This document shows, piece by piece, positions 1 to 64,000 of a DNA stretch of 64,000 nucleotides. The stretch comes from Bacteroidia bacterium (lineage in GTDB: Bacteria > Bacteroidota > Bacteroidia > J057): NCBI GenBank assembly GCA_030430575.1, contig JAUIKF010000001.1:124001-188000 (forward strand), read 5' to 3'. The notes below the pieces were generated by a model, which did not search any database, had not been told where the DNA came from, and worked only from the letters and a program-made list of their open reading frames with translations. Every line of letters starts with the position of its first letter. The stretch's first letter is position 1. Position numbers and translations under genes: made by a program.

Positions 1-3000
1 AAACTGGTGATCCCATTTCCATTGCTGAACGTGACACTCCCGTCGGAACCCGCCGTGGCAGCATCCCCATCATCTATACTACTGCCCCAGGTCGCGCCAT
101 CGTCGTTAGTGCCTCGCTTATAAAGCTTAAGGCCACTCGGGTCTCCTGCTTCCCAACTAGCGACGCTTCCTACCTGGTCAAAGGTAATCCCCGACAGTTG
201 AGTGAAGGTCGCATTTGCGCCGTGGTTGTTGATGACCCAGTAGCTGCGGCTGATGGAGTCAGGAGTAGGTGCCTGATCAGGTGACAGATTGATGCGTGTC
301 ACGACCACTTCTCCGTCAGGATAAGTGCCTCCTGTAGGGAAATCGAGGCTTAGCCCCGTTTGCCCAAATGTCGTTGTGCCTCTGCTAGCCACAGTCATCC
401 GCGAACTGACGCCGCCCCCAACTGGCGCAGTAGAGGTGGTACGGCCAGCACCTCCCACCATCGCCGCATGGCGAATACCCACTTTGTCAGCCACATCGCC
501 TTGTAGTCGGTTAAATTGATAATAAGCGACCAAGGAAGCGTCATTTATGGGCTTTTTGGTCAAATGCTGCTGTTCGCGGATTTCCGCTTGGGTGAGCGGA
601 CGGTCCCAAATGCAGACTTCGTCGATCTGGCCGGTGAAGTTGCGGGACGCCCAAGCGTTATAGCTACCTATATAAAATTGCAATAGATCAAGATCTACCT
701 GTTGGGCGGAGGTAGTATGCGTCCTTCCTTCACCGTTCAGGTAAACTGATATGGCAGTGGGGGTCACCACCAAGGCAACATGAGACCATTCACCAGTGGG
801 GAGATAAAGCCCACTGCTCCACCACCAAGCACCGCCCGGCCAGTGATAGCCCAGTTCGTTATTTGGGCGGACGTTAAAGCCTGCGGTATTGCTGCCATCG
901 GAGCCAATGACGATGCCCGTATAGTCAGGCTGGATGCCGTTGGGCTTTACCCAGGCTGAAATAGTCAATTCATTGGTAGGCCCTAAATCAAGGGCAGGTG
1001 CTATGGCATAATCCCCTGATTGTTGCAGGTCAAGGGCTAACGCTGGAACCGTATCTGGCTCACACTCCGCAGTAATGGTCATGAAGCCAGAGATCGTTTG
1101 ACTATTGGTACCAAAAGCATCCGTTACTGTCAGACTCACGTCAAAGGTACCTGGCGTTGTATAGACTACCTTGGGATGCTGATCAGAGGAGGTTGCTGGC
1201 ATGCCACCAGGGAATTGCCATGCCCAAGTGGCACTGCTTTGATGGAGGGCAGAGTGGTCCACAAACTGTACCGTATCTCGGGTACAGAAACTTTCGAGGC
1301 GATCCGCTGCGATTTGGGCGGAGGGAGCAGCTTGCTCGTAGAATTCGGCTTCGTATACGCTCCTATTGGTTCCATTGCGGATTTTACCTTCTTTATAATA
1401 AGGGATCAATTTGGTAGAAAAAGTACTGAGGGGCAGGTTATTGTTGAATAATTGCCAATCCGAGAGGGTATCATTTCGGTAATACACCGCTTCTCTCGTC
1501 CCCAAATAAACGCCGCCCAAACTGCCCCGCTGATGCACAATATTGGTAAAGGAAAGGCCATCCAATGTGGGCGTAGAAATGCTCACCCAAGTGGTGCCTC
1601 CGTCAGTCGATTTAAAAATCTGATTTCCATTGATGCCTGGATACCCGCCATACTGCGACGTACGCGCCAGCCACAGCACATCTTCATCATAACTGCTGAC
1701 CGTCACATCATAAGGCACCCAGTCATTATTGCCCAATAAGGCAATTGGTGGTGTGATCTCCGTCCAGTTTTGCCCACCATCTCTGCTCCTCCAAACCATT
1801 TTCCTGTCCCACCAACCTGGATATTGCACCACATACAGCACTTCAGGATCACTCCAAGCCACTTCGATAGCGCCTAATTTCCCCGTACCAAAGTCTTTGA
1901 TCAAGTCATAGGCTACGCCCCCATTTTCACTGCGCCAGAGCTTGGCGTCAGTCGCTGTGTAGAGGATGTTATGGCACCTCGGATCAAAGGCGATGTCGCT
2001 GGATTCGCCCACGATATAGGAAGCATTGGTGTTTTTATCAAAGGGCAAAGAAATCAGGTTGACCGTTCGGTCGCCTGACAATCGGCGGCGTCCACCGTCG
2101 TGATAGACGACCCGAGGATCGCCAAAATTGACAAATCCGCGGACATTGTCGCCGCCTTGGGTGGCCATCCAACCCGTGAGATAGACATTGTTGTCTTTAA
2201 GCAAAGTCGCATTGTGATACGTTCCGCCTAGCATCACTTGCCCATCTTGGAACCCCGCTCCAAAACCCCAAAAGTCCGTGCCTTGAATGCCAAACATGCG
2301 CTTATTAAAGGTATTTCCATTATCATTAGAATAAAAAATACCTCCATCCCCTGCCACCCATAGGTCATTTCCATAAAAGCGAATGTCGTGCACATCCGCA
2401 TGTACATACTTCACTCCTGCACTGCCAATGGTCCAGTGGGCATTGTTGGTGAGGGTCTGGCCGTGGTCGCTTGACCGCCATATATTGATCCCTCCTGTCA
2501 ACACATTTGAAGAGTCTACATGGGAAGCGGCCAATGCCATGTCATAATAGTATTGACCGCCCGAAACTGAGCCATCCGTACTCCAATCCATGATATTAGG
2601 ATTAGCGGCTGACGGCACACCCGCTGGGCCTGTGCCACAACACTGGAACGTCCAGGTATCACCTGCATTGTCGCTGATATACAGGCCATAAAGGCCGCTG
2701 CCTCCATTGGCAACGCCAGTGGTGAGGGCGTAGATGCGATTGGGCGCATCAGGTGTGACAGAAATCTCTGTGCGCTTCTGTTCCTCTGGTGCAACAAGTG
2801 TCGTCGTTACGCAATGCAATTGGCTGTTCATCACCCAGTTAGTTGCACCATTCAAGGTTCCATTATTGGTGCCTTTGCTGTCATTGACAGCGATTCCAGT
2901 CCCTTCGTCTGCCTTCCAGTAGTGAAGCAAATTTGCATACTGCGGGTGACTAGAAGTCACGCTAGCACACTGCAACGCAGCCAAATCCGCAACGGTCAAT

Positions 3001-4433
3001 GCAGTGGTCCAGATCCGCACTTCTGCGATGTCTCCGGGAAAATTGTAGGCGTATGTGCCAGTCCCATCTTGCCCCATATAGAGCCTTAAGGCAGCGTTAG
3101 CGACATTATTGGAGAGATTGGTGGTCGTACTATTGATCAATGTTCCGTCTTGATAAACTGCTTTGGTGCCGTTGGCATCATAGGTCACGGCGAGGTGATG
3201 CCAAGCCCCATCATCGATGGCGCCGCCATCGAGATCGATGCGGCTGGTCCCATCGCCCATATTGAACTTCCAATCCCCGTTGGTCTTGGCCGCGATGACG
3301 AAACCTCTGTTATAGCCGTTGCTCCAGTTTTTATTAGAAATAATGGCGGGGTCCCCTGTCCAAGAAGTCGTGCGGACACGCATCTCGACGGTGAAGTCAG
3401 GATAGGTGACGGTTCCAAGCGCAGGGGCTTGCCCAAAGCCCACATTACCGCCTGCCAATTCCAGGCTGTTAAATGTGGAGGAAGTAGCCCCAGATATGCC
3501 TGGCCAACCATTGGCTTTGGCCTCAAAGGTGAGGCCCCCATTGATTGATTTGAAAAACTCCGTATGATCCCCAATTTGACGCACACAATAGACGATGTTT
3601 GGTTGGGAAGGATGAATTTCTATCTCTTGCGCCTCTCCCCCCAATCGTAGGTCCCATGTCTGCCCACCATCTGTGCTCCGATAAAAGCCTTGATCACTAG
3701 CAAGATAAACTTCCTGAGAATCAGTGGGATGCATCACGATATCATTTGCACTGATGGAAATGCTTTGGAAAGCAGCATCTCCAGTCAGCGCCCAATTTTG
3801 CCCCCCATCTGTGCTTTTGTATACATTTCCATTTCCCCCAAAATACACGGTCTGCGGATTGAGGTGATTGATTTCTAGGGCACGAACGGAATTCACCATC
3901 ATGTCATGGGTGAGCGAGCTCCAATTCATCCCTTTATCAGTAGACTTCCAAACACCAGCCGTGGCAGTGCCTGCGTAGAGGATGTTGGTGTTGCTCACAG
4001 CCTGCTCCACGGTGTAGACGTGGGCAGCTCCTGGGGCATAGCTGCGGCCTGCGGCGTCAATGTCAAAATCGTAAGGCCCTAAGGGCTGCCAGGGAGAATT
4101 GGCTCCGCGTGAACTGTGGGCCTGCTTGGCGCGGCGCAGATAAGCAGCGTCTACTTGCCTTTGAACCGCAGGGTCGCTGAGCGTAGGGTGAAAACGATCG
4201 CGGCTGAGTGTTCGTAGCCAGCGCTTATAATATTGGGTGTGGGTATTTTTTTCGAAAGAATGGGTTTGATAATAGGCCTCATAAGCCGTTTTTACCTTCC
4301 CAATATCTTCGCCTGCATACATCCACTGTGCCCATTGAGGCAGGGGTTCAGGCGTTAGACTTTGTTGTTGGGCAAATGTAAGAGAGAAAAAACTGTGGAG
4401 GAGGAAGGACAGAAGTAGATGTTGTAATTTCAT
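1..4433 (-). CDS. Giant secreted BNR-repeat/LamG/PKD protein, 3' end outside window
   Basis: The reading frame is open from the ATG at 4433 to the left edge (1477 complete codons, no stop), so the gene continues outside the window. It begins with a signal peptide (MKLQHLLLSFLLHSFFS..AQ). Order seen: a short N-terminal region; BNR/sortilin-like repeats at about residues 155-300 (GVWKSTDKGMNW, VYKSTDGGQNW); a LamG/concanavalin-like domain at about 300-475 (DDGAWHHLAVTYD); further beta-propeller-like BNR repeats at about 520-1030; a PKD domain at about 1045-1118 (FCTRDTVQFVDHS, PGTFDVSLTVTD); and a second LamG at about 1130-1330 (FTGQIDEVCIWDRPLTQAEI). Such proteins are secreted or surface-bound adhesins or polysaccharide/protein-binding proteins, often type IX cargo. 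A C-terminal sorting domain would lie beyond the window, so T9SS export is inferred. No catalytic residues are identified. Confidence 0.9.
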   Translation of the reverse strand, partial: MKLQHLLLSFLLHSFFSLTFAQQQSLTPEPLPQWAQWMYAGEDIGKVKTAYEAYYQTHSFEKNTHTQYYKRWLRTLSRDRFHPTLSDPAVQRQVDAAYLRRAKQAHSSRGANSPWQPLGPYDFDIDAAGRSYAPGAAHVYTVEQAVSNTNILYAGTATAGVWKSTDKGMNWSSLTHDMMVNSVRALEINHLNPQTVYFGGNGNVYKSTDGGQNWALTGDAAFQSISISANDIVMHPTDSQEVYLASDQGFYRSTDGGQTWDLRLGGEAQEIEIHPSQPNIVYCVRQIGDHTEFFKSINGGLTFEAKANGWPGISGATSSTFNSLELAGGNVGFGQAPALGTVTYPDFTVEMRVRTTSWTGDPAIISNKNWSNGYNRGFVIAAKTNGDWKFNMGDGTSRIDLDGGAIDDGAWHHLAVTYDANGTKAVYQDGTLINSTTTNLSNNVANAALRLYMGQDGTGTYAYNFPGDIAEVRIWTTALTVADLAALQCASVTSSHPQYANLLHYWKADEGTGIAVNDSKGTNNGTLNGATNWVMNSQLHCVTTTLVAPEEQKRTEISVTPDAPNRIYALTTGVANGGSGLYGLYISDNAGDTWTFQCCGTGPAGVPSAANPNIMDWSTDGSVSGGQYYYDMALAASHVDSSNVLTGGINIWRSSDHGQTLTNNAHWTIGSAGVKYVHADVHDIRFYGNDLWVAGDGGIFYSNDNGNTFNKRMFGIQGTDFWGFGAGFQDGQVMLGGTYHNATLLKDNNVYLTGWMATQGGDNVRGFVNFGDPRVVYHDGGRRRLSGDRTVNLISLPFDKNTNASYIVGESSDIAFDPRCHNILYTATDAKLWRSENGGVAYDLIKDFGTGKLGAIEVAWSDPEVLYVVQYPGWWDRKMVWRSRDGGQNWTEITPPIALLGNNDWVPYDVTVSSYDEDVLWLARTSQYGGYPGINGNQIFKSTDGGTTWVSISTPTLDGLSFTNIVHQRGSLGGVYLGTREAVYYRNDTLSDWQLFNNNLPLSTFSTKLIPYYKEGKIRNGTNRSVYEAEFYEQAAPSAQIAADRLESFCTRDTVQFVDHSALHQSSATWAWQFPGGMPATSSDQHPKVVYTTPGTFDVSLTVTDAFGTNSQTISGFMTITAECEPDTVPALALDLQQSGDYAIAPALDLGPTNELTISAWVKPNGIQPDYTGIVIGSDGSNTAGFNVRPNNELGYHWPGGAWWWSSGLYLPTGEWSHVALVVTPTAISVYLNGEGRTHTTSAQQVDLDLLQFYIGSYNAWASRNFTGQIDEVCIWDRPLTQAEIREQQHLTKKPINDASLVAYYQFNRLQGDVADKVGIRHAAMVGGAGRTTSTAPVGGGVSSRMTVASRGTTTFGQTGLSLDFPTGGTYPDGEVVVTRINLSPDQAPTPDSISRSYWVINNHGANATFTQLSGITFDQVGSVASWEAGDPSGLKLYKRGTNDDGATWGSSIDDGDAATAGSDGSVTFSNGNGITS

Positions 4434-4527
4434 GTAAGAAAGTCATTAATACGCAAAAATACGTACCTAATAACCTTCGACCAAATTATTCACCGGACTG
4501 TGGAGGGTACAAGTTTATGAGGAATGT

Positions 4528-4599
4528 CCTAGGTTTTAGGTTCTAAGTTCTAGGTCAGCATACCTAACCTAGAACCTAAAACATAAAACTTAGAACCTT
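4528..4599. repeat. TTCTAGG-word inverted repeat (hairpin) between two minus-strand genes
   Basis: Degenerate tandem copies of AGGTTCT/AGGTTTT (4528-4555) are followed by inverted complements (AGAACCTAAAACATAAAAC and so on, 4562-4599), giving a long imperfect hairpin just downstream of the MFS transporter stop. It probably acts as a terminator. The same word makes the arrays at 50861-50962 and 57838-57933. Confidence 0.75.
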
Positions 4600-4605
4600 C
4601 TTCCC

Positions 4606-6087
4606 CTACTCCTCCATCGGCCCGCCAGGCTTATAGCCTTTTAATCCATAGAAAAGGATATAGAGGAAGCAGATAAAGGGGATGATAAAGGAAAGTTGAA
4701 CGCCTCCCTCAGGATTGGCTTCTGTGCCCAATGCATCTGCGAGTGCACCTTGTATGGGAGGAATCAATGCGCCCCCTAGAATCATCATAACCAGAAGAGA
4801 AGAGCCCTGACTGGTGTATTTACCTAGTTTGTGGATGGCTAGGGTAAAAATGTTTGACCACATAATGGAGTTGAAGAGGCCAATCCCAATGATGGCCCAG
4901 AAGGCGAATTTTCCTGAACCTGTGATCGTAACCACCAACAACGCCAGGACGCCAGCAGCGAAAATAGACAAGGTCCGAGCAGGCAAAGAACGCCCTACGA
5001 CAAATGCTGCTAGGTTCAGGCCAATAAGAATCAACCAAGGCCAAATCTCGTAGCTTAGTACTTCCAGGATAACTGAATTATCCGTTTCACCTTGAAATAG
5101 GCCTCTATTGAATGCATTGGCAAAATAAATGGCGAGGAAGGTAAGAATGGCGGAGCCAGCCATAAGGCCATATTTTTTAGCAGCTTGGCTGATTTCGCTG
5201 AGCATGATTGCCCCTAAGAAGCGTCCGATCATCAAGCCGCCCCAATACAGGCTCAAGAAGGTACTAGCGGCTTCTTCGTTATATCCACCAATTTTTTCTA
5301 ACCCCAAATAATTCACAAAAATACTCCCTATCGCGACTTCTCCACCTACATAGAAGAAGATGGCCAGCATCCCAAATTTGAGTTGGGGAAACTGTAAGGC
5401 ACCTGCCCCTGAGGGTATTTTATCCTGGGCGGTAAGCTTGGGGAGCGGTGCAAACAGGATGAAAACGGTTATGAGCAACAGTACCCCTGCAAAGGCCAAA
5501 TAAGGCCACTTTACCGCATCTGCTCCAGAGTCCGCAAAGAATTTGAACATCAAAAAGCCTCCTATCAACGGTCCTATGGTAGTTCCCAACGAGTTAAACG
5601 CTTGGGCGAGATTCAATCGACTAGAAGCCGTTTCAGGTTTGCCTAGAATAGACACATAAGGGTTGGCAGCAATTTGTAACATCGTAAATCCTAAGCCCAA
5701 AATAAACAGGGCAAGCAGATAAGGCCAATAGGAATTACCTAAAGCTGCAGGGTAAAATAACCCACTTCCTGTTGCTGAAGTTAGGAGCCCGATGATAATA
5801 CCATTTTTATACCCGATTTTCTGAATAGGGTCTCCAGAAGTGACAGATATCAAAAAATAGATCAATGACCCAATAAAATACGCCCCAAAAAAGGCAAACT
5901 GTACCAGCATTGACTGGAAATAGCTCAAGACAAACAGCGCCTTGAATTTGGGTATCAAAATATCATTCATCACCGTCATAAATCCCCACATAAAGAAGAG
6001 GATAAAGAGGCTATAGAGGGCTGAACCGTAGTTCGCGCCATTGGTGTTTGCAGAGAGGTTGCTAGAGGAGGGAGTAGATGATGCCAT
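4606..6087 (-). CDS. FucP/GluP-type MFS sugar transporter
   Basis: Inner-membrane sugar:proton symporter of the fucose/glucose-galactose branch of the MFS, 493 residues with about 12-14 hydrophobic segments. Family marks seen are SLGTTIGPLIGG after an FN dipeptide, LQIAANPYVSILG, and LYWGGLMIGRFLGA in the second half. The family average is about 420 residues; the extra length comes from an N-terminal Ser/Asn-rich stretch and a hydrophobic insertion in the middle (about 320-390), as in many Bacteroidota homologues. It starts with ATG at 6087, behind a good Bacteroidota promoter (6116-6146). It stands alone, and the 3' side carries the TTCTAGG word hairpin. The sugar cannot be told from sequence. 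Confidence 0.88.
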   Translation of the reverse strand: MASSTPSSSNLSANTNGANYGSALYSLFILFFMWGFMTVMNDILIPKFKALFVLSYFQSMLVQFAFFGAYFIGSLIYFLISVTSGDPIQKIGYKNGIIIGLLTSATGSGLFYPAALGNSYWPYLLALFILGLGFTMLQIAANPYVSILGKPETASSRLNLAQAFNSLGTTIGPLIGGFLMFKFFADSGADAVKWPYLAFAGVLLLITVFILFAPLPKLTAQDKIPSGAGALQFPQLKFGMLAIFFYVGGEVAIGSIFVNYLGLEKIGGYNEEAASTFLSLYWGGLMIGRFLGAIMLSEISQAAKKYGLMAGSAILTFLAIYFANAFNRGLFQGETDNSVILEVLSYEIWPWLILIGLNLAAFVVGRSLPARTLSIFAAGVLALLVVTITGSGKFAFWAIIGIGLFNSIMWSNIFTLAIHKLGKYTSQGSSLLVMMILGGALIPPIQGALADALGTEANPEGGVQLSFIIPFICFLYILFYGLKGYKPGGPMEE

Positions 6088-6115
6088 AATTAACGAGTTC
6101 TAAATCGGTTTAGGG

Positions 6116-6146
6116 GAAAGGTAGGGCTTTTTGGGGAAATCACAAA
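6116..6146 (-). promoter_or_regulatory. Bacteroidota-type promoter of the MFS transporter
   Basis: Reading the minus strand, TTTG (6143-6146) is followed by 19 bases and TACCTTTC (6116-6123), one base off the -7 consensus TAnnTTTG. The -7 box lies 28 bases upstream of the ATG at 6087. The spacing and motif fit the primary sigma factor of Bacteroidota; the assignment is by motif only. Confidence 0.5.
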
Positions 6147-6370
6147 TTTTGCTCGCAGGGCCTCACAAACTTTAGATCACTTTTTTTCTTTGTAGTATTT
6201 TTGTCGTGATTAAACCTTATGAAACACATCAATTGATTGATTTGCCTAAGGGGATTTAGCAATTTCTCAAGCAGATTTCTTTTTTGGCTGCTCTGGCGAG
6301 TTTCGGACTCCCCCTTGAGTTTGAATTTGCGGTTGAATTTCTCTTCAAAAGAAATCCGTACCTTTGTCCC

Positions 6371-8263
6371 ATGGAGCAATTACGACCTCTCACGGACTGG
6401 CTCCCCATCACCCTCAAAGAAGTACAGAAGCGGGGCTGGGAAGAACTGGATGTTATCTTGATTTCAGGCGACGCCTACGTCGATCATCCGGCCTTTGGAC
6501 CGGCGGTCATCGGGCGGCTGCTGGAGCAAAATGGCTACCGCGTAGCCATCATCCCCCAGCCCAACTGGCAGGATGACCTGCGCGATTTCAAGAAATTTGG
6601 GAAACCGAGGCTGTTTTTTGGCGTGACATCAGGTTGTATGGACAGCATGGTCAACCATTACACCGCCAATAAGCGGAAGAGATCTACGGACGCTTATACC
6701 CCTGGCGGAGGCGCAGGTTTTCGCCCGGATTATGCCACCATCAAATACACCCAAATCCTCAAAAAACTCTACCCTGAGGTGCCTGTGGTGATAGGCGGCA
6801 TAGAAGCCTCGCTGAGGCGTGTTACACATTACGACTACTGGGAGGACCGACTCTTCCCCACGATTTTGGAAGATAGTGGCGCAGACATGCTGGTCTATGG
6901 CATGGGCGAGCAGCCGCTCAATGAGTTGATGAAAATGCTCGAAAAGGGCATACCCATCTCAAGCCTTAGAACAATCCCACAGACTGGGATTTTGGTGGAT
7001 GAAGGGGAAAAGATGCCCAAAAACAAGAACTGGGAGGATGTAGAAATCGCTTCTCACGAAGTATGCTTGAAGGATAAGCTCAAATTCGCTGCGAATTTCA
7101 AAATCATTGAACAGGAGTCCAATAAGGCCAAAGCGCGGCGGATTTTGCAAAAAGTAGGCAAAAAGACCTTGGTCATCAATCCGCCGTATCCGCCGATGAC
7201 GGAAAATGAAATCGACGGTTCCTTCGATTTGCCTTTCACACGCCTCCCCCACCCCAAGTACAAAAAGCGCGGCGTCATTCCTGCTTTCGAGATGATCAAA
7301 TTCTCGATCAATATGCACCGTGGGTGCTTTGGTGGGTGCAGCTTCTGCACGATCTCAGCCCATCAGGGCAAATTCATTGCATCGCGGTCACAAGAGTCCA
7401 TCATGAAGGAGGTAGATGCCGTGACCAAAATGCCTGATTTCAAAGGCTATATCAGTGATTTGGGCGGCCCGTCGGCGAATATGTACCAGATGAAGGGCAA
7501 GGTCCAGGAGATTTGTGACCGCTGCGTCAGCCCCTCTTGTATTCATCCCACGGTTTGTCATAATTTGGACACGAGCCATACGCCGCTTACGGAGATTTAT
7601 AAAAAGGCGGCGGCCCATCCCGATGTTAAAAAGGCGTTTGTAGGCAGTGGCATTCGCTATGACCTGTTGACCAAAACCTATAACAAAAAAGGGGATGAAA
7701 GCCTGGACGAGTATATGGAGCAATTGGTCACAAACCATATCTCAGGTCGCCTGAAAGTTGCTCCGGAGCATACTTCAGATGACACCCTCAAGGTGATGCG
7801 AAAGCCCTCTTTTAAGCATTTCCATGAGTTCAAGAAGAAGTATGATGAAATCAACAAAAAGAACAACCTTGATCAGCCGCTGATCCCCTACTTCATCTCC
7901 AGCCATCCTGGCTGCGAGGAGCAAGACATGGCCAACCTCGCTTGCGAGACCAAGGACATGGGCTTTAAGCTAGAGCAGGTCCAGGACTTTACGCCGACTC
8001 CCATGACCGTGGCAACGGTGATCTACTATACAGGCGTTCACCCTTATACCTTGCGGCCTGTGTTTACCGCGAAAACGCGGGAAGAGAAGAAAAACCAACA
8101 CTTGTTTTTCTTCTGGTATAAACCTGAAAATCAGCGCATTATCAGAGATAAGCTCAGCAAAATTGGCCGCAAGGACATGGTGGAGAAACTGCTTGGGAAG
8201 GCGAAGGTGAAGACTGAGGAGGTGAAACGGAAGTTTCGGCGGGGGAGAAAGAGGAGGAGGTGA
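6371..8263 (+). CDS. YgiQ family radical SAM protein
   Basis: 630-residue radical SAM enzyme of the YgiQ family (UPF0313), whose reaction is not established. An N-terminal cobalamin-binding-like region (GWEELDVILISGDAYVDHP) precedes the radical SAM core with C319-x3-C323-x2-C326 (RGCFGGCSFCTIS), which would hold the [4Fe-4S] cluster. The C-terminal domain ends in a very basic tail (KRKFRRGRKRRR). I chose the ATG at 6371 because the family's N-terminus begins LP-TKEE-GWDxLDVI; the frame is open further upstream, but only from a TTG, and that segment contains a -7-like box (TACCTTTG, 6359-6366). The family is usually 600-740 residues. It is followed by a 44-bp palindrome that may terminate it. 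Confidence 0.93.
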   Translation: MEQLRPLTDWLPITLKEVQKRGWEELDVILISGDAYVDHPAFGPAVIGRLLEQNGYRVAIIPQPNWQDDLRDFKKFGKPRLFFGVTSGCMDSMVNHYTANKRKRSTDAYTPGGGAGFRPDYATIKYTQILKKLYPEVPVVIGGIEASLRRVTHYDYWEDRLFPTILEDSGADMLVYGMGEQPLNELMKMLEKGIPISSLRTIPQTGILVDEGEKMPKNKNWEDVEIASHEVCLKDKLKFAANFKIIEQESNKAKARRILQKVGKKTLVINPPYPPMTENEIDGSFDLPFTRLPHPKYKKRGVIPAFEMIKFSINMHRGCFGGCSFCTISAHQGKFIASRSQESIMKEVDAVTKMPDFKGYISDLGGPSANMYQMKGKVQEICDRCVSPSCIHPTVCHNLDTSHTPLTEIYKKAAAHPDVKKAFVGSGIRYDLLTKTYNKKGDESLDEYMEQLVTNHISGRLKVAPEHTSDDTLKVMRKPSFKHFHEFKKKYDEINKKNNLDQPLIPYFISSHPGCEEQDMANLACETKDMGFKLEQVQDFTPTPMTVATVIYYTGVHPYTLRPVFTAKTREEKKNQHLFFFWYKPENQRIIRDKLSKIGRKDMVEKLLGKAKVKTEEVKRKFRRGRKRRR

Positions 8264-8302
8264 GACCGCTTCGCTTACAGATCATTACCGTTATGAATTA
8301 GA

Positions 8303-8346
8303 TTTTTTTTGTAGGGCCACGACATGTCGTGGCCCTACAAAAAAAA
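8303..8346. repeat. 44-bp perfect palindrome flanked by T/A runs
   Basis: The core GTAGGGCCACGACA (8311-8324) is followed at once by its exact complement (8325-8338), with eight T before and at least eight A after, so 8303-8346 is a perfect palindrome. As RNA it is a strong hairpin in an A/U frame and could end transcription from either side. From memory, related GTAGGG(G)CACG..CGTG(C)CCCTAC palindromes are dispersed repeats in many bacteria, so this may be a small mobile hairpin. Confidence 0.9.
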
Positions 8347-10480
8347 AAATCGATCTCTATCATCACAACTCATAATTTTCATAAAAATCAGCCTTTACAA
8401 ACAAGCCTCGGCAATCCCTTGGATCTTTTTAGTGGGCATCACCTGCCTTCCCTTCATCCATGTATCTTGGCAGATAGACCCAGTCCTGATGCCTCGACTG
8501 GCATGGTTAAATTTTTGTCTCTTATTGATCTGGGCAATAGGCACTTGGAACAATCATTTCACCTTTAACTTCTGGAAAAAACCACTTGGTATCGCACTAG
8601 GGGCTTATGTGCTCACTACTGGTGTTTCCTTGATTGGAGCGATACATCCTGCGGAGGGCCTCACAGAAGTGATCCGTTGTTTGTCACTAGCCCAGGTAGT
8701 TTGGCTGGCTTACGAGGTGTTAACAAAAGAGGAAAATAGGCTGATATGGTTGTTCAGAGCTGTTTCTGCCATGGCCTTGGCCATGGTTGTGAGTGGGTTA
8801 ATGGACTATCTGGACATCTTCAGCCAGCTTGCGGGCCGCAAGAGCCTCTACCAAATCGAAGGAACCCTCGCCAATAAGAACTTGCTCGCTTCGGCACTCT
8901 TTCTCTGCCTTCCTTGCTTGGGAGGTTTATGGGTTTTGGGTAAAAAAGTAGAAAAAATAGCCGCTATAATTGTGGGAAGCGGAGCCATTTTCCTCATCAT
9001 CGTGACGCAGACACGAGCTGTCTGGCTGGCACTGCTTATCAGTGCTTTTGTAGTGGGGGGCTACATGATGTGGCGGCTGCTTCGCCATCAACCGTGGCGT
9101 GGCGACAAGCGTTTTGGGCTTAAAGCTGTGGCTGCACTGATTGTCATCATACTTTTAGGAATAGCTACTAATGAACTGTATATCAAACAGTTAGGCGACC
9201 AAAATGCTTTTTTTGCCCGAATCACTTCCCTCTTCGAATACCAATCCGTCAAAAATGAACACACCGAGACGATTCGGGAACGCCTAACCATTTGGCACAG
9301 GACGGCCCATATGATCCACGAAAACAACCTCCTGACGGGCGTAGGCGCAGGACATTGGCGATTGTATTTTCCCGCCCAAGGCCTGGAAGGCTTGCGCGCC
9401 GACCAAGGGGAAGTCAACTTTCAGCGGCCCCACAATGACTATTTGTGGGTATTGAGTGAAACTGGGATTTTAGGGCTAATGGCCTATTTGGCTGTGCTGT
9501 TTTTGGGACTTAGAGAAGCCTTTTTCTTGATTAGAGAATTGGATAAAAAGAAAAAACAGTTAGGGTTATTGATCCTGGCTGGACTTTTAGGATTTATGAT
9601 CATTAGCTTTTTTGATTTCCCCAAAGAACGGCCCTTACACCTCGTTTTATTGGCGGTCTTGATCGCTATTCCTACCGCGATTCGCCTTAGCCCCTCCCCT
9701 ACCAGTCCAGCCCCTTCAAAAAGGTTTTTGCCCCTTACTTTTTTCCTCCTCACCCTCCTTTCATTATGGGTATTGGCCATTAGAATGCATGCAGAATCCC
9801 TGACGATCAAGGGATTGATCGCGCGGAGCAATGGGGCTCATCAAGCCACCATAGATCAGTTGGAAAGCGCTAAGACCCCTTTATATCAACTAGATCCGAT
9901 GGCCACCCCCTTGGCTTGGTATCAAGGAGAAGCCGCCTATCTAGATCGTCAGGTGACCCTTGCTGAAAATTTCTTTATCGAAGCCTTAGCAGTTCATCCC
10001 TGGCATATTCATGCGCTCAATAATTTAGGGGCTTGTCAATTTGTGCAAGGACGCATTGATTCGGCCAAAAGTCTTTTTCAACGGGCACTCTCCATTTCCC
10101 CCCATTTCGCAGAATCCAATCTCAATATGGTAGGCGTCTACTCAAGAATAAATCTGGATACAGCCTTGACCTATTTCCTCAATTGCCCACCTAGTCACCC
10201 AACAGAAAGGTACCATCTTGCGCTACAAAAGATGATGGGTAATCTGATTTTGCAGCTAGAGCGACAAGTGGATGAGCCTGAGATGAGGCGGATGCTTCTT
10301 GAGATCAGAGCCAAACCCGACTGGTTGGCAAAAATCCATGGCGACATTACTGAATTTGGGGAGCCACCTTATGTTCGGATCCTCAAAGATGCCTTGTATC
10401 AGTTGGAAATGACAGATAGGGTGTATGATTTGGCAAAAGCCGATTCCATTCGAGAGAAGTACGGGTTGGGGGGGAAATGA
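8324..10480 (+). CDS. O-antigen ligase/Wzy-type polymerase with C-terminal TPRs
   Basis: Multi-spanning inner-membrane protein of the O-antigen ligase/polymerase superfamily (Wzy_C). About 10-12 hydrophobic helices fill residues 35-480. The Wzy_C region shows TQTRAVWLALLISA and, in the large periplasmic loop, RPHNDYLWVLSETGILGLMA. After about residue 490 the protein is soluble, with TPR-like helices (HPWHIHALNNLGACQFVQGR, then FQRALSISPHFAESNLNM). Such proteins transfer or polymerise glycans on lipid carriers. The only upstream ATG (8324) sits at the apex of the 44-bp palindrome, so the first ten residues (MSWPYKKKNR) derive from repeat DNA and the true start is uncertain; no other ATG occurs before about residue 56. 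No glycosyltransferase neighbours are present, so the substrate is unknown. Confidence 0.8.
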   Translation: MSWPYKKKNRSLSSQLIIFIKISLYKQASAIPWIFLVGITCLPFIHVSWQIDPVLMPRLAWLNFCLLLIWAIGTWNNHFTFNFWKKPLGIALGAYVLTTGVSLIGAIHPAEGLTEVIRCLSLAQVVWLAYEVLTKEENRLIWLFRAVSAMALAMVVSGLMDYLDIFSQLAGRKSLYQIEGTLANKNLLASALFLCLPCLGGLWVLGKKVEKIAAIIVGSGAIFLIIVTQTRAVWLALLISAFVVGGYMMWRLLRHQPWRGDKRFGLKAVAALIVIILLGIATNELYIKQLGDQNAFFARITSLFEYQSVKNEHTETIRERLTIWHRTAHMIHENNLLTGVGAGHWRLYFPAQGLEGLRADQGEVNFQRPHNDYLWVLSETGILGLMAYLAVLFLGLREAFFLIRELDKKKKQLGLLILAGLLGFMIISFFDFPKERPLHLVLLAVLIAIPTAIRLSPSPTSPAPSKRFLPLTFFLLTLLSLWVLAIRMHAESLTIKGLIARSNGAHQATIDQLESAKTPLYQLDPMATPLAWYQGEAAYLDRQVTLAENFFIEALAVHPWHIHALNNLGACQFVQGRIDSAKSLFQRALSISPHFAESNLNMVGVYSRINLDTALTYFLNCPPSHPTERYHLALQKMMGNLILQLERQVDEPEMRRMLLEIRAKPDWLAKIHGDITEFGEPPYVRILKDALYQLEMTDRVYDLAKADSIREKYGLGGK

Positions 10481-10579
10481 GTGGATGAGAGAATGAGGGA
10501 ATGCGTGAATAATGGATTCAGGCAGCGGATTGTCACAGAACTTCGTCATAAGAATATAATAATCTCAAGTCTTTATTTA

Positions 10580-12601
10580 ATGAAACACTTCATAACCCTC
10601 GCCTCATTACTCATTATTTCTTTCCTGTTACCTGCCCAGACCCTGACAACAGTCTCTCCAGATACAGCCCTGATGAATCAGTGGCTGACTGTCACCATTT
10701 CTGGAAATGGGACAAGTTTTACCCAAGGATCTGTCGTCAATCAGGTTTCTTTCACTCAAGCCAGCCTTACGGCTTTACCCGTTTTCAATATCACACCGAT
10801 CTCAAATGATAGCCTTCAGGTAGATGTAGTGGCATCTCCGCCAGGCCTTCCTGGGATGCCTTGTGGCTTTTTTGATGTAGAAGTGAGCAATCAATTTGAT
10901 GGGACTATGATATTGCCAAATGGATTTGAGATCTTATGCCCCGTAATCGACACACTAGCTCCTAATTGTGCCAATCGCGGTCAACAGCTAACTGTCAATC
11001 TTTCTGCTTCTGGGGTTGATTTTTTACAAGGAACACCGACTGTATATTTTCAACAAGGTACCAATACTTCTATTTACGCCTCAAAAGTAACAGCGCAAAG
11101 TTCAACCATTATCAATGCGGACTTTACTATCCCTATTCAAGCAGATTGTGGGAAATATGATGCTTATCTAATCCCATGGCAGCAATGGCTTCCAACCATT
11201 GATAGCGGCAGTTTTGAAGTAAAATGTGAGGCGCAAATTCAAGGAATGGTATATGAGGATGTCAACGGAAATGGCACCCAGGATGTAGGGGAAAAGGGGC
11301 TCGGAGGCGTTTCACTGCTGATCATGCCTGGTAATATCATTGCCTTTACAGATACGACTGGCGCATACGCACTGGACCTCGGATTAGGAACTTATACAGT
11401 ATCCGCTCAGGTTCCTGCTTATTATACTCAAACCTCTATCCCCGCTACTCATGCTGTAACACTCAATACCATAGGGCAAGTGGTAAATGGGAAAGACTTT
11501 GGCATTCAAGGCACCACTAACATCCTGGATGTAAAAGCAAGCCTTACTGGCGGCCAACCTATCGCGGGACTCTCCACGCAATATTGGGTTACTTACAAAA
11601 ATGTAGGTACAACTACAGCCAGTGGCCTTATCACCCTTGACATGGATTCTACCATGTCCATCCACCAGGCGCAGCCAGCGCCTGATAGTACAAGTTTTTC
11701 TGGCTTGGATACGACTTATTTCTGGAAATACAATAACCTGCTACCTACCCAGCAGGCCAATATTACCTTCAGTGCGACCATCCCTGTTTTGCTGCCGAAT
11801 GCGCCTTTGCAGCATATCGTTACCATAACGCCTATCGCTGGCGATACGGTTCCTGCCAACAATTCCGATACGCTCAACCAATTGGTTTTGAGCTCTTATG
11901 ATCCCAATGACAAACTAGTGAAACCAGCGGGTGTAGGCGCAGACAAATTGACCTTGAAGGAAGAGACGTTGGACTATACCATCCGTTTCCAGAATACGGG
12001 CAACTTTATGGCCTTCAATATTCGGATAGAAGATACCTTAGATACGAACCTCGATCTTGCGACATTTGAATTAGTAGGGGCGAGCCATCCTATGGCGTAT
12101 AATCTCGACCAGGATGGACATTTGACCTTTACCTTTACCCAAATCCTCCTTCCTGACAGCAATTCGAATGAGCCTGCCAGTCACGGTTTTGTTCGGTACC
12201 AAATACGTCCATATGCGGGACTGCCTGACTCTACGGTGATCCACAATACTGCCGCCATCTACTTTGATTTTAATCCGCCTGTCATTACCAATACCACGGC
12301 CAATAATTTGGTGGATTCCATCAACTTCAACAACGTAGCGATAGAACCTATCCTTCAACCTTCAATTTCACTACAAGCAGTTCCCAATCCGTTCTCGGAT
12401 AAAACCATCATCAAACTGCCTATGGACCGAAAGGGAATTGAGGAGGTGAGGCTGTATAATCCCATGGGGCAATTGATTCGTCGATATATTGATATCCCCA
12501 GCAGGCGTTTTGTCCTGAAGCGAGATGGATTACCCGCAGGGATTTATCTTTTGGAAGTAGTTGGGAAGCAGCCAGGATATGCGAAAGTGGTGATTCAATA
12601 A
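10580..12601 (+). CDS. T9SS-sorted surface protein with SdrD-B-like and DUF11-like domains
   Basis: 673-residue secreted protein. The ATG at 10580 gives a clean signal peptide (MKHFITLASLLIISFLLPAQ); the longer frame from 10481 is rejected because it puts 33 polar residues ahead of it. Order: two Ig-like blocks with paired cysteines; an SdrD-B-like Cna_B domain (MVYEDVNGNGTQDVGEKGL, with its DVNGNGxxD calcium-loop signature); a repeat-type domain with DPNDKLV and YTIRFQNTGN, which recurs in Bacteroidota surface proteins; and a C-terminal type A sorting domain (VPNPFSDKTIIKLP ... GLPAGIYLLEV). The last domain directs export and surface anchoring by type IX secretion. Function is probably adhesive or structural; no catalytic motif is seen. 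Confidence 0.88.
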   Translation: MKHFITLASLLIISFLLPAQTLTTVSPDTALMNQWLTVTISGNGTSFTQGSVVNQVSFTQASLTALPVFNITPISNDSLQVDVVASPPGLPGMPCGFFDVEVSNQFDGTMILPNGFEILCPVIDTLAPNCANRGQQLTVNLSASGVDFLQGTPTVYFQQGTNTSIYASKVTAQSSTIINADFTIPIQADCGKYDAYLIPWQQWLPTIDSGSFEVKCEAQIQGMVYEDVNGNGTQDVGEKGLGGVSLLIMPGNIIAFTDTTGAYALDLGLGTYTVSAQVPAYYTQTSIPATHAVTLNTIGQVVNGKDFGIQGTTNILDVKASLTGGQPIAGLSTQYWVTYKNVGTTTASGLITLDMDSTMSIHQAQPAPDSTSFSGLDTTYFWKYNNLLPTQQANITFSATIPVLLPNAPLQHIVTITPIAGDTVPANNSDTLNQLVLSSYDPNDKLVKPAGVGADKLTLKEETLDYTIRFQNTGNFMAFNIRIEDTLDTNLDLATFELVGASHPMAYNLDQDGHLTFTFTQILLPDSNSNEPASHGFVRYQIRPYAGLPDSTVIHNTAAIYFDFNPPVITNTTANNLVDSINFNNVAIEPILQPSISLQAVPNPFSDKTIIKLPMDRKGIEEVRLYNPMGQLIRRYIDIPSRRFVLKRDGLPAGIYLLEVVGKQPGYAKVVIQ

Positions 12602-12723
12602 GGTTCAGGGTTCAGGGTTTAGGGTTTAGGGTTCAAAATCTGGGACTTGATTTACCAATCATTTTATCATCTACTCATATAATCATTTATTCATTTCCCA
12701 TTCTATCATTCTATCATTCTCCC
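12602..12723. repeat. Telomere-like and ATTCTATC word repeats between convergent genes
   Basis: Directly after the stop codon comes GGTTCAGGGTTCAGGG, then GGTTTAGGGTTTAGGG (12602-12633), tandem heptamers differing by one base. A second array of TCATT/CATTCTATCATTC words runs to 12722. Unlike other sites in the window there is no obvious inverted partner here. The region lies between two convergent genes and probably has only a 3'-end role. Confidence 0.65.
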
Positions 12724-15378
12724 CTAATACGCCCATCTTCCAGTTATGGGATTGAAGAAGGTCAATCCTACTTTGAACTGAGTCTTAATGGCATCTTCTG
12801 CATTGCTATAGGAAGTGACGAAATAGGTGCCAAATTTGAGTAACTGTTTGCGAATACGGAAAGGGTATTGAAGCCCGGCAAATAGTTCTGCGTGGAAAAA
12901 GCTCCCATCTTCAATCAGGAGCAGGGCACCTCCACCAGCGGACTGAAGGCGTGTACGCTTCAGTAGCGGAATCCTGTCCATCAAAGCCCCGCCAAAGTCG
13001 TGCAGGTAATGACCATCAAAAAAGGCATTTTGGGTGCTGATGGTAGGTCCCAACAGTTGAAAGGACCGCAGGGGATTGGCAAAAAGGTAGGGATCGGAGC
13101 CCCTAAAGAAGGTAAAGTCCGTGAATCGGATGTTATTAGCTTGAAGGAACCGGCCTATGTTCACAGACCATCGGGAGATGCCCAGTGTGGCAGGACGGAA
13201 TTCGTGGTTCACCCGCAAGCCCAGGTAATCAAAATTGAGCTCACTGTTCAAGATCCCAGCGATGGCCTTTTTGTAGTGTAACGTAAAGGTAGGCCATTTG
13301 CTTCCTAGATTGATCTTCCGATACGGTTCCAGTTGATACTTTTGGCCTGGGATAAACCGCACCTTTATGTCAAATAAGAACTCTCGGTAGGGATCAAAAC
13401 TTTGGGGCACGTTGAATTCACCAAAAAGATCCTCCGACCACTGGGACAGTTCCAACTCATCGATTGCCTTGCGATCGGCGAAGTCAATACTGGCATCTAC
13501 AAAGATTCCATTGGTCACCTCCATTCTATGTCCCACCCCAATGCTGCGCTTATTGATATAATTTCCACGCCCAAGTAAAGCAATTAGGGTAGCATTGTCA
13601 TTCACCATGCTGTAGGTGTCTCCCACCTTGATATAGGCATGGGCAAATTTGCGGGGATTGTAGGTGTAGCCCAATCGGAAATTGCCTTTGAGGTCTTTGT
13701 TATCAACCCCGTAGTTGAAATCCCCCCATAAATACATGGCTGTATAATTTTTCCACGTTTTCCGGATGGAAGTACCCAACGAATGTCGATACCCTCCTAC
13801 CCCATAGGGCTGAATTTGCTCAAGGATAGGGGAGAAATAGTAGCGCATCCCGCGCTTGCGGTCCCGAAAGGCAATGCCATTTACCAAGATGTCCAAAAAG
13901 GACAGATGGTTAAAAATGGAATCTACTTCCCTTAGGTGCTCGGGGCTGCGATAGTGGGCAATCAGGCTGTCCTGCCGTTTCACAAACTGCACATCCCGCT
14001 CTTCCATTGCCAAAGGCCGAACACCCGCCCAATAACTGGAATCTCGCTCAAAGGCTTCTTTGTCCGTTCGACGGAGTTCATTTCTGAAGAAGTTTCGCGG
14101 AAGTTCTGGGTCCAATTCATAGGCTGTATGTAAAGCCAGGGATTGGCCTTCATAGGTGGATGGGCCGTCTTTGACAGTATAGGTATATTCTTCCTTATCC
14201 AAAACCCATCGACCGTCATCTGTCTTGCTATAGTCATGTGCCACTTCAAATTGCTTAAAAAATGGCAAGGTGGATGGCAGCACCTCAAACCTCACAGATT
14301 GAATGGCCCAACTTCCGTCAACGATGATGAATTTCCCTTTAAAATAGGGACCATCCAGGTTTTTGGGGGTAATGGAAATGGTATAATGCACCTTCCCTTT
14401 CATGTAGTAGGTGGAGTCTAGGTGGTAGCGGTAGGTAATTGCCCATAGGGTACTATGAAGGGGAGAGACAAAGGGACGATCCCCTAACTTGGGCGCTTGT
14501 ATCAGGTTGCGATAGAAGTTCATCTCTACATCAGACACATCCTGATAGAACAAATAAGGATCCCTGGCAGGTGTCCGGTAATGGCCCGCATTTTCATTAA
14601 AATTGAAGGAAGAACTGATCCCTCCGCCATTGCGAGAACGACTCCTATAGGCATTTACGATGGTTTTATACTGCTTGGGATGGCGGTAATAGGTAGTTGA
14701 TTGGGATTCGACAAAATTGATCGTTTGGGGCTTAATGCTTAAGGTGATTTCCCCTGTATCTATCCACATCGTATCTGTAGTAATGGAATCATGCTCTATG
14801 ACAAAGCCCAAGCTATCCATGCCCAGTGTCAAGGTATCAGCCACCGCTACTTGAGCCAGCGAATCAATCTTCTTCTTGCGCCTTTCCTCTGCTGCTTTTT
14901 TTCTTTTTTCGGCAGCGCGACGAGCAGTAGTGCTATCTTGAACCAATGATATGCGCTGATAGGTATCACATTTATATCCTTCAAATTGCTGGATGAATTC
15001 TTTTTTATGTTTGATCACTTGCTTCATGATCGCATAAGCGGGGTCACGCCTGCCCCTTTCAATTTCAATTTCATCCAGTTCCATTTCCACGGGCAACAAA
15101 ACTACTTCTAGTGGCTGACTATCGGGGACATTCACAGCTACCACTTTTTCTCCATATCCCAAGTGCTTAATCATTAATTGGTAGGTTCCTGCTGCCAGAT
15201 TCAGTTGAAATTGGCCATCTGTATTGGTAATTGTGCCTGCACGGCTCCCCTCTATTTGAATACTCGCAAAGGCAATAGGCACACCGTCAGGGTCCAAAAC
15301 ACTTCCTGTAAGTGTTTGGGCGAAGGCGGAGAGGGAAAAGAAAAACGAAAGGGAAAACAGGAAACAGCGTCTTGTCAT
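12724..15378 (-). CDS. DUF5686 / carboxypeptidase-regulatory-like outer-membrane protein
   Basis: 884 residues with a signal peptide (FLFSLSFFFSLSAFAQ). Residues about 22-95 are a CarboxypepD_reg-like beta-sandwich (LTGSVLDPDGVPIAFASIQI ... GTITNTDGQFQLNL), as at the N-terminus of SusC-type proteins. The rest matches the DUF5686 family of Bacteroidota and ends in an aromatic, beta-strand-rich part (KVGLTFFNPITGRWAY) consistent with an outer-membrane barrel. A Lys/Arg/Ala-rich helix (AAEKRKKAAEERRKKK) sits near residue 160. It is not a TonB-dependent receptor, as no plug is seen. Its role is unknown; it is convergent with the T9SS cargo gene upstream, so no shared operon is implied. Confidence 0.88.
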   Translation of the reverse strand: MTRRCFLFSLSFFFSLSAFAQTLTGSVLDPDGVPIAFASIQIEGSRAGTITNTDGQFQLNLAAGTYQLMIKHLGYGEKVVAVNVPDSQPLEVVLLPVEMELDEIEIERGRRDPAYAIMKQVIKHKKEFIQQFEGYKCDTYQRISLVQDSTTARRAAEKRKKAAEERRKKKIDSLAQVAVADTLTLGMDSLGFVIEHDSITTDTMWIDTGEITLSIKPQTINFVESQSTTYYRHPKQYKTIVNAYRSRSRNGGGISSSFNFNENAGHYRTPARDPYLFYQDVSDVEMNFYRNLIQAPKLGDRPFVSPLHSTLWAITYRYHLDSTYYMKGKVHYTISITPKNLDGPYFKGKFIIVDGSWAIQSVRFEVLPSTLPFFKQFEVAHDYSKTDDGRWVLDKEEYTYTVKDGPSTYEGQSLALHTAYELDPELPRNFFRNELRRTDKEAFERDSSYWAGVRPLAMEERDVQFVKRQDSLIAHYRSPEHLREVDSIFNHLSFLDILVNGIAFRDRKRGMRYYFSPILEQIQPYGVGGYRHSLGTSIRKTWKNYTAMYLWGDFNYGVDNKDLKGNFRLGYTYNPRKFAHAYIKVGDTYSMVNDNATLIALLGRGNYINKRSIGVGHRMEVTNGIFVDASIDFADRKAIDELELSQWSEDLFGEFNVPQSFDPYREFLFDIKVRFIPGQKYQLEPYRKINLGSKWPTFTLHYKKAIAGILNSELNFDYLGLRVNHEFRPATLGISRWSVNIGRFLQANNIRFTDFTFFRGSDPYLFANPLRSFQLLGPTISTQNAFFDGHYLHDFGGALMDRIPLLKRTRLQSAGGGALLLIEDGSFFHAELFAGLQYPFRIRKQLLKFGTYFVTSYSNAEDAIKTQFKVGLTFFNPITGRWAY

Positions 15379-15538
15379 CTATAGCAATATTGAATAAAAA
15401 AAATAAGTCTCTGTGGGAAGACGGAACTTACAAGGGAAAGATTGCATAGAAGAATTGAAAAGGATGAATAATGAAGGGAGAAAGGGAAAATCACCGTTTC
15501 TGATGTAAAATAGATAACTTATCGTCAATTTAAGATAA

Positions 15539-16156
15539 ATGGAAATTATTAGGATCACCTTAGCAATTACTGTGATGCTCATCTATTTGGGCATTTTGAT
15601 TAATGATCATAGAAAGGATACTGGTTATCATAAAAAAGCCAAAAGAGTTCAGTTAGCATTTACGCTCATACTGATCCTAATTAACCTCAATTCTGCAATA
15701 GATTTAGTTAGGGTTATTGGGACATTTCCAGAGAGTTTTGAACAAACAAGAGGTATGGGATTACTTTCTCAAAAGTTAAATTTTGGCATAAACACCTTCG
15801 ATGGGCTCGTTAGTCTTTTGCTTGTGATTTGTGTCATAGGTATGGCCAAAAGAAACCAAAGGGCACGAAAAACAGCCATTGTTCTAATGGTAATTTCTGG
15901 GAGTATTGGTTTACTTTCTATGTATAAAATCATCTATTTAATTGAAAACGAATTTGGGATAGAGACCCCCATGCCCAGCATTTGGATGTATGTAACAGTG
16001 GTTCTTATGCTTACCATAGGCTTCTATTTTGTTATCATCAAAACCTACCTATCCAAGATGATGATCCGATTTTTTGACAGGGATATTTCTGCTGATTCGA
16101 AGGGACGCCTTCAACATATGATAGAAGAGATAGGCGATTCAGCGGATAATGAATAA
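15539..16156 (+). CDS. Unknown five-helix membrane protein
   Basis: 205 residues, not recognised. Five hydrophobic segments are visible: about 3-20 (IIRITLAITVMLIYLGILI), 35-52, 80-97 (GLVSLLLVICVIGMA), 105-125 and 137-158 (VTVVLMLTIGFYFVII), followed by a soluble acidic tail. The gene is more AT-rich than its neighbours and stands alone, divergent from the DUF5686 gene and convergent with the choice-of-anchor B gene. A 16-bp perfect hairpin follows. No function can be assigned. Confidence 0.7.
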   Translation: MEIIRITLAITVMLIYLGILINDHRKDTGYHKKAKRVQLAFTLILILINLNSAIDLVRVIGTFPESFEQTRGMGLLSQKLNFGINTFDGLVSLLLVICVIGMAKRNQRARKTAIVLMVISGSIGLLSMYKIIYLIENEFGIETPMPSIWMYVTVVLMLTIGFYFVIIKTYLSKMMIRFFDRDISADSKGRLQHMIEEIGDSADNE

Positions 16157-16186
16157 GAAGGCTAAGCTACAGATTCACACTAAAAA

Positions 16187-16235
16187 AGACCTCGTAGGAT
16201 TAATCAGCCACATTTTGTTTAATCCTACGAGGTCT
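16187..16235. terminator. Bidirectional terminator hairpin with 16-bp perfect stem
   Basis: AGACCTCGTAGGATTA (16187-16202) pairs exactly with TAATCCTACGAGGTCT (16220-16235) around a 17-base loop, preceded by six A. It lies between two convergent genes, so it can serve both. Confidence 0.85.
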
Positions 16236-16245
16236 ATATTAGTCC

Positions 16246-18639
16246 TTACTTCACCACTTTCTGGCTCGCAATCACCTCTCCATCTAGCGTCAACGCGCCT
16301 ACATACAATCCCTTGGGAAGCGGAAAGTCAAGCGTAATTTCTCCATTATATCCTGTCAGGATGGTTGATGAAAGGCGGGCCCCGAGGAGGTCATATAACT
16401 CAAATGTCAATTGACCTTTACCCTGAAAAACTCCTACATCATATCGCACATTTATCTCCTCTTGGATGGGTTGGGGGAAAATGCTAAAAGTCACATTCGT
16501 CACCTCTTCTACATCTATCCCTGTACTGTACAAGCTATGCTCGATGACTGTGAAGGCATCAATGGCGGCTTCTACGATATTGCCAGGCGCATCATCGGCG
16601 GTAGTGAAGATTACCCGCATCTGGTTCGTGAGTATCGGGAAATGGTCTTTCAAGTGAATAATAGGCTGTGGTTTCCATATATTGGCCCATGAGTTGGTAT
16701 ATTCTGCTACCTGAACCACATTGGTCCCGTCGCCCACTTCCACTCGGAGGTAATCATTCCCCGGCCCTGGTGCACTAAAGTCTACATTAAACAACCACCA
16801 TTCAAAAGTAAGTACAGGGTCTTCATAGTTGGAGAGGTCCATATTGGGGGAAGTGAGGATGGCTGTCCCTCCATCTACGTCATCGTCCCCGATCCCCGTT
16901 CCACTATTACCTGTCACATAGGCATAGGTCCCAAAATCACCTTCAATATCACTTTCTGGGTTGATGACATTTCCCCTAAAACTGGTTCCTAGCGGCTCGC
17001 CTCGCTCCCATTGCCCTTCATTCGCCGTACCTGACTTGATCCATGGATTGTCAAAGATAAAATCGTCATAGTATCCTGCATTCAATTCTATCGTGATGGT
17101 TTTATTTGCTTGATCTACAACGACTTCCTTCCCATCAGTGACATGGCCCCATTTGCCTGCGATTACCTCATACAAACCTGTCAAAAAATCAGAATCTGTG
17201 GCTTCTCCATTGGCATCCGTCAGGAAGGGAAAAGAAGCTTCATTATTGGGAGCGATGAGCACGAGTTGGGCAAAAGGTATAGGGTCTTCTGTCGCAGCGT
17301 CTACTACTTTGATAGTGAGATCGATAGGGGTTGAAGGTTGCAATTCTACATCCTCAATCGTCACTTGACCAGAAGAGAGGGAAACTGAGCGGTTTTCAGG
17401 CATATAGCCATATTTTGCATAGCGGATGTCATAAGTACCTGCATCCACAGTACCTACGGCATAATTCCCCATATTTTGGGTCTTGTCATTCAATTCTGGC
17501 TTTATCGCTTCTATCAAGACATTAACCAAGGGAGCACTGTTGCTGAGATCAGTAACTGTCCCTTCTAAATAGGCTGCCCGGATGTAGGTAGGTTGTAAAA
17601 CAAAAAAGCCTTCTTGAATGTCTGTGGCCAATACCAGGCCTGATGGCAGAAAGGGATAAGCCCCCCAACAGCCGTCAGTCCCGCCCCCTTCCATAGGGCT
17701 GGTGTCATAATGCCCTACCTCGACGAGATTAGTGGGACGCGTAGCATCAACCAATTGTATGCCATCTTTATAATAGGAAGTAATGAGAAAATCATTGAGT
17801 ACATGCACATTGTGGGGCGTAGCAAGCCCTTCACTCAGGCTGGACCGAATTCCGTCCAATAAGGTAATAGAGGTAGGGTCGGTCACGTCCCAAGCATAGA
17901 CATATGCTTCTTTGAGTTCGTCAGTCGTGAAGCAGACATTACCTGCATCATTGAGCCAAGTATTATGGGTATATGAGTCTGGATAATCCGTGAATCCCAA
18001 TACGGATGGATTGGCTTTATTGGTCAGGTCTAAGATGGTCAATAGCCCATCGTCAATTTCGCCATTATACGCCCTGTTTCCCCTCACATATACATCGTGC
18101 ACATATCGATCAGTATAAGCCCCAACAAACTGAGGATCCCATGGATCATTCCTCAAATCATAGATCACCATCCCCCCATTAAATCCAGTAGGCATGGCAG
18201 AATTTCCGACCCCGACCATATACAAGTGGCCATCTTCAATATAGATATTATGCGCATGGTCAATTCCATCCATCACTGTGTCCTTATAATTGACTGCATT
18301 TGGCAGGGTAGAAAGGTCAATAATCAAGAGTCCTCCTGCGTCGTCGTTGGAGACATATGCATGGTCCTGAAAGATTTTCAGGTCCCGCCACACAGAAAGC
18401 GTTCCTGGAATGCTAGCTACCTCAACAGGGGTGCTCGGATCAGTAAGATCAAAAATCGATACGCCATCCACGCGACCGACTAGGGCATACTCATTGCCAT
18501 TACCATCTACGTAGGCCCATACATCATTCAAATCCACAGGGAAAGGGACATGCGCCACGAGGCTCAGGTTTTTGGCAGATTGGGCAAAAAGACTCAAGCT
18601 GAAAGATAGCAAGAGGAATAGCCATGTAAATTTCTTCAT
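16246..18639 (-). CDS. Choice-of-anchor B family protein with T9SS sorting domain
   Basis: 797-residue secreted protein with signal peptide (FTWLFLLLSFSLSLFAQ). Residues about 25-370 are LVIVD/choice-of-anchor B repeats predicted to form a beta-propeller (VGRVDGVSIFDLTDPSTPVE, GGLLIIDLSTLP, GMVIYDLRNDP). Two carboxypeptidase-regulatory-like sandwiches follow (AYLEGTVTDLSNSAPLVNV; IKVVDAATEDPIPFAQLVLI). A jelly-roll-like region comes next (GDDDVDGGTAILTSPNMDLS, choice-of-anchor J-like). The last 80 residues are a type A sorting domain (FSIFPQPIQEEINVRYD ... LPKGLYVGALT). It is exported by type IX secretion and has no recognisable catalytic site; a carbohydrate- or protein-binding role is a guess. 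It starts at ATG 18639. Confidence 0.87.
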   Translation of the reverse strand: MKKFTWLFLLLSFSLSLFAQSAKNLSLVAHVPFPVDLNDVWAYVDGNGNEYALVGRVDGVSIFDLTDPSTPVEVASIPGTLSVWRDLKIFQDHAYVSNDDAGGLLIIDLSTLPNAVNYKDTVMDGIDHAHNIYIEDGHLYMVGVGNSAMPTGFNGGMVIYDLRNDPWDPQFVGAYTDRYVHDVYVRGNRAYNGEIDDGLLTILDLTNKANPSVLGFTDYPDSYTHNTWLNDAGNVCFTTDELKEAYVYAWDVTDPTSITLLDGIRSSLSEGLATPHNVHVLNDFLITSYYKDGIQLVDATRPTNLVEVGHYDTSPMEGGGTDGCWGAYPFLPSGLVLATDIQEGFFVLQPTYIRAAYLEGTVTDLSNSAPLVNVLIEAIKPELNDKTQNMGNYAVGTVDAGTYDIRYAKYGYMPENRSVSLSSGQVTIEDVELQPSTPIDLTIKVVDAATEDPIPFAQLVLIAPNNEASFPFLTDANGEATDSDFLTGLYEVIAGKWGHVTDGKEVVVDQANKTITIELNAGYYDDFIFDNPWIKSGTANEGQWERGEPLGTSFRGNVINPESDIEGDFGTYAYVTGNSGTGIGDDDVDGGTAILTSPNMDLSNYEDPVLTFEWWLFNVDFSAPGPGNDYLRVEVGDGTNVVQVAEYTNSWANIWKPQPIIHLKDHFPILTNQMRVIFTTADDAPGNIVEAAIDAFTVIEHSLYSTGIDVEEVTNVTFSIFPQPIQEEINVRYDVGVFQGKGQLTFELYDLLGARLSSTILTGYNGEITLDFPLPKGLYVGALTLDGEVIASQKVVK

Positions 18640-18775
18640 TGTTGTAAAAAAAGTAAAGGTTGTATAGTTAATGTGTCAATAATAGCTAAAGTTCATGTTA
18701 ACATAAGACGTATAGGCGACGATGAACTTCACCTCTCCCCTCTATTATCCATTATTCATTCTCCATTTTGCTTTA

Positions 18776-19231
18776 TTAATTCCCCTGCTCGTATCCTTCA
18801 TCTACTTTCAGGTCCAGGCCATCTGCTGCGGCTGTAGCTAACTGGTCGCACCGCTCATTCAGGGGATGGCCTGCATGGCCCTTTACCCAGCGGATCTGGA
18901 CTCGGTGTTTCCGATATACTCGTAAGAAACGGCGCCAAAGGTCAGGATTCTTTTTGTCCTTATAGCCCTTTTTCTCCCACCCAAATACCCATCGCTTCAT
19001 GACGGCATCACAGACATACTTAGAATCAGTCGTGATGACCACATCGGTTCCATCTTTCTTCAACGCTTCTAGGGCCACGATGGCGGCCAATAACTCCATC
19101 CGATTGTTGGTGGTTTTGCGAAATCCTTCGGCAATTTCCTTGCGATACTTGCCATAAGTCATGACAATACCATAGCCCCCAGGGCCTGGATTTCCACGGG
19201 ATGCACCGTCTGTATAGATAATTACTTGCAT
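18776..19231 (-). CDS. rnhA: Ribonuclease HI
   Basis: Endonuclease that cuts the RNA strand of RNA:DNA hybrids, in the cytoplasm. The whole 151-residue protein is one RNase H fold with all four carboxylates: D8 (YTDGASRGNPGPGGYG), E46 (NNRMELLAA), D69 (TTDSKYVCDA) and D129 (NERCDQLA). The flexible catalytic histidine is H119 (VKGHAGHPLN). The basic handle region (KKGYKDKKNPDLWRRF) is kept, as in the E. coli type. Length is normal. It is divergent from rlpA, with 82 bases between the starts. Confidence 0.96.
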   Translation of the reverse strand: MQVIIYTDGASRGNPGPGGYGIVMTYGKYRKEIAEGFRKTTNNRMELLAAIVALEALKKDGTDVVITTDSKYVCDAVMKRWVFGWEKKGYKDKKNPDLWRRFLRVYRKHRVQIRWVKGHAGHPLNERCDQLATAAADGLDLKVDEGYEQGN

Positions 19232-19313
19232 AAAAAGGGGATCAAATAGGCTAAAACTGGCAAAATACGTTATATTTTTTATAAATTGTCGAACCTAAAA
19301 ATATTAGCACCAA

Positions 19314-20294
19314 ATGAAGCCGTACACCCTTTCTTCAATCATTATCAGCCTGCTTTTGCTGAGTTTCTGTTCAGTCATGGGACAAGAAAAAGGAAAAGCC
19401 TCTTACTACGCAGACCGTCTACATGGAAACAAGACCTCTAGTGGAGAACCTTATGACAAAAATAAATACACAGCAGCTCACCGTACGCTCAGTTTTGGGG
19501 CTATCGTAAAGGTCACCAACCTAAAGAACGGAAAGGCCGTAATTGTTCGAATCAACGATATGGGACCTCATAACCTGAGTCGAGTCATCGACCTCTCACG
19601 AGCGGCCGCAGAAGCTATTGATATGATTCGTGATGGAACAGTAGAAGTACGTCTCGATGTCATCAGTGAATTTCCAGAGGGCGCCAAATATCAATTAGGC
19701 CCCACTACAGGCGGAGGCGTTCCGCCAAAAAGTAGCACACCTGCCACTTCAGCCAACCAACGTACTAGAAACACCCCTCCCCAAACAGGCCAAGCTAGCT
19801 CGGAAGTCTTCATCGACATGACCAATAGTCAGCCGGCCCCTTCCACCAATATCTCACTACCCAATATCCTCCCAGGCCAATCTACTGGCCCTACGGCAAA
19901 GCCTGTAGGAAACCAGGCTGCTCCTCCTCCGGTCACGGCAGGAGCCACAGCTCGAACTATCGGCCCTGATCAGACGGGCCGCAGCCTAGAAGTAACTGCA
20001 AGTGCCAAAGGCATGGGCCTATATAAGTTCAGCTCTTACAGAGTAGTTGGCGACGGGTACGGTATTCAAATCGGAGCGTTCTCAGACTATAGAAATGTAC
20101 TCGAGACCTCTGACAAGCTTATGCAGCAAAATATCCAGGATTTGATGATCCATACGAAAGTCGTAGATGGGAAAGATGTCTTTCGAATGATTATCGGTCC
20201 TTTCCCAAGTCGTGGTGCAGCAGAAGCTTTTAAAGGAAAATTAGCAGCGATCAACATGAAAGGCATAATTATTGGCCTGAAAGAGTTGAATTGA
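19314..20294 (+). CDS. rlpA: RlpA-like septal ring protein with SPOR domain
   Basis: Periplasmic or lipid-anchored peptidoglycan-acting protein, 326 residues. N-terminal signal segment ending about VMGQ. Residues about 27-120 form the double-psi beta-barrel ([52 protein letters not shown]); the acidic residue in NDMGP is the one implicated in RlpA lytic transglycosylase activity. A Pro/Thr/Ser-rich linker of about 110 residues leads to a C-terminal SPOR domain ([20 protein letters not shown] ... [15 protein letters not shown]) that binds denuded septal glycan. Lytic activity is inferred from the family; many RlpA proteins are inactive. RpoD-type promoter not evident. Confidence 0.92.
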
Positions 20295-20476
20295 CAGAGA
20301 ACCTAGTTAAGGAATAATGAAATTAATAGTCAATCTCTTTATTAATTAATCATTCCTAAGGCTGTAAGCTTCACAGCAAAAAAATTTTTTTCTGTTGTTA
20401 GGCAGCCTTTACTTTAGCAGGGACCAATACAAGGTAGGTTCTCTCAAACTTTGGTCATTAATTTAATCCACAGTCT

Positions 20477-22054
20477 ATGAGGTTTTGGCTTTTCTGTAGT
20501 TTTGTCGTGTGCGTCGTCTTCCATTTCGGTGATCTCAATGCTCAGGATTTCCAAATGGACAGCTTGCAACCCATCAAAGGAAAAAGCCTCATCTCTTCTC
20601 CCACTGATATCCAAGCCCGTGTACAGGCATTCTGCAATGGAGAGCACCTTTCTTTTGTGATTGAGGTGACTGATGATCATGTTGGGAAAAATGGCAATGG
20701 GCTAGAAACGGACCATATAGCTTTGCATCTCGCTTTACCTTCCCAAGCCTATCCGCCTGGATTTGAGTACGACCTCCACCCACATTATATCCAGGCTAGA
20801 GCAGCGAATACACGAGGGAGCGAATTCCCTTCATCTGCCAAACGTTTTTTTAGTACCTACTCAGAATATTATTCCCCCATTGAGGTGGATAATTTTCTTC
20901 AAGAACATGATTACCCAGACAGCAAAACCATACGAGATGAAGGACTAGACCTTCCATTTCCGAGTCAGTTGAAAGCTACCCGAATAGATTATGGGATTGT
21001 GCATTATGCCCTGTATCCTGACGGTCGCCCAGCCGTCTTGGTAAACAAAAATCATTTTGCCCTCCTAGAAGAGGAATTGAAGATTCAGATAGGCAAAATA
21101 GAAGAAGGGCTGCTGTATTCCGTTGATATCACAGATGATGGGTATATCATCAATGTCCAATTATCACCACAAGCATTGGGGTTTGTAGAAGTACCGGAGG
21201 TCGCTGAGCTCAATTTTGTCATCGACGTAATCGACGCCGATTTTCGCTATAAGCGAGGGATCACGGTCCTGTCGACCATGGAAAAAGGCAATTATGGTAG
21301 TCCCAAAAATGATTATAATGTATTGCAGTTAACCTCTCCCCTTCAGACCAACCTCAGTCCTGCCCCTAACCGCGTTTATACCAAGACGGATTACCGACCA
21401 ACTTATACTTACACGTCAAAAGGCTGGCTCCCAACAGCCGTAGAGGTAGATGCATTGCACTTTAAGGAATTCAAATCTAGCGAGTCCCTCACGGAGGTAC
21501 GATTTGTTCATAGGCCTATTTACTACCACCATTACCTAGATCGCGAGCATTTGTTGAGTGTAGAGCAAATGGCGATAGACTTCGAATATGTCAATGCGCG
21601 TGGTGAAGAGCTTGAATTCACCATCATCAACGATCAGGTGTTTGGGGTTAAACGAGTTACCCAATCACTTGCGCGCTTAGATACGGTAGACAATCGGATG
21701 ACCTTTCTCTTTCCTGATGGACAACCAGGCCTTATCCTTTCAGAAAATAGCACGTTTCATCCCTATGGATGGGGAGAATGTGGGCATTGTGTCGATGAGC
21801 GGTTGCATATTTATAAAATAGAGAAGAATGGCTCCAAAAAAGTCCTGAGCATAGAACAGGGGGAAGGAAACCCAGGATTCTGTGTCATTGGCAACGAAAG
21901 TTTTGATGGCTATTATGTATCCAAACTCAACTGGGTCAAAAAAGGCCAAATGATGGTCCTTCAATTGAACCACAGAGAAGAAAACCTCCGCAAAAGGTTG
22001 CGGGTTAGCTGGGATGACACCGGAGAGGATTTAGAATTAGAAGAATTGCCTTAG
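20477..22054 (+). CDS. Secreted protein of unknown function with CBM9-like N-terminus
   Basis: 525 residues starting with a signal peptide (FWLFCSFVVCVVFHFGDLNAQ). Residues about 35-110 (IQARVQAFCNGEHLSFVIEV, DHIALHLALP) resemble the family 9 carbohydrate-binding/DOMON beta-sandwich often found on secreted Bacteroidota enzymes; this is a pattern impression, not an alignment. The rest is beta-rich without recognised motifs, and a Cys pair (CGHC) near residue 438 could bind metal or form a disulphide. A lipoprotein gene follows 2 bases after the stop and a methyltransferase 15 bases after that, so the three are probably one transcript. Confidence 0.7.
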   Translation: MRFWLFCSFVVCVVFHFGDLNAQDFQMDSLQPIKGKSLISSPTDIQARVQAFCNGEHLSFVIEVTDDHVGKNGNGLETDHIALHLALPSQAYPPGFEYDLHPHYIQARAANTRGSEFPSSAKRFFSTYSEYYSPIEVDNFLQEHDYPDSKTIRDEGLDLPFPSQLKATRIDYGIVHYALYPDGRPAVLVNKNHFALLEEELKIQIGKIEEGLLYSVDITDDGYIINVQLSPQALGFVEVPEVAELNFVIDVIDADFRYKRGITVLSTMEKGNYGSPKNDYNVLQLTSPLQTNLSPAPNRVYTKTDYRPTYTYTSKGWLPTAVEVDALHFKEFKSSESLTEVRFVHRPIYYHHYLDREHLLSVEQMAIDFEYVNARGEELEFTIINDQVFGVKRVTQSLARLDTVDNRMTFLFPDGQPGLILSENSTFHPYGWGECGHCVDERLHIYKIEKNGSKKVLSIEQGEGNPGFCVIGNESFDGYYVSKLNWVKKGQMMVLQLNHREENLRKRLRVSWDDTGEDLELEELP

Positions 22055-22056
22055 CA

Positions 22057-22962
22057 ATGAATCGCTTTTCCGCTATTATTTGTCTGATTATTGGTTTTTC
22101 TACTCTCCTTCGGTGTTCAGAACCCTTGGAGCGGCAGCATGTGCCTGTTTTTGCAGGCATCAGTATAGATAGTACTGCAGCCTGCCCGATGGCAACCCTT
22201 ACAGAGAATCGATCTATTCAGGTCGAAGCGAAGCTCGACGGCTGGTCGGTTGAGATTCCCATGCTCATCCGTACGGACGACCTATCCAATTCATTCGTGT
22301 ATTATGAAGGCCACACACTGGATACCTTGATTCATTTGCTCCAAGAACAAAATATCCCCTATTTCCTCAATTTTTTCCTTCAAAATCCTTTTTCCTATAA
22401 GCCAGAGGAAATTTCTACTGACAAATATCTTACAGATGTTTCAGGGCTATTGCTTAGAGCTAGTGATTATCCCCCAGAAGTCATAGGATTTATGGGGAGT
22501 TTTTTGGATCAAAATCTGATGGGAGACAAGCTACAGGTGCTAGTGGCAGAATTAAGAAAAGCTCTTCCCTTGTTTTCAGGCCAAATCGTCTATGCCGGTG
22601 TTCCAGAGGTATTAGAAAGGGCTGAATTTGACTGGAATACCCCCGATGCCATTGGGGTCGTCTATCTACCGCCGGAGCCAGATGAGATCAAACCTCATTT
22701 CCGTGAAATCAATCAACACTTAAGCACCCTGCTGCAACGGCATCAAAAACCTGTCTATATTCTCCAAAGCAATCTGGTTGGAGACGAGAAACTCATCGTG
22801 TTCAAAAACCAACTTCGTTTTTGGAATGATGCAGTTGACTTACAAGGAATTGTCTTGAATAGCCTATATTGCCATATCTCTTTGTCAGACTCTACAAGTC
22901 CCTTTAGCTTAAAAGGAGATCAGGCATTTGGAACCTACCTTAAGACATATTTATCAAAATAA
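22057..22962 (+). CDS. Probable lipoprotein, possibly a degenerate GH113-like TIM barrel
   Basis: 301 residues with hydrophobic leader and Cys at about residue 21 (STLLRCSEP; the -1 arginine is unusual for a lipobox). Pieces such as FSGQIVYAGVPEVLERAEFD, PDAIGVVYLPPEPDE and RHQKPVYILQSNL resemble strands 5-7 of GH113-type glycoside hydrolases, but the catalytic glutamates are not clear. It therefore may be an inactive sugar-binding barrel; confidence in that is low. It is translationally coupled to the upstream secreted protein (2-base gap) and followed closely by a methyltransferase. Confidence 0.65.
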   Translation: MNRFSAIICLIIGFSTLLRCSEPLERQHVPVFAGISIDSTAACPMATLTENRSIQVEAKLDGWSVEIPMLIRTDDLSNSFVYYEGHTLDTLIHLLQEQNIPYFLNFFLQNPFSYKPEEISTDKYLTDVSGLLLRASDYPPEVIGFMGSFLDQNLMGDKLQVLVAELRKALPLFSGQIVYAGVPEVLERAEFDWNTPDAIGVVYLPPEPDEIKPHFREINQHLSTLLQRHQKPVYILQSNLVGDEKLIVFKNQLRFWNDAVDLQGIVLNSLYCHISLSDSTSPFSLKGDQAFGTYLKTYLSK

Positions 22963-22977
22963 TATCTTCATTTCAGA

Positions 22978-23607
22978 ATGACCACACAGGAACAATTGGT
23001 TCAGCTCCTCGGGCCAATAGACATCTACTTATTGGATCAAGTTATGAAAGGCAATCTCCAACCGCCCATGCGCCTGTTGGATGCCGGGTGTGGCCATGGA
23101 AGGAATCTGCACTACTTTCTTCAGGCTGGCTATGAAGTCTATGCCTGTGACCACAATCCTGCTTATGTCCAACATGTAAAGGCAGTTTTCTCCCAACATA
23201 ATCAACCAGATTTAGCAGATGATCGAGTTAGGCTCGAAGCTGTTGAATCCCTCTCTTTTGATGATCATTATTTTGACTGGGTATTTTCATCTGCGGTTTT
23301 GCATTTTGCTAAGGATATGGCCCATTTTGAAGCTATGATGGAGGCTATGTGGCGTGTACTTAAGCTAAATGGTATTTTATTTATCCGAATGGCATCAGAC
23401 ATCGGATTGGAGGAAAAAGTAGTTTCACTGGGGAATGATCAGTACCACTTGCCTGACGGAAGTGACAGATTCTTGCTGAAAGAAGAAATGGTGGCGAACT
23501 GGCTGGCTGCTCATCCATGCCGTATGGTGGAATCCCTAAAGACCACGAATGTCCAACACATGCGGTGCATGACGACATGGGTGCTGCAAAAGCATTCCCG
23601 TCAATAA
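22978..23607 (+). CDS. Class I SAM-dependent methyltransferase
   Basis: 209-residue Rossmann methyltransferase. Motif I is LLDAGCGHGRNLHYFLQAGY, motif II the acidic end of strand 2 (YACDHNPAYV), and motif IV lies in FDWVFSSAVLHFAKDM. It carries the Methyltransf_11/25 architecture used on small molecules. It is last in the likely three-gene transcript with the secreted protein and lipoprotein; how a cytoplasmic enzyme would relate to those is not clear. The substrate is unknown. Confidence 0.87.
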   Translation: MTTQEQLVQLLGPIDIYLLDQVMKGNLQPPMRLLDAGCGHGRNLHYFLQAGYEVYACDHNPAYVQHVKAVFSQHNQPDLADDRVRLEAVESLSFDDHYFDWVFSSAVLHFAKDMAHFEAMMEAMWRVLKLNGILFIRMASDIGLEEKVVSLGNDQYHLPDGSDRFLLKEEMVANWLAAHPCRMVESLKTTNVQHMRCMTTWVLQKHSRQ

Positions 23608-23715
23608 CAAAAATCATTTCGCACATTCGAAAATTTTGCCCACTTTTAACCTCCTTCTTTATTCTCGTAGATTTGCCCTTCCTAATTTGGGCATCGCATA
23701 AAGTATCTAGCATTC

Positions 23716-24561
23716 ATGTTTACCCTCGAAGATTTTCAAAAGGCAAAAAAGCGGTCTCATTTGATTGATATTGCCAATGCAAAAAATATTAATCTCAATA
23801 AACAACTCAGGAATTTACGCTATGAAGAAGAGTTAAGGCTATTGCAAACAGAGTTAGTGACCCTACAACAATGGATTGCAAAGAAAAAAATGCGTGTTGC
23901 GGTGATTTTTGAGGGAAGAGATGCAGCGGGCAAAGGAGGATCTATCAAACGATTTGTAGAACACCTGAACCCACGCTCTATGCGCGTGGTAGCCCTTTCT
24001 AAACCTACAGAAGAAGAGAAGGGGCAGTGGTATTTTAGGCGATATATAAAGGAATTGCCCAATCCTGGCGAAATCGTATTCTTTGACAGAAGCTGGTACA
24101 ACCGCGCTGTTGTAGAGCCAGTCATGGGTTTTTGTAATAATAAGCAATACGCCCAATTTATGGTGCAGGTACCAGAATTTGAGCATATGCTCTATGAAGA
24201 TGGGGTGCGCGTGATCAAGTTCTGGTTTTCCATATCTAAAAAGGAACAGCATACCCGATTTAATTCCAGGTTAAAAAACCCGCTAAAACGGTGGAAATTT
24301 AGTCCTGTGGATATGAAAGGGCAAGAATTGTGGGACAAATATACTTTCTATAAGGAGCAAATGTTTTCCAAGACCCATACGAGTTTTAGTCCTTGGATCA
24401 TCGTCAAGACCAATGATAAGCGGACAGCTCGATTGGAAAGCATGCGTCATGTCCTATCCACATTTAACTATTCAGCAAAGAATAAGTCAAAAGCGGTCTT
24501 GCTCCCAGATCCAAACGTTATTATTCGCTATTATAGAAACATGGATCAGATTGATATCTAA
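23716..24561 (+). CDS. ppk2: Polyphosphate kinase 2 (PPK2), first copy
   Basis: Cytoplasmic PPK2-family kinase (281 residues), which moves phosphate between polyphosphate and nucleotides. Walker A is EGRDAAGKGGSIKR and the Walker B/lid region is FFDRSWYNRAVVEPVMGFC. Other family blocks: NPRSMRVVALSKPTEEEKGQWYF (written here as its two halves, NPRSMRVVALSKP and TEEEKGQWYF) and FSISKKEQHTRF. It is a single-domain class I-type enzyme by length, so the direction (NDP synthesis or polyphosphate synthesis) is not decided. A second ppk2 lies 24 bases downstream. A -7-like box TAGATTTG occurs about 40 bases upstream of the start, with no good -33 match. Confidence 0.93.
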   Translation: MFTLEDFQKAKKRSHLIDIANAKNINLNKQLRNLRYEEELRLLQTELVTLQQWIAKKKMRVAVIFEGRDAAGKGGSIKRFVEHLNPRSMRVVALSKPTEEEKGQWYFRRYIKELPNPGEIVFFDRSWYNRAVVEPVMGFCNNKQYAQFMVQVPEFEHMLYEDGVRVIKFWFSISKKEQHTRFNSRLKNPLKRWKFSPVDMKGQELWDKYTFYKEQMFSKTHTSFSPWIIVKTNDKRTARLESMRHVLSTFNYSAKNKSKAVLLPDPNVIIRYYRNMDQIDI

Positions 24562-24585
24562 TTTACAATTTTTCAATAAGTAGGA

Positions 24586-25419
24586 ATGGCTGAAATAGAT
24601 TTGACTCAAGAAGATATTGCAATACTTAATTCTAAGATAGGATTAAAGTACCTATTAGCTGATCAAAAATTGAATTATGATCGGGCATTACGTCAGGCCA
24701 GATACGAGATACGCCTTAGGGAACTCCAAACGGAATTAATTAAGCTACAAAATTGGATCATAAAAGAAGAGAAAAAGGCTATTTTCATTTTTGAGGGCAG
24801 AGATGCCGCAGGAAAAGGGGGAGCTATTCGGCGGATTACGGCTCATATCAACCCGCGCTACTATAGGATCGTGGCACTTCCCAAACCTACAGTTGAAGAG
24901 CAGGGACAATGGTATTTTCAGCGGTATGTCAACAAATTGCCTAAGCCAGGGGAGATGGTTTTCTTTGACCGCAGTTGGTATAACCGTGCAGTGGTCGAAC
25001 CAGTCAATGATTTTTGTACTGAACAGCAATACCACCGATTTATGGGGCAAGTCAATGAGTTTGAGCGAATGATCACCGAGTCTGATACCTTTTTCATCAA
25101 ATTTTATTTTTCCATTTCTAAAGAAGAACAAGCAGCTCGATTCAAGGACATTAAAAGTAGCCCCCTCAAGCGCTGGAAAATGACGGCAGTTGATGAGAAA
25201 GCACAAGCGTTATGGGATAAGTATACCCATTACAAAAAACTGATGTTCGAAAAAACTGATACTGAATTATGCCCTTGGGTAATTCTTGAAGCAGATAAAA
25301 AAATATCTGCTCGAATAGCAGCAACCGAACACATCCTAAATACCATTCCCTATCAAGATGTAAGCCTATTGGATGACTTTTCATCCACAGTTCCTCCCCA
25401 GACCAAGCCAACAGATTGA
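24586..25419 (+). CDS. ppk2: Polyphosphate kinase 2 (PPK2), second copy
   Basis: 277-residue paralogue of the preceding gene, with the same blocks: FEGRDAAGKGGAIRRI, NPRYYRIVALPKPTVEEQGQ, FFDRSWYNRAVVEPVNDFC, FYFSISKEEQAARFKD and SPLKRWKMTAVDEKAQALWD. Both copies keep the Walker A lysine and the RSWYNR lid, so both look active. The tandem arrangement suggests duplication followed by specialisation, for example on different nucleotides; that is inference. The short hairpin GGAGGGCTGCCCCTCC lies right after the stop. Confidence 0.93.
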   Translation: MAEIDLTQEDIAILNSKIGLKYLLADQKLNYDRALRQARYEIRLRELQTELIKLQNWIIKEEKKAIFIFEGRDAAGKGGAIRRITAHINPRYYRIVALPKPTVEEQGQWYFQRYVNKLPKPGEMVFFDRSWYNRAVVEPVNDFCTEQQYHRFMGQVNEFERMITESDTFFIKFYFSISKEEQAARFKDIKSSPLKRWKMTAVDEKAQALWDKYTHYKKLMFEKTDTELCPWVILEADKKISARIAATEHILNTIPYQDVSLLDDFSSTVPPQTKPTD

Positions 25420-25728
25420 GGAGGGCTGCCCCTCCATACCACGCTATTCGAATATATCTTTTTTCTAAAGTAATATTTTTCGAAACTATACGTTTCCCTT
25501 AGCGTAAGAATCAATATGTATTTAGTTCCTTACACCTTCCCTATCAGAACTAAATGCTACTATGAACAGCGCCTGAGCAGACGATTGCTCTCCCTACATT
25601 TTTCCCTATCAGGTTAATACTTTGTGAGTCACTCTCATTGAGAAAATGCCCCTGATGCCATTATTGGCAGCAAAGACCATGCTGACAGTTTTCTGTATTT
25701 GAATTTCACTTTTCAAATCAAAATTCCT
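25420..25728. other. Non-coding stretch with a duplicated 11-bp word
   Basis: 309 bases between the second ppk2 and a small membrane-protein gene. A GC-rich hairpin (GGAGGGCTGCCCCTCC) opens it. The word TTCCCTATCAG occurs at 25537-25547 and 25602-25612. No ORF of substance or RNA gene is seen. The frame of the next gene is open upstream to a TTG at 25699. Confidence 0.5.
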
Positions 25729-26103
25729 ATGGTTATTTCTGCTATTGCTACCATTTTCATGCTGGTAATGGTAATTCATCTTATTATTATTGCTATTAAG
25801 AAACGATTTCCAGAAGCCGAAGAGAATGAAATGCACCTTCCAATCCCATATTTAACAGATAGTGTAAGCAACCATAAAGATCAGGATCGTTTATCTTTAG
25901 AGGATTTCACCATTTGGGGGGAAATGCTCGCTACTGTTTATCAGCCCACAGGGGTCAATGCCCCAATAAGACAAGCATATTTATTGTCCAAACTCAATCA
26001 AATAGTTGTAGACTTCAATAGAAGAGGGATCGTCAAGGAAGGGTTTGTCCACCTTCGACCAGGTAAGTGTTTAGAAATCCTTTTACAAGGGTTAAATGAC
26101 TAA
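25729..26103 (+). CDS. Small membrane-anchored protein, paralogue of 26399-26767
   Basis: 124 residues from the ATG at 25729 (a TTG at 25699 is in frame but adds ten residues before the membrane helix). One N-terminal helix (VISAIATIFMLVMVIHLIII) then a basic stop-transfer (KKRF), an acidic linker, and a soluble helical C-terminus ending FNRRGIVKEGFVHLRPGKCL. That ending matches the downstream paralogue (YRGVIKKGFIYLPRQQCFQM) and has the look of a small winged-helix wing, but I do not recognise the family. The REPIN-like element begins at the base after its stop codon. It follows the two ppk2 genes, which may be accidental. Confidence 0.7.
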   Translation: MVISAIATIFMLVMVIHLIIIAIKKRFPEAEENEMHLPIPYLTDSVSNHKDQDRLSLEDFTIWGEMLATVYQPTGVNAPIRQAYLLSKLNQIVVDFNRRGIVKEGFVHLRPGKCLEILLQGLND

Positions 26104-26229
26104 CTAGTGCATCAAGCACGAAGTTCTTATGGGTTTGGGGGCTGGATTACGCTCAAAAGCCAACTCACACGCCAGAAATCCAGCCCAGCGCATATAAATG
26201 CGCGTTTTCTTAGTTGCCAAGCAAGCTGG
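26104..26229 (+). repeat. REPIN-like element, copy A (one half)
   Basis: It starts immediately after the upstream stop codon with CTAGTGCATCAAGCACGAAG, the same end as copy C. A hairpin follows (GGGCTGGATTAC at 26139-26150 against AAATCCAGCCC at 26176-26186), then CAGCGCATATAAATGCGC and GTTGCCAAGCAAGCTGG, which occur in the same order in the reverse strand of copy C. The second half present in copy C is missing here. Confidence 0.85.
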
Positions 26230-26291
26230 TAGTATGGTTGTCCTTTCCGTTTTTTCGTTTCGGTTTCCTCCCTATCAACATGATTTTTGAG

Positions 26292-26348
26292 CTTACCCAT
26301 ATTGGGCAAGTGTATGTTTTCGACTGAATCTTACCTGTTTCGGGCAAG
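26292..26348. repeat. Two 19-bp direct repeats upstream of a small membrane protein
   Basis: CTTACCCATATTGGGCAAG (26292-26310) recurs imperfectly as CTTACCTGTTTCGGGCAAG (26330-26348), 38 bases apart and 50-107 bases upstream of the ATG at 26399. Each copy is itself a near inverted repeat (CTTACCC/GGGCAAG), as expected for paired sites of a dimeric regulator. A regulatory role is inference. Confidence 0.55.
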
Positions 26349-26398
26349 GAGTTAGTGAGCATTTTTTTGAAATACTTCAATCCAAACTGAAGATTTCT

Positions 26399-26767
26399 AT
26401 GGGTATCTTTGCACTAATTTTCATGTTGATTATGTTAATGCTGCTTAACTCTAAAGCAATAGCAGTACGAATGGAAAAACGTACGCGAAAAGCTAGGATC
26501 GCCCATATCAGAAATAGGTTCAATTGGATTGTAGCATCTCGAAACAAAGTCTCTGTAAAAGATTTATGGGAATATGCCAAAATGCAAATCCATTATCAAA
26601 AACCAGATTTGGAAGAAATTCCCCTAAGAATGGAAATCGCTAAATCAGAAATTGATACGTTGATAAAGGAACTTACCTATCGAGGGGTTATTAAAAAAGG
26701 GTTTATCTATTTACCAAGACAACAATGCTTTCAAATGGTTTTACAACGGCTCAATTTACCCTATTAA
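26399..26767 (+). CDS. Small membrane-anchored protein, paralogue of 25729-26103
   Basis: 122 residues with one N-terminal membrane helix (GIFALIFMLIMLMLL), a strongly basic juxtamembrane stretch (RMEKRTRKARIAHIRNRF), and a helical C-terminal domain (VSVKDLWEYAKMQI, IDTLIKELTYRGVIKKGFIY). The end aligns with its upstream paralogue. Its stop codon overlaps the stop of the opposite yheT-like gene by 4 bases. Not recognised; the basic patch and wing-like end suggest, but do not show, nucleic-acid or polyphosphate binding at the membrane. Confidence 0.7.
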   Translation: MGIFALIFMLIMLMLLNSKAIAVRMEKRTRKARIAHIRNRFNWIVASRNKVSVKDLWEYAKMQIHYQKPDLEEIPLRMEIAKSEIDTLIKELTYRGVIKKGFIYLPRQQCFQMVLQRLNLPY

Positions 26768-27732
26768 CTTTTTTCAGCCACAAATTCCCAGGCTCGTTTT
26801 TCAGACCAGTATCTTTCCTCTCCAGAATGGGTGGCAAATCCTACATGGCCGCCATATTCAGGCACCTGCAAATGAAAGTATTTGTGGTTCTCTGCTATCT
26901 CATAGGGATAACATGGATCTGTCAAAAACGAATCATCCTTTGCATTAATCAACAAGGTAGGGACCGATATATCGGGCAAATGTTGCTTACTGTTGGCATT
27001 AGCATAATAGTCTTTGGCATCTTTATACCCAAAAATGGGAGCCGTGATATGGTCATCAAACTCCTTGAAGTTACGCGGAAATCGCCCGTTGGGCAATTGG
27101 ATTTTATCGGGAAACTGTTCCATCTTTTGGCGGATTTTTTCATTGAGATACCGCATAAATCTGCGTTGATACCCCCTATTGACCCAATATTGATCGAGTT
27201 GCCTGCTTGAAGTTGCAAGATCTACCGGAACAGAAATGGCAATCCCATTGCAAATGATCTTTGGGGTATTCGTTCCTTTTTCTCCTAAATACTTTAGCAC
27301 CACATTTCCCCCAAGACTGAATCCCACAAGGGCTATTTTCTGATATTTATCAAGGTTTTGAACGTGATCGATTACCGTTTGTATATCGCCCGTTTCTCCA
27401 GAATGGTAGGCCTGTAATTTACGGTTCATTTCTCCACTACACGATCGGAAGTTAAGGGCAAGTCCATCCCAACCTTCTCGATTAAACTGACGGATCATGC
27501 CTTTCACGTAGGGTCGATCTGCCTTTCCTTCCAGGCCATGCAGTACCAGCACGAGCCTATTGCTCCCTACACAACTCCAGTCAAGGTCCAGAAAATCTCC
27601 ATCCGGGGTATCAATCCGCTCGCGGTCATAGCTCAATTCCACTTTCCTTACAAGAGCCGAATAAATCGTGTTTGCGTGACCATTACGAAGATATAAGGGA
27701 GGCTTGTAGTCAGAAATTGAAATAATAGGCAC
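26764..27732 (-). CDS. YheT-family alpha/beta hydrolase
   Basis: 322 residues of the YheT/EstB alpha/beta-hydrolase family. The family N-terminus is clear (KPPLYLRNGHANTIYSAL). The oxyanion region is VLVLHGLEGKADRPYVKGM, and the nucleophile elbow is GFSLGGNVVLKYLG with the catalytic Ser. The acid lies near LLINAKDDSFL and the His near VPEYGGHVGFATH. It starts with GTG at 27732, as no ATG occurs before the conserved N-terminus. The substrates of these esterases are poorly known. The gene is convergent with the small membrane paralogue and their stops overlap. Confidence 0.92.
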   Translation of the reverse strand: MPIISISDYKPPLYLRNGHANTIYSALVRKVELSYDRERIDTPDGDFLDLDWSCVGSNRLVLVLHGLEGKADRPYVKGMIRQFNREGWDGLALNFRSCSGEMNRKLQAYHSGETGDIQTVIDHVQNLDKYQKIALVGFSLGGNVVLKYLGEKGTNTPKIICNGIAISVPVDLATSSRQLDQYWVNRGYQRRFMRYLNEKIRQKMEQFPDKIQLPNGRFPRNFKEFDDHITAPIFGYKDAKDYYANANSKQHLPDISVPTLLINAKDDSFLTDPCYPYEIAENHKYFHLQVPEYGGHVGFATHSGEERYWSEKRAWEFVAEKS

Positions 27733-27734
27733 AG

Positions 27735-27873
27735 ATAAAAATTATGAATGAATAATTAAAAATGGAAAATGAAAAATTGAGAATGGAGAAGGAATAGCCG
27801 GGGGAATTGGACTTGGCCCAATATTTAACTATTCTTTCTCCCATTCTATCATCCTATCAATCTCTCATTTTCT
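27735..27873. repeat. AT-rich AATGA/TCATT word arrays forming an inverted pair
   Basis: Words such as ATGAATGAATAATT and GGAAAATGAAAAATTG (27740-27790) are opposed by CCCATTCTATCATCCTATC and TCTCATTTTC (27838-27872). They lie between two minus-strand genes and belong to the low-complexity hairpin class seen at 37992-38083 and 48308-48360. Confidence 0.5.
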
Positions 27874-27875
27874 TT

Positions 27876-29813
27876 TTACCGCATATCACTACTAACAGAA
27901 GCCCCGGAAAGTTCAATCATCAAGGATAATTCTTCTACCAATTGGTCATCATTGCCATTGAAACCTGAGCTTCGGAAGCGAATATGACCATTTTTGTCTA
28001 AGACAAATTTTGTAGGGATACCTGTTACCTCATAGCTTTCTACCACCTTATTCTCATTATCCATCAGGACATTAAATGAATAGCTATGCTTTTCTACAAA
28101 TTTTGCAGCCTTAGCTGCTTTATCTTCTCCATTTTCCCAGGTATCAACAAATAGGATGACTACATCTTCCTGGTTGGCATATTTGTCAACCGTGCGTTGC
28201 ATCGCGGGAAAAGAGGCCTTACAAGGTCCACACCAGGTAGCCCAGAAGTCCAGTACCACGACTTTTCCCTTCAAATCTGCTAAAGAAACGGTCTCGCCCT
28301 TGAGGTTTGTCAATGAAAAATCAGCTGCGGGGAGATCTATCATAGACTCAGAAATATGTTCTTTAAGCTTGGCTTTAGCATCCGCTTCCAGGCTTTCCAG
28401 GAACTTGCTATAAGCAGTAGCGACAGTGTGGTTGGCAAGGAAAAGACGTTTATGTTGATCCTTGGATTTGGCTGAGGCATGGCCCTTTCGGATGATCCCT
28501 TCCAGAAATGCCATCGTTTTTTCTGCCCCTATGGCATGTTCTGCATAAACCGCATAGCGTTCGTTCATCTCAGCATCAGAAAAATCCCCCTTTTCGCATG
28601 CCTTCTTTTGATATTTCAAGGCTGTTCGTGGGTCACCTTGCTTAAATAAAATTAAGGCATAGGTATCAGCATACATCCCATAGGTATATTCTAGGTTATT
28701 TTTCCACGCCTTGTCTGTATAATATGAAGGCTTGCCTTCAGCAGGATTTTCTAGCTGAGCTGAAACCAATTTTAAGGATTTGGCAGACATGCGCGATGCG
28801 CGATCCAGATCTGACCCTTCTCCTTCGATGCTCTCGCCTGACATTCCCCAAGCAAGGCTATTATAAACAGTAGCTTGGGTTTCAGGGTCATTTATTTTGG
28901 CAAAATAAATCTCAAACTGGTCCCAATCCCCCTTTTCTCCATAGGCCAAAGCCAGACGGTTGGCCATTTGTTCAATATTGTTGGGCGCATTTTTAGAGGC
29001 AGAAAATTTCTTAAGATAACTTTGATAGGCAGACAGTTGATCTTCTAATGTCCTTGCCCTGTAAAACGTATTTAGTGCCTGACTCTCTGCTGTCCCTCCC
29101 TTTGGATATTTCTTGACTGCTTTTGCCCTTAAGGCTTCGACTTGTTCCTGATCACGCATCATCTGAGCCAAACTTATCGCGAGGATGAATTCCTTCTCAG
29201 AAGGTTTTTTCATCTCCGCAATAGCTGTAACTTTTGCTTTCGCCTTATCGATTGCTGTTTCATCCTTGGATTGGAGGGCGAGCTGAGCATAAGTTTGGAA
29301 AAATTCGGCCTCGGATTCGGGAAAAGCTGCCAACTCCTTTTCCATATAGTCAAGGCCCATTTCCGCATTTCGTTTAACTCCAATTACCCTTGACCAATTT
29401 CCCATTGCGCTAGCCATACTTCCATATGCGCCTTGCACAGGGGTATTTCCATCTGCCTGATAAACCATCCAGCCATATCCTTTTTCATTATTATCGTCCT
29501 TTGCGTCTGAATCAGCATCAGAAAAAGTAAGGAAAAACGCTCTAGAAGTGCCATCTAGCGCGAATTCTCCCGAATATTCGTTTCCCTTTTTGGCCAAAGT
29601 CACTTCAATAGCGACAGGGGCTTTTCCATTGAACAGGTAGGCAACAGTTTCTATGGCTGCCCTGTCAGCAAGCGGGCCGTCAGCGGCGGTATAGGTAAAA
29701 GACACTGTCTCACCTGCCTTAGGCTGCGAAGGATTCATCTTTACTGATTGTCCAAAAACCATCGAACAACAGAGGGTTAGGGCCAAAAGCACCTTAGCGG
29801 CTAGAAATTTCAT
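27876..29813 (-). CDS. Secreted TlpA-like thioredoxin-fold protein with N-terminal helical region
   Basis: 645 residues with signal peptide (AAKVLLALTLCCSMVFGQ). An N-terminal beta domain of about 100 residues is followed by TPR-like helical repeats (about 130-480), and a C-terminal AhpC/TSA-Redoxin domain of about 145 residues. The redox centre is C528-G-P-C531 in FWATWCGPCKASFP, with the cis-proline motif in VTGIPTKFVLD. Such periplasmic thiol-disulphide proteins maintain reduced cytochrome-c or other cysteine pairs. No partner genes sit next to it, so the client is unknown. Confidence 0.9.
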   Translation of the reverse strand: MKFLAAKVLLALTLCCSMVFGQSVKMNPSQPKAGETVSFTYTAADGPLADRAAIETVAYLFNGKAPVAIEVTLAKKGNEYSGEFALDGTSRAFFLTFSDADSDAKDDNNEKGYGWMVYQADGNTPVQGAYGSMASAMGNWSRVIGVKRNAEMGLDYMEKELAAFPESEAEFFQTYAQLALQSKDETAIDKAKAKVTAIAEMKKPSEKEFILAISLAQMMRDQEQVEALRAKAVKKYPKGGTAESQALNTFYRARTLEDQLSAYQSYLKKFSASKNAPNNIEQMANRLALAYGEKGDWDQFEIYFAKINDPETQATVYNSLAWGMSGESIEGEGSDLDRASRMSAKSLKLVSAQLENPAEGKPSYYTDKAWKNNLEYTYGMYADTYALILFKQGDPRTALKYQKKACEKGDFSDAEMNERYAVYAEHAIGAEKTMAFLEGIIRKGHASAKSKDQHKRLFLANHTVATAYSKFLESLEADAKAKLKEHISESMIDLPAADFSLTNLKGETVSLADLKGKVVVLDFWATWCGPCKASFPAMQRTVDKYANQEDVVILFVDTWENGEDKAAKAAKFVEKHSYSFNVLMDNENKVVESYEVTGIPTKFVLDKNGHIRFRSSGFNGNDDQLVEELSLMIELSGASVSSDMR

Positions 29814-29901
29814 GATTGCAAGTTTTATAGATAGATTTAATGAGATACTGGAATACTAACCTACAAATTAATCATTTATTGGAAGAGATACCAGCCCCAT
29901 C

Positions 29902-29938
29902 AAAAAGGGCCACTGAATAAGATCAGCGGCCCTTTTTT
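29902..29938 (-). terminator. Rho-independent terminator downstream of the PspC-domain gene
   Basis: The stem AAAAAGGGCC (29902-29911) pairs with GGCCC and a T run (29928-29938), with an inner CTGA/TCAG stem. On the minus strand it ends in a U tract just after the PspC-domain gene's stop at 29958; it is nearly symmetrical and could act both ways. Confidence 0.8.
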
Positions 29939-29957
29939 AAAATTATAGCGCATTAAT

Positions 29958-30710
29958 TTATCGAATCCTTATCTCTCTGCCATCGTCTATGTCATTGTCA
30001 AAATAAGTACTGTCATAATCTGTAGGTAGCACAATAGACAAAAGAAGGTAGATAAAAATAAAGGGGAATCCACCTGTCATAAAGGTCCCTGCTACCAAAG
30101 CAAAGCGAATCAAGGCAGAAGAGACCCCAGTATATTCAGCGATACCACCGGCGACGCCTGAGAACACTCGGTTCACCCGGGAACGTGACAAGGTTTTTTT
30201 TTGTTGCTGGGAGGTCGTGCGTGTACGACGTCTACGACGACGATAAGTCCTTTCCCTGTCTTGGTACTCAGCTCGCTCGCCCGAGCGTGCTGCAGCGGCA
30301 CTCGCACTAGTGGGGCGAGTCCTTCCAGTACGAGCAGATGCAGAGGCAGGTCGTTGGCGAGGCTTGCTCTTGCGATATACATTCAAATCTGGAAAGTCCA
30401 GCTCTTTCTTCCTGAAGGCCAGCTTCAAGGTCTTATAAAATCCATATCCCAATGCACCAAATCCAACTACTTGAAGGGCTGGCATTAAAAATTCAATGAT
30501 ATTTCCCCCCAATGCAGATCCAAAAATGCCCACTGCGATCAGGCTAATGCCTGCCACCAGTGACATCATCCCCGCAAATGACAGTTTGTCATTTTCAGTT
30601 CTTTCTTGTTCTTGTTCTCGATCGCGAATGCGTTCTATGTCATCGTACATCAGAGAGGTATCAAAGCTCTCTTCCATTCCGCCTCGGCCTCTTGTTCGCT
30701 CTTTTGCCAT
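29958..30710 (-). CDS. PspC-domain membrane protein
   Basis: 250 residues. Two N-terminal hydrophobic segments (MMSLVAGISLIAVGIFGSA, IIEFLMPALQVVGFGALG), then a low-complexity Arg/Ser/Thr-rich linker (RQRPASASARTGRTRPT and following), and a C-terminal PspC domain (VFSGVAGGIAEYTGVSSALI followed by FALVAGTF and two helices). PspC proteins act in envelope-stress sensing, though most Bacteroidota homologues have no known partner. The linker is rich in repeated CGA/CGT codons, unlike the flanking genes. The start at 30710 is the first ATG. Confidence 0.85.
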   Translation of the reverse strand: MAKERTRGRGGMEESFDTSLMYDDIERIRDREQEQERTENDKLSFAGMMSLVAGISLIAVGIFGSALGGNIIEFLMPALQVVGFGALGYGFYKTLKLAFRKKELDFPDLNVYRKSKPRQRPASASARTGRTRPTSASAAAARSGERAEYQDRERTYRRRRRRTRTTSQQQKKTLSRSRVNRVFSGVAGGIAEYTGVSSALIRFALVAGTFMTGGFPFIFIYLLLSIVLPTDYDSTYFDNDIDDGREIRIR

Positions 30711-30760
30711 ATGATTTTAAGGTAATGTGTTACGTTTTCAAGGATAAAGGTAAACAAAAT

Positions 30761-32326
30761 TTAAATCTCCTTCAGCAGGATTTGTTGTTGAGTAAAAGAT
30801 AATGGGTCACATTTCTCCCAAACTTGCTGTATGAGGTGCTCAGGATTAATTTCAGGAAAGGCAGCAAGACTCAGTACCCGTTCCTGAACCATTCCTTCTG
30901 GCTGGATAGCAGCTTTGAGTCGGTCGATTTGAGCAAAGGGTTCAGGTGTTTGGTTTCGAATCACGCGATGAATCTTTTTTTCCAATGTTTCGAGGAAATG
31001 CCCCGTCTTGACCTTCTGCCCTTCTACCGACCTCGGTAAGGTCGGGGACAATGTCTCGATATAAGTTTGCAACTCTTCGAACGCTTGGTGCACCATCTGC
31101 GCTTTTTCCACAAATTCATCTGATTGCCAAATATGGGGCATGAACCGTTTGTAGAGATCATGCAACCCCAGAGATATCCAATCAGGTTCCAGGCCTAAGT
31201 TTCTCCAAGCCACTAATTCTTTTTCCCGAAAGATCACAGCAGACATACGGGGCAACAGGAGAGGAAAATTGATCTTAAAATGGTCAAATACCCCCCTCAG
31301 TTGTAACCAATAGGATATTTCGCCCCATCCGCCGCAATAAGCAAGGTTAGGCAAAATCGTTTCCTGATACAAGGGGCGTAAAGCTACATTAGGGCTAAAT
31401 CGTTCGGGGTGAGAATTGACCTCGGCCAGCAATTCTGCTGATGAGAATCGTTTCTCGGTCCCTACAATTCGGAAGCCTTCGTCGACCTCCTCAATTCGAT
31501 TGCGTCCTGCTTCATCTAGGTAAAAGAGATTGACTCCTCTGGGGTTAATCTGCGCTGGATAACCTGCCAAACGAAGTTCATCCGACACTTTTTCGACACA
31601 CGTCTTTGCTACTTGATCTGTCAACTCTTGATGGACCATTTCAGCAAATAAACCTTTCAGCTCTGGACGATCAGCATCTAAAATGATCAACCCATATTTC
31701 CCATACAGTATATTTGCAAATCGTAATGTAGCCTCAGCCAAGGTAATCCCTGGCGTGTAACACGCCTTCAACTCATCAGAAAAATGATCGGGGATCAAAT
31801 CTGTGATTTCGTCTGTCAGGACGTGGTGACCTGTTGCGCCAGTGAAGGTAGCCCCGTATGTTTTTTTAGTATGAAAATTAGGGTAAAAATGATTGATCTC
31901 CTCAAAATCGTGATCTTCTGTGTGAATCCAGAAAACTGGAACAACTCGCTGATCGGGATAGCTCTGAGAGAGACTCTCCGCTAACTTGATAACTGTCAGC
32001 ACTTTGTAAGGCGTATAAAGCGGACCACCAAATAGATTAAGCTGGTGACCAGTCGTAAGGCTGAAAGTGTTTTCGTCCAGTAGGGCGTCTATATTACGCT
32101 GGGTAGCAGACGTGACAGGGAGGCCTTGGTATTGGGCTGTAAGGGCCTGGTGTAGGACTTTTCGGTGCCTTTCGGGAAATGCCTTATCCTGCATAATTTT
32201 CCCAAAATCAGGCTGTTGAAGGCCATATTGATAAAAAGGCTGTAGCGCCGGTTCTCCTTTCAAATAGTCCGGTTTAATGGCCTTTTTTTGTGCGACAGGT
32301 TGGTGAGTAGTTAAGTTTTTTGTCAT
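30761..32326 (-). CDS. bshC: BshC, bacillithiol biosynthesis cysteine-adding enzyme
   Basis: 521-residue putative cysteine ligase for the last step of bacillithiol synthesis (cysteine onto GlcN-malate). Family signatures: TTGHQLNLFGGPLYTPYKVL, VFWIHTEDHDFEEINHFYPN, NPRGVNLFYL and YCGGWGEISYWLQLRG. Length matches Bacteroidota BshC. Bacillithiol is the main low-molecular-weight thiol in these bacteria; bshA and bshB are not in the window, which is common, as these genes are often scattered. It starts at ATG 32326. Confidence 0.94.
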   Translation of the reverse strand: MTKNLTTHQPVAQKKAIKPDYLKGEPALQPFYQYGLQQPDFGKIMQDKAFPERHRKVLHQALTAQYQGLPVTSATQRNIDALLDENTFSLTTGHQLNLFGGPLYTPYKVLTVIKLAESLSQSYPDQRVVPVFWIHTEDHDFEEINHFYPNFHTKKTYGATFTGATGHHVLTDEITDLIPDHFSDELKACYTPGITLAEATLRFANILYGKYGLIILDADRPELKGLFAEMVHQELTDQVAKTCVEKVSDELRLAGYPAQINPRGVNLFYLDEAGRNRIEEVDEGFRIVGTEKRFSSAELLAEVNSHPERFSPNVALRPLYQETILPNLAYCGGWGEISYWLQLRGVFDHFKINFPLLLPRMSAVIFREKELVAWRNLGLEPDWISLGLHDLYKRFMPHIWQSDEFVEKAQMVHQAFEELQTYIETLSPTLPRSVEGQKVKTGHFLETLEKKIHRVIRNQTPEPFAQIDRLKAAIQPEGMVQERVLSLAAFPEINPEHLIQQVWEKCDPLSFTQQQILLKEI

Positions 32327-32420
32327 GATGGAAAAAGAAACAGCCTTACGTTTAGGGGGTAAACCGCTTTGCCTGGGGAAGGTTTGAAGCGAAAATCGAC
32401 ATTAAACCAAAAACGCTTTT

Positions 32421-33590
32421 TTAGTCACCTTTTGTTTCCAACTCTTTCTTATTTCTGATCCGATACAAAATCGTGTCAATCCCCATCAAGACCCCAAACA
32501 ATAAAATATATACCACAATGGTGTAATCACTCCAAATAATTAGTCCGCCCAATACCCCTAATACAGTACCTAGGTATTGAATATAAAGTAATTGTTCATT
32601 GGTAGCTTCCCAAACCATTTTTTCCAACCGCTCTTCATTAAAATGCGCCATTTGCCTGACCAATAAACTTTTTACATCTATCCGATTCAATACCCCAATG
32701 ATAAACCGCATCATGAAGACTTCTGTGGCTCGCTGCTGCTTCTGAATAAAAGATACTGCCGTTTCGATTTCATCCTCCAATCGGGCAATGATATCCATAG
32801 AGCTAGCCGGAATATCTTTAATTATTTCGTCTATCAGGGCATCATAATCTTCCCGGTTAAACCGCTTATAGGTAGTAAGAACAAGCTTCTTCAGCCCTTT
32901 TTCTACCTTTTTTTCTACCTGCTCATCTATGATCAGCCGTAGAGAATTGCGCACTTCTTCCCGATCAAAATATTCTTGGAGGTTGTTATTGAGGTAATCT
33001 TTTATTTCCCCGCGAAGGGCTTGATCCTGAAGGACTCCTACACTGCCTTCAATCAAAATATCGTTAAGACGCTTGACTAGGCCAGACTCTTCGATGCGCT
33101 GGCGGATCAGTCTTTGACTCAGAATGTGTTTGTGGATGCCTCCAGCTAACGTATCGATGATGATGTCTCGCTGGGCGGGAATCATTCCTTGCCCCCAAAT
33201 AGGGCGCTTTTTGAGCGGGCGAAAAAGCATTCGGATGGCCAGCCAATTTGTCCCAAAACCGATCAGCCCACCAACTGTGACATTTTTCACCAATTCATAT
33301 AACTGCTGGTAAGAAAAAGTCCCCCCAAAGAGTTGGAAGGTATCTGTCATCTGTAATCCAAAGAAGTAGGAAAGCGCAAATAGTTTCAGAGAAGTGACAA
33401 TCAACAGTCCGCCCCCACAAATCCATGGGCCGATCCTTAAAGCAATCACCAAGTAATGCTTCAATTTGGAGACTTTATATCGATTAAAGGCAGATTTACC
33501 CTGGGGCGTGTCTCCCTCTGCTTCTCCGAGTAAGCTTCCAAAAGGAAAATGCTCATTTAGATATGTCAGTATTGGTTTTTTCAAGGCCAT
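32421..33590 (-). CDS. DUF445-family membrane protein
   Basis: 389 residues. Hallmarks of DUF445 (YheB/YtfJ-like) are VGGLIGFGTNWLAIRMLFRP and WGQGMIPAQRDIIIDTLAGG. Two or three N-terminal hydrophobic helices, a long amphipathic helical middle, and two C-terminal helices (VLGVLGGLIIWSDYTIVVYI and the next). The biochemical role is unknown. A TATATTTG -7-type box sits 25 bases upstream of the ATG at 33590, without a clear -33. Confidence 0.9.
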   Translation of the reverse strand: MALKKPILTYLNEHFPFGSLLGEAEGDTPQGKSAFNRYKVSKLKHYLVIALRIGPWICGGGLLIVTSLKLFALSYFFGLQMTDTFQLFGGTFSYQQLYELVKNVTVGGLIGFGTNWLAIRMLFRPLKKRPIWGQGMIPAQRDIIIDTLAGGIHKHILSQRLIRQRIEESGLVKRLNDILIEGSVGVLQDQALRGEIKDYLNNNLQEYFDREEVRNSLRLIIDEQVEKKVEKGLKKLVLTTYKRFNREDYDALIDEIIKDIPASSMDIIARLEDEIETAVSFIQKQQRATEVFMMRFIIGVLNRIDVKSLLVRQMAHFNEERLEKMVWEATNEQLLYIQYLGTVLGVLGGLIIWSDYTIVVYILLFGVLMGIDTILYRIRNKKELETKGD

Positions 33591-33671
33591 ATTAGTTCAT
33601 CAATCCTTTGTTAGGCAAATATATGCAAGTTGTGGGTTAAGGGTTGCAGAAAATGCCCATATCCGCTTAAC

Positions 33672-34802
33672 TTATTCGACCAAGTGAAAGTTATTGTCGA
33701 TCTGTTCAAAAATAAAAGATAAGCCTAACTGTGGATACTGCCAATATTCTACCAATCGATGATCGGGCAATTTTTTGGATGTCTTATTAGCAGGCGGGCC
33801 ATATAGGATAAAGATGCGTCCTTGATCAGACTTCCATCCGGCGGATTTCATTCCAAATAAGCGGTTGGCTTCAAAAGCTCGTTTAAAATATGCTTCCATT
33901 TGTGCCTCTGCTTCCTGGCCATACAGTTGTTGCCAAAGTGACATCATTCCTTCCTTTTTCCTCTTCGTATCTCCCAATTGAAGCACAGAATCTATTACGC
34001 TAGCGGGAAATAAATACTTCATGATCTCTAATGCCCTGTCAGGCGCCTGCCATAAGGTTTCCTTACCTTTCCACTCAATCGCAAAGCGTTTGCTTTTTTC
34101 CAACAGTAATTCTTCATCCCGATAAAACAGCGTTTCTAATAAATAATCACCTTCTCCTAAGGTATCTATTTGTATATGATCCGCAAAAACGGTTTTAGAT
34201 GAATTCACGTCGAGTACGCGATTGATTTGTTTAAGAGATGTGTAGACCGTGGAAGTGGCTTCTCCTCCTTTCTGTGCGCGATACAGCACCGCACGGGCCG
34301 TGATAGGCCCAGGCACCTGGGTATATAATGCAATCCTAAAATAAAGTTCTCTGGTGTCAGCCGTAATTTTATGAATAATGGGCTGGAATCTACTGGGTGC
34401 CTGAATAGGTACGTGCGAAAGCAAAATACTGGACGCAGCCAAATCTGCCCCCCTTCCTCCACAATCATAAGCAATCGCAACTTGCTGGAAGTCACTGGCC
34501 ATCAGGTCGATAGCTACTTCATAGTTCCCAGGAGGAAGAAACAAAGGGGCAATGGCATAGCCTGATTCTGTTACCGAAAGCGTAAAACGTTTTTGGAATT
34601 TATCATGTGGTTCTCCAGCTAATTTGAATCGAAGGTCTACGGAAAAGGCAGATTGAGGGGAAGCTTCAAGAGGAGGTTTAAGATAAAGATAAGTATTAAC
34701 GTCAGCGTCTTTGACATAAAAAAGGTCAGCCTCCCACTGGCCTAGCAAGATGCTTGGCAGCATGAATAGTAGTGCTTGCAACACTAAATAATTTTGATTC
34801 AT
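33672..34802 (-). CDS. GWxTD-domain protein
   Basis: 376 residues with a signal-like leader (LVLQALLFMLPSILLGQ). The C-terminus is the GWxTD domain of Bacteroidota: GWKSDQGRIFILYGPP followed by YWQYPQLGLSFIFEQ. The N-terminal 240 residues are beta-rich with no recognised motif. Here the GWxTD hallmark reads GWKSD, with Ser for Thr. Function is unknown; homologues are often lipoproteins or secreted. Confidence 0.85.
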   Translation of the reverse strand: MNQNYLVLQALLFMLPSILLGQWEADLFYVKDADVNTYLYLKPPLEASPQSAFSVDLRFKLAGEPHDKFQKRFTLSVTESGYAIAPLFLPPGNYEVAIDLMASDFQQVAIAYDCGGRGADLAASSILLSHVPIQAPSRFQPIIHKITADTRELYFRIALYTQVPGPITARAVLYRAQKGGEATSTVYTSLKQINRVLDVNSSKTVFADHIQIDTLGEGDYLLETLFYRDEELLLEKSKRFAIEWKGKETLWQAPDRALEIMKYLFPASVIDSVLQLGDTKRKKEGMMSLWQQLYGQEAEAQMEAYFKRAFEANRLFGMKSAGWKSDQGRIFILYGPPANKTSKKLPDHRLVEYWQYPQLGLSFIFEQIDNNFHLVE

Positions 34803-34841
34803 CTAGATATTTAGTGGAATGATCACTTTTCCCTAATATTT

Positions 34842-34909
34842 CACCACGGATTACACAGATTTACACGGATTAAGGAAGAAAATCTGTGGGAATCTGTGTT
34901 ATCGGTGGT
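34842..34909. repeat. 29-base imperfect hairpin, ACCACGGATTACACAG type
   Basis: ACCACGGATTACACAGATTT (34842-34861, continuing to 34870) pairs with the arm 34881-34909 ending ATCGGTGGT, with a handful of mismatches and a 10-base loop. It lies 3' of rimO and 5' of the GWxTD gene, so it can terminate rimO. From memory this word family is a dispersed repeat in many bacteria. Confidence 0.7.
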
Positions 34910-34985
34910 TTTTTTCCCCTCCACTAAAATCCATGATGAACCCAGCATGTTGTTATTTAGAGCGGAGTGAAAAATCTCACTATGC

Positions 34986-36311
34986 TCAAATTACTTGCCC
35001 CATGAGGTCATATTCAAGTGCATCTGTGATTTTTACCTGATAAAATTCCCCTACCTTCAGTGGCATCTCGGCGTGCACGATCACTTCATTATCGACCTCT
35101 GGAGAGTCATAGGCAGTCCGACCATAATATACGCCTCCTTCTGCACGATCAATCAAGGTCTTGAAAGTCTTGCCTATTTTCTGGCGGTTGAGTTCCAGGG
35201 AAATTTCTGATTGGAGGTCCATGATCTCATCATGGCGACGCTGTTTCGTCTCTTCGGGGATTTCATCCTCAAAGACATTGCCCGCATGGGTATTGTCTTC
35301 GTGTGAATAAGTGAAAACGCCCAGGCGGTCAAACTTGGTCTCAGCCACAAATTTCAGCAGCGCCTGGTGATCTTCTTCCGTCTCTCCCGGATGTCCGACC
35401 AACAGGGTAGTTCTTAAGGCCAAATCGGGCACCTCTTTGCGGATTTTTTGTACCAAATCGATTGTTCGCGCCTGGCTGATACCGCGTCGCATGGTTTTTA
35501 GCACATTGTCACCAATATGCTGCAAGGGCATATCGAGGTAGTTGCAGATGTTTTCGCGTTCGCGCATGGTCTGAAAGATTTCCATGGGAAATCCTGAGGG
35601 ATACGCATAATGGAGACGAATCCATTCCAGGCCTTTGACATCTGCCAAGGCATTCAGCAGGTCATTTAGCCGCCTTTTACCATACAGATCGATGCCATAA
35701 TAGGTGAGATCCTGAGCAATGAGCATGAGCTCCTTCACGCCCCGCGATACGAGGTATTCAGCTTCTTTTACCAGAAATTCAATGCTCCTACTCTTATGCT
35801 TCCCACGCATCAAGGGAATAGCGCAGAAGCTGCATGGGCGATTGCAGCCTTCGGCAATTTTGAGGTAGGCATAATGCCCATCCTGGGTAAGGACCCTTTC
35901 CCCCAACAATTCTTTTTTATAGTCAACTCCAAGCTCTTTCAGCAAATCAGGCATGTCCGTTGTCCCAAACCATGCATCCACCTCGGGAATCTCCGTCTTC
36001 AGTTCATCCTTATAACGCTGTGATAGGCAGCCTGTGACAATAACCTTTTCAACTTCTCCTTGCCCTTTGCGGTCCACATAGTCCAGAATCGTATTCACAG
36101 ATTCTTCTTTGGCACGATCAATAAATCCGCAGGTATTAATGACGACGACATTGGCGTCACTTTCAGGGGCTTCGTGAGTAGCTGATAGTTGACTCCCTTT
36201 TAGTTGCGCAAGCAATACTTCTGAGTCTACCACATTCTTCGAACATCCCAAGGTAATCACATTCACCTTGTCCTTAACTCGTTTTTGCGCTTTATGGGGG
36301 TTGGTTTGCAT
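34986..36311 (-). CDS. rimO: Ribosomal protein S12 methylthiotransferase RimO
   Basis: 441-residue enzyme that adds a methylthio group to a conserved Asp of ribosomal protein S12 using two [4Fe-4S] clusters. N-terminal MTTase domain with its three cysteines (TLGCSKNVVDSE, NTCGFIDRAKEE, GCLSQRY); radical SAM core with CxxxCxxC (GCNRPCSFCAIPLMRG); C-terminal TRAM domain (YYGRTAYDSPEVDNEVIVHA). The order and length are those of RimO rather than MiaB. It is followed by ftsY in the same strand order, but 168 bases separate them. Confidence 0.96.
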   Translation of the reverse strand: MQTNPHKAQKRVKDKVNVITLGCSKNVVDSEVLLAQLKGSQLSATHEAPESDANVVVINTCGFIDRAKEESVNTILDYVDRKGQGEVEKVIVTGCLSQRYKDELKTEIPEVDAWFGTTDMPDLLKELGVDYKKELLGERVLTQDGHYAYLKIAEGCNRPCSFCAIPLMRGKHKSRSIEFLVKEAEYLVSRGVKELMLIAQDLTYYGIDLYGKRRLNDLLNALADVKGLEWIRLHYAYPSGFPMEIFQTMRERENICNYLDMPLQHIGDNVLKTMRRGISQARTIDLVQKIRKEVPDLALRTTLLVGHPGETEEDHQALLKFVAETKFDRLGVFTYSHEDNTHAGNVFEDEIPEETKQRRHDEIMDLQSEISLELNRQKIGKTFKTLIDRAEGGVYYGRTAYDSPEVDNEVIVHAEMPLKVGEFYQVKITDALEYDLMGQVI

Positions 36312-36369
36312 GTTATAGATTATCTATCCTTATAATAATTTCCAGCGTATTTATGCTCATTTTTTGAAC

Positions 36370-36470
36370 CATATAAGAAATATAAGAACATATAAGGAAA
36401 TCAGGAATTGGTCTTAAATGAACTTATATGCCTTATATGGTTTAATCTTAGCGGATCATATAAGTAGTCT
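36370..36470. repeat. ATATAAG-word hairpin downstream of ftsY
   Basis: AACCATATAAG and two further ATATAAG words (36368-36396) face AACTTATATGCCTTATATGG (36421-36440) and CATATAAG. The arms form a long hairpin just beyond the ftsY stop at 36480 and may be its terminator. Same architecture as the heptamer hairpins elsewhere in the window. Confidence 0.6.
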
Positions 36471-36479
36471 ATGGCGTAA

Positions 36480-37454
36480 TTATTCCCCAAATAAACTGCC
36501 AATAAAGGACGCAGGCTCAAATACTTGCAAATCGTCGATCCCCTCACCTACCCCAATATACTTAACTGGTGTTTTTAGCTCTGCTGATACGCCGATCACT
36601 ACGCCTCCTTTGGCGGTTCCATCGAGTTTCGTAAGGGCCAAGGCATTCACTTGTGTGGCGGCCGTGAAGGCCTTCGCTTGCTGGAAGGCATTTTGGCCTG
36701 TAGATGCATCTAGCACCAATAATACTTCATGTGGGGCACCAGGGGCCACCTTTGACATGCTGCGCTTGATCTTAGACAACTCATTCATGAGGTTGACTTT
36801 ATTGTGCAAGCGACCTGCTGTATCGACAATCACGATATCGGCACCAGCTTCAACGCCAGCTCTCACACTTTCAAAGGCCACTGAAGCAGGGTCTACGTTC
36901 ATCCCTTTTTCGACAATATCGACTCCTACTCGCTCAGACCAGCGTTTGAGCTGATCCACAGCAGCAGCACGAAACGTATCGGCAGCACCAAGGACCACTT
37001 TATACCCCTGCTGCTTATAGCGATAAGCTAGTTTGCCGATCGTAGTCGTTTTGCCTACTCCATTTACCCCAACTACCATGATAATATAGGGCAATTTTTT
37101 TCCTTCATGAGTAAGGCTAGGGACCTGAAAAGCATCCAGTTCATTATCTGGATAGTTCTCAAGCATGAGTTGAAGGATTTCGTCCCGCAACAAAAAGTTG
37201 AGTTCTTTTTCTGAGGTATACTTGTCACGAGCTGCTCGTGACTCTATGCGTTCGATAATCCGAAGGGTGGTGTCTACCCCCACATCACTGGTGATCAGGA
37301 CTTCTTCCAGATCGTCCAATACCATGTCGTCCACTTTGCCCTTACCTACAATTGCCTTGCTAAGCTTGGAAAACAAACTGGTTTTTGTCTTTTCCAGCCC
37401 TTTATTGAGCTTATCTTTGTTTTCCTTTTTCTTGAAAAAATCCTTTAATGCCAT
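36480..37454 (-). CDS. ftsY: Signal recognition particle receptor FtsY
   Basis: 324-residue SRP receptor GTPase (NG domain), which docks ribosome-SRP complexes at the membrane. GTPase motifs: G1 GVNGVGKTTTIGKLA, DTFRAAAVDQLKRW, DTAGRLHNKVNLMNEL, and TKLDGTAKGGV. The N-terminal A domain is very short, as in other Bacteroidota. The ATG at 37454 (MALKDFFKKKE) is chosen; an in-frame TTG at 37484 would add ten residues. A TATATTTG -7-like box lies upstream on the minus strand. Confidence 0.96.
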   Translation of the reverse strand: MALKDFFKKKENKDKLNKGLEKTKTSLFSKLSKAIVGKGKVDDMVLDDLEEVLITSDVGVDTTLRIIERIESRAARDKYTSEKELNFLLRDEILQLMLENYPDNELDAFQVPSLTHEGKKLPYIIMVVGVNGVGKTTTIGKLAYRYKQQGYKVVLGAADTFRAAAVDQLKRWSERVGVDIVEKGMNVDPASVAFESVRAGVEAGADIVIVDTAGRLHNKVNLMNELSKIKRSMSKVAPGAPHEVLLVLDASTGQNAFQQAKAFTAATQVNALALTKLDGTAKGGVVIGVSAELKTPVKYIGVGEGIDDLQVFEPASFIGSLFGE

Positions 37455-37537
37455 GTGCGATTCGATTTTTGTTAAATCGCGCAAATATAACCATTTATGT
37501 TAGAGGTTTAGGTGCATTCCAAACTTTATTCAGAAAC

Positions 37538-37990
37538 TCACTGCCCCAACAAACGTCTGTGATAGTTTACCTGACCTAAGTGATATGTCAAATGGCCCAG
37601 CAGATGGAACAAAAAATATGAAGTAGTCATATTAGCAGGAAAGGCGGGTGGCATTGTCAATGGGTAGACACCCTCATACAGATCAGGCGAAAGGCCACTA
37701 AGAGAGGAGGCAATCATTTCCTTTGTCGCTAGAATACTTTGAAGAATGTCTGCTTTGGGTACATTCCGCGAATTGAATTCGGCAGGCCGATCTCGGACAT
37801 ATCCTGTCGCCCCAAGGCCGTGTCCAATAAAATGGTTCAGGTTCCCAACCAAGTGCAAAGCCAATGTCCCTCCTGAATTACTAATGCCTTCTCCAATTAC
37901 CCATAAGGCGCTTTCCGTCTCATAGGCATCGATTTCTTTATAGAGTTGATCTAGGCGAATTTGGAAATGGGTAATGAATTGTTCGGTCAT
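37538..37990 (-). CDS. DinB-family protein (small, 150 residues)
   Basis: Four-helix DinB/YfiT-like protein. The metal-binding histidines are visible in HLVGNLNHFIGHGLG and, at the end, HLLGHLTYHLGQVNYHRRLLGQ. Members act as bacillithiol or mycothiol transferases or are of unknown activity; with bshC in the same window, a bacillithiol-dependent role is plausible but inferred. A second DinB gene lies 93 bases upstream. Confidence 0.85.
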   Translation of the reverse strand: MTEQFITHFQIRLDQLYKEIDAYETESALWVIGEGISNSGGTLALHLVGNLNHFIGHGLGATGYVRDRPAEFNSRNVPKADILQSILATKEMIASSLSGLSPDLYEGVYPLTMPPAFPANMTTSYFLFHLLGHLTYHLGQVNYHRRLLGQ

Positions 37991-37991
37991 A

Positions 37992-38083
37992 TGGGGAAAT
38001 GATAAAATGAGTAGATGAATAAATGAGAAAATGGGATGAGGTAAATTTAATCATTTTCTCATCTTCTCATTTATTCATTATTT
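37992..38083. repeat. AATGAGA/TCTCATT word hairpin between two DinB genes
   Basis: GATGAATAAATGAGAAAATG (about 38012-38032) is opposed by CATTTTCTCATCTTCTCATT (38052-38072) and TATTCATT. It lies between two minus-strand genes and could end transcription of the upstream one. Confidence 0.6.
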
Positions 38084-38644
38084 CTAATACAACCGCTCAG
38101 GCAACAACATTTTCATATCCATGGGGCGGCCAAGGAGCGCCCGAAGTTCCAGGATCTGGCCGAGATGGCGCTCGCTATGGTCAGCATAAAGTTCTAGCAA
38201 TTGGCGGAGGCTCATTTGCCCCCATTCGGGGTGTAAGCCCGTTCGTTTCCAGTCTGATTCACAGGCACTGTGAAACAGGAGAGAAGCAGTCATTCTAAGG
38301 CTTTCAAATAACTGCAGAGCATATTGTACATCGCTTTGTCCAGCTTTTTGATATTGAAAGCGAACAGCCCATAGTTCTTGGTCGTATCGAGGCAAAACAG
38401 GCTGGTCTTCGCCCAAAATCATTCTAAGCCTGGTACCTCCCAGCACTTCTGCATCAGCAAGATGGAGGATCAACTCAGAAATAGACCATTTTCCAGGTTT
38501 TGGGTGAGCGCGCAATTCCGTGAGTGTCAGGCCTTCTACAACTTTTCGTAGGCGATAAGGCCCCGCATCGAAAGCAGCGATGAGCTCTTGTGTCGGCCGG
38601 AAACGGTAGGTCGTTGGGAATGGCGTAAGTGTTGAGAGTTTCAT
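38084..38644 (-). CDS. DinB-family protein (186 residues)
   Basis: DinB_2-type four-helix protein. Metal-ligand histidine positions: LILHLADAEVLGGTRLR and LLELYADHSERHLGQILELR; a third in the middle (LLFHSACESDWKR). Family members include thiol-dependent S-transferases. It is distinct in sequence from the downstream DinB gene, so the pair is not a recent duplication. The ATG at 38644 is clear. Confidence 0.88.
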   Translation of the reverse strand: MKLSTLTPFPTTYRFRPTQELIAAFDAGPYRLRKVVEGLTLTELRAHPKPGKWSISELILHLADAEVLGGTRLRMILGEDQPVLPRYDQELWAVRFQYQKAGQSDVQYALQLFESLRMTASLLFHSACESDWKRTGLHPEWGQMSLRQLLELYADHSERHLGQILELRALLGRPMDMKMLLPERLY

Positions 38645-38866
38645 GGTTAATCAAGATTTAAGAAAAGGAAAATCGAACAAAAACGAATAAAGAAGTGCGC
38701 ACGACCGAACAGGTGAAAAAGCTTAGTTGGAGCCAAAAACCGTAGAGAACCACCCCGCCTGTCGTGCGCAACTTAAACCCAAAGCGTATCTGAGTTCAAT
38801 ATTAACTCCTTTTTATGTATGAGAAAAACGAATTAATTTCATATTTTTACTGAAAATATCTAATAC

Positions 38867-39802
38867 ATGAAAATCGAAATTAGACATCTCATGTTGGTAC
38901 GGGCCGTAGCTGCCACGGGCAGCCTCACCAAAGCGGCCGAATCCCTATTCCGGACCCAATCAGCCTTGAGCCATCAGCTCAAGGAAGTTGAGACGACGCT
39001 GGGCAGTCCACTCTTTTACCGAGTCAATAAGCGAATGGTCCTCACCCCAATAGGAGAGCGCTTGCTCAGTTCTGCCCACGTCATTTTGGACGAACTGGAA
39101 CAAGCTGAGGCCGAAATCGAGCAGACGATCAACGGGGAGGCAGGTTTGATACGGATCGCGACACATTGCTATACTTGCTACCACTGGTTGCCAAAGCTCA
39201 TGATGCAATTCCGTTCACTTTACCCTAAGGTGGATCTGAGAATCACTGCCGAGGCGACGAGAGACCCAATTCACTTTTTGCTGGATGGGCAATTAGATGT
39301 AGCGCTAGTTAATCGTGTAGAGGACCATCACCAGCTTCAATATACCCCCCTTTTCACAGATGAATTGGTATTTGTGATGCACCCCCAACATCGATTGCGA
39401 AACTGCGCTTATATCAAGCCAGAGGATTTTGCTTTAGAGAATTTTCTGATTTATACGAATGAACTAGAAGAAAACAGCACGTATAAATATGTCCTGGAGC
39501 CAGCCAATGTTCGCCCAAAAGAGATCACCAATATGAGCCTTACTGAGGCCATTTTAGAAATGGTTAAGGCCAATTTAGGCATTACCGTTATGGCAAAATG
39601 GGCCTTAACGCCCTATCTCAATTCTGACCAATTGCTGATCAAGCCAGTGGGCAAAAAAGGCTTCCAACGAACCTATTACGCCGCGACCATTGCTCAGACA
39701 AACCCACCTGCTTACCTCAATTGCTTTATCAAGCAACTCAAAGCGCTTGACATCAATAAAATGGGAACTGCAGAAGTGAAAGATGCAAAATTGATGGTTT
39801 AG
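38867..39802 (+). CDS. LysR-family regulator, MetR-like
   Basis: 311-residue LysR-type transcription factor. The HTH is residues about 5-60 (GSLTKAAESLFRTQSALSHQ). The effector domain shows IATHCYTCYHWLPKLMMQF, which resembles the IECHSCIQWL region of enterobacterial MetR, so homocysteine could be the effector. This is a pattern match only. The AhcY gene in this window belongs to the same methionine/SAM cycle but is 19 kb away. The upstream 222 bases contain an inverted repeat TGCGCACGAC (38696-38705) / GTCGTGCGCA (38761-38770). Confidence 0.87.
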   Translation: MKIEIRHLMLVRAVAATGSLTKAAESLFRTQSALSHQLKEVETTLGSPLFYRVNKRMVLTPIGERLLSSAHVILDELEQAEAEIEQTINGEAGLIRIATHCYTCYHWLPKLMMQFRSLYPKVDLRITAEATRDPIHFLLDGQLDVALVNRVEDHHQLQYTPLFTDELVFVMHPQHRLRNCAYIKPEDFALENFLIYTNELEENSTYKYVLEPANVRPKEITNMSLTEAILEMVKANLGITVMAKWALTPYLNSDQLLIKPVGKKGFQRTYYAATIAQTNPPAYLNCFIKQLKALDINKMGTAEVKDAKLMV

Positions 39803-39836
39803 CGCTTATGACCCAAAAATCCTTCTTTTTTTGACA

Positions 39837-39886
39837 CTGGATCGGATTACGCAAAGCTCCAACTCTCCATCCGAAATCCGATCCAG
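39837..39886 (+). repeat. REPIN-like element, copy B (minimal hairpin)
   Basis: CTGGATCGG (39837-39845) pairs exactly with CCGATCCAG (39878-39886). Inside are GGATTACGCAAAGCTCC and CCATCCGAAATCC, the core shared with copies A and C. It begins about 35 bases after the LysR stop codon. Only the central hairpin is present; the terminal ends of copies A and C are missing. Confidence 0.85.
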
Positions 39887-39972
39887 CGTGTTTATTTACT
39901 CATTTTTATTTACTCATTTCCCCAACCTATCATTCACTCATTCTATCATCCTATCATTTCCCCACCCCACCC

Positions 39973-40710
39973 TCAAGACCGCTCTTCTCCTTCTTCGCCT
40001 AGCTGAATAGCAAAAGCAGTAGGAAAGATGCGCTGCATCCTGCGGTCAATGTCGCTGATAGTCACGCGGCCGTCCTTGTTTTCGTCGAGGCCGCTATTTC
40101 GTTTGTAGGAAGTTGAGGGGTTTTCATAAAGAGAATAACAATAATCTTGGCTGATGGCCTTTGGATACAAAATGCCTAAATAGAGATCAGTAAGGGTCTT
40201 AAAATCACCATATCGCTTTCGAACGAGATTCAGGTATTTATACACATAGTCTAGCTGATCGACATGGTTGAGATTGCGGATTTTATCCACGGTGGTGTTC
40301 AGTTCTTCTGCTGTGATCGGAGTAAATTGAATCAAACCTGTCGCACCACTCCCCTTCCGGTTGACAACTGAAGCGTCAAAGCTCGACTCAGAGAACATGA
40401 CCGCCATGAGCCACTCTGGTGGGATATCGAGCTTTTTGGCTACTTTGCGCACTTTTTTTTCAAAAGTACGCGTCTCCAAAACATACACAGACGCCTTTTC
40501 CATCAGGTAAAGATCTGAGGTATATTGCTCCTTGGGTTTGATAAACATACCAGGGGCAAAGAGTGCATAGGTGAGGACATTGGTGGCTAGCACCAGCCCA
40601 GCTACTTTGCTGGCGTTTTTTCGGGTGAGGCGCATCTCACCCTTGATAGGCCTCGACACACTGCTTCCATGCGTTTTAGCCAAGTGGGTTGAACGTTTAA
40701 AAAACTTCAT
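39973..40710 (-). CDS. Lytic transglycosylase (SLT) with EF-hand-like C-terminus
   Basis: 245 residues. One N-terminal membrane segment (about 35-55, VAGLVLATNVLTYALFAPG) anchors a transglycosylase SLT domain: LDIPPEWLMAVMFSESSF with catalytic E108, then ATGLIQFTPITAEEL. The C-terminus has DENKDGRVTISDI, an EF-hand-type calcium loop. Such enzymes cleave peptidoglycan glycan strands outside the cytoplasm. The EF-hand fusion is unusual in this family, and calcium control is inferred. ATG at 40710. Confidence 0.87.
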   Translation of the reverse strand: MKFFKRSTHLAKTHGSSVSRPIKGEMRLTRKNASKVAGLVLATNVLTYALFAPGMFIKPKEQYTSDLYLMEKASVYVLETRTFEKKVRKVAKKLDIPPEWLMAVMFSESSFDASVVNRKGSGATGLIQFTPITAEELNTTVDKIRNLNHVDQLDYVYKYLNLVRKRYGDFKTLTDLYLGILYPKAISQDYCYSLYENPSTSYKRNSGLDENKDGRVTISDIDRRMQRIFPTAFAIQLGEEGEERS

Positions 40711-40864
40711 TAATCAATGCGTTATAGAGTTTACAATCTGCGATATTTCATTTCATACTAATAGATTTGGTAATATTACTAGTATTTTTATCAAATATAC
40801 AGTGTTTTTTGAGATAAATGCAACAAAAATTAGCTCTATACTAATATTTTTAGCTTAAATAAAT

Positions 40865-40895
40865 AAAAAAAAGGCACCCCAAATGGGATGCCTTC
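40865..40895 (-). terminator. Rho-independent terminator of the spondin lipoprotein gene
   Basis: On the minus strand, GAAGGCATCCCATTTGGGGT leads into GCC and then eight T; GGCATCCC pairs with GGGGTGCC. It lies just beyond the stop of the spondin-domain gene (40920). Confidence 0.85.
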
Positions 40896-40919
40896 AGCAT
40901 TTATATACTGACTATCAAC

Positions 40920-42236
40920 CTATTGCGCTGTGATTGTCACTTTGATGGCATCAGTCGTCGCTGGGTAAGTAAAAGCGTCATTTACCTCCTGTACATTGCC
41001 AGATTCATCTGTACCCGTATTGGGACCTGCCTGTCGTGGCGCTTGGTTAGGACCTGCACCTGGGTATTCATTTACCTCTGTACCCGCATCCCATAACAAC
41101 AAGTCAGCAGTCACATCCCCTTCTACAGCTTGTCCATTGGCAAAAAGAGCAAGGCCTGTATCTTCGAAGGCAAAAAACAGGTCATTGGTTTGGACCAGCA
41201 TCGTGGCAAAGTTGAGGTATGCACCTTCTTCTGCCGTGAAGCTAAATTCATAGCTTCCTCCTGGCATCAATGGTCCTGCAGCTCCTGATCCTACTGGCAT
41301 GCTGAACACACCCACTTGAGATACGCCTGCTTTTCCGTTCAAGGAAGCTTCTAGGGGAGCTGCATTACCGTCTTCAGCAAGCCCTTCCAATCCCTCACCT
41401 GCGTCTGGCTGACCGTCTGTAAAGAGTGGCTTGGCACCAGACTCATGAATGACCCATACACCTGGGGCATAAGGGGAGACATACCCCGTGTTATCAGTAA
41501 AGTAAGATGACATGCCAGACGCATCGCCGTCTTCAGCTACGCCTTCCAGGCCATTAGCAGCAGCTTCTCCTTCTGTAAACAATGGAGTTCCACTTGCATG
41601 TATGGCCCATCCACCTGGGGCAAAGGGCGTCTGGAAACTCCCTGCATCAGATACATTGTCAATACGGACAGTGAACATCCCTCCATCTGCTGGGGTGATG
41701 GTCACTTTGATTACCTCATTATCAGCAGGATAGGTATAACCATCCATTACATTGGTAATCAGTTCTACAGTGCCGTTTTCATCAGCTCCAGTATTGCCAG
41801 CAGCTTGGCGAGGTGCTTGATCAGCTCCTACACCAGGTTCCTGATTTACCTCAGTCCCTGCATCCCACAGGTCAATCTGGTCAGTGATGTCGCCCGAAAT
41901 GGGGTTACCATTCATATCATAGAGAGAAATACCTTCATCATCAGGTGCATAAAAGAGGTCGTTTGACTGAACAAACATCGTAGCAAAAGAGAGGTAGCTT
42001 CCTTGCCCTGCATAGAAGGTAAATTCGTAGGCACCGCCGGGCATCGCTGGTCCTGGCGATGATGCGCCTACGGGTGTATTGAAGATTCCAGATTGAGAAA
42101 AAGTTTTTGCTACAAAAGCATTTTCTATCTTTACAGTGAACGTAGCACTTGCTACTGGATCTACGGGATCGTCATCCTTACAGGATACAAGTGTCAAAAG
42201 CATTAGAGAAAGGATTCCTACAAATAGTTTTTGCAT
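40920..42236 (-). CDS. Spondin-domain lipoprotein with duplicated domain and inserted repeats
   Basis: 438 residues. Lipobox LVSC (Cys19) gives a surface or periplasmic lipoprotein. Residues about 30-180 are one spondin-like domain (ATFTVKIENAF, YEFTFYAGQGSYLSFATMFV, LWDAGTEVNQEPG, APRQA). A second starts near 185 (FTVRIDNVSDAG) and ends at the C-terminus (YEFSFTAEEGAYLNFATMLV, LWDAGTEVNEYPG). Between its first strand and the rest lie two copies of an about 45-residue unit (FAPGGWAIHASG ... GLEGVAEDGDA and YAPGVWVIHESG ... GLEGLAEDGNA). Spondin domains in bacteria are thought to bind matrix components. No enzyme motif is present. Confidence 0.88.
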   Translation of the reverse strand: MQKLFVGILSLMLLTLVSCKDDDPVDPVASATFTVKIENAFVAKTFSQSGIFNTPVGASSPGPAMPGGAYEFTFYAGQGSYLSFATMFVQSNDLFYAPDDEGISLYDMNGNPISGDITDQIDLWDAGTEVNQEPGVGADQAPRQAAGNTGADENGTVELITNVMDGYTYPADNEVIKVTITPADGGMFTVRIDNVSDAGSFQTPFAPGGWAIHASGTPLFTEGEAAANGLEGVAEDGDASGMSSYFTDNTGYVSPYAPGVWVIHESGAKPLFTDGQPDAGEGLEGLAEDGNAAPLEASLNGKAGVSQVGVFSMPVGSGAAGPLMPGGSYEFSFTAEEGAYLNFATMLVQTNDLFFAFEDTGLALFANGQAVEGDVTADLLLWDAGTEVNEYPGAGPNQAPRQAGPNTGTDESGNVQEVNDAFTYPATTDAIKVTITAQ

Positions 42237-42353
42237 GATATCGGTTTTTTAGGTGAATAGTTTTAGATTACTATGAATTTCTAGGTTGAGAACGATGCCC
42301 CAAAACTGCCCTATAGAGATCACAAAACATTCACAAAACCCTCAACTATTCTC

Positions 42354-43208
42354 ATGAGAAAGACACAAATTTGTCACATCGCTTTTATCGGGCTGATAAT
42401 GAGCCTTTTGAGCTTTCAGATCAGCTGCCAAGATTCACGAGATCCTGAGCCACCAGACTTAAATCGCTGGGCTTTACCTTCTCAGCATACCGAAATGCCC
42501 AATTGGGCAAGCTATTTTGAGGAAGAAGGAGTCCATGGAACCATGGTTTTATATGACTTAGAAGACGATCACTTCTATACCCACAACCGTCACCGAGCTG
42601 ATTCCGCCTTTATTCCAGCTTCTACCTTCAAAATCCTGAATTCTATGATTATCCTGGAATCCAAAACGCTAAAAGATGAACAGGAAATTGTGCCTTGGGA
42701 TAGTGTAGTCCGGTTTGTCCCAGCGTGGAATAAAGACCACAGTTTGCGGACGGCATTCAAAGTATCTGCCGTATGGCTTTACCAAGAAATGGCTCGGAGA
42801 ATCGGGGAGGAGACTATGCAAGGCTATATCAATAATGTGGGGTATGGCAATAAGGATATCTCAGGCGGAATTGATCGGTTTTGGCTGGATGGCGGACTCC
42901 GTGTCACTTGCTATGACCAAATAGATTTACTTACACGCCTCCATCATTTTACCCTTCCCTTTTCTGACCAAACCCACAAAAAGGTCCAAAGTATCATGAG
43001 ATACGAAGTCAAGGAAGGCTACGCCCTTCGCGCCAAGTCCGGCTGGGCCTTGCGAGATGACCATGATCTCGGCTGGTGGGTAGGATATGTCACTACGCCT
43101 AACCATACATGGTTTTTTGCGATGAATATAGATATGCATCAAAATGAGGATGCGCCGAAGCGGGAGGCGATTGTGCGGAAGGTGTTAGGGGAAATGGGCG
43201 TGATTTGA
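42354..43208 (+). CDS. Class D (OXA-type) beta-lactamase
   Basis: 284-residue serine beta-lactamase of class D. Active-site motifs in order: S90-T-F-K93 (PASTFK, with K93 the carbamylated lysine), S138-A-V140 (SxV), Y164-G-N166, W177-L-D-G180 and K228-S-G230 (KSG in place of KTG). All are in family spacing. The leader ends in ISC at residue 25, so it may be lipid-anchored. It is divergent from the spondin lipoprotein gene. Function as an antibiotic-hydrolysing enzyme is from the family; its spectrum cannot be read from sequence, and nothing suggests a mobile element. Confidence 0.93.
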   Translation: MRKTQICHIAFIGLIMSLLSFQISCQDSRDPEPPDLNRWALPSQHTEMPNWASYFEEEGVHGTMVLYDLEDDHFYTHNRHRADSAFIPASTFKILNSMIILESKTLKDEQEIVPWDSVVRFVPAWNKDHSLRTAFKVSAVWLYQEMARRIGEETMQGYINNVGYGNKDISGGIDRFWLDGGLRVTCYDQIDLLTRLHHFTLPFSDQTHKKVQSIMRYEVKEGYALRAKSGWALRDDHDLGWWVGYVTTPNHTWFFAMNIDMHQNEDAPKREAIVRKVLGEMGVI

Positions 43209-43396
43209 AAAGAAATTCGAGAGTTCGAGCTTACCTATGCTAAGATTCTTCAACCACTCGATTTTGGATGTCTATTTTTTGGGCATCCAATTTTTTTATT
43301 AAAAAGGTATATAAGCTGCATGTCTGTCATCAGCAATTCATTTTCTTTTCCCTTTTATTTCAGTTTTCATCCCCTCCCCTTCTCCCCAAAAAATAG

Positions 43397-43404
43397 TACT
43401 TTTG
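43397..43404 (+). promoter_or_regulatory. TAnnTTTG -7-like box just upstream of an ATG
   Basis: TACTTTTG lies 4 bases before the ATG at 43408. The same arrangement occurs before the YgiQ start (TACCTTTG at 6359-6366, ATG at 6371). If these are -7 boxes, the transcripts would be leaderless or nearly so. No TTTG -33 is seen at the expected spacing, so this is weak. Confidence 0.35.
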
Positions 43405-43407
43405 GCC

Positions 43408-44916
43408 ATGCTGACCAATGAACGCAATATTCGCCTGATATTTGGGCTGAAAGTGAAACAACTGAGGCAGGGGAAAGGCCTGTCATTCAAGCAGTTGTCC
43501 AAGGAATCGGGCATGTCCGTTTCTTATCTCAATGAGATCGAGAAAGGCAAAAAATACCCAAAGACCGAGAAGATCATCGCACTTTCCAATGCCCTGAATG
43601 TCCCTTATGACGAGCTGGTATCTTTGAAGCTCGACAAAAAGTGGCAACCCATCATCGATTTGCTACAAACAGGCATCATAGACAATATCCCCCTGCACTT
43701 ATTTGGGATGGAAGTGAGCACCTTGATGGAGATTATTTCCAATGCGCCAGTGAAAGTCAACGCTTTTATCAGCACCATTGTCAAGATCGCCCGAAACTAC
43801 GATATGAGTAGAGAGTATTTCTATTTCTCTACCCTCCGGTCCTATCAGGAGATGCACGAGAACAATTTTGAGGAGTTGGAGACAAAGGCGAACCAATTGG
43901 CGGAGAAATTTGATCTAGATCTGACGCCGCCTGTTCACCGATCGCAGCTCTATGAAGTCCTTAAGCAACATTATGGCTATACCATTGACAGAGAATCGCT
44001 AAATCAGCATGAAGATCTCACAAAATTCCGAGCCGTTTTCCTCAAAAACTCTCGGACTTTATTGATCAATGACACCCTTTCTGCCACGCAAAAATCCTTT
44101 TTGCTGGGGAAGGAATTGGCGTTCAACTTCCTAGGGCTTGAAGAGCGGCCTTATACTTCCGCTCCTTATGACGCCAAATCTTTTGAAGTCGTGCTCAATA
44201 ACTTCAAGGCTTCCTATTTTTCAGTAGCATTATTCATCAATCGCCACATGTTCCTCAAGGATATAGATCGGATTTTTGAGAAGGAAAAATGGGATTCCAA
44301 TGCGTTGATGAAGATCATGGATAAATATGCGGCTTCGCCTGAGATGTTTCTCAACCGCATGACGCATCTGCTAACGCAATTTCACAAAATCAGCAACTTC
44401 TTTTTCCTTCGGGTGAGCAATAAACGGGGGCAAAAAGATTTCTCCATTACCAAAGAGCTTCACTACAGTCGACTTCACAATCCGCACCGTAATGACTTGA
44501 ATGAGCATTATTGTCGTCGTTGGGTAGCTATCCGGACCCTTAGACAACTCAATGATCCCACTTATAAGGTACCAGAAAGCGGCTATGTCATCGATGTTCA
44601 GCGGTCTAGTTATTTGGATACCCATAATGAGTATTTCTGCATCTCTATTGCACGTCCCAATGACCCTACGCCAGACACCAATGTCAGCGTCACCCTAGGC
44701 ATCATGATCGATGCCCAGGCAAAACGAAAGCTGCGCTTCCTTTCTGACCCTGCCATTCCAAAACGGCAAGTAAATGCTACTTGCGAGCGCTGTCGTTTGA
44801 CAGATTGTAAAGACCGCGCTGCTGATCCTACCATCGTGAAAGAAGTTCAAGACAATAAAATCGTCTCTGAGGTGATCAAAATGCTCGATAAGCAGATGAT
44901 GAAAAATAAGCCATGA
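43408..44916 (+). CDS. XRE-family regulator with DUF955-like and DUF2083 C-terminal region
   Basis: 502-residue regulator. XRE helix-turn-helix at about 12-65 (LRQGKGLSFKQLSKESGMSV), then a helical linker. The middle corresponds to the IrrE N-terminal-like (DUF955) metallopeptidase fold, but the usual HExxH is replaced: the helix reads GKELAFNFLG, so catalysis is unlikely. The C-terminus is the Cys-rich DUF2083-like end (TCERCRLTDCKDRAADP). Related proteins are the short-chain fatty acyl regulators (MccR/RamB type). The ATG at 43408 is chosen over an in-frame TTG at 43402. The start of the methyltransferase overlaps its stop by 4 bases. Confidence 0.85.
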   Translation: MLTNERNIRLIFGLKVKQLRQGKGLSFKQLSKESGMSVSYLNEIEKGKKYPKTEKIIALSNALNVPYDELVSLKLDKKWQPIIDLLQTGIIDNIPLHLFGMEVSTLMEIISNAPVKVNAFISTIVKIARNYDMSREYFYFSTLRSYQEMHENNFEELETKANQLAEKFDLDLTPPVHRSQLYEVLKQHYGYTIDRESLNQHEDLTKFRAVFLKNSRTLLINDTLSATQKSFLLGKELAFNFLGLEERPYTSAPYDAKSFEVVLNNFKASYFSVALFINRHMFLKDIDRIFEKEKWDSNALMKIMDKYAASPEMFLNRMTHLLTQFHKISNFFFLRVSNKRGQKDFSITKELHYSRLHNPHRNDLNEHYCRRWVAIRTLRQLNDPTYKVPESGYVIDVQRSSYLDTHNEYFCISIARPNDPTPDTNVSVTLGIMIDAQAKRKLRFLSDPAIPKRQVNATCERCRLTDCKDRAADPTIVKEVQDNKIVSEVIKMLDKQMMKNKP

Positions 44917-45515
44917 TGAAAGATTTCTGGAACAAACGGTATCAGGAAAAAGACCTGGCTTATGGAGAAGCGCCCAATCGATTCTTCCAGGAATTTATTG
45001 ATGCCCAAGCAACCCCAGGTCGCATCCTGCTGCCTGCAGACGGCCAAGGCCGTAACGGTCTTTACGCTGCTGCGAAAGGCTGGGAAGTAGATGCCTTTGA
45101 CTTCAGTGAAGAAGCGCGTGAGCAGACTTTGGCCAAAGCAGCTGGCAAGGGACTCTCCCTCAATTACTGGATAGATGACCTGACCACGGTTGAGTTTTCA
45201 GCCCATCATTACGATGCTATTGGTTTGATATATGTCCACTTTCCTGCCCCGCTACGGACTGAATTTCACCATCGATGCATCGATGCCCTTAAACCTGGTG
45301 GAAGCATTGTGCTGGAGGCCTTTCATCCAGACCAAATGGGCAGGCCGTCCGGAGGACCTAGTTCGCCTGATCGGCTATTCACTCATGAAAGGTTGTCAAA
45401 TGATTTCCAATCACTTGATATTCAGTCCTTAACGCACGAAGAAGTTATGTTGGAAGAAGGGAAATACCATCATGGAATGGCATCAGTGATGCGGATGGTA
45501 GGGAAGAAGGGTTAG
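44913..45515 (+). CDS. TehB/tellurite-type SAM methyltransferase
   Basis: 200 residues, class I methyltransferase with the N-terminal WNKRYQEKDLAYGEAPNRFF of the TehB-like family. Motif I is ILLPADGQGRNGLYAAAKGW, motif II VDAFDFSEEA, and post-I/IV IGLIYVHFPAPLR. It starts with ATG overlapping the stop of the XRE gene (ATGA), so the two are translationally coupled. It may detoxify a small metabolite under the regulator; the substrate is unknown. A TTTGTGG-word hairpin follows. Confidence 0.87.
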   Translation: MMKDFWNKRYQEKDLAYGEAPNRFFQEFIDAQATPGRILLPADGQGRNGLYAAAKGWEVDAFDFSEEAREQTLAKAAGKGLSLNYWIDDLTTVEFSAHHYDAIGLIYVHFPAPLRTEFHHRCIDALKPGGSIVLEAFHPDQMGRPSGGPSSPDRLFTHERLSNDFQSLDIQSLTHEEVMLEEGKYHHGMASVMRMVGKKG

Positions 45516-45517
45516 CG

Positions 45518-45592
45518 TTTGTGGTTTGTGGTTTGTGGTTTGTGGTTTGTTTATAATATCACTCCAAACCAAAGACCACAAACCACAGACCT
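45518..45592. repeat. TTTGTGG-heptamer hairpin downstream of the methyltransferase
   Basis: About 4.5 tandem TTTGTGG units (45518-45550) are followed by the inverted words CCAAACCAAAGACCACAAAC (45564-45583). The arms can fold into a long stem directly after the stop codon of the methyltransferase. A terminator role fits. Confidence 0.8.
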
Positions 45593-45622
45593 TCTTTCCT
45601 CCCTTTATGACTATTTCATTAT

Positions 45623-45640
45623 ATTAGTATATTTACTAAT
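45623..45640. promoter_or_regulatory. Likely ArsR operator
   Basis: ATTAGTA-TATT-TACTAAT is a perfect inverted repeat with 7-bp arms, ending 8 bases before the ATG of the ArsR gene. Position and symmetry match autoregulation by a dimeric ArsR protein. Confidence 0.55.
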
Positions 45641-45648
45641 TTGCGGAC

Positions 45649-45957
45649 ATGGAAAACCTAATGACCATTCGAGCAAATGAAAAAAAGCTCAAGCGCATTT
45701 CGACATTGATGAAAACGATTGGACATCCGTCGCGCTTGGCAATCATTGACTTGTTACTTGAAAAAGGACGATTGCCTGTTAGGACAATTTCTGATACCAT
45801 CGGCATCAGCCAGTCCAATACTTCTCAGCACCTCAAAGCGCTCGAAAATATCGATGCGATCAACTCAGAAAGAGAGGGTACTAGTATCTTTTACCAAATC
45901 GAAAATCAGGGGTTGGAGAAACTGCTGGCATGTGTCAATACGTGTGTGGATTGCTAG
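45649..45957 (+). CDS. ArsR/SmtB-family regulator
   Basis: 102-residue winged-helix repressor. HTH region: LEKGRLPVRTISDTIGISQ followed by SNTSQHLKALENIDAI. The wing is SEREGTSIFYQIEN. The C-terminus carries cysteines (LACVNTCVDC), a possible metal or thiol sensor site. Family members sense metals or metalloids by such cysteines, or reactive sulfur species. No target gene is adjacent except the downstream lipoprotein. The upstream inverted repeat is a candidate operator. Confidence 0.88.
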   Translation: MENLMTIRANEKKLKRISTLMKTIGHPSRLAIIDLLLEKGRLPVRTISDTIGISQSNTSQHLKALENIDAINSEREGTSIFYQIENQGLEKLLACVNTCVDC

Positions 45958-46046
45958 GACGAAGAAAGGTTCAGGGTTTAAAAGTCAACTAAATATTTTT
46001 ATTTAGAAAATTTCGAATAGTGTTTACTTGTGGCTATTACTCGAAA

Positions 46047-46712
46047 ATGACAGTCAATAAAGCTCTAATTATTCACCTTGTGATCGTTATTAGTTTCTCT
46101 GGGTGTATTCAAAAAAAGCATCTTGCCAATAATGACAATCCGAAAGGATATGGTAAGCTTAATGAATCAATTGAAATAATAATTCAACAAATAGAAGAAA
46201 TAAATCTTGAGATTTATGAAAAGCATTCGGCACAAGGGAAGGGATTAAAATTCTTTAAATTAAAGAATGATTATTGGAACCCACTTACTTATACCAGAAT
46301 GGATTCCTTATTAAATTCGTTTGATGATAAAGGAATAAGGTTTGGCGGGGAAGTTTTTCAGATTGTTTATGTAGAATTTAAAATAATGTATAATCAAGTA
46401 GATAAAGGATTTGCAAGAAAGTTCAGGGATAATAGAATCTTAAACCATTGCACTATTTCCAGTTCTGCTAGATATAGGAAGCATGCCTATTTTGTGAGAG
46501 ATAATATATTTCGAAGCTATTTTATTGAATGGGGGCGACTAGTTGAATGGGGAAAACAAGATTCTTCTTTGAATGCCCAAAGTGAATGGGCAAATAAAGG
46601 GAGCAAAATGATTTCTACAATTTCAGAAACACGGATTAATGACGTAGCAAAAATCACCTGCCGCATAAGTCTGTTAAATAAGAAAGCATTAGCAAGAGGA
46701 ATAAAGAAATAA
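46047..46712 (+). CDS. AT-rich small lipoprotein of unknown function
   Basis: 221 residues from the ATG at 46047; the frame is open to a GTG at 46020, but the lipoprotein leader begins at the ATG (KALIIHLVIVISFSGC, lipobox Cys19). The rest is helical and basic, with no recognisable motif. Its base composition is clearly more AT-rich than its neighbours, a possible sign of transfer. It is convergent with the sterol-desaturase gene, 19 bases apart. Confidence 0.65.
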   Translation: MTVNKALIIHLVIVISFSGCIQKKHLANNDNPKGYGKLNESIEIIIQQIEEINLEIYEKHSAQGKGLKFFKLKNDYWNPLTYTRMDSLLNSFDDKGIRFGGEVFQIVYVEFKIMYNQVDKGFARKFRDNRILNHCTISSSARYRKHAYFVRDNIFRSYFIEWGRLVEWGKQDSSLNAQSEWANKGSKMISTISETRINDVAKITCRISLLNKKALARGIKK

Positions 46713-46731
46713 TACTTAGATTCATTCTCTA

Positions 46732-47745
46732 TCACTTCCTCCTCCCAAATCCATAAGTAAGCTGCGCCCAAAATGTCTTTGGAAACCGCTTGATACCTGG
46801 AAAGCCCAATCGGATATCTCGCCCTTCTTTAGGGATGTAATCCGTCTTCCAGATATAATCCCAAATAGCCAAGGTAAGGCCAAAGTTAACGCCGTATTGA
46901 CGTTCTTTTGGCAGGTCATATGCATGATGCCAGATATGCATTTCGGGGCTATTGAAGAGATATTTCATGATAGGCCCCATCACTATCGCACCAAAAGCGA
47001 TCCCTGAAAGCACAGTCAGTGGCGTGATAGCCCAGCTAGGTTCAAAAGAAGTCGTACCAATAAAGAGGGCCAAAAGACCAAAGGTAAGTCCCCCTGTTAT
47101 TCGTTTGTCTATGCTAAAATTGGCGTGGTTGTAGTGGCCCCATGCCAGGGTGAATATATGGATGAGGAAAAAATCGTGAAGGCCAATTCCCAATAATGCC
47201 AAGGGCAAATATTCAATGGATCGATAGACAATGTTTTCCATCCAATGATAACGAAGATGCGCTGCAAAGCCCATTTGCTCCACCGAATGATGGACCTTGT
47301 GGAATTCCCATAATACAGGCACCCGATGAAGTAGACGATGCACCCACCATTGCACAAAATCTCTTACCACAAACCCCACCAGCAGGATCGCTATCCAGGG
47401 CCAGTTGCGCATGGGATTGGACGCCGTCAAATCAAAGCTGAACCAACTGATCGACAAGTCATTAAAAAATCTCACGACTACATCCGATGCGGCATTGTAG
47501 ATGATCAGGGAAAAGAGGAAAAAATTGAAAAACATGTAGAAAAAGTCTAACCAGAAGTCCTTCCGGAATTTTGCCTGATTCTCTCGCCACGGTCGAATCA
47601 GTTCAAGCGCAAAGAAAAAAGCAGAAACTGCAATTAGCATCCAGAAATAGTTTTTCCAGAAAGGAGATACTTGAAAGGTGATTTCCTTCCAGAGGTAGCC
47701 TGCATAGCCTGTATAGGCCTTTTCTATGAGTTCCCAGTAGGTCAT
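46732..47745 (-). CDS. Sterol desaturase/fatty acid hydroxylase-family protein
   Basis: 337-residue integral membrane di-iron enzyme of the fatty acid hydroxylase superfamily. Histidine clusters HRLLH, HKVHH and HIWHH (VQWWVHRLLHRVPVLWEFHK, EMHIWHHAYDLP) provide the metal ligands. About four hydrophobic helices lie before and around them. The substrate could be a sterol, fatty acid or carotenoid. It lies 3' of the cytochrome c gene on the same strand, 94 bases away; a shared transcript is possible but the roles do not obviously connect. Confidence 0.9.
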   Translation of the reverse strand: MTYWELIEKAYTGYAGYLWKEITFQVSPFWKNYFWMLIAVSAFFFALELIRPWRENQAKFRKDFWLDFFYMFFNFFLFSLIIYNAASDVVVRFFNDLSISWFSFDLTASNPMRNWPWIAILLVGFVVRDFVQWWVHRLLHRVPVLWEFHKVHHSVEQMGFAAHLRYHWMENIVYRSIEYLPLALLGIGLHDFFLIHIFTLAWGHYNHANFSIDKRITGGLTFGLLALFIGTTSFEPSWAITPLTVLSGIAFGAIVMGPIMKYLFNSPEMHIWHHAYDLPKERQYGVNFGLTLAIWDYIWKTDYIPKEGRDIRLGFPGIKRFPKTFWAQLTYGFGRRK

Positions 47746-47839
47746 TTATTATTAATTGTTAATGGTCAATTGTTAATGGTAAATGAATGCAATGGATTTC
47801 CTAATTGAGTTTGCGCTTGAATTTGATCTTGAACTTTCC

Positions 47840-48307
47840 TCATTCCAGTTCATACCATTCATCTACTACCAAATTTGCCCTGCGGCTTTTCTTTTCTGGT
47901 CCCAGGTATTTGGCCAAATATGCGACGATTTTATCTTCATTTTCTCCCAAGTCCCACAACTTCTGCGTCTCCTGCATCCAGCGGATCATCTCCCGCCAGC
48001 CCTCGGCTGTTGCGCGGTTTTGAAGGACCAGTTTACTGCTATGACACGCGACACAGGTCCGTTTTACCAATAAATAGTCTCCTTCAGCCACAAATCCTGT
48101 CTCCACATCCAGTCCATTTTCCACACGGTCTTCATCGATGGGTTCTTCCACAGCCGCCACAGGTATATCCTGCTGTGCGATAGCGCGTGGATGAACATAT
48201 AAGTCTATCAAATACAACCCCAGCATGCACGCTACCACAATGAGCAATAAAGTGCTCAATAAATAGCTGAGTACGCGTTGTTCCCAGGATTGAAGTTGTT
48301 TTGGCAT
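47840..48307 (-). CDS. Membrane-anchored monohaem cytochrome c
   Basis: 155 residues. One N-terminal helix (RVLSYLLSTLLLIVVACMLG) anchors a periplasmic domain with a single CxxCH (C85-V-A-C88-H89, VKRTCVACHSSKLV). Candidate axial methionines lie in EGWREMIRWMQE. It ends directly before the Tat-exported molybdopterin enzyme gene, 72 bases apart, so it is the likely electron acceptor of that enzyme (SorB-like role). A SorAB pair is inferred from the order and motifs. Confidence 0.9.
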   Translation of the reverse strand: MPKQLQSWEQRVLSYLLSTLLLIVVACMLGLYLIDLYVHPRAIAQQDIPVAAVEEPIDEDRVENGLDVETGFVAEGDYLLVKRTCVACHSSKLVLQNRATAEGWREMIRWMQETQKLWDLGENEDKIVAYLAKYLGPEKKSRRANLVVDEWYELE

Positions 48308-48379
48308 AGAAGAAAATGAGAGAATGATTGAATGATAGAATGATAGAATGGAACAAATATTCTACTTAATTCGCCATTC

Positions 48380-49690
48380 TTAATTGACTTTTATAGCTAT
48401 TCGATGACAGGCGTTATTGAGATACCCTTTCGGATTCCATCCTGGAATCACCATGGGCTGGGATCGCCCATTGCTGTCTGTGGCTCGCGCCCAGACTTCA
48501 TAATATCCCACATCAGGGAAAGTGACAGTTGCTTTCCACGGCTGCCACGCCAAGCGGTTGGCAGGGGCTGAAAGCGACGCTTCTTGCCATGTCGCCCCAA
48601 AATCGATGGATACTTCCATCTTGGAAACGGACAAGTCCCCTGCCCATGCTTTGCCACTTACTTCCAGCTGTCGCTTACCGCGCAAAATTCCGCCACTTTT
48701 CGGAGAGGTGATAAGAGACTTCACCGGCATAGATTCAATGATGCACATGTCTTCTTCAGCCACCTTTGAACCTGGAGCAACTGGTTTGCAGGGTACGCGA
48801 TAGGCTTGTCCTGTCATTTTAGGGCCATCATGGACGATATTTCGGATAGAAATGCGCTGAAGCCATTTCCCTGACGTGGAGGCTGGCCAGCCACCAAAAA
48901 CCAACCTTAAAGGATAGCCATTCATCACTGGCAAGTCTTCTCCATTGATCGCCCAGGCGATCAGGGACTCGTCTTCTAAGGCCTTTTTTATAGGTACCCC
49001 ACGCGAAATCACGACTTTATCTGGATCGCCACTGAGGTGGGTATCTTTCCCATAATAGCCGATATAGACGGCATCATCCTTTATGCCTACATCTTCCAAC
49101 ACATCCCGCAAGCGCACCCCTGTCCATTGGGGGCAGCCTACCGCTCCCAAAGTCCATTGATTGCCCTTGGCAGGTGGATTGAACTCTGCTCGGCCATTGC
49201 CGCCACATTCAAGGGTGAGCTGATAAGTATAGTGCTGAAAACGCGTTTTGAGGTCTTGGAGAGAATAGGTTTTTGAAGTAAGGGCTGATTCTCCATCGAT
49301 CGTGAGGGTCCAGGTAGACAGGTCTATATTCTCAGGCGGAATGCCGTTATTTCGGATAAAGAGTCGATCGGCTGGGGTAACGAGGGGTTCCAATAAATGA
49401 GGAGGCGTTTCGGCATTGACAGGTCTGTCATTGAGGAGAATGAGGTCTTTGTGTTTTCCTTTGATCGGGAAATCTTGGTCCCAAATCCCAACGGGTATCA
49501 ACCCCGCAGGCATATTTGCCCCAAACACGACGTTTCCCCCCAAAACAGCCCCCATAAGGGCCAAGGCCCCTTTTTTCAGAAAGCCACGTCGCGTCGATGC
49601 ATGAGATTCCCTGCCCCATACCAGGCGATCCGCCTCAATGGGATCTTGCGCATACAACTCCGATAAGCCAACTTTTTTCTCTGTAGACAT
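48380..49690 (-). CDS. Sulfite dehydrogenase/oxidase, Mo-cofactor protein (SorA-like)
   Basis: 436 residues with a twin-arginine signal (STRRGFLKKG). The oxidoreductase molybdopterin domain has the Cys ligand C162 (LECGGNGRAEF) and the family arginine/water network (RNNGIPPEN, GWPASTSGKWLQR). The C-terminal Mo-co dimerisation domain is about 310-436 (YYEVWARATDSNGR). The predicted reaction oxidises sulfite to sulfate in the periplasm, passing electrons to the neighbouring cytochrome. Substrates other than sulfite cannot be excluded for this family. Downstream (3') is the cytochrome; divergent, across copy C of the repeat, is a TauE/SafE exporter. Confidence 0.9.
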   Translation of the reverse strand: MSTEKKVGLSELYAQDPIEADRLVWGRESHASTRRGFLKKGALALMGAVLGGNVVFGANMPAGLIPVGIWDQDFPIKGKHKDLILLNDRPVNAETPPHLLEPLVTPADRLFIRNNGIPPENIDLSTWTLTIDGESALTSKTYSLQDLKTRFQHYTYQLTLECGGNGRAEFNPPAKGNQWTLGAVGCPQWTGVRLRDVLEDVGIKDDAVYIGYYGKDTHLSGDPDKVVISRGVPIKKALEDESLIAWAINGEDLPVMNGYPLRLVFGGWPASTSGKWLQRISIRNIVHDGPKMTGQAYRVPCKPVAPGSKVAEEDMCIIESMPVKSLITSPKSGGILRGKRQLEVSGKAWAGDLSVSKMEVSIDFGATWQEASLSAPANRLAWQPWKATVTFPDVGYYEVWARATDSNGRSQPMVIPGWNPKGYLNNACHRIAIKVN

Positions 49691-49777
49691 GACCCTATTT
49701 ATTAAAACATTACAATATTATTATTTATTTACTCAATTCCCAAATACCCTACCTGAAATAAAGAACGATCTAGAACA

Positions 49778-49994
49778 CTAGTGCTTTCAGCACTAAATAG
49801 TTATTGGTTATGCTGAGGCGCGGATTACCCACAAACCAAAGCTGCAAAGCCGAAATCCGCGCCAGCTTGCCTAAGCAAGCAGCAAAGAAGCGCAAATATA
49901 TGCGCTGGGCCGGATTTCCGGATTGAGATTTGGCTCTTTGCGTAATCCGGCCCCATGTTATAAACCGTAAGGAACTTAGTGCTGAAAGCACTAG
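49778..49994. mobile_element. REPIN/MITE-like element, copy C (full length, 19-bp TIRs)
   Basis: The 217-bp element is bounded by CTAGTGCTTTCAGCACTAA (49778-49796) and its exact complement TTAGTGCTGAAAGCACTAG (49976-49994). Inside are two oppositely oriented hairpins: one with GGCGCGGATT (49818-49827) and AAATCCGCGCC (49853-49863), another with GGCCGGATTT (49908-49917) and AATCCGGCC (49944-49952). Between them lies GCGCAAATATATGCGC. The element has no ORF of its own. It separates divergent sulfite dehydrogenase and exporter genes, whose promoters would have to lie within or beside it. Confidence 0.85.
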
Positions 49995-50084
49995 AACCTT
50001 CCCCTTTGCGCTTCTACCCACATTTCCCCAACTTGCCTTCCCAAAAAGCTAATTCTTCATTTTTTATTCTCAACTTCCCATCAT

Positions 50085-50876
50085 TTGGACCCCTTACAAC
50101 TCCTCCTCTTCATCGCAGCTGGCATATTGACTGGCATTATCAATACCTTGGCAGGCAGCGGCTCATTGGTTACTTTGCCCATTTTCATGGAACTCTGTGG
50201 ATTGCCTGCTACCGTCGCCAACGGTACCAATCGCATAGGCGTATTGTTGCAGACTTTGGTAGGCATCAGGTCTTTTCACAAGCATGGGAATCTACACCTG
50301 GCAGGGGTAGAATGGCTGCTAATTCCTGCTGGAATAGGGGCTTTTATTGGCTCGCGATTGGCGGTGGATGTAGACAACCATTCTATGGAATTGGTCATAG
50401 GGGGGCTGATGGTATTGATGCTTGGCGTGCTCTTTTTGAAGCCTAAGCGATGGCTGAAACCCCAAGAATTGGGAGAGGTAAACAACCGCCGGCCTATCAA
50501 TTTGATCTTGTATTTTTTGCTTGGTCTTTATGGAGGGTTCATCCAGGCTGGCGTTGGCATTTTCTTGTTGGCAGCATTGGTTTTGAGTTCACATTACGAC
50601 CTGGTTCGTGCCAATGGCATCAAACTCTTGGTTGTGCTTATTTTTACCATTCCTTCTCTCTTCAATTTCATCCTCGCTAATCAGGTCAATTGGAAGTATG
50701 GCCTAATGATGGGAGCTGCACAAATGGTGGGCGCCTGGCTCGGTGCCCGATTCGCCAACCGATACCCCAAAGCGGACGTGTATATCCGCTACCTGCTGAT
50801 CATTATTGTGGTGGCAGCAGCTGTGAAGTTCTTGGGGATTGGGGAAATGATTGCTAAAGCAGGTTCTAGGTTCTAG
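50085..50876 (+). CDS. TauE/SafE (TSUP) family anion exporter
   Basis: 263-residue membrane protein of the sulfite exporter/TSUP family, about eight helices. N-terminal GIINTLAGSGSLVTLPIF and C-terminal GARFANRYPKADVYIRYLLI are family hallmarks. TTG at 50085 is the likely start; no ATG lies before the conserved N-terminus. Placed opposite the sulfite dehydrogenase genes, it may export sulfite or a sulfonate-derived anion; that is inference. The stop codon (TAG, 50874-50876) lies inside the tandem TTCTAGG array, so the last residues (GSRF) are encoded by repeat. Confidence 0.88.
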   Translation: MDPLQLLLFIAAGILTGIINTLAGSGSLVTLPIFMELCGLPATVANGTNRIGVLLQTLVGIRSFHKHGNLHLAGVEWLLIPAGIGAFIGSRLAVDVDNHSMELVIGGLMVLMLGVLFLKPKRWLKPQELGEVNNRRPINLILYFLLGLYGGFIQAGVGIFLLAALVLSSHYDLVRANGIKLLVVLIFTIPSLFNFILANQVNWKYGLMMGAAQMVGAWLGARFANRYPKADVYIRYLLIIIVVAAAVKFLGIGEMIAKAGSRF

Positions 50877-50962
50877 GTTCTAGGTTCTAGGTTCTAGGTT
50901 CTAGGTTTGATTGTTCTAAGTTGTATTCTGACCTAGAACGTAAAACTTAGAACCTAGAACGG
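50861..50962. repeat. TTCTAGG-heptamer array and inverted complement
   Basis: Six to seven head-to-tail TTCTAGG units (50861-50906) and an opposed arm ACCTAGAACG ... TTAGAACCTAGAAC (50931-50960) make a long imperfect hairpin between two convergent genes. The upstream gene stops within it. Confidence 0.88.
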
Positions 50963-50967
50963 CTCTT

Positions 50968-52236
50968 CTACTTCAACACCTTCTCCCAATACGAGAAATC
51001 GCCATCTATGGCATCCTTGTCATAGGTTAGCCCTAACAATTCCGCAACTAGCGGAAAAACATGCACATTATGCATGCTTGACAAGCGAGATCCTATTTTA
51101 AACCTTGGCCCCTTTGCATAAAAAATCGTCAGCATGTCTTGGGATTGTCTAGGGTCATATCCATGGGTGCCTTCCATAACGCTCCGCCCCTGTGTGCCAA
51201 ATATATAGGGGGCATTCGCAAATACAGTGATCTTCCCGGTACGTTTGTTGGGAGCAAAATGCAGGCGATCAGGCAGGGAGTCTGACCAAAAGACCTGGTA
51301 ACGGCCTTTGGCATTGGCGGTAAGTTCTTGGAAGGTACTATCCAATCGGGCCTGGGTGACCCCTTCTTTAGGATATAGATAGTACAGCACGCCTGCACTT
51401 CTAGCTATATCGTAGTAGGACAAATTGGTCAACGTGTTAAAATAAATGGGCTCTGCTGTATTGGTTTGTTGCATGCCGTGATCAGAAGTCACGATGAGAT
51501 GAATAGGCAAATCAAGCTTCTCTAGCTTTTTCTGTAACTCCCCTATCCAAAAATCCACATCGGCCACAGAAGCTGCGACCTCAGGTGAGTCAGGGCCATA
51601 TTTATGGCCTTTGGAATCTACATCTGAAAAATAAACTGTTATGAGATGAGGTCGCTCCTGGTCAGGTAATTTAAGCCATTTGATCACCTGGTTGACTCGG
51701 TCTTTATGGGTAATAGCCTTGTTGTATTCATAATATTGGTAAGGTCTGACTCCTTGAATATCGGCTTCTGAGCCTACCCAGAAAAAACTGGTCGCACGCA
51801 TGCCCTGATTTTCTGCCAATACCCACAAGGGTGTTCCACCATACCATTCGCCATCAAGCACCTTCGTCGGATCTCCGATCCGGTATTTCCCTCCCAATTC
51901 CCCATCAATAAAACTATTGGACACTAATCCATGTGTAGTGGGATACATCCCTGTGACCAAGGTGTAATGGTTCGGAAAAGTCAAGGAAGGGAAACTGGGA
52001 ATCATATAATCTGCTTTCACTCCTTCATTCCCAATAGCGGCGATATTGCTTGCATCATATTTTTCTACATAATCAGCTCTAAACCCATCGATCGAAACCA
52101 AAACCACATAAGGTTTAGCCACTGTTTCTGGTGTGTTATATCGGTTATGGCTTGTAACAGGCTGAAATTTGGTGCTTTGGCAGCTACATAAAATCAGCGG
52201 TATTAGGAGTACAGAAAGTAAGCGTAAGGATTTCAT
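50968..52236 (-). CDS. Ectonucleotide pyrophosphatase/phosphodiesterase (NPP) lipoprotein
   Basis: 422 residues with lipobox LCSC (Cys19). Alkaline-phosphatase-like fold: metal ligand D50 (VLVSIDGFRADY), nucleophile T86 (PSFPSLTFPNHYTLVTGMYP), and ligands in YFSDVDSKGHKYGPDSP and VTSDHGMQ; a further histidine in EGTHGYDP. This is the NPP family, which hydrolyses phosphodiesters or nucleotide pyrophosphates outside the inner membrane. The substrate is unknown. It is convergent with the TSUP gene. Confidence 0.93.
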   Translation of the reverse strand: MKSLRLLSVLLIPLILCSCQSTKFQPVTSHNRYNTPETVAKPYVVLVSIDGFRADYVEKYDASNIAAIGNEGVKADYMIPSFPSLTFPNHYTLVTGMYPTTHGLVSNSFIDGELGGKYRIGDPTKVLDGEWYGGTPLWVLAENQGMRATSFFWVGSEADIQGVRPYQYYEYNKAITHKDRVNQVIKWLKLPDQERPHLITVYFSDVDSKGHKYGPDSPEVAASVADVDFWIGELQKKLEKLDLPIHLIVTSDHGMQQTNTAEPIYFNTLTNLSYYDIARSAGVLYYLYPKEGVTQARLDSTFQELTANAKGRYQVFWSDSLPDRLHFAPNKRTGKITVFANAPYIFGTQGRSVMEGTHGYDPRQSQDMLTIFYAKGPRFKIGSRLSSMHNVHVFPLVAELLGLTYDKDAIDGDFSYWEKVLK

Positions 52237-52320
52237 TTAGTGTAAAGGTTTTGCTTATAGGAATAGAGTCTTCGGTAAGGTTCTTTAAGTCTACTAAAAT
52301 TCTGGGGGAAAGGAAAGAGA

Positions 52321-52538
52321 TCGTTCGCTGCGCTCACTGTCAGACCGCTCGCCCTGCGGGCTCGCTGCGAGAACCGAGACCGTTCGGCTCGAAGACTCGC
52401 CTCACTGTGAGACTAAAGGCAAGTTCTTCTCTTGTCTCGCAGCGAAGGCGAGTCTTCGAGCCTGAGCGGTCCCGCAGTGAGGAGCGACAGCGACGAACGG
52501 TCTCGCCTCTCGCAGCGAGCGAAGCGAGCGGTCTCACT
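52321..52538. repeat. GC-rich nested hairpin element, about 220 bp
   Basis: An outer pair TCAGACCGCTCG (about 52340-52351) against CGAGCGGTCTCACTG (52526-52540), a middle pair GCTCGCTGCGAG...CCGTTCG (52360-52386) against CGAACGG...CTCGCAGCGAGC (52494-52520) with 2 mismatches in 27, and an inner pair GGCTCGAAGACTCGCC (52386-52401) against GGCGAGTCTTCGAGCC (52447-52462) are nested in order. Words like GCGAGCGAAGCGAGCG recur. The right edge includes the stop codon of the following lipoprotein gene. Confidence 0.75.
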
Positions 52539-53106
52539 GCACATACTTCAATTTCAGCTCACTCCAACTGGAGTCAGGATGTGTTTCAATATCTCGCCAG
52601 CGCTGGATGGCCCATTCATTGAAGCTATTGAGGCGGATGACAAGCTGGACTTGGCCTTTGAAGAAGGTGGTGATCGTGGTGTCGGGGTGGTTTATTCGAA
52701 GATTATAGTCGCCGACATAGCGCAGTGAATCAGCGCTTACATCTTGGAGGTCTTGCTCGATCAGGCTGAGAGAATTGCCTGAGAGGACCGCCAGATCGGC
52801 AATCATATTGTCAAAATACGCCTGCTCATCTAGAGCATTCCAATTGAGCCAAATGCCTTCATTATTGTTGAACAAAGAGGCGGCTGGCTCGAACCGTAAA
52901 GCTTCCTGGTCAAAACACCGGAGGTAGTTTTGCGTGTTGCGCTGGGCGATGGCAGTTTTGAGGTTGTCCAGCAAAATGGTGTAGTCCGTAGGGCTCACCC
53001 AGTCTGAGCTAGAGGCGCTAGGCGGCTCTACAGGCCGCGTTTTGAAACAGCCCTGCAATATGAGCAGGGCACAAAAGAAAATAAATGAAATGGGATACAA
53101 CCGCAT
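52534..53106 (-). CDS. Lipoprotein, probably NTF2-like
   Basis: 190 residues with lipobox LQGC (Cys20, LLILQGCFKTRPVEPP). The helix LLDNLKTAIAQRNTQNYLRC followed by beta-rich stretches (SLRYVGDYNLRI, FFKGQVQLVIRLN, WAIQRWRDIE) suggests an NTF2/SnoaL-like fold; this is a judgement from pattern, not an alignment. The last coding bases and the stop overlap the GC-rich hairpin element. No enzyme motif is recognised. Confidence 0.65.
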   Translation of the reverse strand: MRLYPISFIFFCALLILQGCFKTRPVEPPSASSSDWVSPTDYTILLDNLKTAIAQRNTQNYLRCFDQEALRFEPAASLFNNNEGIWLNWNALDEQAYFDNMIADLAVLSGNSLSLIEQDLQDVSADSLRYVGDYNLRINHPDTTITTFFKGQVQLVIRLNSFNEWAIQRWRDIETHPDSSWSELKLKYVQ

Positions 53107-53459
53107 AGGATACCTTTAGGAATGAATCAAAATAAAAACATGTACTGAGTTTACCGAAGTATGATAGTTAAAACATGTCCTGAGCTTGCCGAAGGATCAA
53201 ATTATGAGCTGATTATCAGGCAATTACAATTTAAAAATAACCTTGAATTTGAGCTTGAGCTTGTATTTGAACTTTTCCTTATCATAAAGCATACAACACC
53301 ATTGTGTAGGTATATTCCATGCAAAAATTGGATAACTTTTGACCAGTTGAAAACCCTTTGAGTCAAGCGGCAAAACCCAAAGCAGCCGAACCTTTCAAAA
53401 TTATTAATTACTAATCAATCAATTAATAATTCCATCAATGCTTTAATCAATTGCCGCTC
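53107..53459. other. Non-coding region with duplicated CCTGAGCTTGCCGAAGG word and hexamer runs
   Basis: 353 bases. Two near copies of AAACATGTCCTGAGCTTGCC... lie at about 53136-53164 and 53171-53199 (first copy TGTACTGAGTTTACCGAAG). The second is the well-known dispersed word whose translation is CPELAEG. A run TTGAATTTGAGCTTGAGCTT follows at about 53243-53262. No convincing gene is seen, although a 66-codon ORF spans 53161-53361. Confidence 0.6.
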
Positions 53460-55115
53460 ATGAAAGCCACATTATCCACTACTTATGTCAAATTTACTCA
53501 TGTACTTCCTCAACTGCTAACTTTCTTTTTCGGTTGGCTGTTGTGGACAAATGGAATAGGACAAACGGTCATTGGGTCCTATGAATTGACAGACTTGTCA
53601 CTGGAACAGGAGATTTATCCTTATGCCTGGGTAGATTTCGCTGGGGACACTTATGGGGTCTGTTCACGCCCTGCGGTTAGGTTATCGGAAAATGAATTTG
53701 TTTACCTACAAAAACCCAAGACTGATAACCAGAAACGCGTCCTTACCTGCTTCAATGTCTTGGCCGAACCCCAATGGGAAAACCATCTTCGACTGGCTAA
53801 GGAAGAAGAACTATTTCGACTCTATCTTCACCAGGGAGACTTGATTGCGCTCACCTATCGCAAGCAGCGCAAACCTTGGCGTTACACTGTCCAGGCACGG
53901 CTCTTTGCCCCAAATGATGGAAGCCCATTACCTCGAAAGAACCTGTATTCCTTCGAAAGCGATCGGCCATCCTTCATTCGATGGAATTTGTCCCCTGACA
54001 GCAGTTTGTTGATGCTTTACCATTTTGAACCTATCGAAGGGAAAAGGAAACTTTCCGCTACCACCTTTCCACATAATTTTGACAAAATTGGCTATAAGGT
54101 CACCAATGTTCATAAGCTCTGTTACACGCTCTATGGAGAAAACCTTGCCGTAGTAGATTCAGGAGAAATGATGTTGAATTTTGACGCAAAGGATAAAATC
54201 TTTGCTCTCGATAGCCAAGTAGATAATGAAGGGAATATTTACCTGACCAGCTATAGCGAGGAAAAAGGGCTGACCATTTTTCAACAACCAGCTTCCGCAA
54301 AAGAGACTATCCAGCTATCCTATCCTAGGTACCCGAATCCATTTTCCCATACCCCGTACGTCGCACACCGCTTGCCTAGCTGCCAGCCTTCAGGCAATAT
54401 CCTCGCCGCACATGCTGTCCGCGAACGGATCAAGGGAAAATGGCATACCACCCAATTTCGGGTTCTCGCGTTTGATTTTGACAAAAAAAGGGTAGACACA
54501 GCCAGAACGGCTAACCTTACAACTTCCTTTAGCATAAAGATCGCCAAGGATCGCCAAGCCGCCAACCTCAAGCCCAATATGAAGTTTGATGGGCATATCA
54601 TCAAAGAGCTATTTGAGTTGGAAGATGGCACAGCATGGCTGATGACCCAGCGGTATACGCTAGGAGCACATCCGCTTAGGTATGACCACGACCATCGCGT
54701 GATTGGGGATGACCTCAACAGCACTTTGGAGGAGATTATCCTCTACGAATTCACGCCTGACAAGCAAGCCAAAAAGGCGATCATCTTGCCCATGCTTCAA
54801 CAAGCCAATTCTGCCTTGGAGCGCGCAAGCCGCTTTTACAGCATGGAAGTGAATCCCAACAACCGGGAGATTCACCTGATCACCAGGGAGTATGATGGGG
54901 ATAAAATGGATCAGCCGCCCCGAATGTTTTATCGACATATTTCACTGGATTCGGGACTTTATTCGGATAGACAGTTGATTTATGATGGAAAACACAAAAA
55001 CCAGTTTTATATTAGAGCTTATACCCTATTTCTCAATCCACAAGTCGCTGTGATGATGGTGGTGAATGGAAGTAGAGCGGCTTCGCCTGAAGTCGTTAGT
55101 GTAAAGCTTGAATAA
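53460..55115 (+). CDS. Secreted protein of unknown family, first of a tandem pair
   Basis: 551 residues from the ATG at 53460 (a TTG at 53451 is in frame). N-terminal hydrophobic segment (LPQLLTFFFGWLLWTNGIGQ) acts as signal peptide. The start of the mature part, TVIGSYELTDLSLEQEIYPY, and the end, NQFYIRAYTLFLNPQVAVMM, match the next gene throughout. Beta-rich with repeating FxFDK/ W-x patterns, perhaps a propeller. I do not recognise the family. It is 2 bases ahead of its paralogue, so the two are co-transcribed. Confidence 0.75.
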   Translation: MKATLSTTYVKFTHVLPQLLTFFFGWLLWTNGIGQTVIGSYELTDLSLEQEIYPYAWVDFAGDTYGVCSRPAVRLSENEFVYLQKPKTDNQKRVLTCFNVLAEPQWENHLRLAKEEELFRLYLHQGDLIALTYRKQRKPWRYTVQARLFAPNDGSPLPRKNLYSFESDRPSFIRWNLSPDSSLLMLYHFEPIEGKRKLSATTFPHNFDKIGYKVTNVHKLCYTLYGENLAVVDSGEMMLNFDAKDKIFALDSQVDNEGNIYLTSYSEEKGLTIFQQPASAKETIQLSYPRYPNPFSHTPYVAHRLPSCQPSGNILAAHAVRERIKGKWHTTQFRVLAFDFDKKRVDTARTANLTTSFSIKIAKDRQAANLKPNMKFDGHIIKELFELEDGTAWLMTQRYTLGAHPLRYDHDHRVIGDDLNSTLEEIILYEFTPDKQAKKAIILPMLQQANSALERASRFYSMEVNPNNREIHLITREYDGDKMDQPPRMFYRHISLDSGLYSDRQLIYDGKHKNQFYIRAYTLFLNPQVAVMMVVNGSRAASPEVVSVKLE

Positions 55116-55117
55116 TT

Positions 55118-56734
55118 ATGAAACGAATTTGCCTACTAGCCCTTCTCCTCTTTTTTGCAGCCAATTCTATTGCCCAAACGATCATTGGCCAACACAAGCT
55201 TAAAGACTATTCCGTCGTCGATGAAATCTACCCTTATGGCTGGATAGAGTACGCAGGTGACTTATATGCTTTGGCCTCTCGCCCTGTCATTCGGCTTTCA
55301 GAAAGTGAATTTGTCTACCTTTGGAAGCCTAGCTTTGGCGCCAAAAAGCGATTCCTTACCTGCTTCAATCTACTCACAGAAGTGCAGTGGGAGACAGCGT
55401 TTACGGTGAATAGAAATGAAGAGATTTTTCATCTCTTCCATGAAGGTGACACCATTTTCACTTTGGGCTATCGGTTTCGGGTAAATGATAAGAGTCACTT
55501 AATTGTGGTGAGAAAATACGATAAAGTAAAGGGGGAATTTTTAGGAGAAGAAGTGATTTTTCACCAAAATGGCCGGGAAAATGATTTGATCGGATTTGAC
55601 CTTTCTCCAGATAGCAGTCAATTGATCGTATTTCACTTTGAACATGAAAAGAACAATAAAAATCCTCGCAATTACTTGAGTTACCCTTTCTCAGACGGCC
55701 AGTTGGGATTTAGGGTAAGCAATGCAAGTCATTTAGCTTATGTGGCGTTTGATAGGGCTATGAAGGAAATCCATAAAGGCAAAGTTGAGTTGGACGCTAG
55801 TTTCAAGAATAAAACAGCCGTCATTGACTGTCAAGTGGGAAATGATGGTGCTATTTATACCACCGTGTTCCAAGAGCCTTCCACCCTCAAAATCATCCAT
55901 TTCGAATCAGCTACGAGTACCCAATCGGAACTCATTTATCCCAACTTTTCTGAGCCATTCAAAGACGCCCCATATGCCGCCCATCTGCCTATTGTAGTAG
56001 GCGCGTCAGGTAAAGCCTATGCAGCGCATGCAGACCGTGAAAAACTGCGTGGCAAGTGGTATACAAGAGGTTTTCAGGTGGTTACCTTTGATTTTGACCA
56101 AGATACGGTGACACTCGTTCGTAAAGCCGAAGTCGGATCTGGCCTTCAGGTCCAGATCTCTAAAAGCCGAGAAGAGGCAAGCCTTCGACCAGTCACGGTT
56201 TTTGACCAATACCTGATCAAGGAGATCATCGAGATGCCCGATGAAAGTGTGGTCCTGCTCACACAGAAGTATGAAAGCTTCAATGTCAGGACTGCCATGA
56301 ACCCCAATGGGCTTGCCATCCCTCCTGCATACCAAAGCTTGGCTGAAGAGGTCCTGTTATTTGAATTTGACCCAACAGGGAAACCTCAAAAGGCGATTAT
56401 CATCCCAATGCGACAGAAAGCCTCTTCCAGGATTGAGAAAATATGTCGTTTCTATTCCCATCACATCAACCTTGAAACCTGGGAAATGCAGATGATCACC
56501 TGGGAGGACAGTGGTGAGCGTCTCCGTCAGCCGCCTAGGATATTTTACCGAAATATCAATTTGCGAGAAGGCACTTATAGCTCCCGCCAGCCATTGTATG
56601 AGGGAAAACGCAGAAACCAGTTTTACCTCAGAGCCTATACCCTTTTCCTGAATCCCGGCGTAGCTGTCCTGATGGTCTTAGATGGAGATGCGGAAAAGCA
56701 CCCTCAAGTAGTGAGTGTGAGGCTAGGAGAATAA
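55118..56734 (+). CDS. Secreted protein of unknown family, second of a tandem pair
   Basis: 538 residues with a clear signal peptide (RICLLALLLFFAANSIAQ). It aligns with the preceding gene over its length: TIIGQHKLKDYSVVDEIYPY at the start; SRPVIRLSESEFVYLWKP; PPRIFYRNINLREGTYSSRQ; NQFYLRAYTLFLNPGVAVLM. Length and blocks agree, so this is an old tandem duplication, both copies intact. Function unknown; secreted, no anchor or sorting domain is seen, so they may remain periplasmic. Confidence 0.78.
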   Translation: MKRICLLALLLFFAANSIAQTIIGQHKLKDYSVVDEIYPYGWIEYAGDLYALASRPVIRLSESEFVYLWKPSFGAKKRFLTCFNLLTEVQWETAFTVNRNEEIFHLFHEGDTIFTLGYRFRVNDKSHLIVVRKYDKVKGEFLGEEVIFHQNGRENDLIGFDLSPDSSQLIVFHFEHEKNNKNPRNYLSYPFSDGQLGFRVSNASHLAYVAFDRAMKEIHKGKVELDASFKNKTAVIDCQVGNDGAIYTTVFQEPSTLKIIHFESATSTQSELIYPNFSEPFKDAPYAAHLPIVVGASGKAYAAHADREKLRGKWYTRGFQVVTFDFDQDTVTLVRKAEVGSGLQVQISKSREEASLRPVTVFDQYLIKEIIEMPDESVVLLTQKYESFNVRTAMNPNGLAIPPAYQSLAEEVLLFEFDPTGKPQKAIIIPMRQKASSRIEKICRFYSHHINLETWEMQMITWEDSGERLRQPPRIFYRNINLREGTYSSRQPLYEGKRRNQFYLRAYTLFLNPGVAVLMVLDGDAEKHPQVVSVRLGE

Positions 56735-56735
56735 T

Positions 56736-56857
56736 GGTTAATTTTTAAGGGTAAATGGTTAATTTTGGATGCGGATTACTATAGAACATTTGAGTTAATG
56801 ATGGCATTTTTCTTTTCTACCGAGGATCATTGACAATTAACCATTTACCATTAACAA
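56736..56857. repeat. GGTTAAT-word inverted repeat upstream of the LpxD-like gene
   Basis: GGTTAATTTTTAAGGGTAAA and ATGGTTAATTTTGG (56738-56770) are opposed by GACAATTAACCATTTACCAT (56832-56851). The hairpin lies between two plus-strand genes, ending 7 bases before the ATG of the next gene. Confidence 0.6.
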
Positions 56858-57844
56858 ATGAAGTTTCCTTCCCCAATTACCCTCAAAGAAGCCGCCGAAT
56901 TATTGGATTGTCGATTTGTGGGGCCTGAAGATCATGTCATCACAGGTTGCAATGAAATTCATATGGTGGAGTCAGGGGACCTGACGTTTGTGGATGTGAA
57001 GAAATATTTCAACAAGTCCCTCACAAGTGCCGCTACCACCATCTTGATCAATGAGGAGGTGGCACCTCCTGAAGGCAAAGGTCTGTTGATCAGCGATGAT
57101 CCTTTTCGCGATTATAATTTGCTGACTGACCATTTTCAGCCTGAAATCCCGCTTGACGAATTGGGATCACGGATAGTGGGTGCCAATTTTCGGGTAGGGG
57201 AACATGTAGTAGTAGGGGAAAATGTCCATGTCGGTGATGGCAGCCAGATAGGCCACAATGTGGTCATTGGCTCCCATGTCCGAATCGGCAAAAACTGCCG
57301 CATCCACGCCAATGTGACCATTTATTCCCATACCGTCATTGGCGACGACGTCACCATCAATTCTGGCACCGTCATCGGTAGCGAAGCGTTTTACTTCAAA
57401 GCACGCCCCGTCGGTCGCGATAAGCTCCTCAGCAAAGGCCGGGTCGTCATCGAAGATCATGTCGATATAGGCGCCAATTGCACCATAGACCGCGGCGTGA
57501 GCGGCGATACGGTGATTGGCGAATGGACAAAATTCGACAACCTGGTTCAAATCGGCCACGATACAGTGATCGGCAAACGATGCCTATTAGCAGCCCAAGT
57601 TGGCGTAGCTGGCGTCGTGACCATCGAGGATGATGTCATCCTCTGGGGACAAGTGGGCGTCAACAAGGATTTGACGATTGGCAAGGGTGCAGTCCTCCTT
57701 GGCAAAACGGGCGTCATGTCCGACCTAGAAGGCGGAAAGACCTACCTGGGCATGATTGCCCATGATGTGCGTCAGCGCTTGCGCGAGGAGCATGCCATGC
57801 GGCAGTTGCCGGATGTGTTGAAGAAGTTGGAAGAAGGGTTCTAG
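56858..57844 (+). CDS. lpxD: LpxD-like UDP-3-O-acylglucosamine N-acyltransferase
   Basis: 328 residues. N-terminal LpxD-type uridine-binding domain ([30 protein letters not shown]), then left-handed beta-helix hexapeptide repeats ([20 protein letters not shown] and on). The catalytic histidine lies in [13 protein letters not shown], within GANCTIDRG...[16 protein letters not shown] is also present. The enzyme adds an N-acyl chain to the lipid A precursor in the cytoplasm. Bacteroidota often have more than one lpxD-like gene, so this may be a paralogue with another substrate. Its stop (TAG) lies in a TTCTAGG array (57838 onward). Confidence 0.88.
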
Positions 57845-57933
57845 GTTCTAGGTTCTAGGTTCTAGGTTCTAGGTTCTAGGTTCTAGGTTCTAGATGGAAC
57901 TTAACTTAAAACCTAGAACCCAGAACCTAGAAC
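57838..57933. repeat. TTCTAGG-heptamer array with inverted arm, after the LpxD-like gene
   Basis: Eight near-exact TTCTAGG units (57838-57893) and the arm AAACCTAGAACCCAGAACCT (57908-57927) form a long hairpin between convergent genes. The TAG stop of the upstream gene is in the first unit. Confidence 0.9.
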
Positions 57934-57941
57934 TTTTACAT

Positions 57942-58625
57942 TTACCCCATTTTCCTTAATCCCAACATATACCAAATCCCTACCCCTACAGTTGCCAGTC
58001 CCATGAGGACATAATGACTACCCAGAAAGTAGGGCGAAACTTGTGGCAAAAAGCCAAAGAAGAATACGGAAGGCGTTACTATCAAAGCCCAGGCGATAGA
58101 TTGAGACTGGCCTTTAGAAGATTGTCGATGGCGAAGCATCAAAGGCATGAGCGCCACAGAGACTACCACTGCTATGGTAAATTGTATCAAGAATAGGTAA
58201 TCCTCTATTAGGTTAAAGATAAACCAAAACACAGCTGCTATGGCTAACTGGAGGCCAATGTAGGCTGCTAGCCATTTGCTCCCTGTGAGGTTGGGGAATA
58301 CAGTCGCCTTACTGAATTTGATGGTTTGATAATGGACAGTGAATTCTAATATGGCGAAGAGGGCCAATGCCACCCAGAAGACTTTAAAAAGCCAATGGTC
58401 AACTTCATTAAACCAGCGATCATAATGCCCCACAAAGGCTACGTCATGGGCAAAGAAATACATATTGGCAAATACAGGAATGCCATGTGTTTTATCCCGA
58501 AACCCCATGCGGATGCCCTGGATATAGTAAAAGTAATAGCCGACAAAGGAGATGGCACCTGCGATCAAAACGGTAAGGAGTGAATTGTCAATGGCTGATA
58601 GAACGTCAGAGGGATTATAAGTCAT
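57942..58625 (-). CDS. Seven-helix membrane protein, possibly terpene-cyclase-like
   Basis: 227 residues, seven hydrophobic segments (e.g. SLLTVLIAGAISFVGYYFYY, FKVFWVALALFAILEF, WLAAYIGLQLAIAAVFWFI, GLATVGVGIWYMLGL). The block RDKTHGIPVFANMYFFAHDV resembles the RDK-SYGMPLFALCCNLAWE region of transmembrane (Pyr4-type) terpene cyclases, with HD where the conserved WE would be. Length and seven helices also fit. This match is from memory and is not a database result; call the gene unknown until aligned. It is divergent from ahcY, 216 bases apart. Confidence 0.6.
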   Translation of the reverse strand: MTYNPSDVLSAIDNSLLTVLIAGAISFVGYYFYYIQGIRMGFRDKTHGIPVFANMYFFAHDVAFVGHYDRWFNEVDHWLFKVFWVALALFAILEFTVHYQTIKFSKATVFPNLTGSKWLAAYIGLQLAIAAVFWFIFNLIEDYLFLIQFTIAVVVSVALMPLMLRHRQSSKGQSQSIAWALIVTPSVFFFGFLPQVSPYFLGSHYVLMGLATVGVGIWYMLGLRKMG

Positions 58626-58768
58626 GGTGAGTAAAGTGTTAGCATAATTGATCTGTCGGTATTAGTCGGAACCTTTCCCAAATCCTCTCTATATTTTTCA
58701 GAAAAAATAACATTTCGGTATAAGGATTGCTTAGAATGGATGTTTTTATCGTTCCTGGCTGCCAATAT

Positions 58769-58799
58769 TTTGCCCCATCATTGAAATTCCGTAATTTTG
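58769..58799 (+). promoter_or_regulatory. Bacteroidota-type promoter of ahcY
   Basis: TTTG (58769-58772), 19 bases, then TAATTTTG (58792-58799) match the -33 and -7 consensus exactly, with the start codon 42 bases further (58842). It is the clearest promoter in the window. Confidence 0.75.
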
Positions 58800-58841
58800 C
58801 AGCCGCAATTTTGTCAACATATTAAACAGTAATACATACAC

Positions 58842-60158
58842 ATGTCCGTTACAACGAAGCAATACTTGCCCTACAAAGTCAAAGACATCTCCCTCGCAGC
58901 ATGGGGAAGGAAAGAAATGCAGCTTGCAGAAGCTGAAATGCCAGGCCTCATGTCACTCCGTGAGGAGTACGGTGATGAAAAGCCCCTCAAAGGTGCGCGC
59001 ATCGCTGGCTGTCTGCACATGACCATCCAGACGGCTGTCCTCATCGAGACCCTTATCGAATTAGGCGCTGAAGTCACTTGGTCTTCTTGCAATATTTTCT
59101 CTACCCAAGATCACGCTGCTTCCGCCATCGCGGCCAAAGGCATCCAAGTATATGCTTGGAAAGGCATGACTGAAGAGGAATTTGACTGGTGCATCGAGCA
59201 GACGCTCTTTTTCGGCGAGGAGCAAAAGCCCCTCAATATGATCCTCGACGACGGTGGCGACCTCACCAATATGGTCCTCGACCGTTATCCACACCTCGTT
59301 GAAGGCATCAACGGCCTCAGTGAAGAGACCACTACGGGGGTACACCGCCTCTATGAGCGCATGAAAAATGGCACCCTTCCGATGCCTGCCATCAACGTCA
59401 ATGACTCGGTCACCAAGTCTAAGTTTGACAACAAATACGGCTGTAAGGAATCGCTCGTAGACGCCATCCGTCGTGCGACTGACGTCATGCTTGCGGGCAA
59501 AGTAGCTATGGTAGCTGGATATGGTGACGTAGGAAAAGGTTCTGCCGCTTCCCTTCGTGGCGCTGGTTGCCGTGTGATCGTATCGGAGATCGATCCGATC
59601 TGCGCGCTGCAAGCCGCTATGGACGGCTTTGAAGTGCAGCCCATGAGCAAAGCCGTATCTCGCTGTGACATCATCGTGACGGCTACGGGCAACAAAGACA
59701 TCGTTCAAGGTCAGCACTTCCAGGCCATGAAAGACAAAACCATCGTCTGCAACATTGGTCACTTTGACAATGAGATCGACGTCGCATGGCTCAATGACAA
59801 CCACGGCAACACCAAAGTTGAAATCAAACCACAGGTGGACCTCTACAATGTAGATGGCAAGGACATCATCCTCCTCGCCGAAGGCCGCCTCGTGAACTTA
59901 GGCTGCGCCACTGGCCACCCATCCTTCGTGATGTCCAACTCCTTCACCAACCAAACTTTGGCGCAGATCGAGCTTTGGAACCACCTCGACAAATACGAAA
60001 ACAAGGTTTACACCCTGCCTAAGCACCTGGACGAGAAAGTAGCCCGTCTACACCTCGCCAAGATCGGCGTAGAGCTGGAGACCCTCCGTCCTGACCAGGC
60101 CGAATACATCGGCGTGAAGGTAGAAGGCCCTTATAAGCCTGAGCATTACCGTTACTAG
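58842..60158 (+). CDS. ahcY: Adenosylhomocysteinase
   Basis: 438-residue cytoplasmic NAD-dependent enzyme that splits S-adenosylhomocysteine into adenosine and homocysteine, keeping methylation going. The NAD site is [17 protein letters not shown]; substrate region [13 protein letters not shown]; Cys/Asn region [18 protein letters not shown]-terminal [18 protein letters not shown] followed by PEHYRY. Length is normal for the bacterial short form. Codon use is more GC-rich than the neighbouring region, as expected for a highly expressed gene. Promoter at 58769-58799; terminator at 60209-60245. Confidence 0.98.
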
Positions 60159-60208
60159 GAGGAATTATTGATTGACTGATTGATTGATTCATTATTGATT
60201 GGTCGGAG

Positions 60209-60245
60209 ACGCAGTGTGGCAAATGTCGCGCTGCGTTTTTTTTTG
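60209..60245 (+). terminator. Rho-independent terminator of ahcY
   Basis: ACGCAGTGTG (60209-60218) pairs with CGCGCTGCGT (about 60227-60236; some G-U pairs), followed by nine or more T. Upstream of it is a run of GATT words (60168-60200). Confidence 0.82.
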
Positions 60246-60374
60246 CCCAATGTATTTAATACTATTATTTAATAATTTACAAAAAATTTATATTCAAATA
60301 AAAATATGGCCTAATTTTAAAGTTTATTTTTGCATATTTGCTTGGCATTTAATACAAAGTTTAAAATACCATGT

Positions 60375-61181
60375 ATGAAAAAAATATTTAATTTTATTTC
60401 GTCGTCAAAGGCAGGCTTACAAAAAGAAATTGATGCCTTGAAAAAAGAAAAAGAGAACAACTTGAAGGAAATAGAAAAATTGAAAACGGAAAAAGGGAGC
60501 AACTTGGAGAAAATAGAAGAATTGAAAAAGGAAACACCATACTTAGAGAAATATGAAGCACTAAAAAACACAAAAAAACAGGAGTGGGAAATTAAAGCCT
60601 ATGAGGAAGGCTCAGCCGCATGTAGAAATTACAGTAATCTTACAATGCGTACCAGAACGCTTTCTCAACACATAATGCTAATTAGTGTTGGTGTATTTGC
60701 AGGTATATATAGTGAAGCGATTCCTATAAACAATGATATTGGACCAAAACTTTTGATAGTAGGTGGTTCCATTCTTTGCTTTTTTTCTATTTCCCTTAGG
60801 CTCATTGATTGGCATTACCAAAGTGCATTTTCAGCAATCCGCGATAGTTTAGCTGCTTTGGAGTGTAAAAATCAAATTTTGAAAAATACAGATAACCTTA
60901 ATAGTCCGTGGAGAAGCCATTTAGCTGTTCGCACTCGGTTCCATGATCATATCGCCTCTTATTTTCCTTTCCTTCTTTTAATGGCGGTAGGGGGTTCTGC
61001 ACTTTATTTTGGTGCAAATGAACTAGTAGAAGGTAATTGTTTAATTTATATTGTTATTGTTGGGATAGTAGCAACAATTATTACTTTTTTCTTTCGATTG
61101 GCATATATAGCTACTAAAAAAGATAATCATACAAAAGATCAAATAAAGTTATTAGAGAATAAAAATGAGCTTGATGAATAA
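60375..61181 (+). CDS. Coiled-coil/four-helix membrane protein of unknown function
   Basis: 268 residues from the ATG at 60375 (MKKIFNFISSSKAG); the longer frame from TTG 60330 is unlikely. Residues about 15-65 are a Lys/Glu-rich coiled coil (IDALKKEKENNLKEIEKLKT). Then two helices (HIMLISVGVFAGIYSEAI, LLIVGGSILCFFSISLRLI), a soluble helix (WHYQSAFSAIRDSLAALECK), and two more helices (FLLLMAVGGSALYF, IYIVIVGIVATIITFFFRLAYI). Pairs of helices with a soluble helix recall SLATT-type membrane effectors, but I cannot assign it. AT-rich, with the dehydrogenase 21 bases downstream. Confidence 0.7.
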   Translation: MKKIFNFISSSKAGLQKEIDALKKEKENNLKEIEKLKTEKGSNLEKIEELKKETPYLEKYEALKNTKKQEWEIKAYEEGSAACRNYSNLTMRTRTLSQHIMLISVGVFAGIYSEAIPINNDIGPKLLIVGGSILCFFSISLRLIDWHYQSAFSAIRDSLAALECKNQILKNTDNLNSPWRSHLAVRTRFHDHIASYFPFLLLMAVGGSALYFGANELVEGNCLIYIVIVGIVATIITFFFRLAYIATKKDNHTKDQIKLLENKNELDE

Positions 61182-61202
61182 TTGTTTTTAACTTCTATTG
61201 TT

Positions 61203-62135
61203 ATGAAAATTGGAATAATCGGAGCAGGATATGTCGGAACAGCATGTGCAAAAGCGATGCTGTTGAGAGGTTCTTGCCATAAGATTGTATTAGTAGATAT
61301 AAAGAGAGATCGTGCACAAGGCGTTTGTACAGATTTATCTCATGGTGAAGTCCTCACTCAACCAACTATGATTGTTGCTGGTGATTATACCGATTTAGAA
61401 GGGGCAAAAATCGTTGTTATCACTGCAGGAATAAATGAGCAAGCTGGTGATGCAACTAATCGAAAAGATAGCCTTGGCCGACTACGTCTGTTAAAGCCAA
61501 ATGCACAAATATATGCAGATATTGTCCCTCAAATTGCTCAAATAGTGCCTGAAGCCCCTATTTTAGTAGTTACTGATCCTCCCGATCCATTAGCTGATAT
61601 TGCGAGATCACTAACGACAACAAACCCAGTTATAAGTGCTGGTACCTTTCTCGATTCGCTTCGATTTCGCTTACAATTAGGAAAAAAATTTAACGTTCAT
61701 CCCTCATCTGTCAATGCATATGTTATTGGTGAACATGGGACTTCCCAAGTGTATGTATGGTCATCTGCCCAAATTGGCGGCGAGCTGGTTTTAGACTTAG
61801 CAAAAAGAAAAGGTTGGGACATCTTTGATTTCAAGTCTTCGGTGGAAAAAGCGGTAAAATATGCTAATATCGACATCATTGAAGGAACTGGAGCAAGCCA
61901 ACATGGAATTGGTATTGTCACTGCAAGATTGATCGAAGCAATCTTACGAGATGAAGGATTAGTTGAGCCAGTGGGTGTTTATCAACCCTCATTAGGAGTC
62001 ACCCTTTCTCTCCCTTCTATAATCACCCAGGCAGGTGTAGCAGAAGTGTTACACATAAAACTTTCTGAAGAGGAGGCTAAAGCTCTGAATAATAGTGCAA
62101 AAGTAATTAAAGATGCATTAAGGACTTTGAGTTAA
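61203..62135 (+). CDS. Aberrant lactate/malate dehydrogenase-family protein
   Basis: 310 residues; the ATG at 61203 sits right before the Rossmann motif (KIGIIGAGYVGTACAKAML). It has the family catalytic residues: Asp in LDSLRFR, Arg in the same block, and His in VIGEHGTSQ. Two regions differ. The substrate loop, usually NQKPGETRLDL, is extended by about eight residues (NEQAGDATNRKDSLGRLRLL), and TNPVD is TDPPDP, changing Asn to Asp. It probably uses NAD and a 2-hydroxyacid other than lactate or malate. The gene is AT-rich and pairs with the membrane protein upstream. The glycoside hydrolase starts 10 bases after its stop. Confidence 0.85.
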   Translation: MKIGIIGAGYVGTACAKAMLLRGSCHKIVLVDIKRDRAQGVCTDLSHGEVLTQPTMIVAGDYTDLEGAKIVVITAGINEQAGDATNRKDSLGRLRLLKPNAQIYADIVPQIAQIVPEAPILVVTDPPDPLADIARSLTTTNPVISAGTFLDSLRFRLQLGKKFNVHPSSVNAYVIGEHGTSQVYVWSSAQIGGELVLDLAKRKGWDIFDFKSSVEKAVKYANIDIIEGTGASQHGIGIVTARLIEAILRDEGLVEPVGVYQPSLGVTLSLPSIITQAGVAEVLHIKLSEEEAKALNNSAKVIKDALRTLS

Positions 62136-62144
62136 TATCGCCCC

Positions 62145-64000
62145 ATGAAACACCTCTTTACCCTTTTCCTCCTCCTCCTCCCCTTCATGGCCTCCGCCCA
62201 ACCGCAGATCACCCAAGTCACTCCCCTCGACACCACAGTCGAGCAATACGAAAAATTCGAAGTCGAAATCGCCCTCACCGCCACTTACACCAACCCATAC
62301 GACTATCGTCAAATAGCAGTAAAGGCCGTCTTCATCGCCCCTGACAATCGGCAGGTTACGGTGGATGGCTTTTTCAAAAAGGATTTTTTGCTGGATGCTA
62401 ATGGTAACCTCACCGCAAATGGCGATGGCTTTAAAGTGCGCTTTGCCCCAGATCAGGTTGGGACTTGGACCTATTCCGTCTCGGTAACAGATGCCACGGG
62501 AAGTCATTCCTTTGCCTCCCAGCAATTTACCTGTACCCCAATTCCCTTTGCGGCAAATCATAACAAAGGCTTTATCAGAACCAATCCCTCCCATTACCTG
62601 CATTTTGACAATGGGCAGCAGTATATTCCGATAGGCGAAAATATGGCTTGGCAAACGGGCAATGCCTTTCTGGATTATCACAATTGGTTAGGGGAATTGA
62701 AGGCAAATCATGGCAATTTCATTCGGCTGTGGCATGCGCACTGGGGATTGGGGATAGAGTGGAAAAATGGCTGGAATGGATTTGAGGGACTGAGGAAATA
62801 TGAACAGTCCAATGGGGCGTACCAAGATTGGCTATTTGACTATTGCGCAGCAAATGGCATCGCTGTGATGCTCACCCTCCAACACCACGGCCAAGTCTCC
62901 ACCCACGTCAATCCCAACTGGGATGACAACCCCTACAACGCCGCCAACGGCGGCCCTTGTCCAAATACATGGGACTTTTTCACCGATACCACGGCCATTT
63001 CCCATACCCAAAATCGCTTCCGCTACATCCTCGCACGCTGGGGCTACGCCCGCAGCATCATGGCCTGGGAACTCTTCAACGAAGTCGAATGGACAGACAA
63101 CTTCTCCCAACATCGCCAGGAGATCGCCGACTGGCATTCGGATATGGCAGCATTCCTCCACAGTCACGATCCTTACGGACACCTCATCACGACCAGTTAT
63201 GCGGAAGATTCCTACGACCCCGCCGTCTGGATGGACCCCAATATTGACATCACCCAAACCCATTATTACATCAATACGCCCAATATTGAACGTGTCATCG
63301 CAGGAGGTGTCAGAGAATACCTGGATGCTTACGGCAAGCCCACGCTCAATGGAGAATTTGGTCTGGGAGGTAGCACGCCCATTGCGCAAGATCCTGACGG
63401 CATTCACCTCCACAATAGCTTGTGGAGTGGGCTATTTGCCGGCGGCATGGGCTCTGCCATGACTTGGTGGTGGGATACTTATGTGGAGCCTGCGGATTTG
63501 TACTACCATTTTGATGCAATTGCTCGAATGACTGAAAAGGTTCCTTTTTTGAAAGGCGAAATGGCTCCTGTTACGGCTAAAGTCTCAGGGACGCCCGGCG
63601 ACCTGAATATCACCCCCAATCAAGGATGGGGCGTGGTGGGCATTCCATTGGTACTTATCGGAAAGGATGGGACCATGACCCCTGCCAGTCCAGATTTGGG
63701 GCAATATTTGTACGGTTCCTCCTGGAATACCCAATTCCGCAGTCCGCCAGAATTTGCGGTTGAGCTGACCACTCCGGGAACTTTTACGGTGACTACTGGT
63801 CCCATGACCAGCACTTCTCCCAAGATCGCTATGTGGCTGGATGGCACGAAGGTTTTGGAACAAAATGCAGCGGTGAACCAGACCTATTCCATCAGCGTTC
63901 CCGCTGGAATTCACCGAATCATGGTGGACAATACAGGCACCGATTGGATCACCATCGCCAACTATGCCTTTACAGGCATCGGATCGAAGATAGATGCATA
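62145..64000 (+). CDS. DUF5060 glycoside hydrolase (GH5-like), partial at right edge
   Basis: Open from the ATG at 62145 to the window's end (618 codons), so the C-terminus is missing. Signal peptide (HLFTLFLLLLPFMASAQ). Residues about 20-125 are a DUF5060 beta-domain (DTTVEQYEKFEVEIALTATY, GFFKKDF, DQVGTWTYSVSV). The TIM-barrel follows: IRLWHAHWGLG, acid/base E313 (WELFNEVEW) and nucleophile E404 (LNGEFGLGG), with LTLQHHGQ. Thus a clan-A retaining glycosidase, probably acting on plant or algal beta-glycans. The rest (about 485 on) is beta-rich, likely a binding module. Substrate unknown. Confidence 0.9.
   Translation, partial: MKHLFTLFLLLLPFMASAQPQITQVTPLDTTVEQYEKFEVEIALTATYTNPYDYRQIAVKAVFIAPDNRQVTVDGFFKKDFLLDANGNLTANGDGFKVRFAPDQVGTWTYSVSVTDATGSHSFASQQFTCTPIPFAANHNKGFIRTNPSHYLHFDNGQQYIPIGENMAWQTGNAFLDYHNWLGELKANHGNFIRLWHAHWGLGIEWKNGWNGFEGLRKYEQSNGAYQDWLFDYCAANGIAVMLTLQHHGQVSTHVNPNWDDNPYNAANGGPCPNTWDFFTDTTAISHTQNRFRYILARWGYARSIMAWELFNEVEWTDNFSQHRQEIADWHSDMAAFLHSHDPYGHLITTSYAEDSYDPAVWMDPNIDITQTHYYINTPNIERVIAGGVREYLDAYGKPTLNGEFGLGGSTPIAQDPDGIHLHNSLWSGLFAGGMGSAMTWWWDTYVEPADLYYHFDAIARMTEKVPFLKGEMAPVTAKVSGTPGDLNITPNQGWGVVGIPLVLIGKDGTMTPASPDLGQYLYGSSWNTQFRSPPEFAVELTTPGTFTVTTGPMTSTSPKIAMWLDGTKVLEQNAAVNQTYSISVPAGIHRIMVDNTGTDWITIANYAFTGIGSKIDA

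Follow-up and report, generated by a model that had tools for sequence, protein, structure and literature searches.

Canonical GTAG REPs and REPINs, known from E. coli and Pseudomonas (PMC2817692, PMC3116915, PMC3733652, PMC8266576), are short hairpins with a 5′ foot and a stem mismatch that form inverted doublets, are linked to RAYT genes and carry alternative complementary stem letters in different subfamilies, and in all of these respects they resemble the dispersed hairpins analysed here. Since alternative complementary letters between GTAG REP subfamilies (PMC3733652) and preserved palindromes with differing letters (PMC2817692) were both noted earlier, covariation itself is not new for REPs. 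The present hairpins differ from the canonical ones in having a GCT foot in place of GTAG or GTGG, in that their sequence-fixed part is the inner stem, and in that a second palindrome often adjoins the foot. According to the main text of PMC6006769, the RAYTs of group 5 (subclass 2.6) belong mostly to Bacteroidetes and are flanked by “atypical secondary structures” without GT[AG]G; in the literature consulted, the REPs of Bacteroidota RAYTs had been recognised solely as atypical structures, identified by hand. Like our hairpins, the subclass 2.6 REPs presented there flank Bacteroidota RAYTs, occur elsewhere in the genome and lack GT[AG]G, but neither a consensus nor a strand nor covariation is given for them in the main text. 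The subterminal hairpins of IS200/IS605 elements (IS608), as that paper's main text treats them, are also alike in being single-stranded hairpins with a guide 5′ of the foot and an HUH/Tyr enzyme, whereas the repeat described here is dispersed in at least 150 copies without a gene and its cognate RAYT is a single gene.

The window, a 64,000-nucleotide stretch from the genome of a Bacteroidia bacterium (G000, 8.16 Mb), holds three copies of the repeat, A, B and C, the last with two halves (Table 1). A preliminary description of these copies reported stem flanks that differ yet stay paired, and all four stems were verified in the sequence: the GGATT...AATCC inner stem is common to A, B and both halves of C, and each outer stem of 5 bp is different and fully paired. 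The pattern GGATTAC..AAATCC has four matches in the window against 0.16 expected, and DNA folding z-scores of the window copies range from −2.1 to −7.4, the latter for hairpin B on the foot strand. The reported positions relative to genes also held, with the unit of copy A starting with CTAG at 26104, directly after a TAA stop at 26101-26103, and the stem of copy B starting 37 bases (about 35 in the description) past a stop that ends at 39802. The four hairpins are, however, paralogues of one repeat family and not independent as was claimed.

Table 1. Features of the hairpin repeat in the window (positions are those of the 64,000-nucleotide stretch; hairpins are named as putative REPs)
Feature	Position	Strand	Description
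Copy A (left portion of a MITE-like unit of ~214 bp)	26104-26229	+	full-length sister units exist elsewhere in G000, e.g. G000:C9:146036-146249
Copy A terminal repeat	26104-26121		CTAGTGCATCAAGCACGA; then one putative REP hairpin and a spacer
Putative REP hairpin A	26139-26186	-	outer stem GGGCT/AGCCC, inner stem GGATT/AATCC, long loop
Outer stem arms of A	26139-26143, 26182-26186		GGGCT, AGCCC
Conserved foot of A	26187-26189	-	AGC on the + strand; on the folded strand, GCT preceding the stem
Second small palindrome of A	26188-26203	-	GCGCAT/ATGCGC, adjoining the foot
Putative REP hairpin B	39839-39887	-	outer stem GGATC/GATCC, foot AGC 39885-39887; single copy
Outer stem arms of B	39839-39843, 39880-39884		GGATC, GATCC
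Copy C, complete 217-bp unit	49778-49994	.	CTAGTGCTTTCAGCACTA terminal inverted repeat at both ends; two putative REPs, feet inwards
Putative REP hairpin C1	49817-49866	-	outer stem GGCGC/GCGCC, foot AGC 49864-49866
Putative REP hairpin C2	49904-49953	+	foot GCT 49904-49906, outer stem GGGCC/GGCCC

Searching G000, the genome that contains the window, with a pattern gave 190 matches; one minor class among them, a ACACAGATT repeat unrelated to the hairpins, was set aside. With a covariance model trained on 59 copies, at least 150 copies of ~50 nt were found in this genome, and in number and length the family thus agrees with REPs as high-copy hairpins of ~20-60 nt. For the statistics we used 135 hairpins from about 100 fetched stretches, the kept hairpins differing within 20 bases on either side; a search with one mismatch in the core returned mostly reverse complements of perfect copies and was left out. 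Counted from the core outwards, outer pairs 1-5 are paired in 73, 86, 95, 98 and 91% of the 135 copies, against 49, 51, 49, 62 and 82% expected from composition. In an alignment of 59 diverse copies, 95.6% of the cells in the five outer pairs are paired against 60.3% after shuffling, all five pairs show changes on both sides, and the covariation score of the outer stem is 0.827, compared with 0.213 after shuffling and at most 0.114 for slid partners. Compensating change, for which the four window copies alone are insufficient, is established by this larger set. The five inner pairs GGATT/AATCC show no variation among copies, partly because the search pattern required them.

The outer stems of the 135 copies fall into about ten frequent types, as they might in a neutral repeat family whose pairing descends from a small number of founders and is not under structural selection. 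As a tree-aware null we placed random changes on a tree of the core and loop sequence, keeping the same number per column, in 300 simulations. The observed mutual information was reached in none of the 300 at positions 1-4, and the simulations seldom attain the values observed at positions 2-4; at position 5 it was reached 18 times. The covariation, which the preliminary description had proposed to weigh against phylogeny, therefore exceeds what phylogeny alone would give, except at the outermost pair, where G-C dominates. That position 5 does not clearly rise above the null is what neutrality would predict, but the results at positions 2-4, a one-sided wobble bias (below) and the finding that outer stems with unrelated letters remain paired in different species make us regard a neutral origin as scarcely credible.

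Beyond the stem, positions +6 to +8 read AGC in 135/135 copies, a triplet that the search pattern did not contain; on the complementary strand it is a GCT immediately 5′ of the stem, and position +9 is free. In the genomes of two relatives the GCT foot is found in 11/12 and 37/50 copies. As in REPs, a short motif on the 5′ side of the hairpin foot is thus conserved, but it is GCT and not the GT[AG]G of the canonical type. Non-Watson-Crick cells of the outer stem indicate which strand is folded: 53 are C.A or A.C on the GGATTAC strand, equivalent to G.T wobbles on the GCT strand, and only 7 are G.T on the GGATTAC strand. The asymmetry is 24 to 7 when each distinct stem is counted once and 15 to 6 without position 1, where two related subfamilies supply part of the bias. 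This bias toward the GCT strand points to a folded strand of the form 5′-GCT-N5-GGATTTC...GTAATCC-N5′, and a duplex or cruciform would be expected to give no strand bias. Covariation above shuffles, slid partners and most tree-aware simulations, together with wobbles mainly on one strand, bears out the suggestion that selection acts on a folded single strand; that it does so “rather than on sequence” applies to the outer 5 bp only, since hardly any sequence change is seen in the GCT foot or the GGATTTC/TAATCC core. In 47/135 copies, against 1.6 in shuffles, a further stem starts exactly at the GC of AGC on the GGATTAC strand, with sequences such as GCTTGC/GCAAGC, GCGCAT/ATGCGC and GCACGT/ACGTGC, and the foot is often enclosed by two hairpins with jointly varying letters.

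The positions of copies A and B after stop codons raise the possibility of a structured RNA element of downstream 3′ regions, acting as a transcript end, a stability element or a regulatory RNA, and wobble pairs on one strand would fit RNA too. We nevertheless consider this very improbable: an Rfam search gave no match, the stem is followed by AGC and mixed sequence with no T-run, inverted doublets place both orientations in any one transcript, and copies stand in tandem at the RAYT gene. Between the RNA and the single-stranded DNA left open by the preliminary description, the flanking of the RAYT, the inverted doublets and the Rfam result favour single-stranded DNA handled by the RAYT over a processed RNA.

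Neighbouring hairpins are oriented feet inwards in 35/42 pairs, with 27-75 bases between them, and feet outwards in 0/42; single hairpins also occur, and whole units have terminal repeats of their own. G000 has five near-identical units of 217 bp, copy C among them; they have unrelated flanks, begin with CTAGTGCTTTCAGCACTA, end in its reverse complement, and have 18-bp terminal repeats with CTAG at both ends. The unit of copy A has lost its partner REP and ends at the missing partner's foot, the interval 26104-26229 being one unit end. A second unit type with REP doublets ends in terminal repeats TAGGCTGTTCAAT (e.g. G000:C9:98131-98353 and similar). MITEs with TA or CTAG target sites have terminal inverted repeats and clean ends, as units C and A do, and the hairpins could on this basis ride as passengers on MITE-like elements that a DDE-type transposase mobilises, with an incidental RAYT link. 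Both the five CTAG-ended copies of unit C and the TAGGCTGTTCAAT type would be accounted for; many copies, however, such as B and those arrayed in tandem at the RAYT, lie outside units, one and the same hairpin is carried by at least two unrelated types of terminal repeat, and same-core hairpins flank RAYTs in other families of the class. We therefore think it unlikely that the hairpins are mere passengers. The units also differ from MITEs in that their interior is a REP doublet, their target-site duplication is putative and no autonomous partner was seen in G000, where matches to the terminal repeats pair only at ~200 bp and none at insertion-sequence length. An empty site for copy A was not recovered in the same-genus genome, in which the flanks are too diverged. 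As the unit ends, with their CTAG terminal repeats, are not REPs, a different transposase may have moved the units.

A single RAYT in G000, a protein of 180 aa encoded at G000:C73:309642-310181, scores above the NCBIfam cut-off (NF047646, 97.8 bits). Its motifs are an HUH of the form SHLH (not NH[LIV]H), WQ and YIHQNP, the last two also given for subclass 2.6 RAYTs in the table of PMC6006769, and H58, H60 and Y142 are invariant among four relatives; a PDB sequence search with this protein gave no match. Motifs, host phylum and NF047646 score agree with subclass 2.6/group 5, to which the protein probably belongs. Tandem hairpin copies with a period of ~90 bases flank this gene on both sides, and the copy with the best score against the covariance model adjoins it. 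The orthologue of this RAYT in a same-genus genome, 77% identical, has seven hairpin copies around it, so that in both genomes copies flank the genome's own RAYT, as is characteristic of REPs. Among genomes of the family, copies are present in 5/6 with a close RAYT and 0/7 without one (Fisher p ~0.005 by our own arithmetic, uncorrected for kinship). The RAYT of genome G001 has no flanking copies within ~1.5 kb, though this genome holds ~96 copies; its outer stem is of one dominant type, with a G.G mismatch in 28/50 copies.

A GGATT/AATCC hairpin with at least 4/5 outer pairs lies no more than 500 bases from the gene at 25 of 100 RAYT loci examined across the class, the other 75 being without this core nearby. 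Outer letters vary widely among the 25 loci (AGTCG/CGACT, CCGCA/TGCGG, GGCTT/AAGCC, CTTTC/GAAAG), in which the demand for four of five pairs inflates pairing; without it, 111/180 small-loop cores near RAYTs have four or five outer pairs. The nearest hairpin has a GCT foot at 14/25 loci, and over all hairpins the foot occurs in 17/182 near a RAYT and 3/58 far from one, a weak test diluted by unrelated hairpins. On the RAYT tree, a quick FastTree with many weak branches, the hairpin trait is clustered (11 changes against 22 shuffled). Pontibacter RAYTs are adjoined by hairpins like GCT-GTTTC-GGATT-TCTT-AATCC-GAAAC, in which foot and core are identical and the loop is tiny.

We consider it likely that the hairpins are REPs of a Bacteroidota RAYT (group 5/TnpA-Y1 subclass 2.6), often arranged as REPIN-like inverted doublets and in some cases inside terminal-inverted-repeat units, and that the RAYT acts on their single-stranded DNA form. 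They would represent a poorly described variant of RAYT-associated REPs, and for the mechanism we infer steps beyond the sequence evidence. A small “domesticated” transposase probably recognises the mobile hairpin as single-stranded DNA: the HUH/Tyr enzyme would bind 5′-GCT-N5-GGATTTC...TAATCC-N5′ when it is single-stranded, for example during replication, and may recognise the GCT foot and inner stem through their sequence but the outer 5 bp solely through their helical form; it may also cleave near the hairpin and disperse doublets. Under such a reading the outer stem could drift through compensatory substitutions, with foot and core held constant. More speculatively, the substrate of Bacteroidota RAYTs could comprise two hairpins on single-stranded DNA, a small covarying palindrome whose last GC lies within the GCT foot, followed directly by the hairpin with five helix-read outer pairs and a sequence-read GGATT/AATCC, with REP doublets also captured in terminal-inverted-repeat units in this clade; if true, such recognition would be of a kind so far undescribed for HUH transposases. 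In the literature we found no description of a subclass 2.6 consensus, a folded strand, or a near-invariant core with a free outer stem, and the supplementary table of PMC6006769 may list some of the repeats. What is added to the main text of that paper is the GCT foot, the GGATT/AATCC core, the covariation of the outer 5 bp and a loop that measures ~25-30 nt in this clade. On a practical level, recognition becomes directly testable through the consensus (a GCT foot, N5 in paired form and a GGATT core), knowledge of which strand folds and the link to RAYTs in multiple families, and the consensus enables automatic annotation of REPs in Bacteroidia genomes.

Several other repeats were noticed. 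A second RAYT of the same-genus genome (L122/L152, G009:C73:24540) has upstream a tandem array of GGCACTTGGAAGTGCC palindromes with a period of ~29 bases, which looks like a further REP family. A different repeat, GGATTACACAGATT..CACGGATT.., dispersed over G000:C1:19035, C9:33201, C22:2397 and other sites, matched the same pattern and looks unrelated to the hairpin family. Within the window, arrays of the 7-base unit AGGTTCT occupy 50847-50921, 57815-57903 and 4510-4570, and apparently intergenic low-complexity repeats of the ATTCTATC/ATGATAGA type lie at 12657-12724, 27833-27874, 37992-38091, 39914-39966 and 48308-48357. Two adjacent related ORFs at 23716-24561 and 24586-25419 share stretches of ~75% identical DNA and are probably a tandem duplication.
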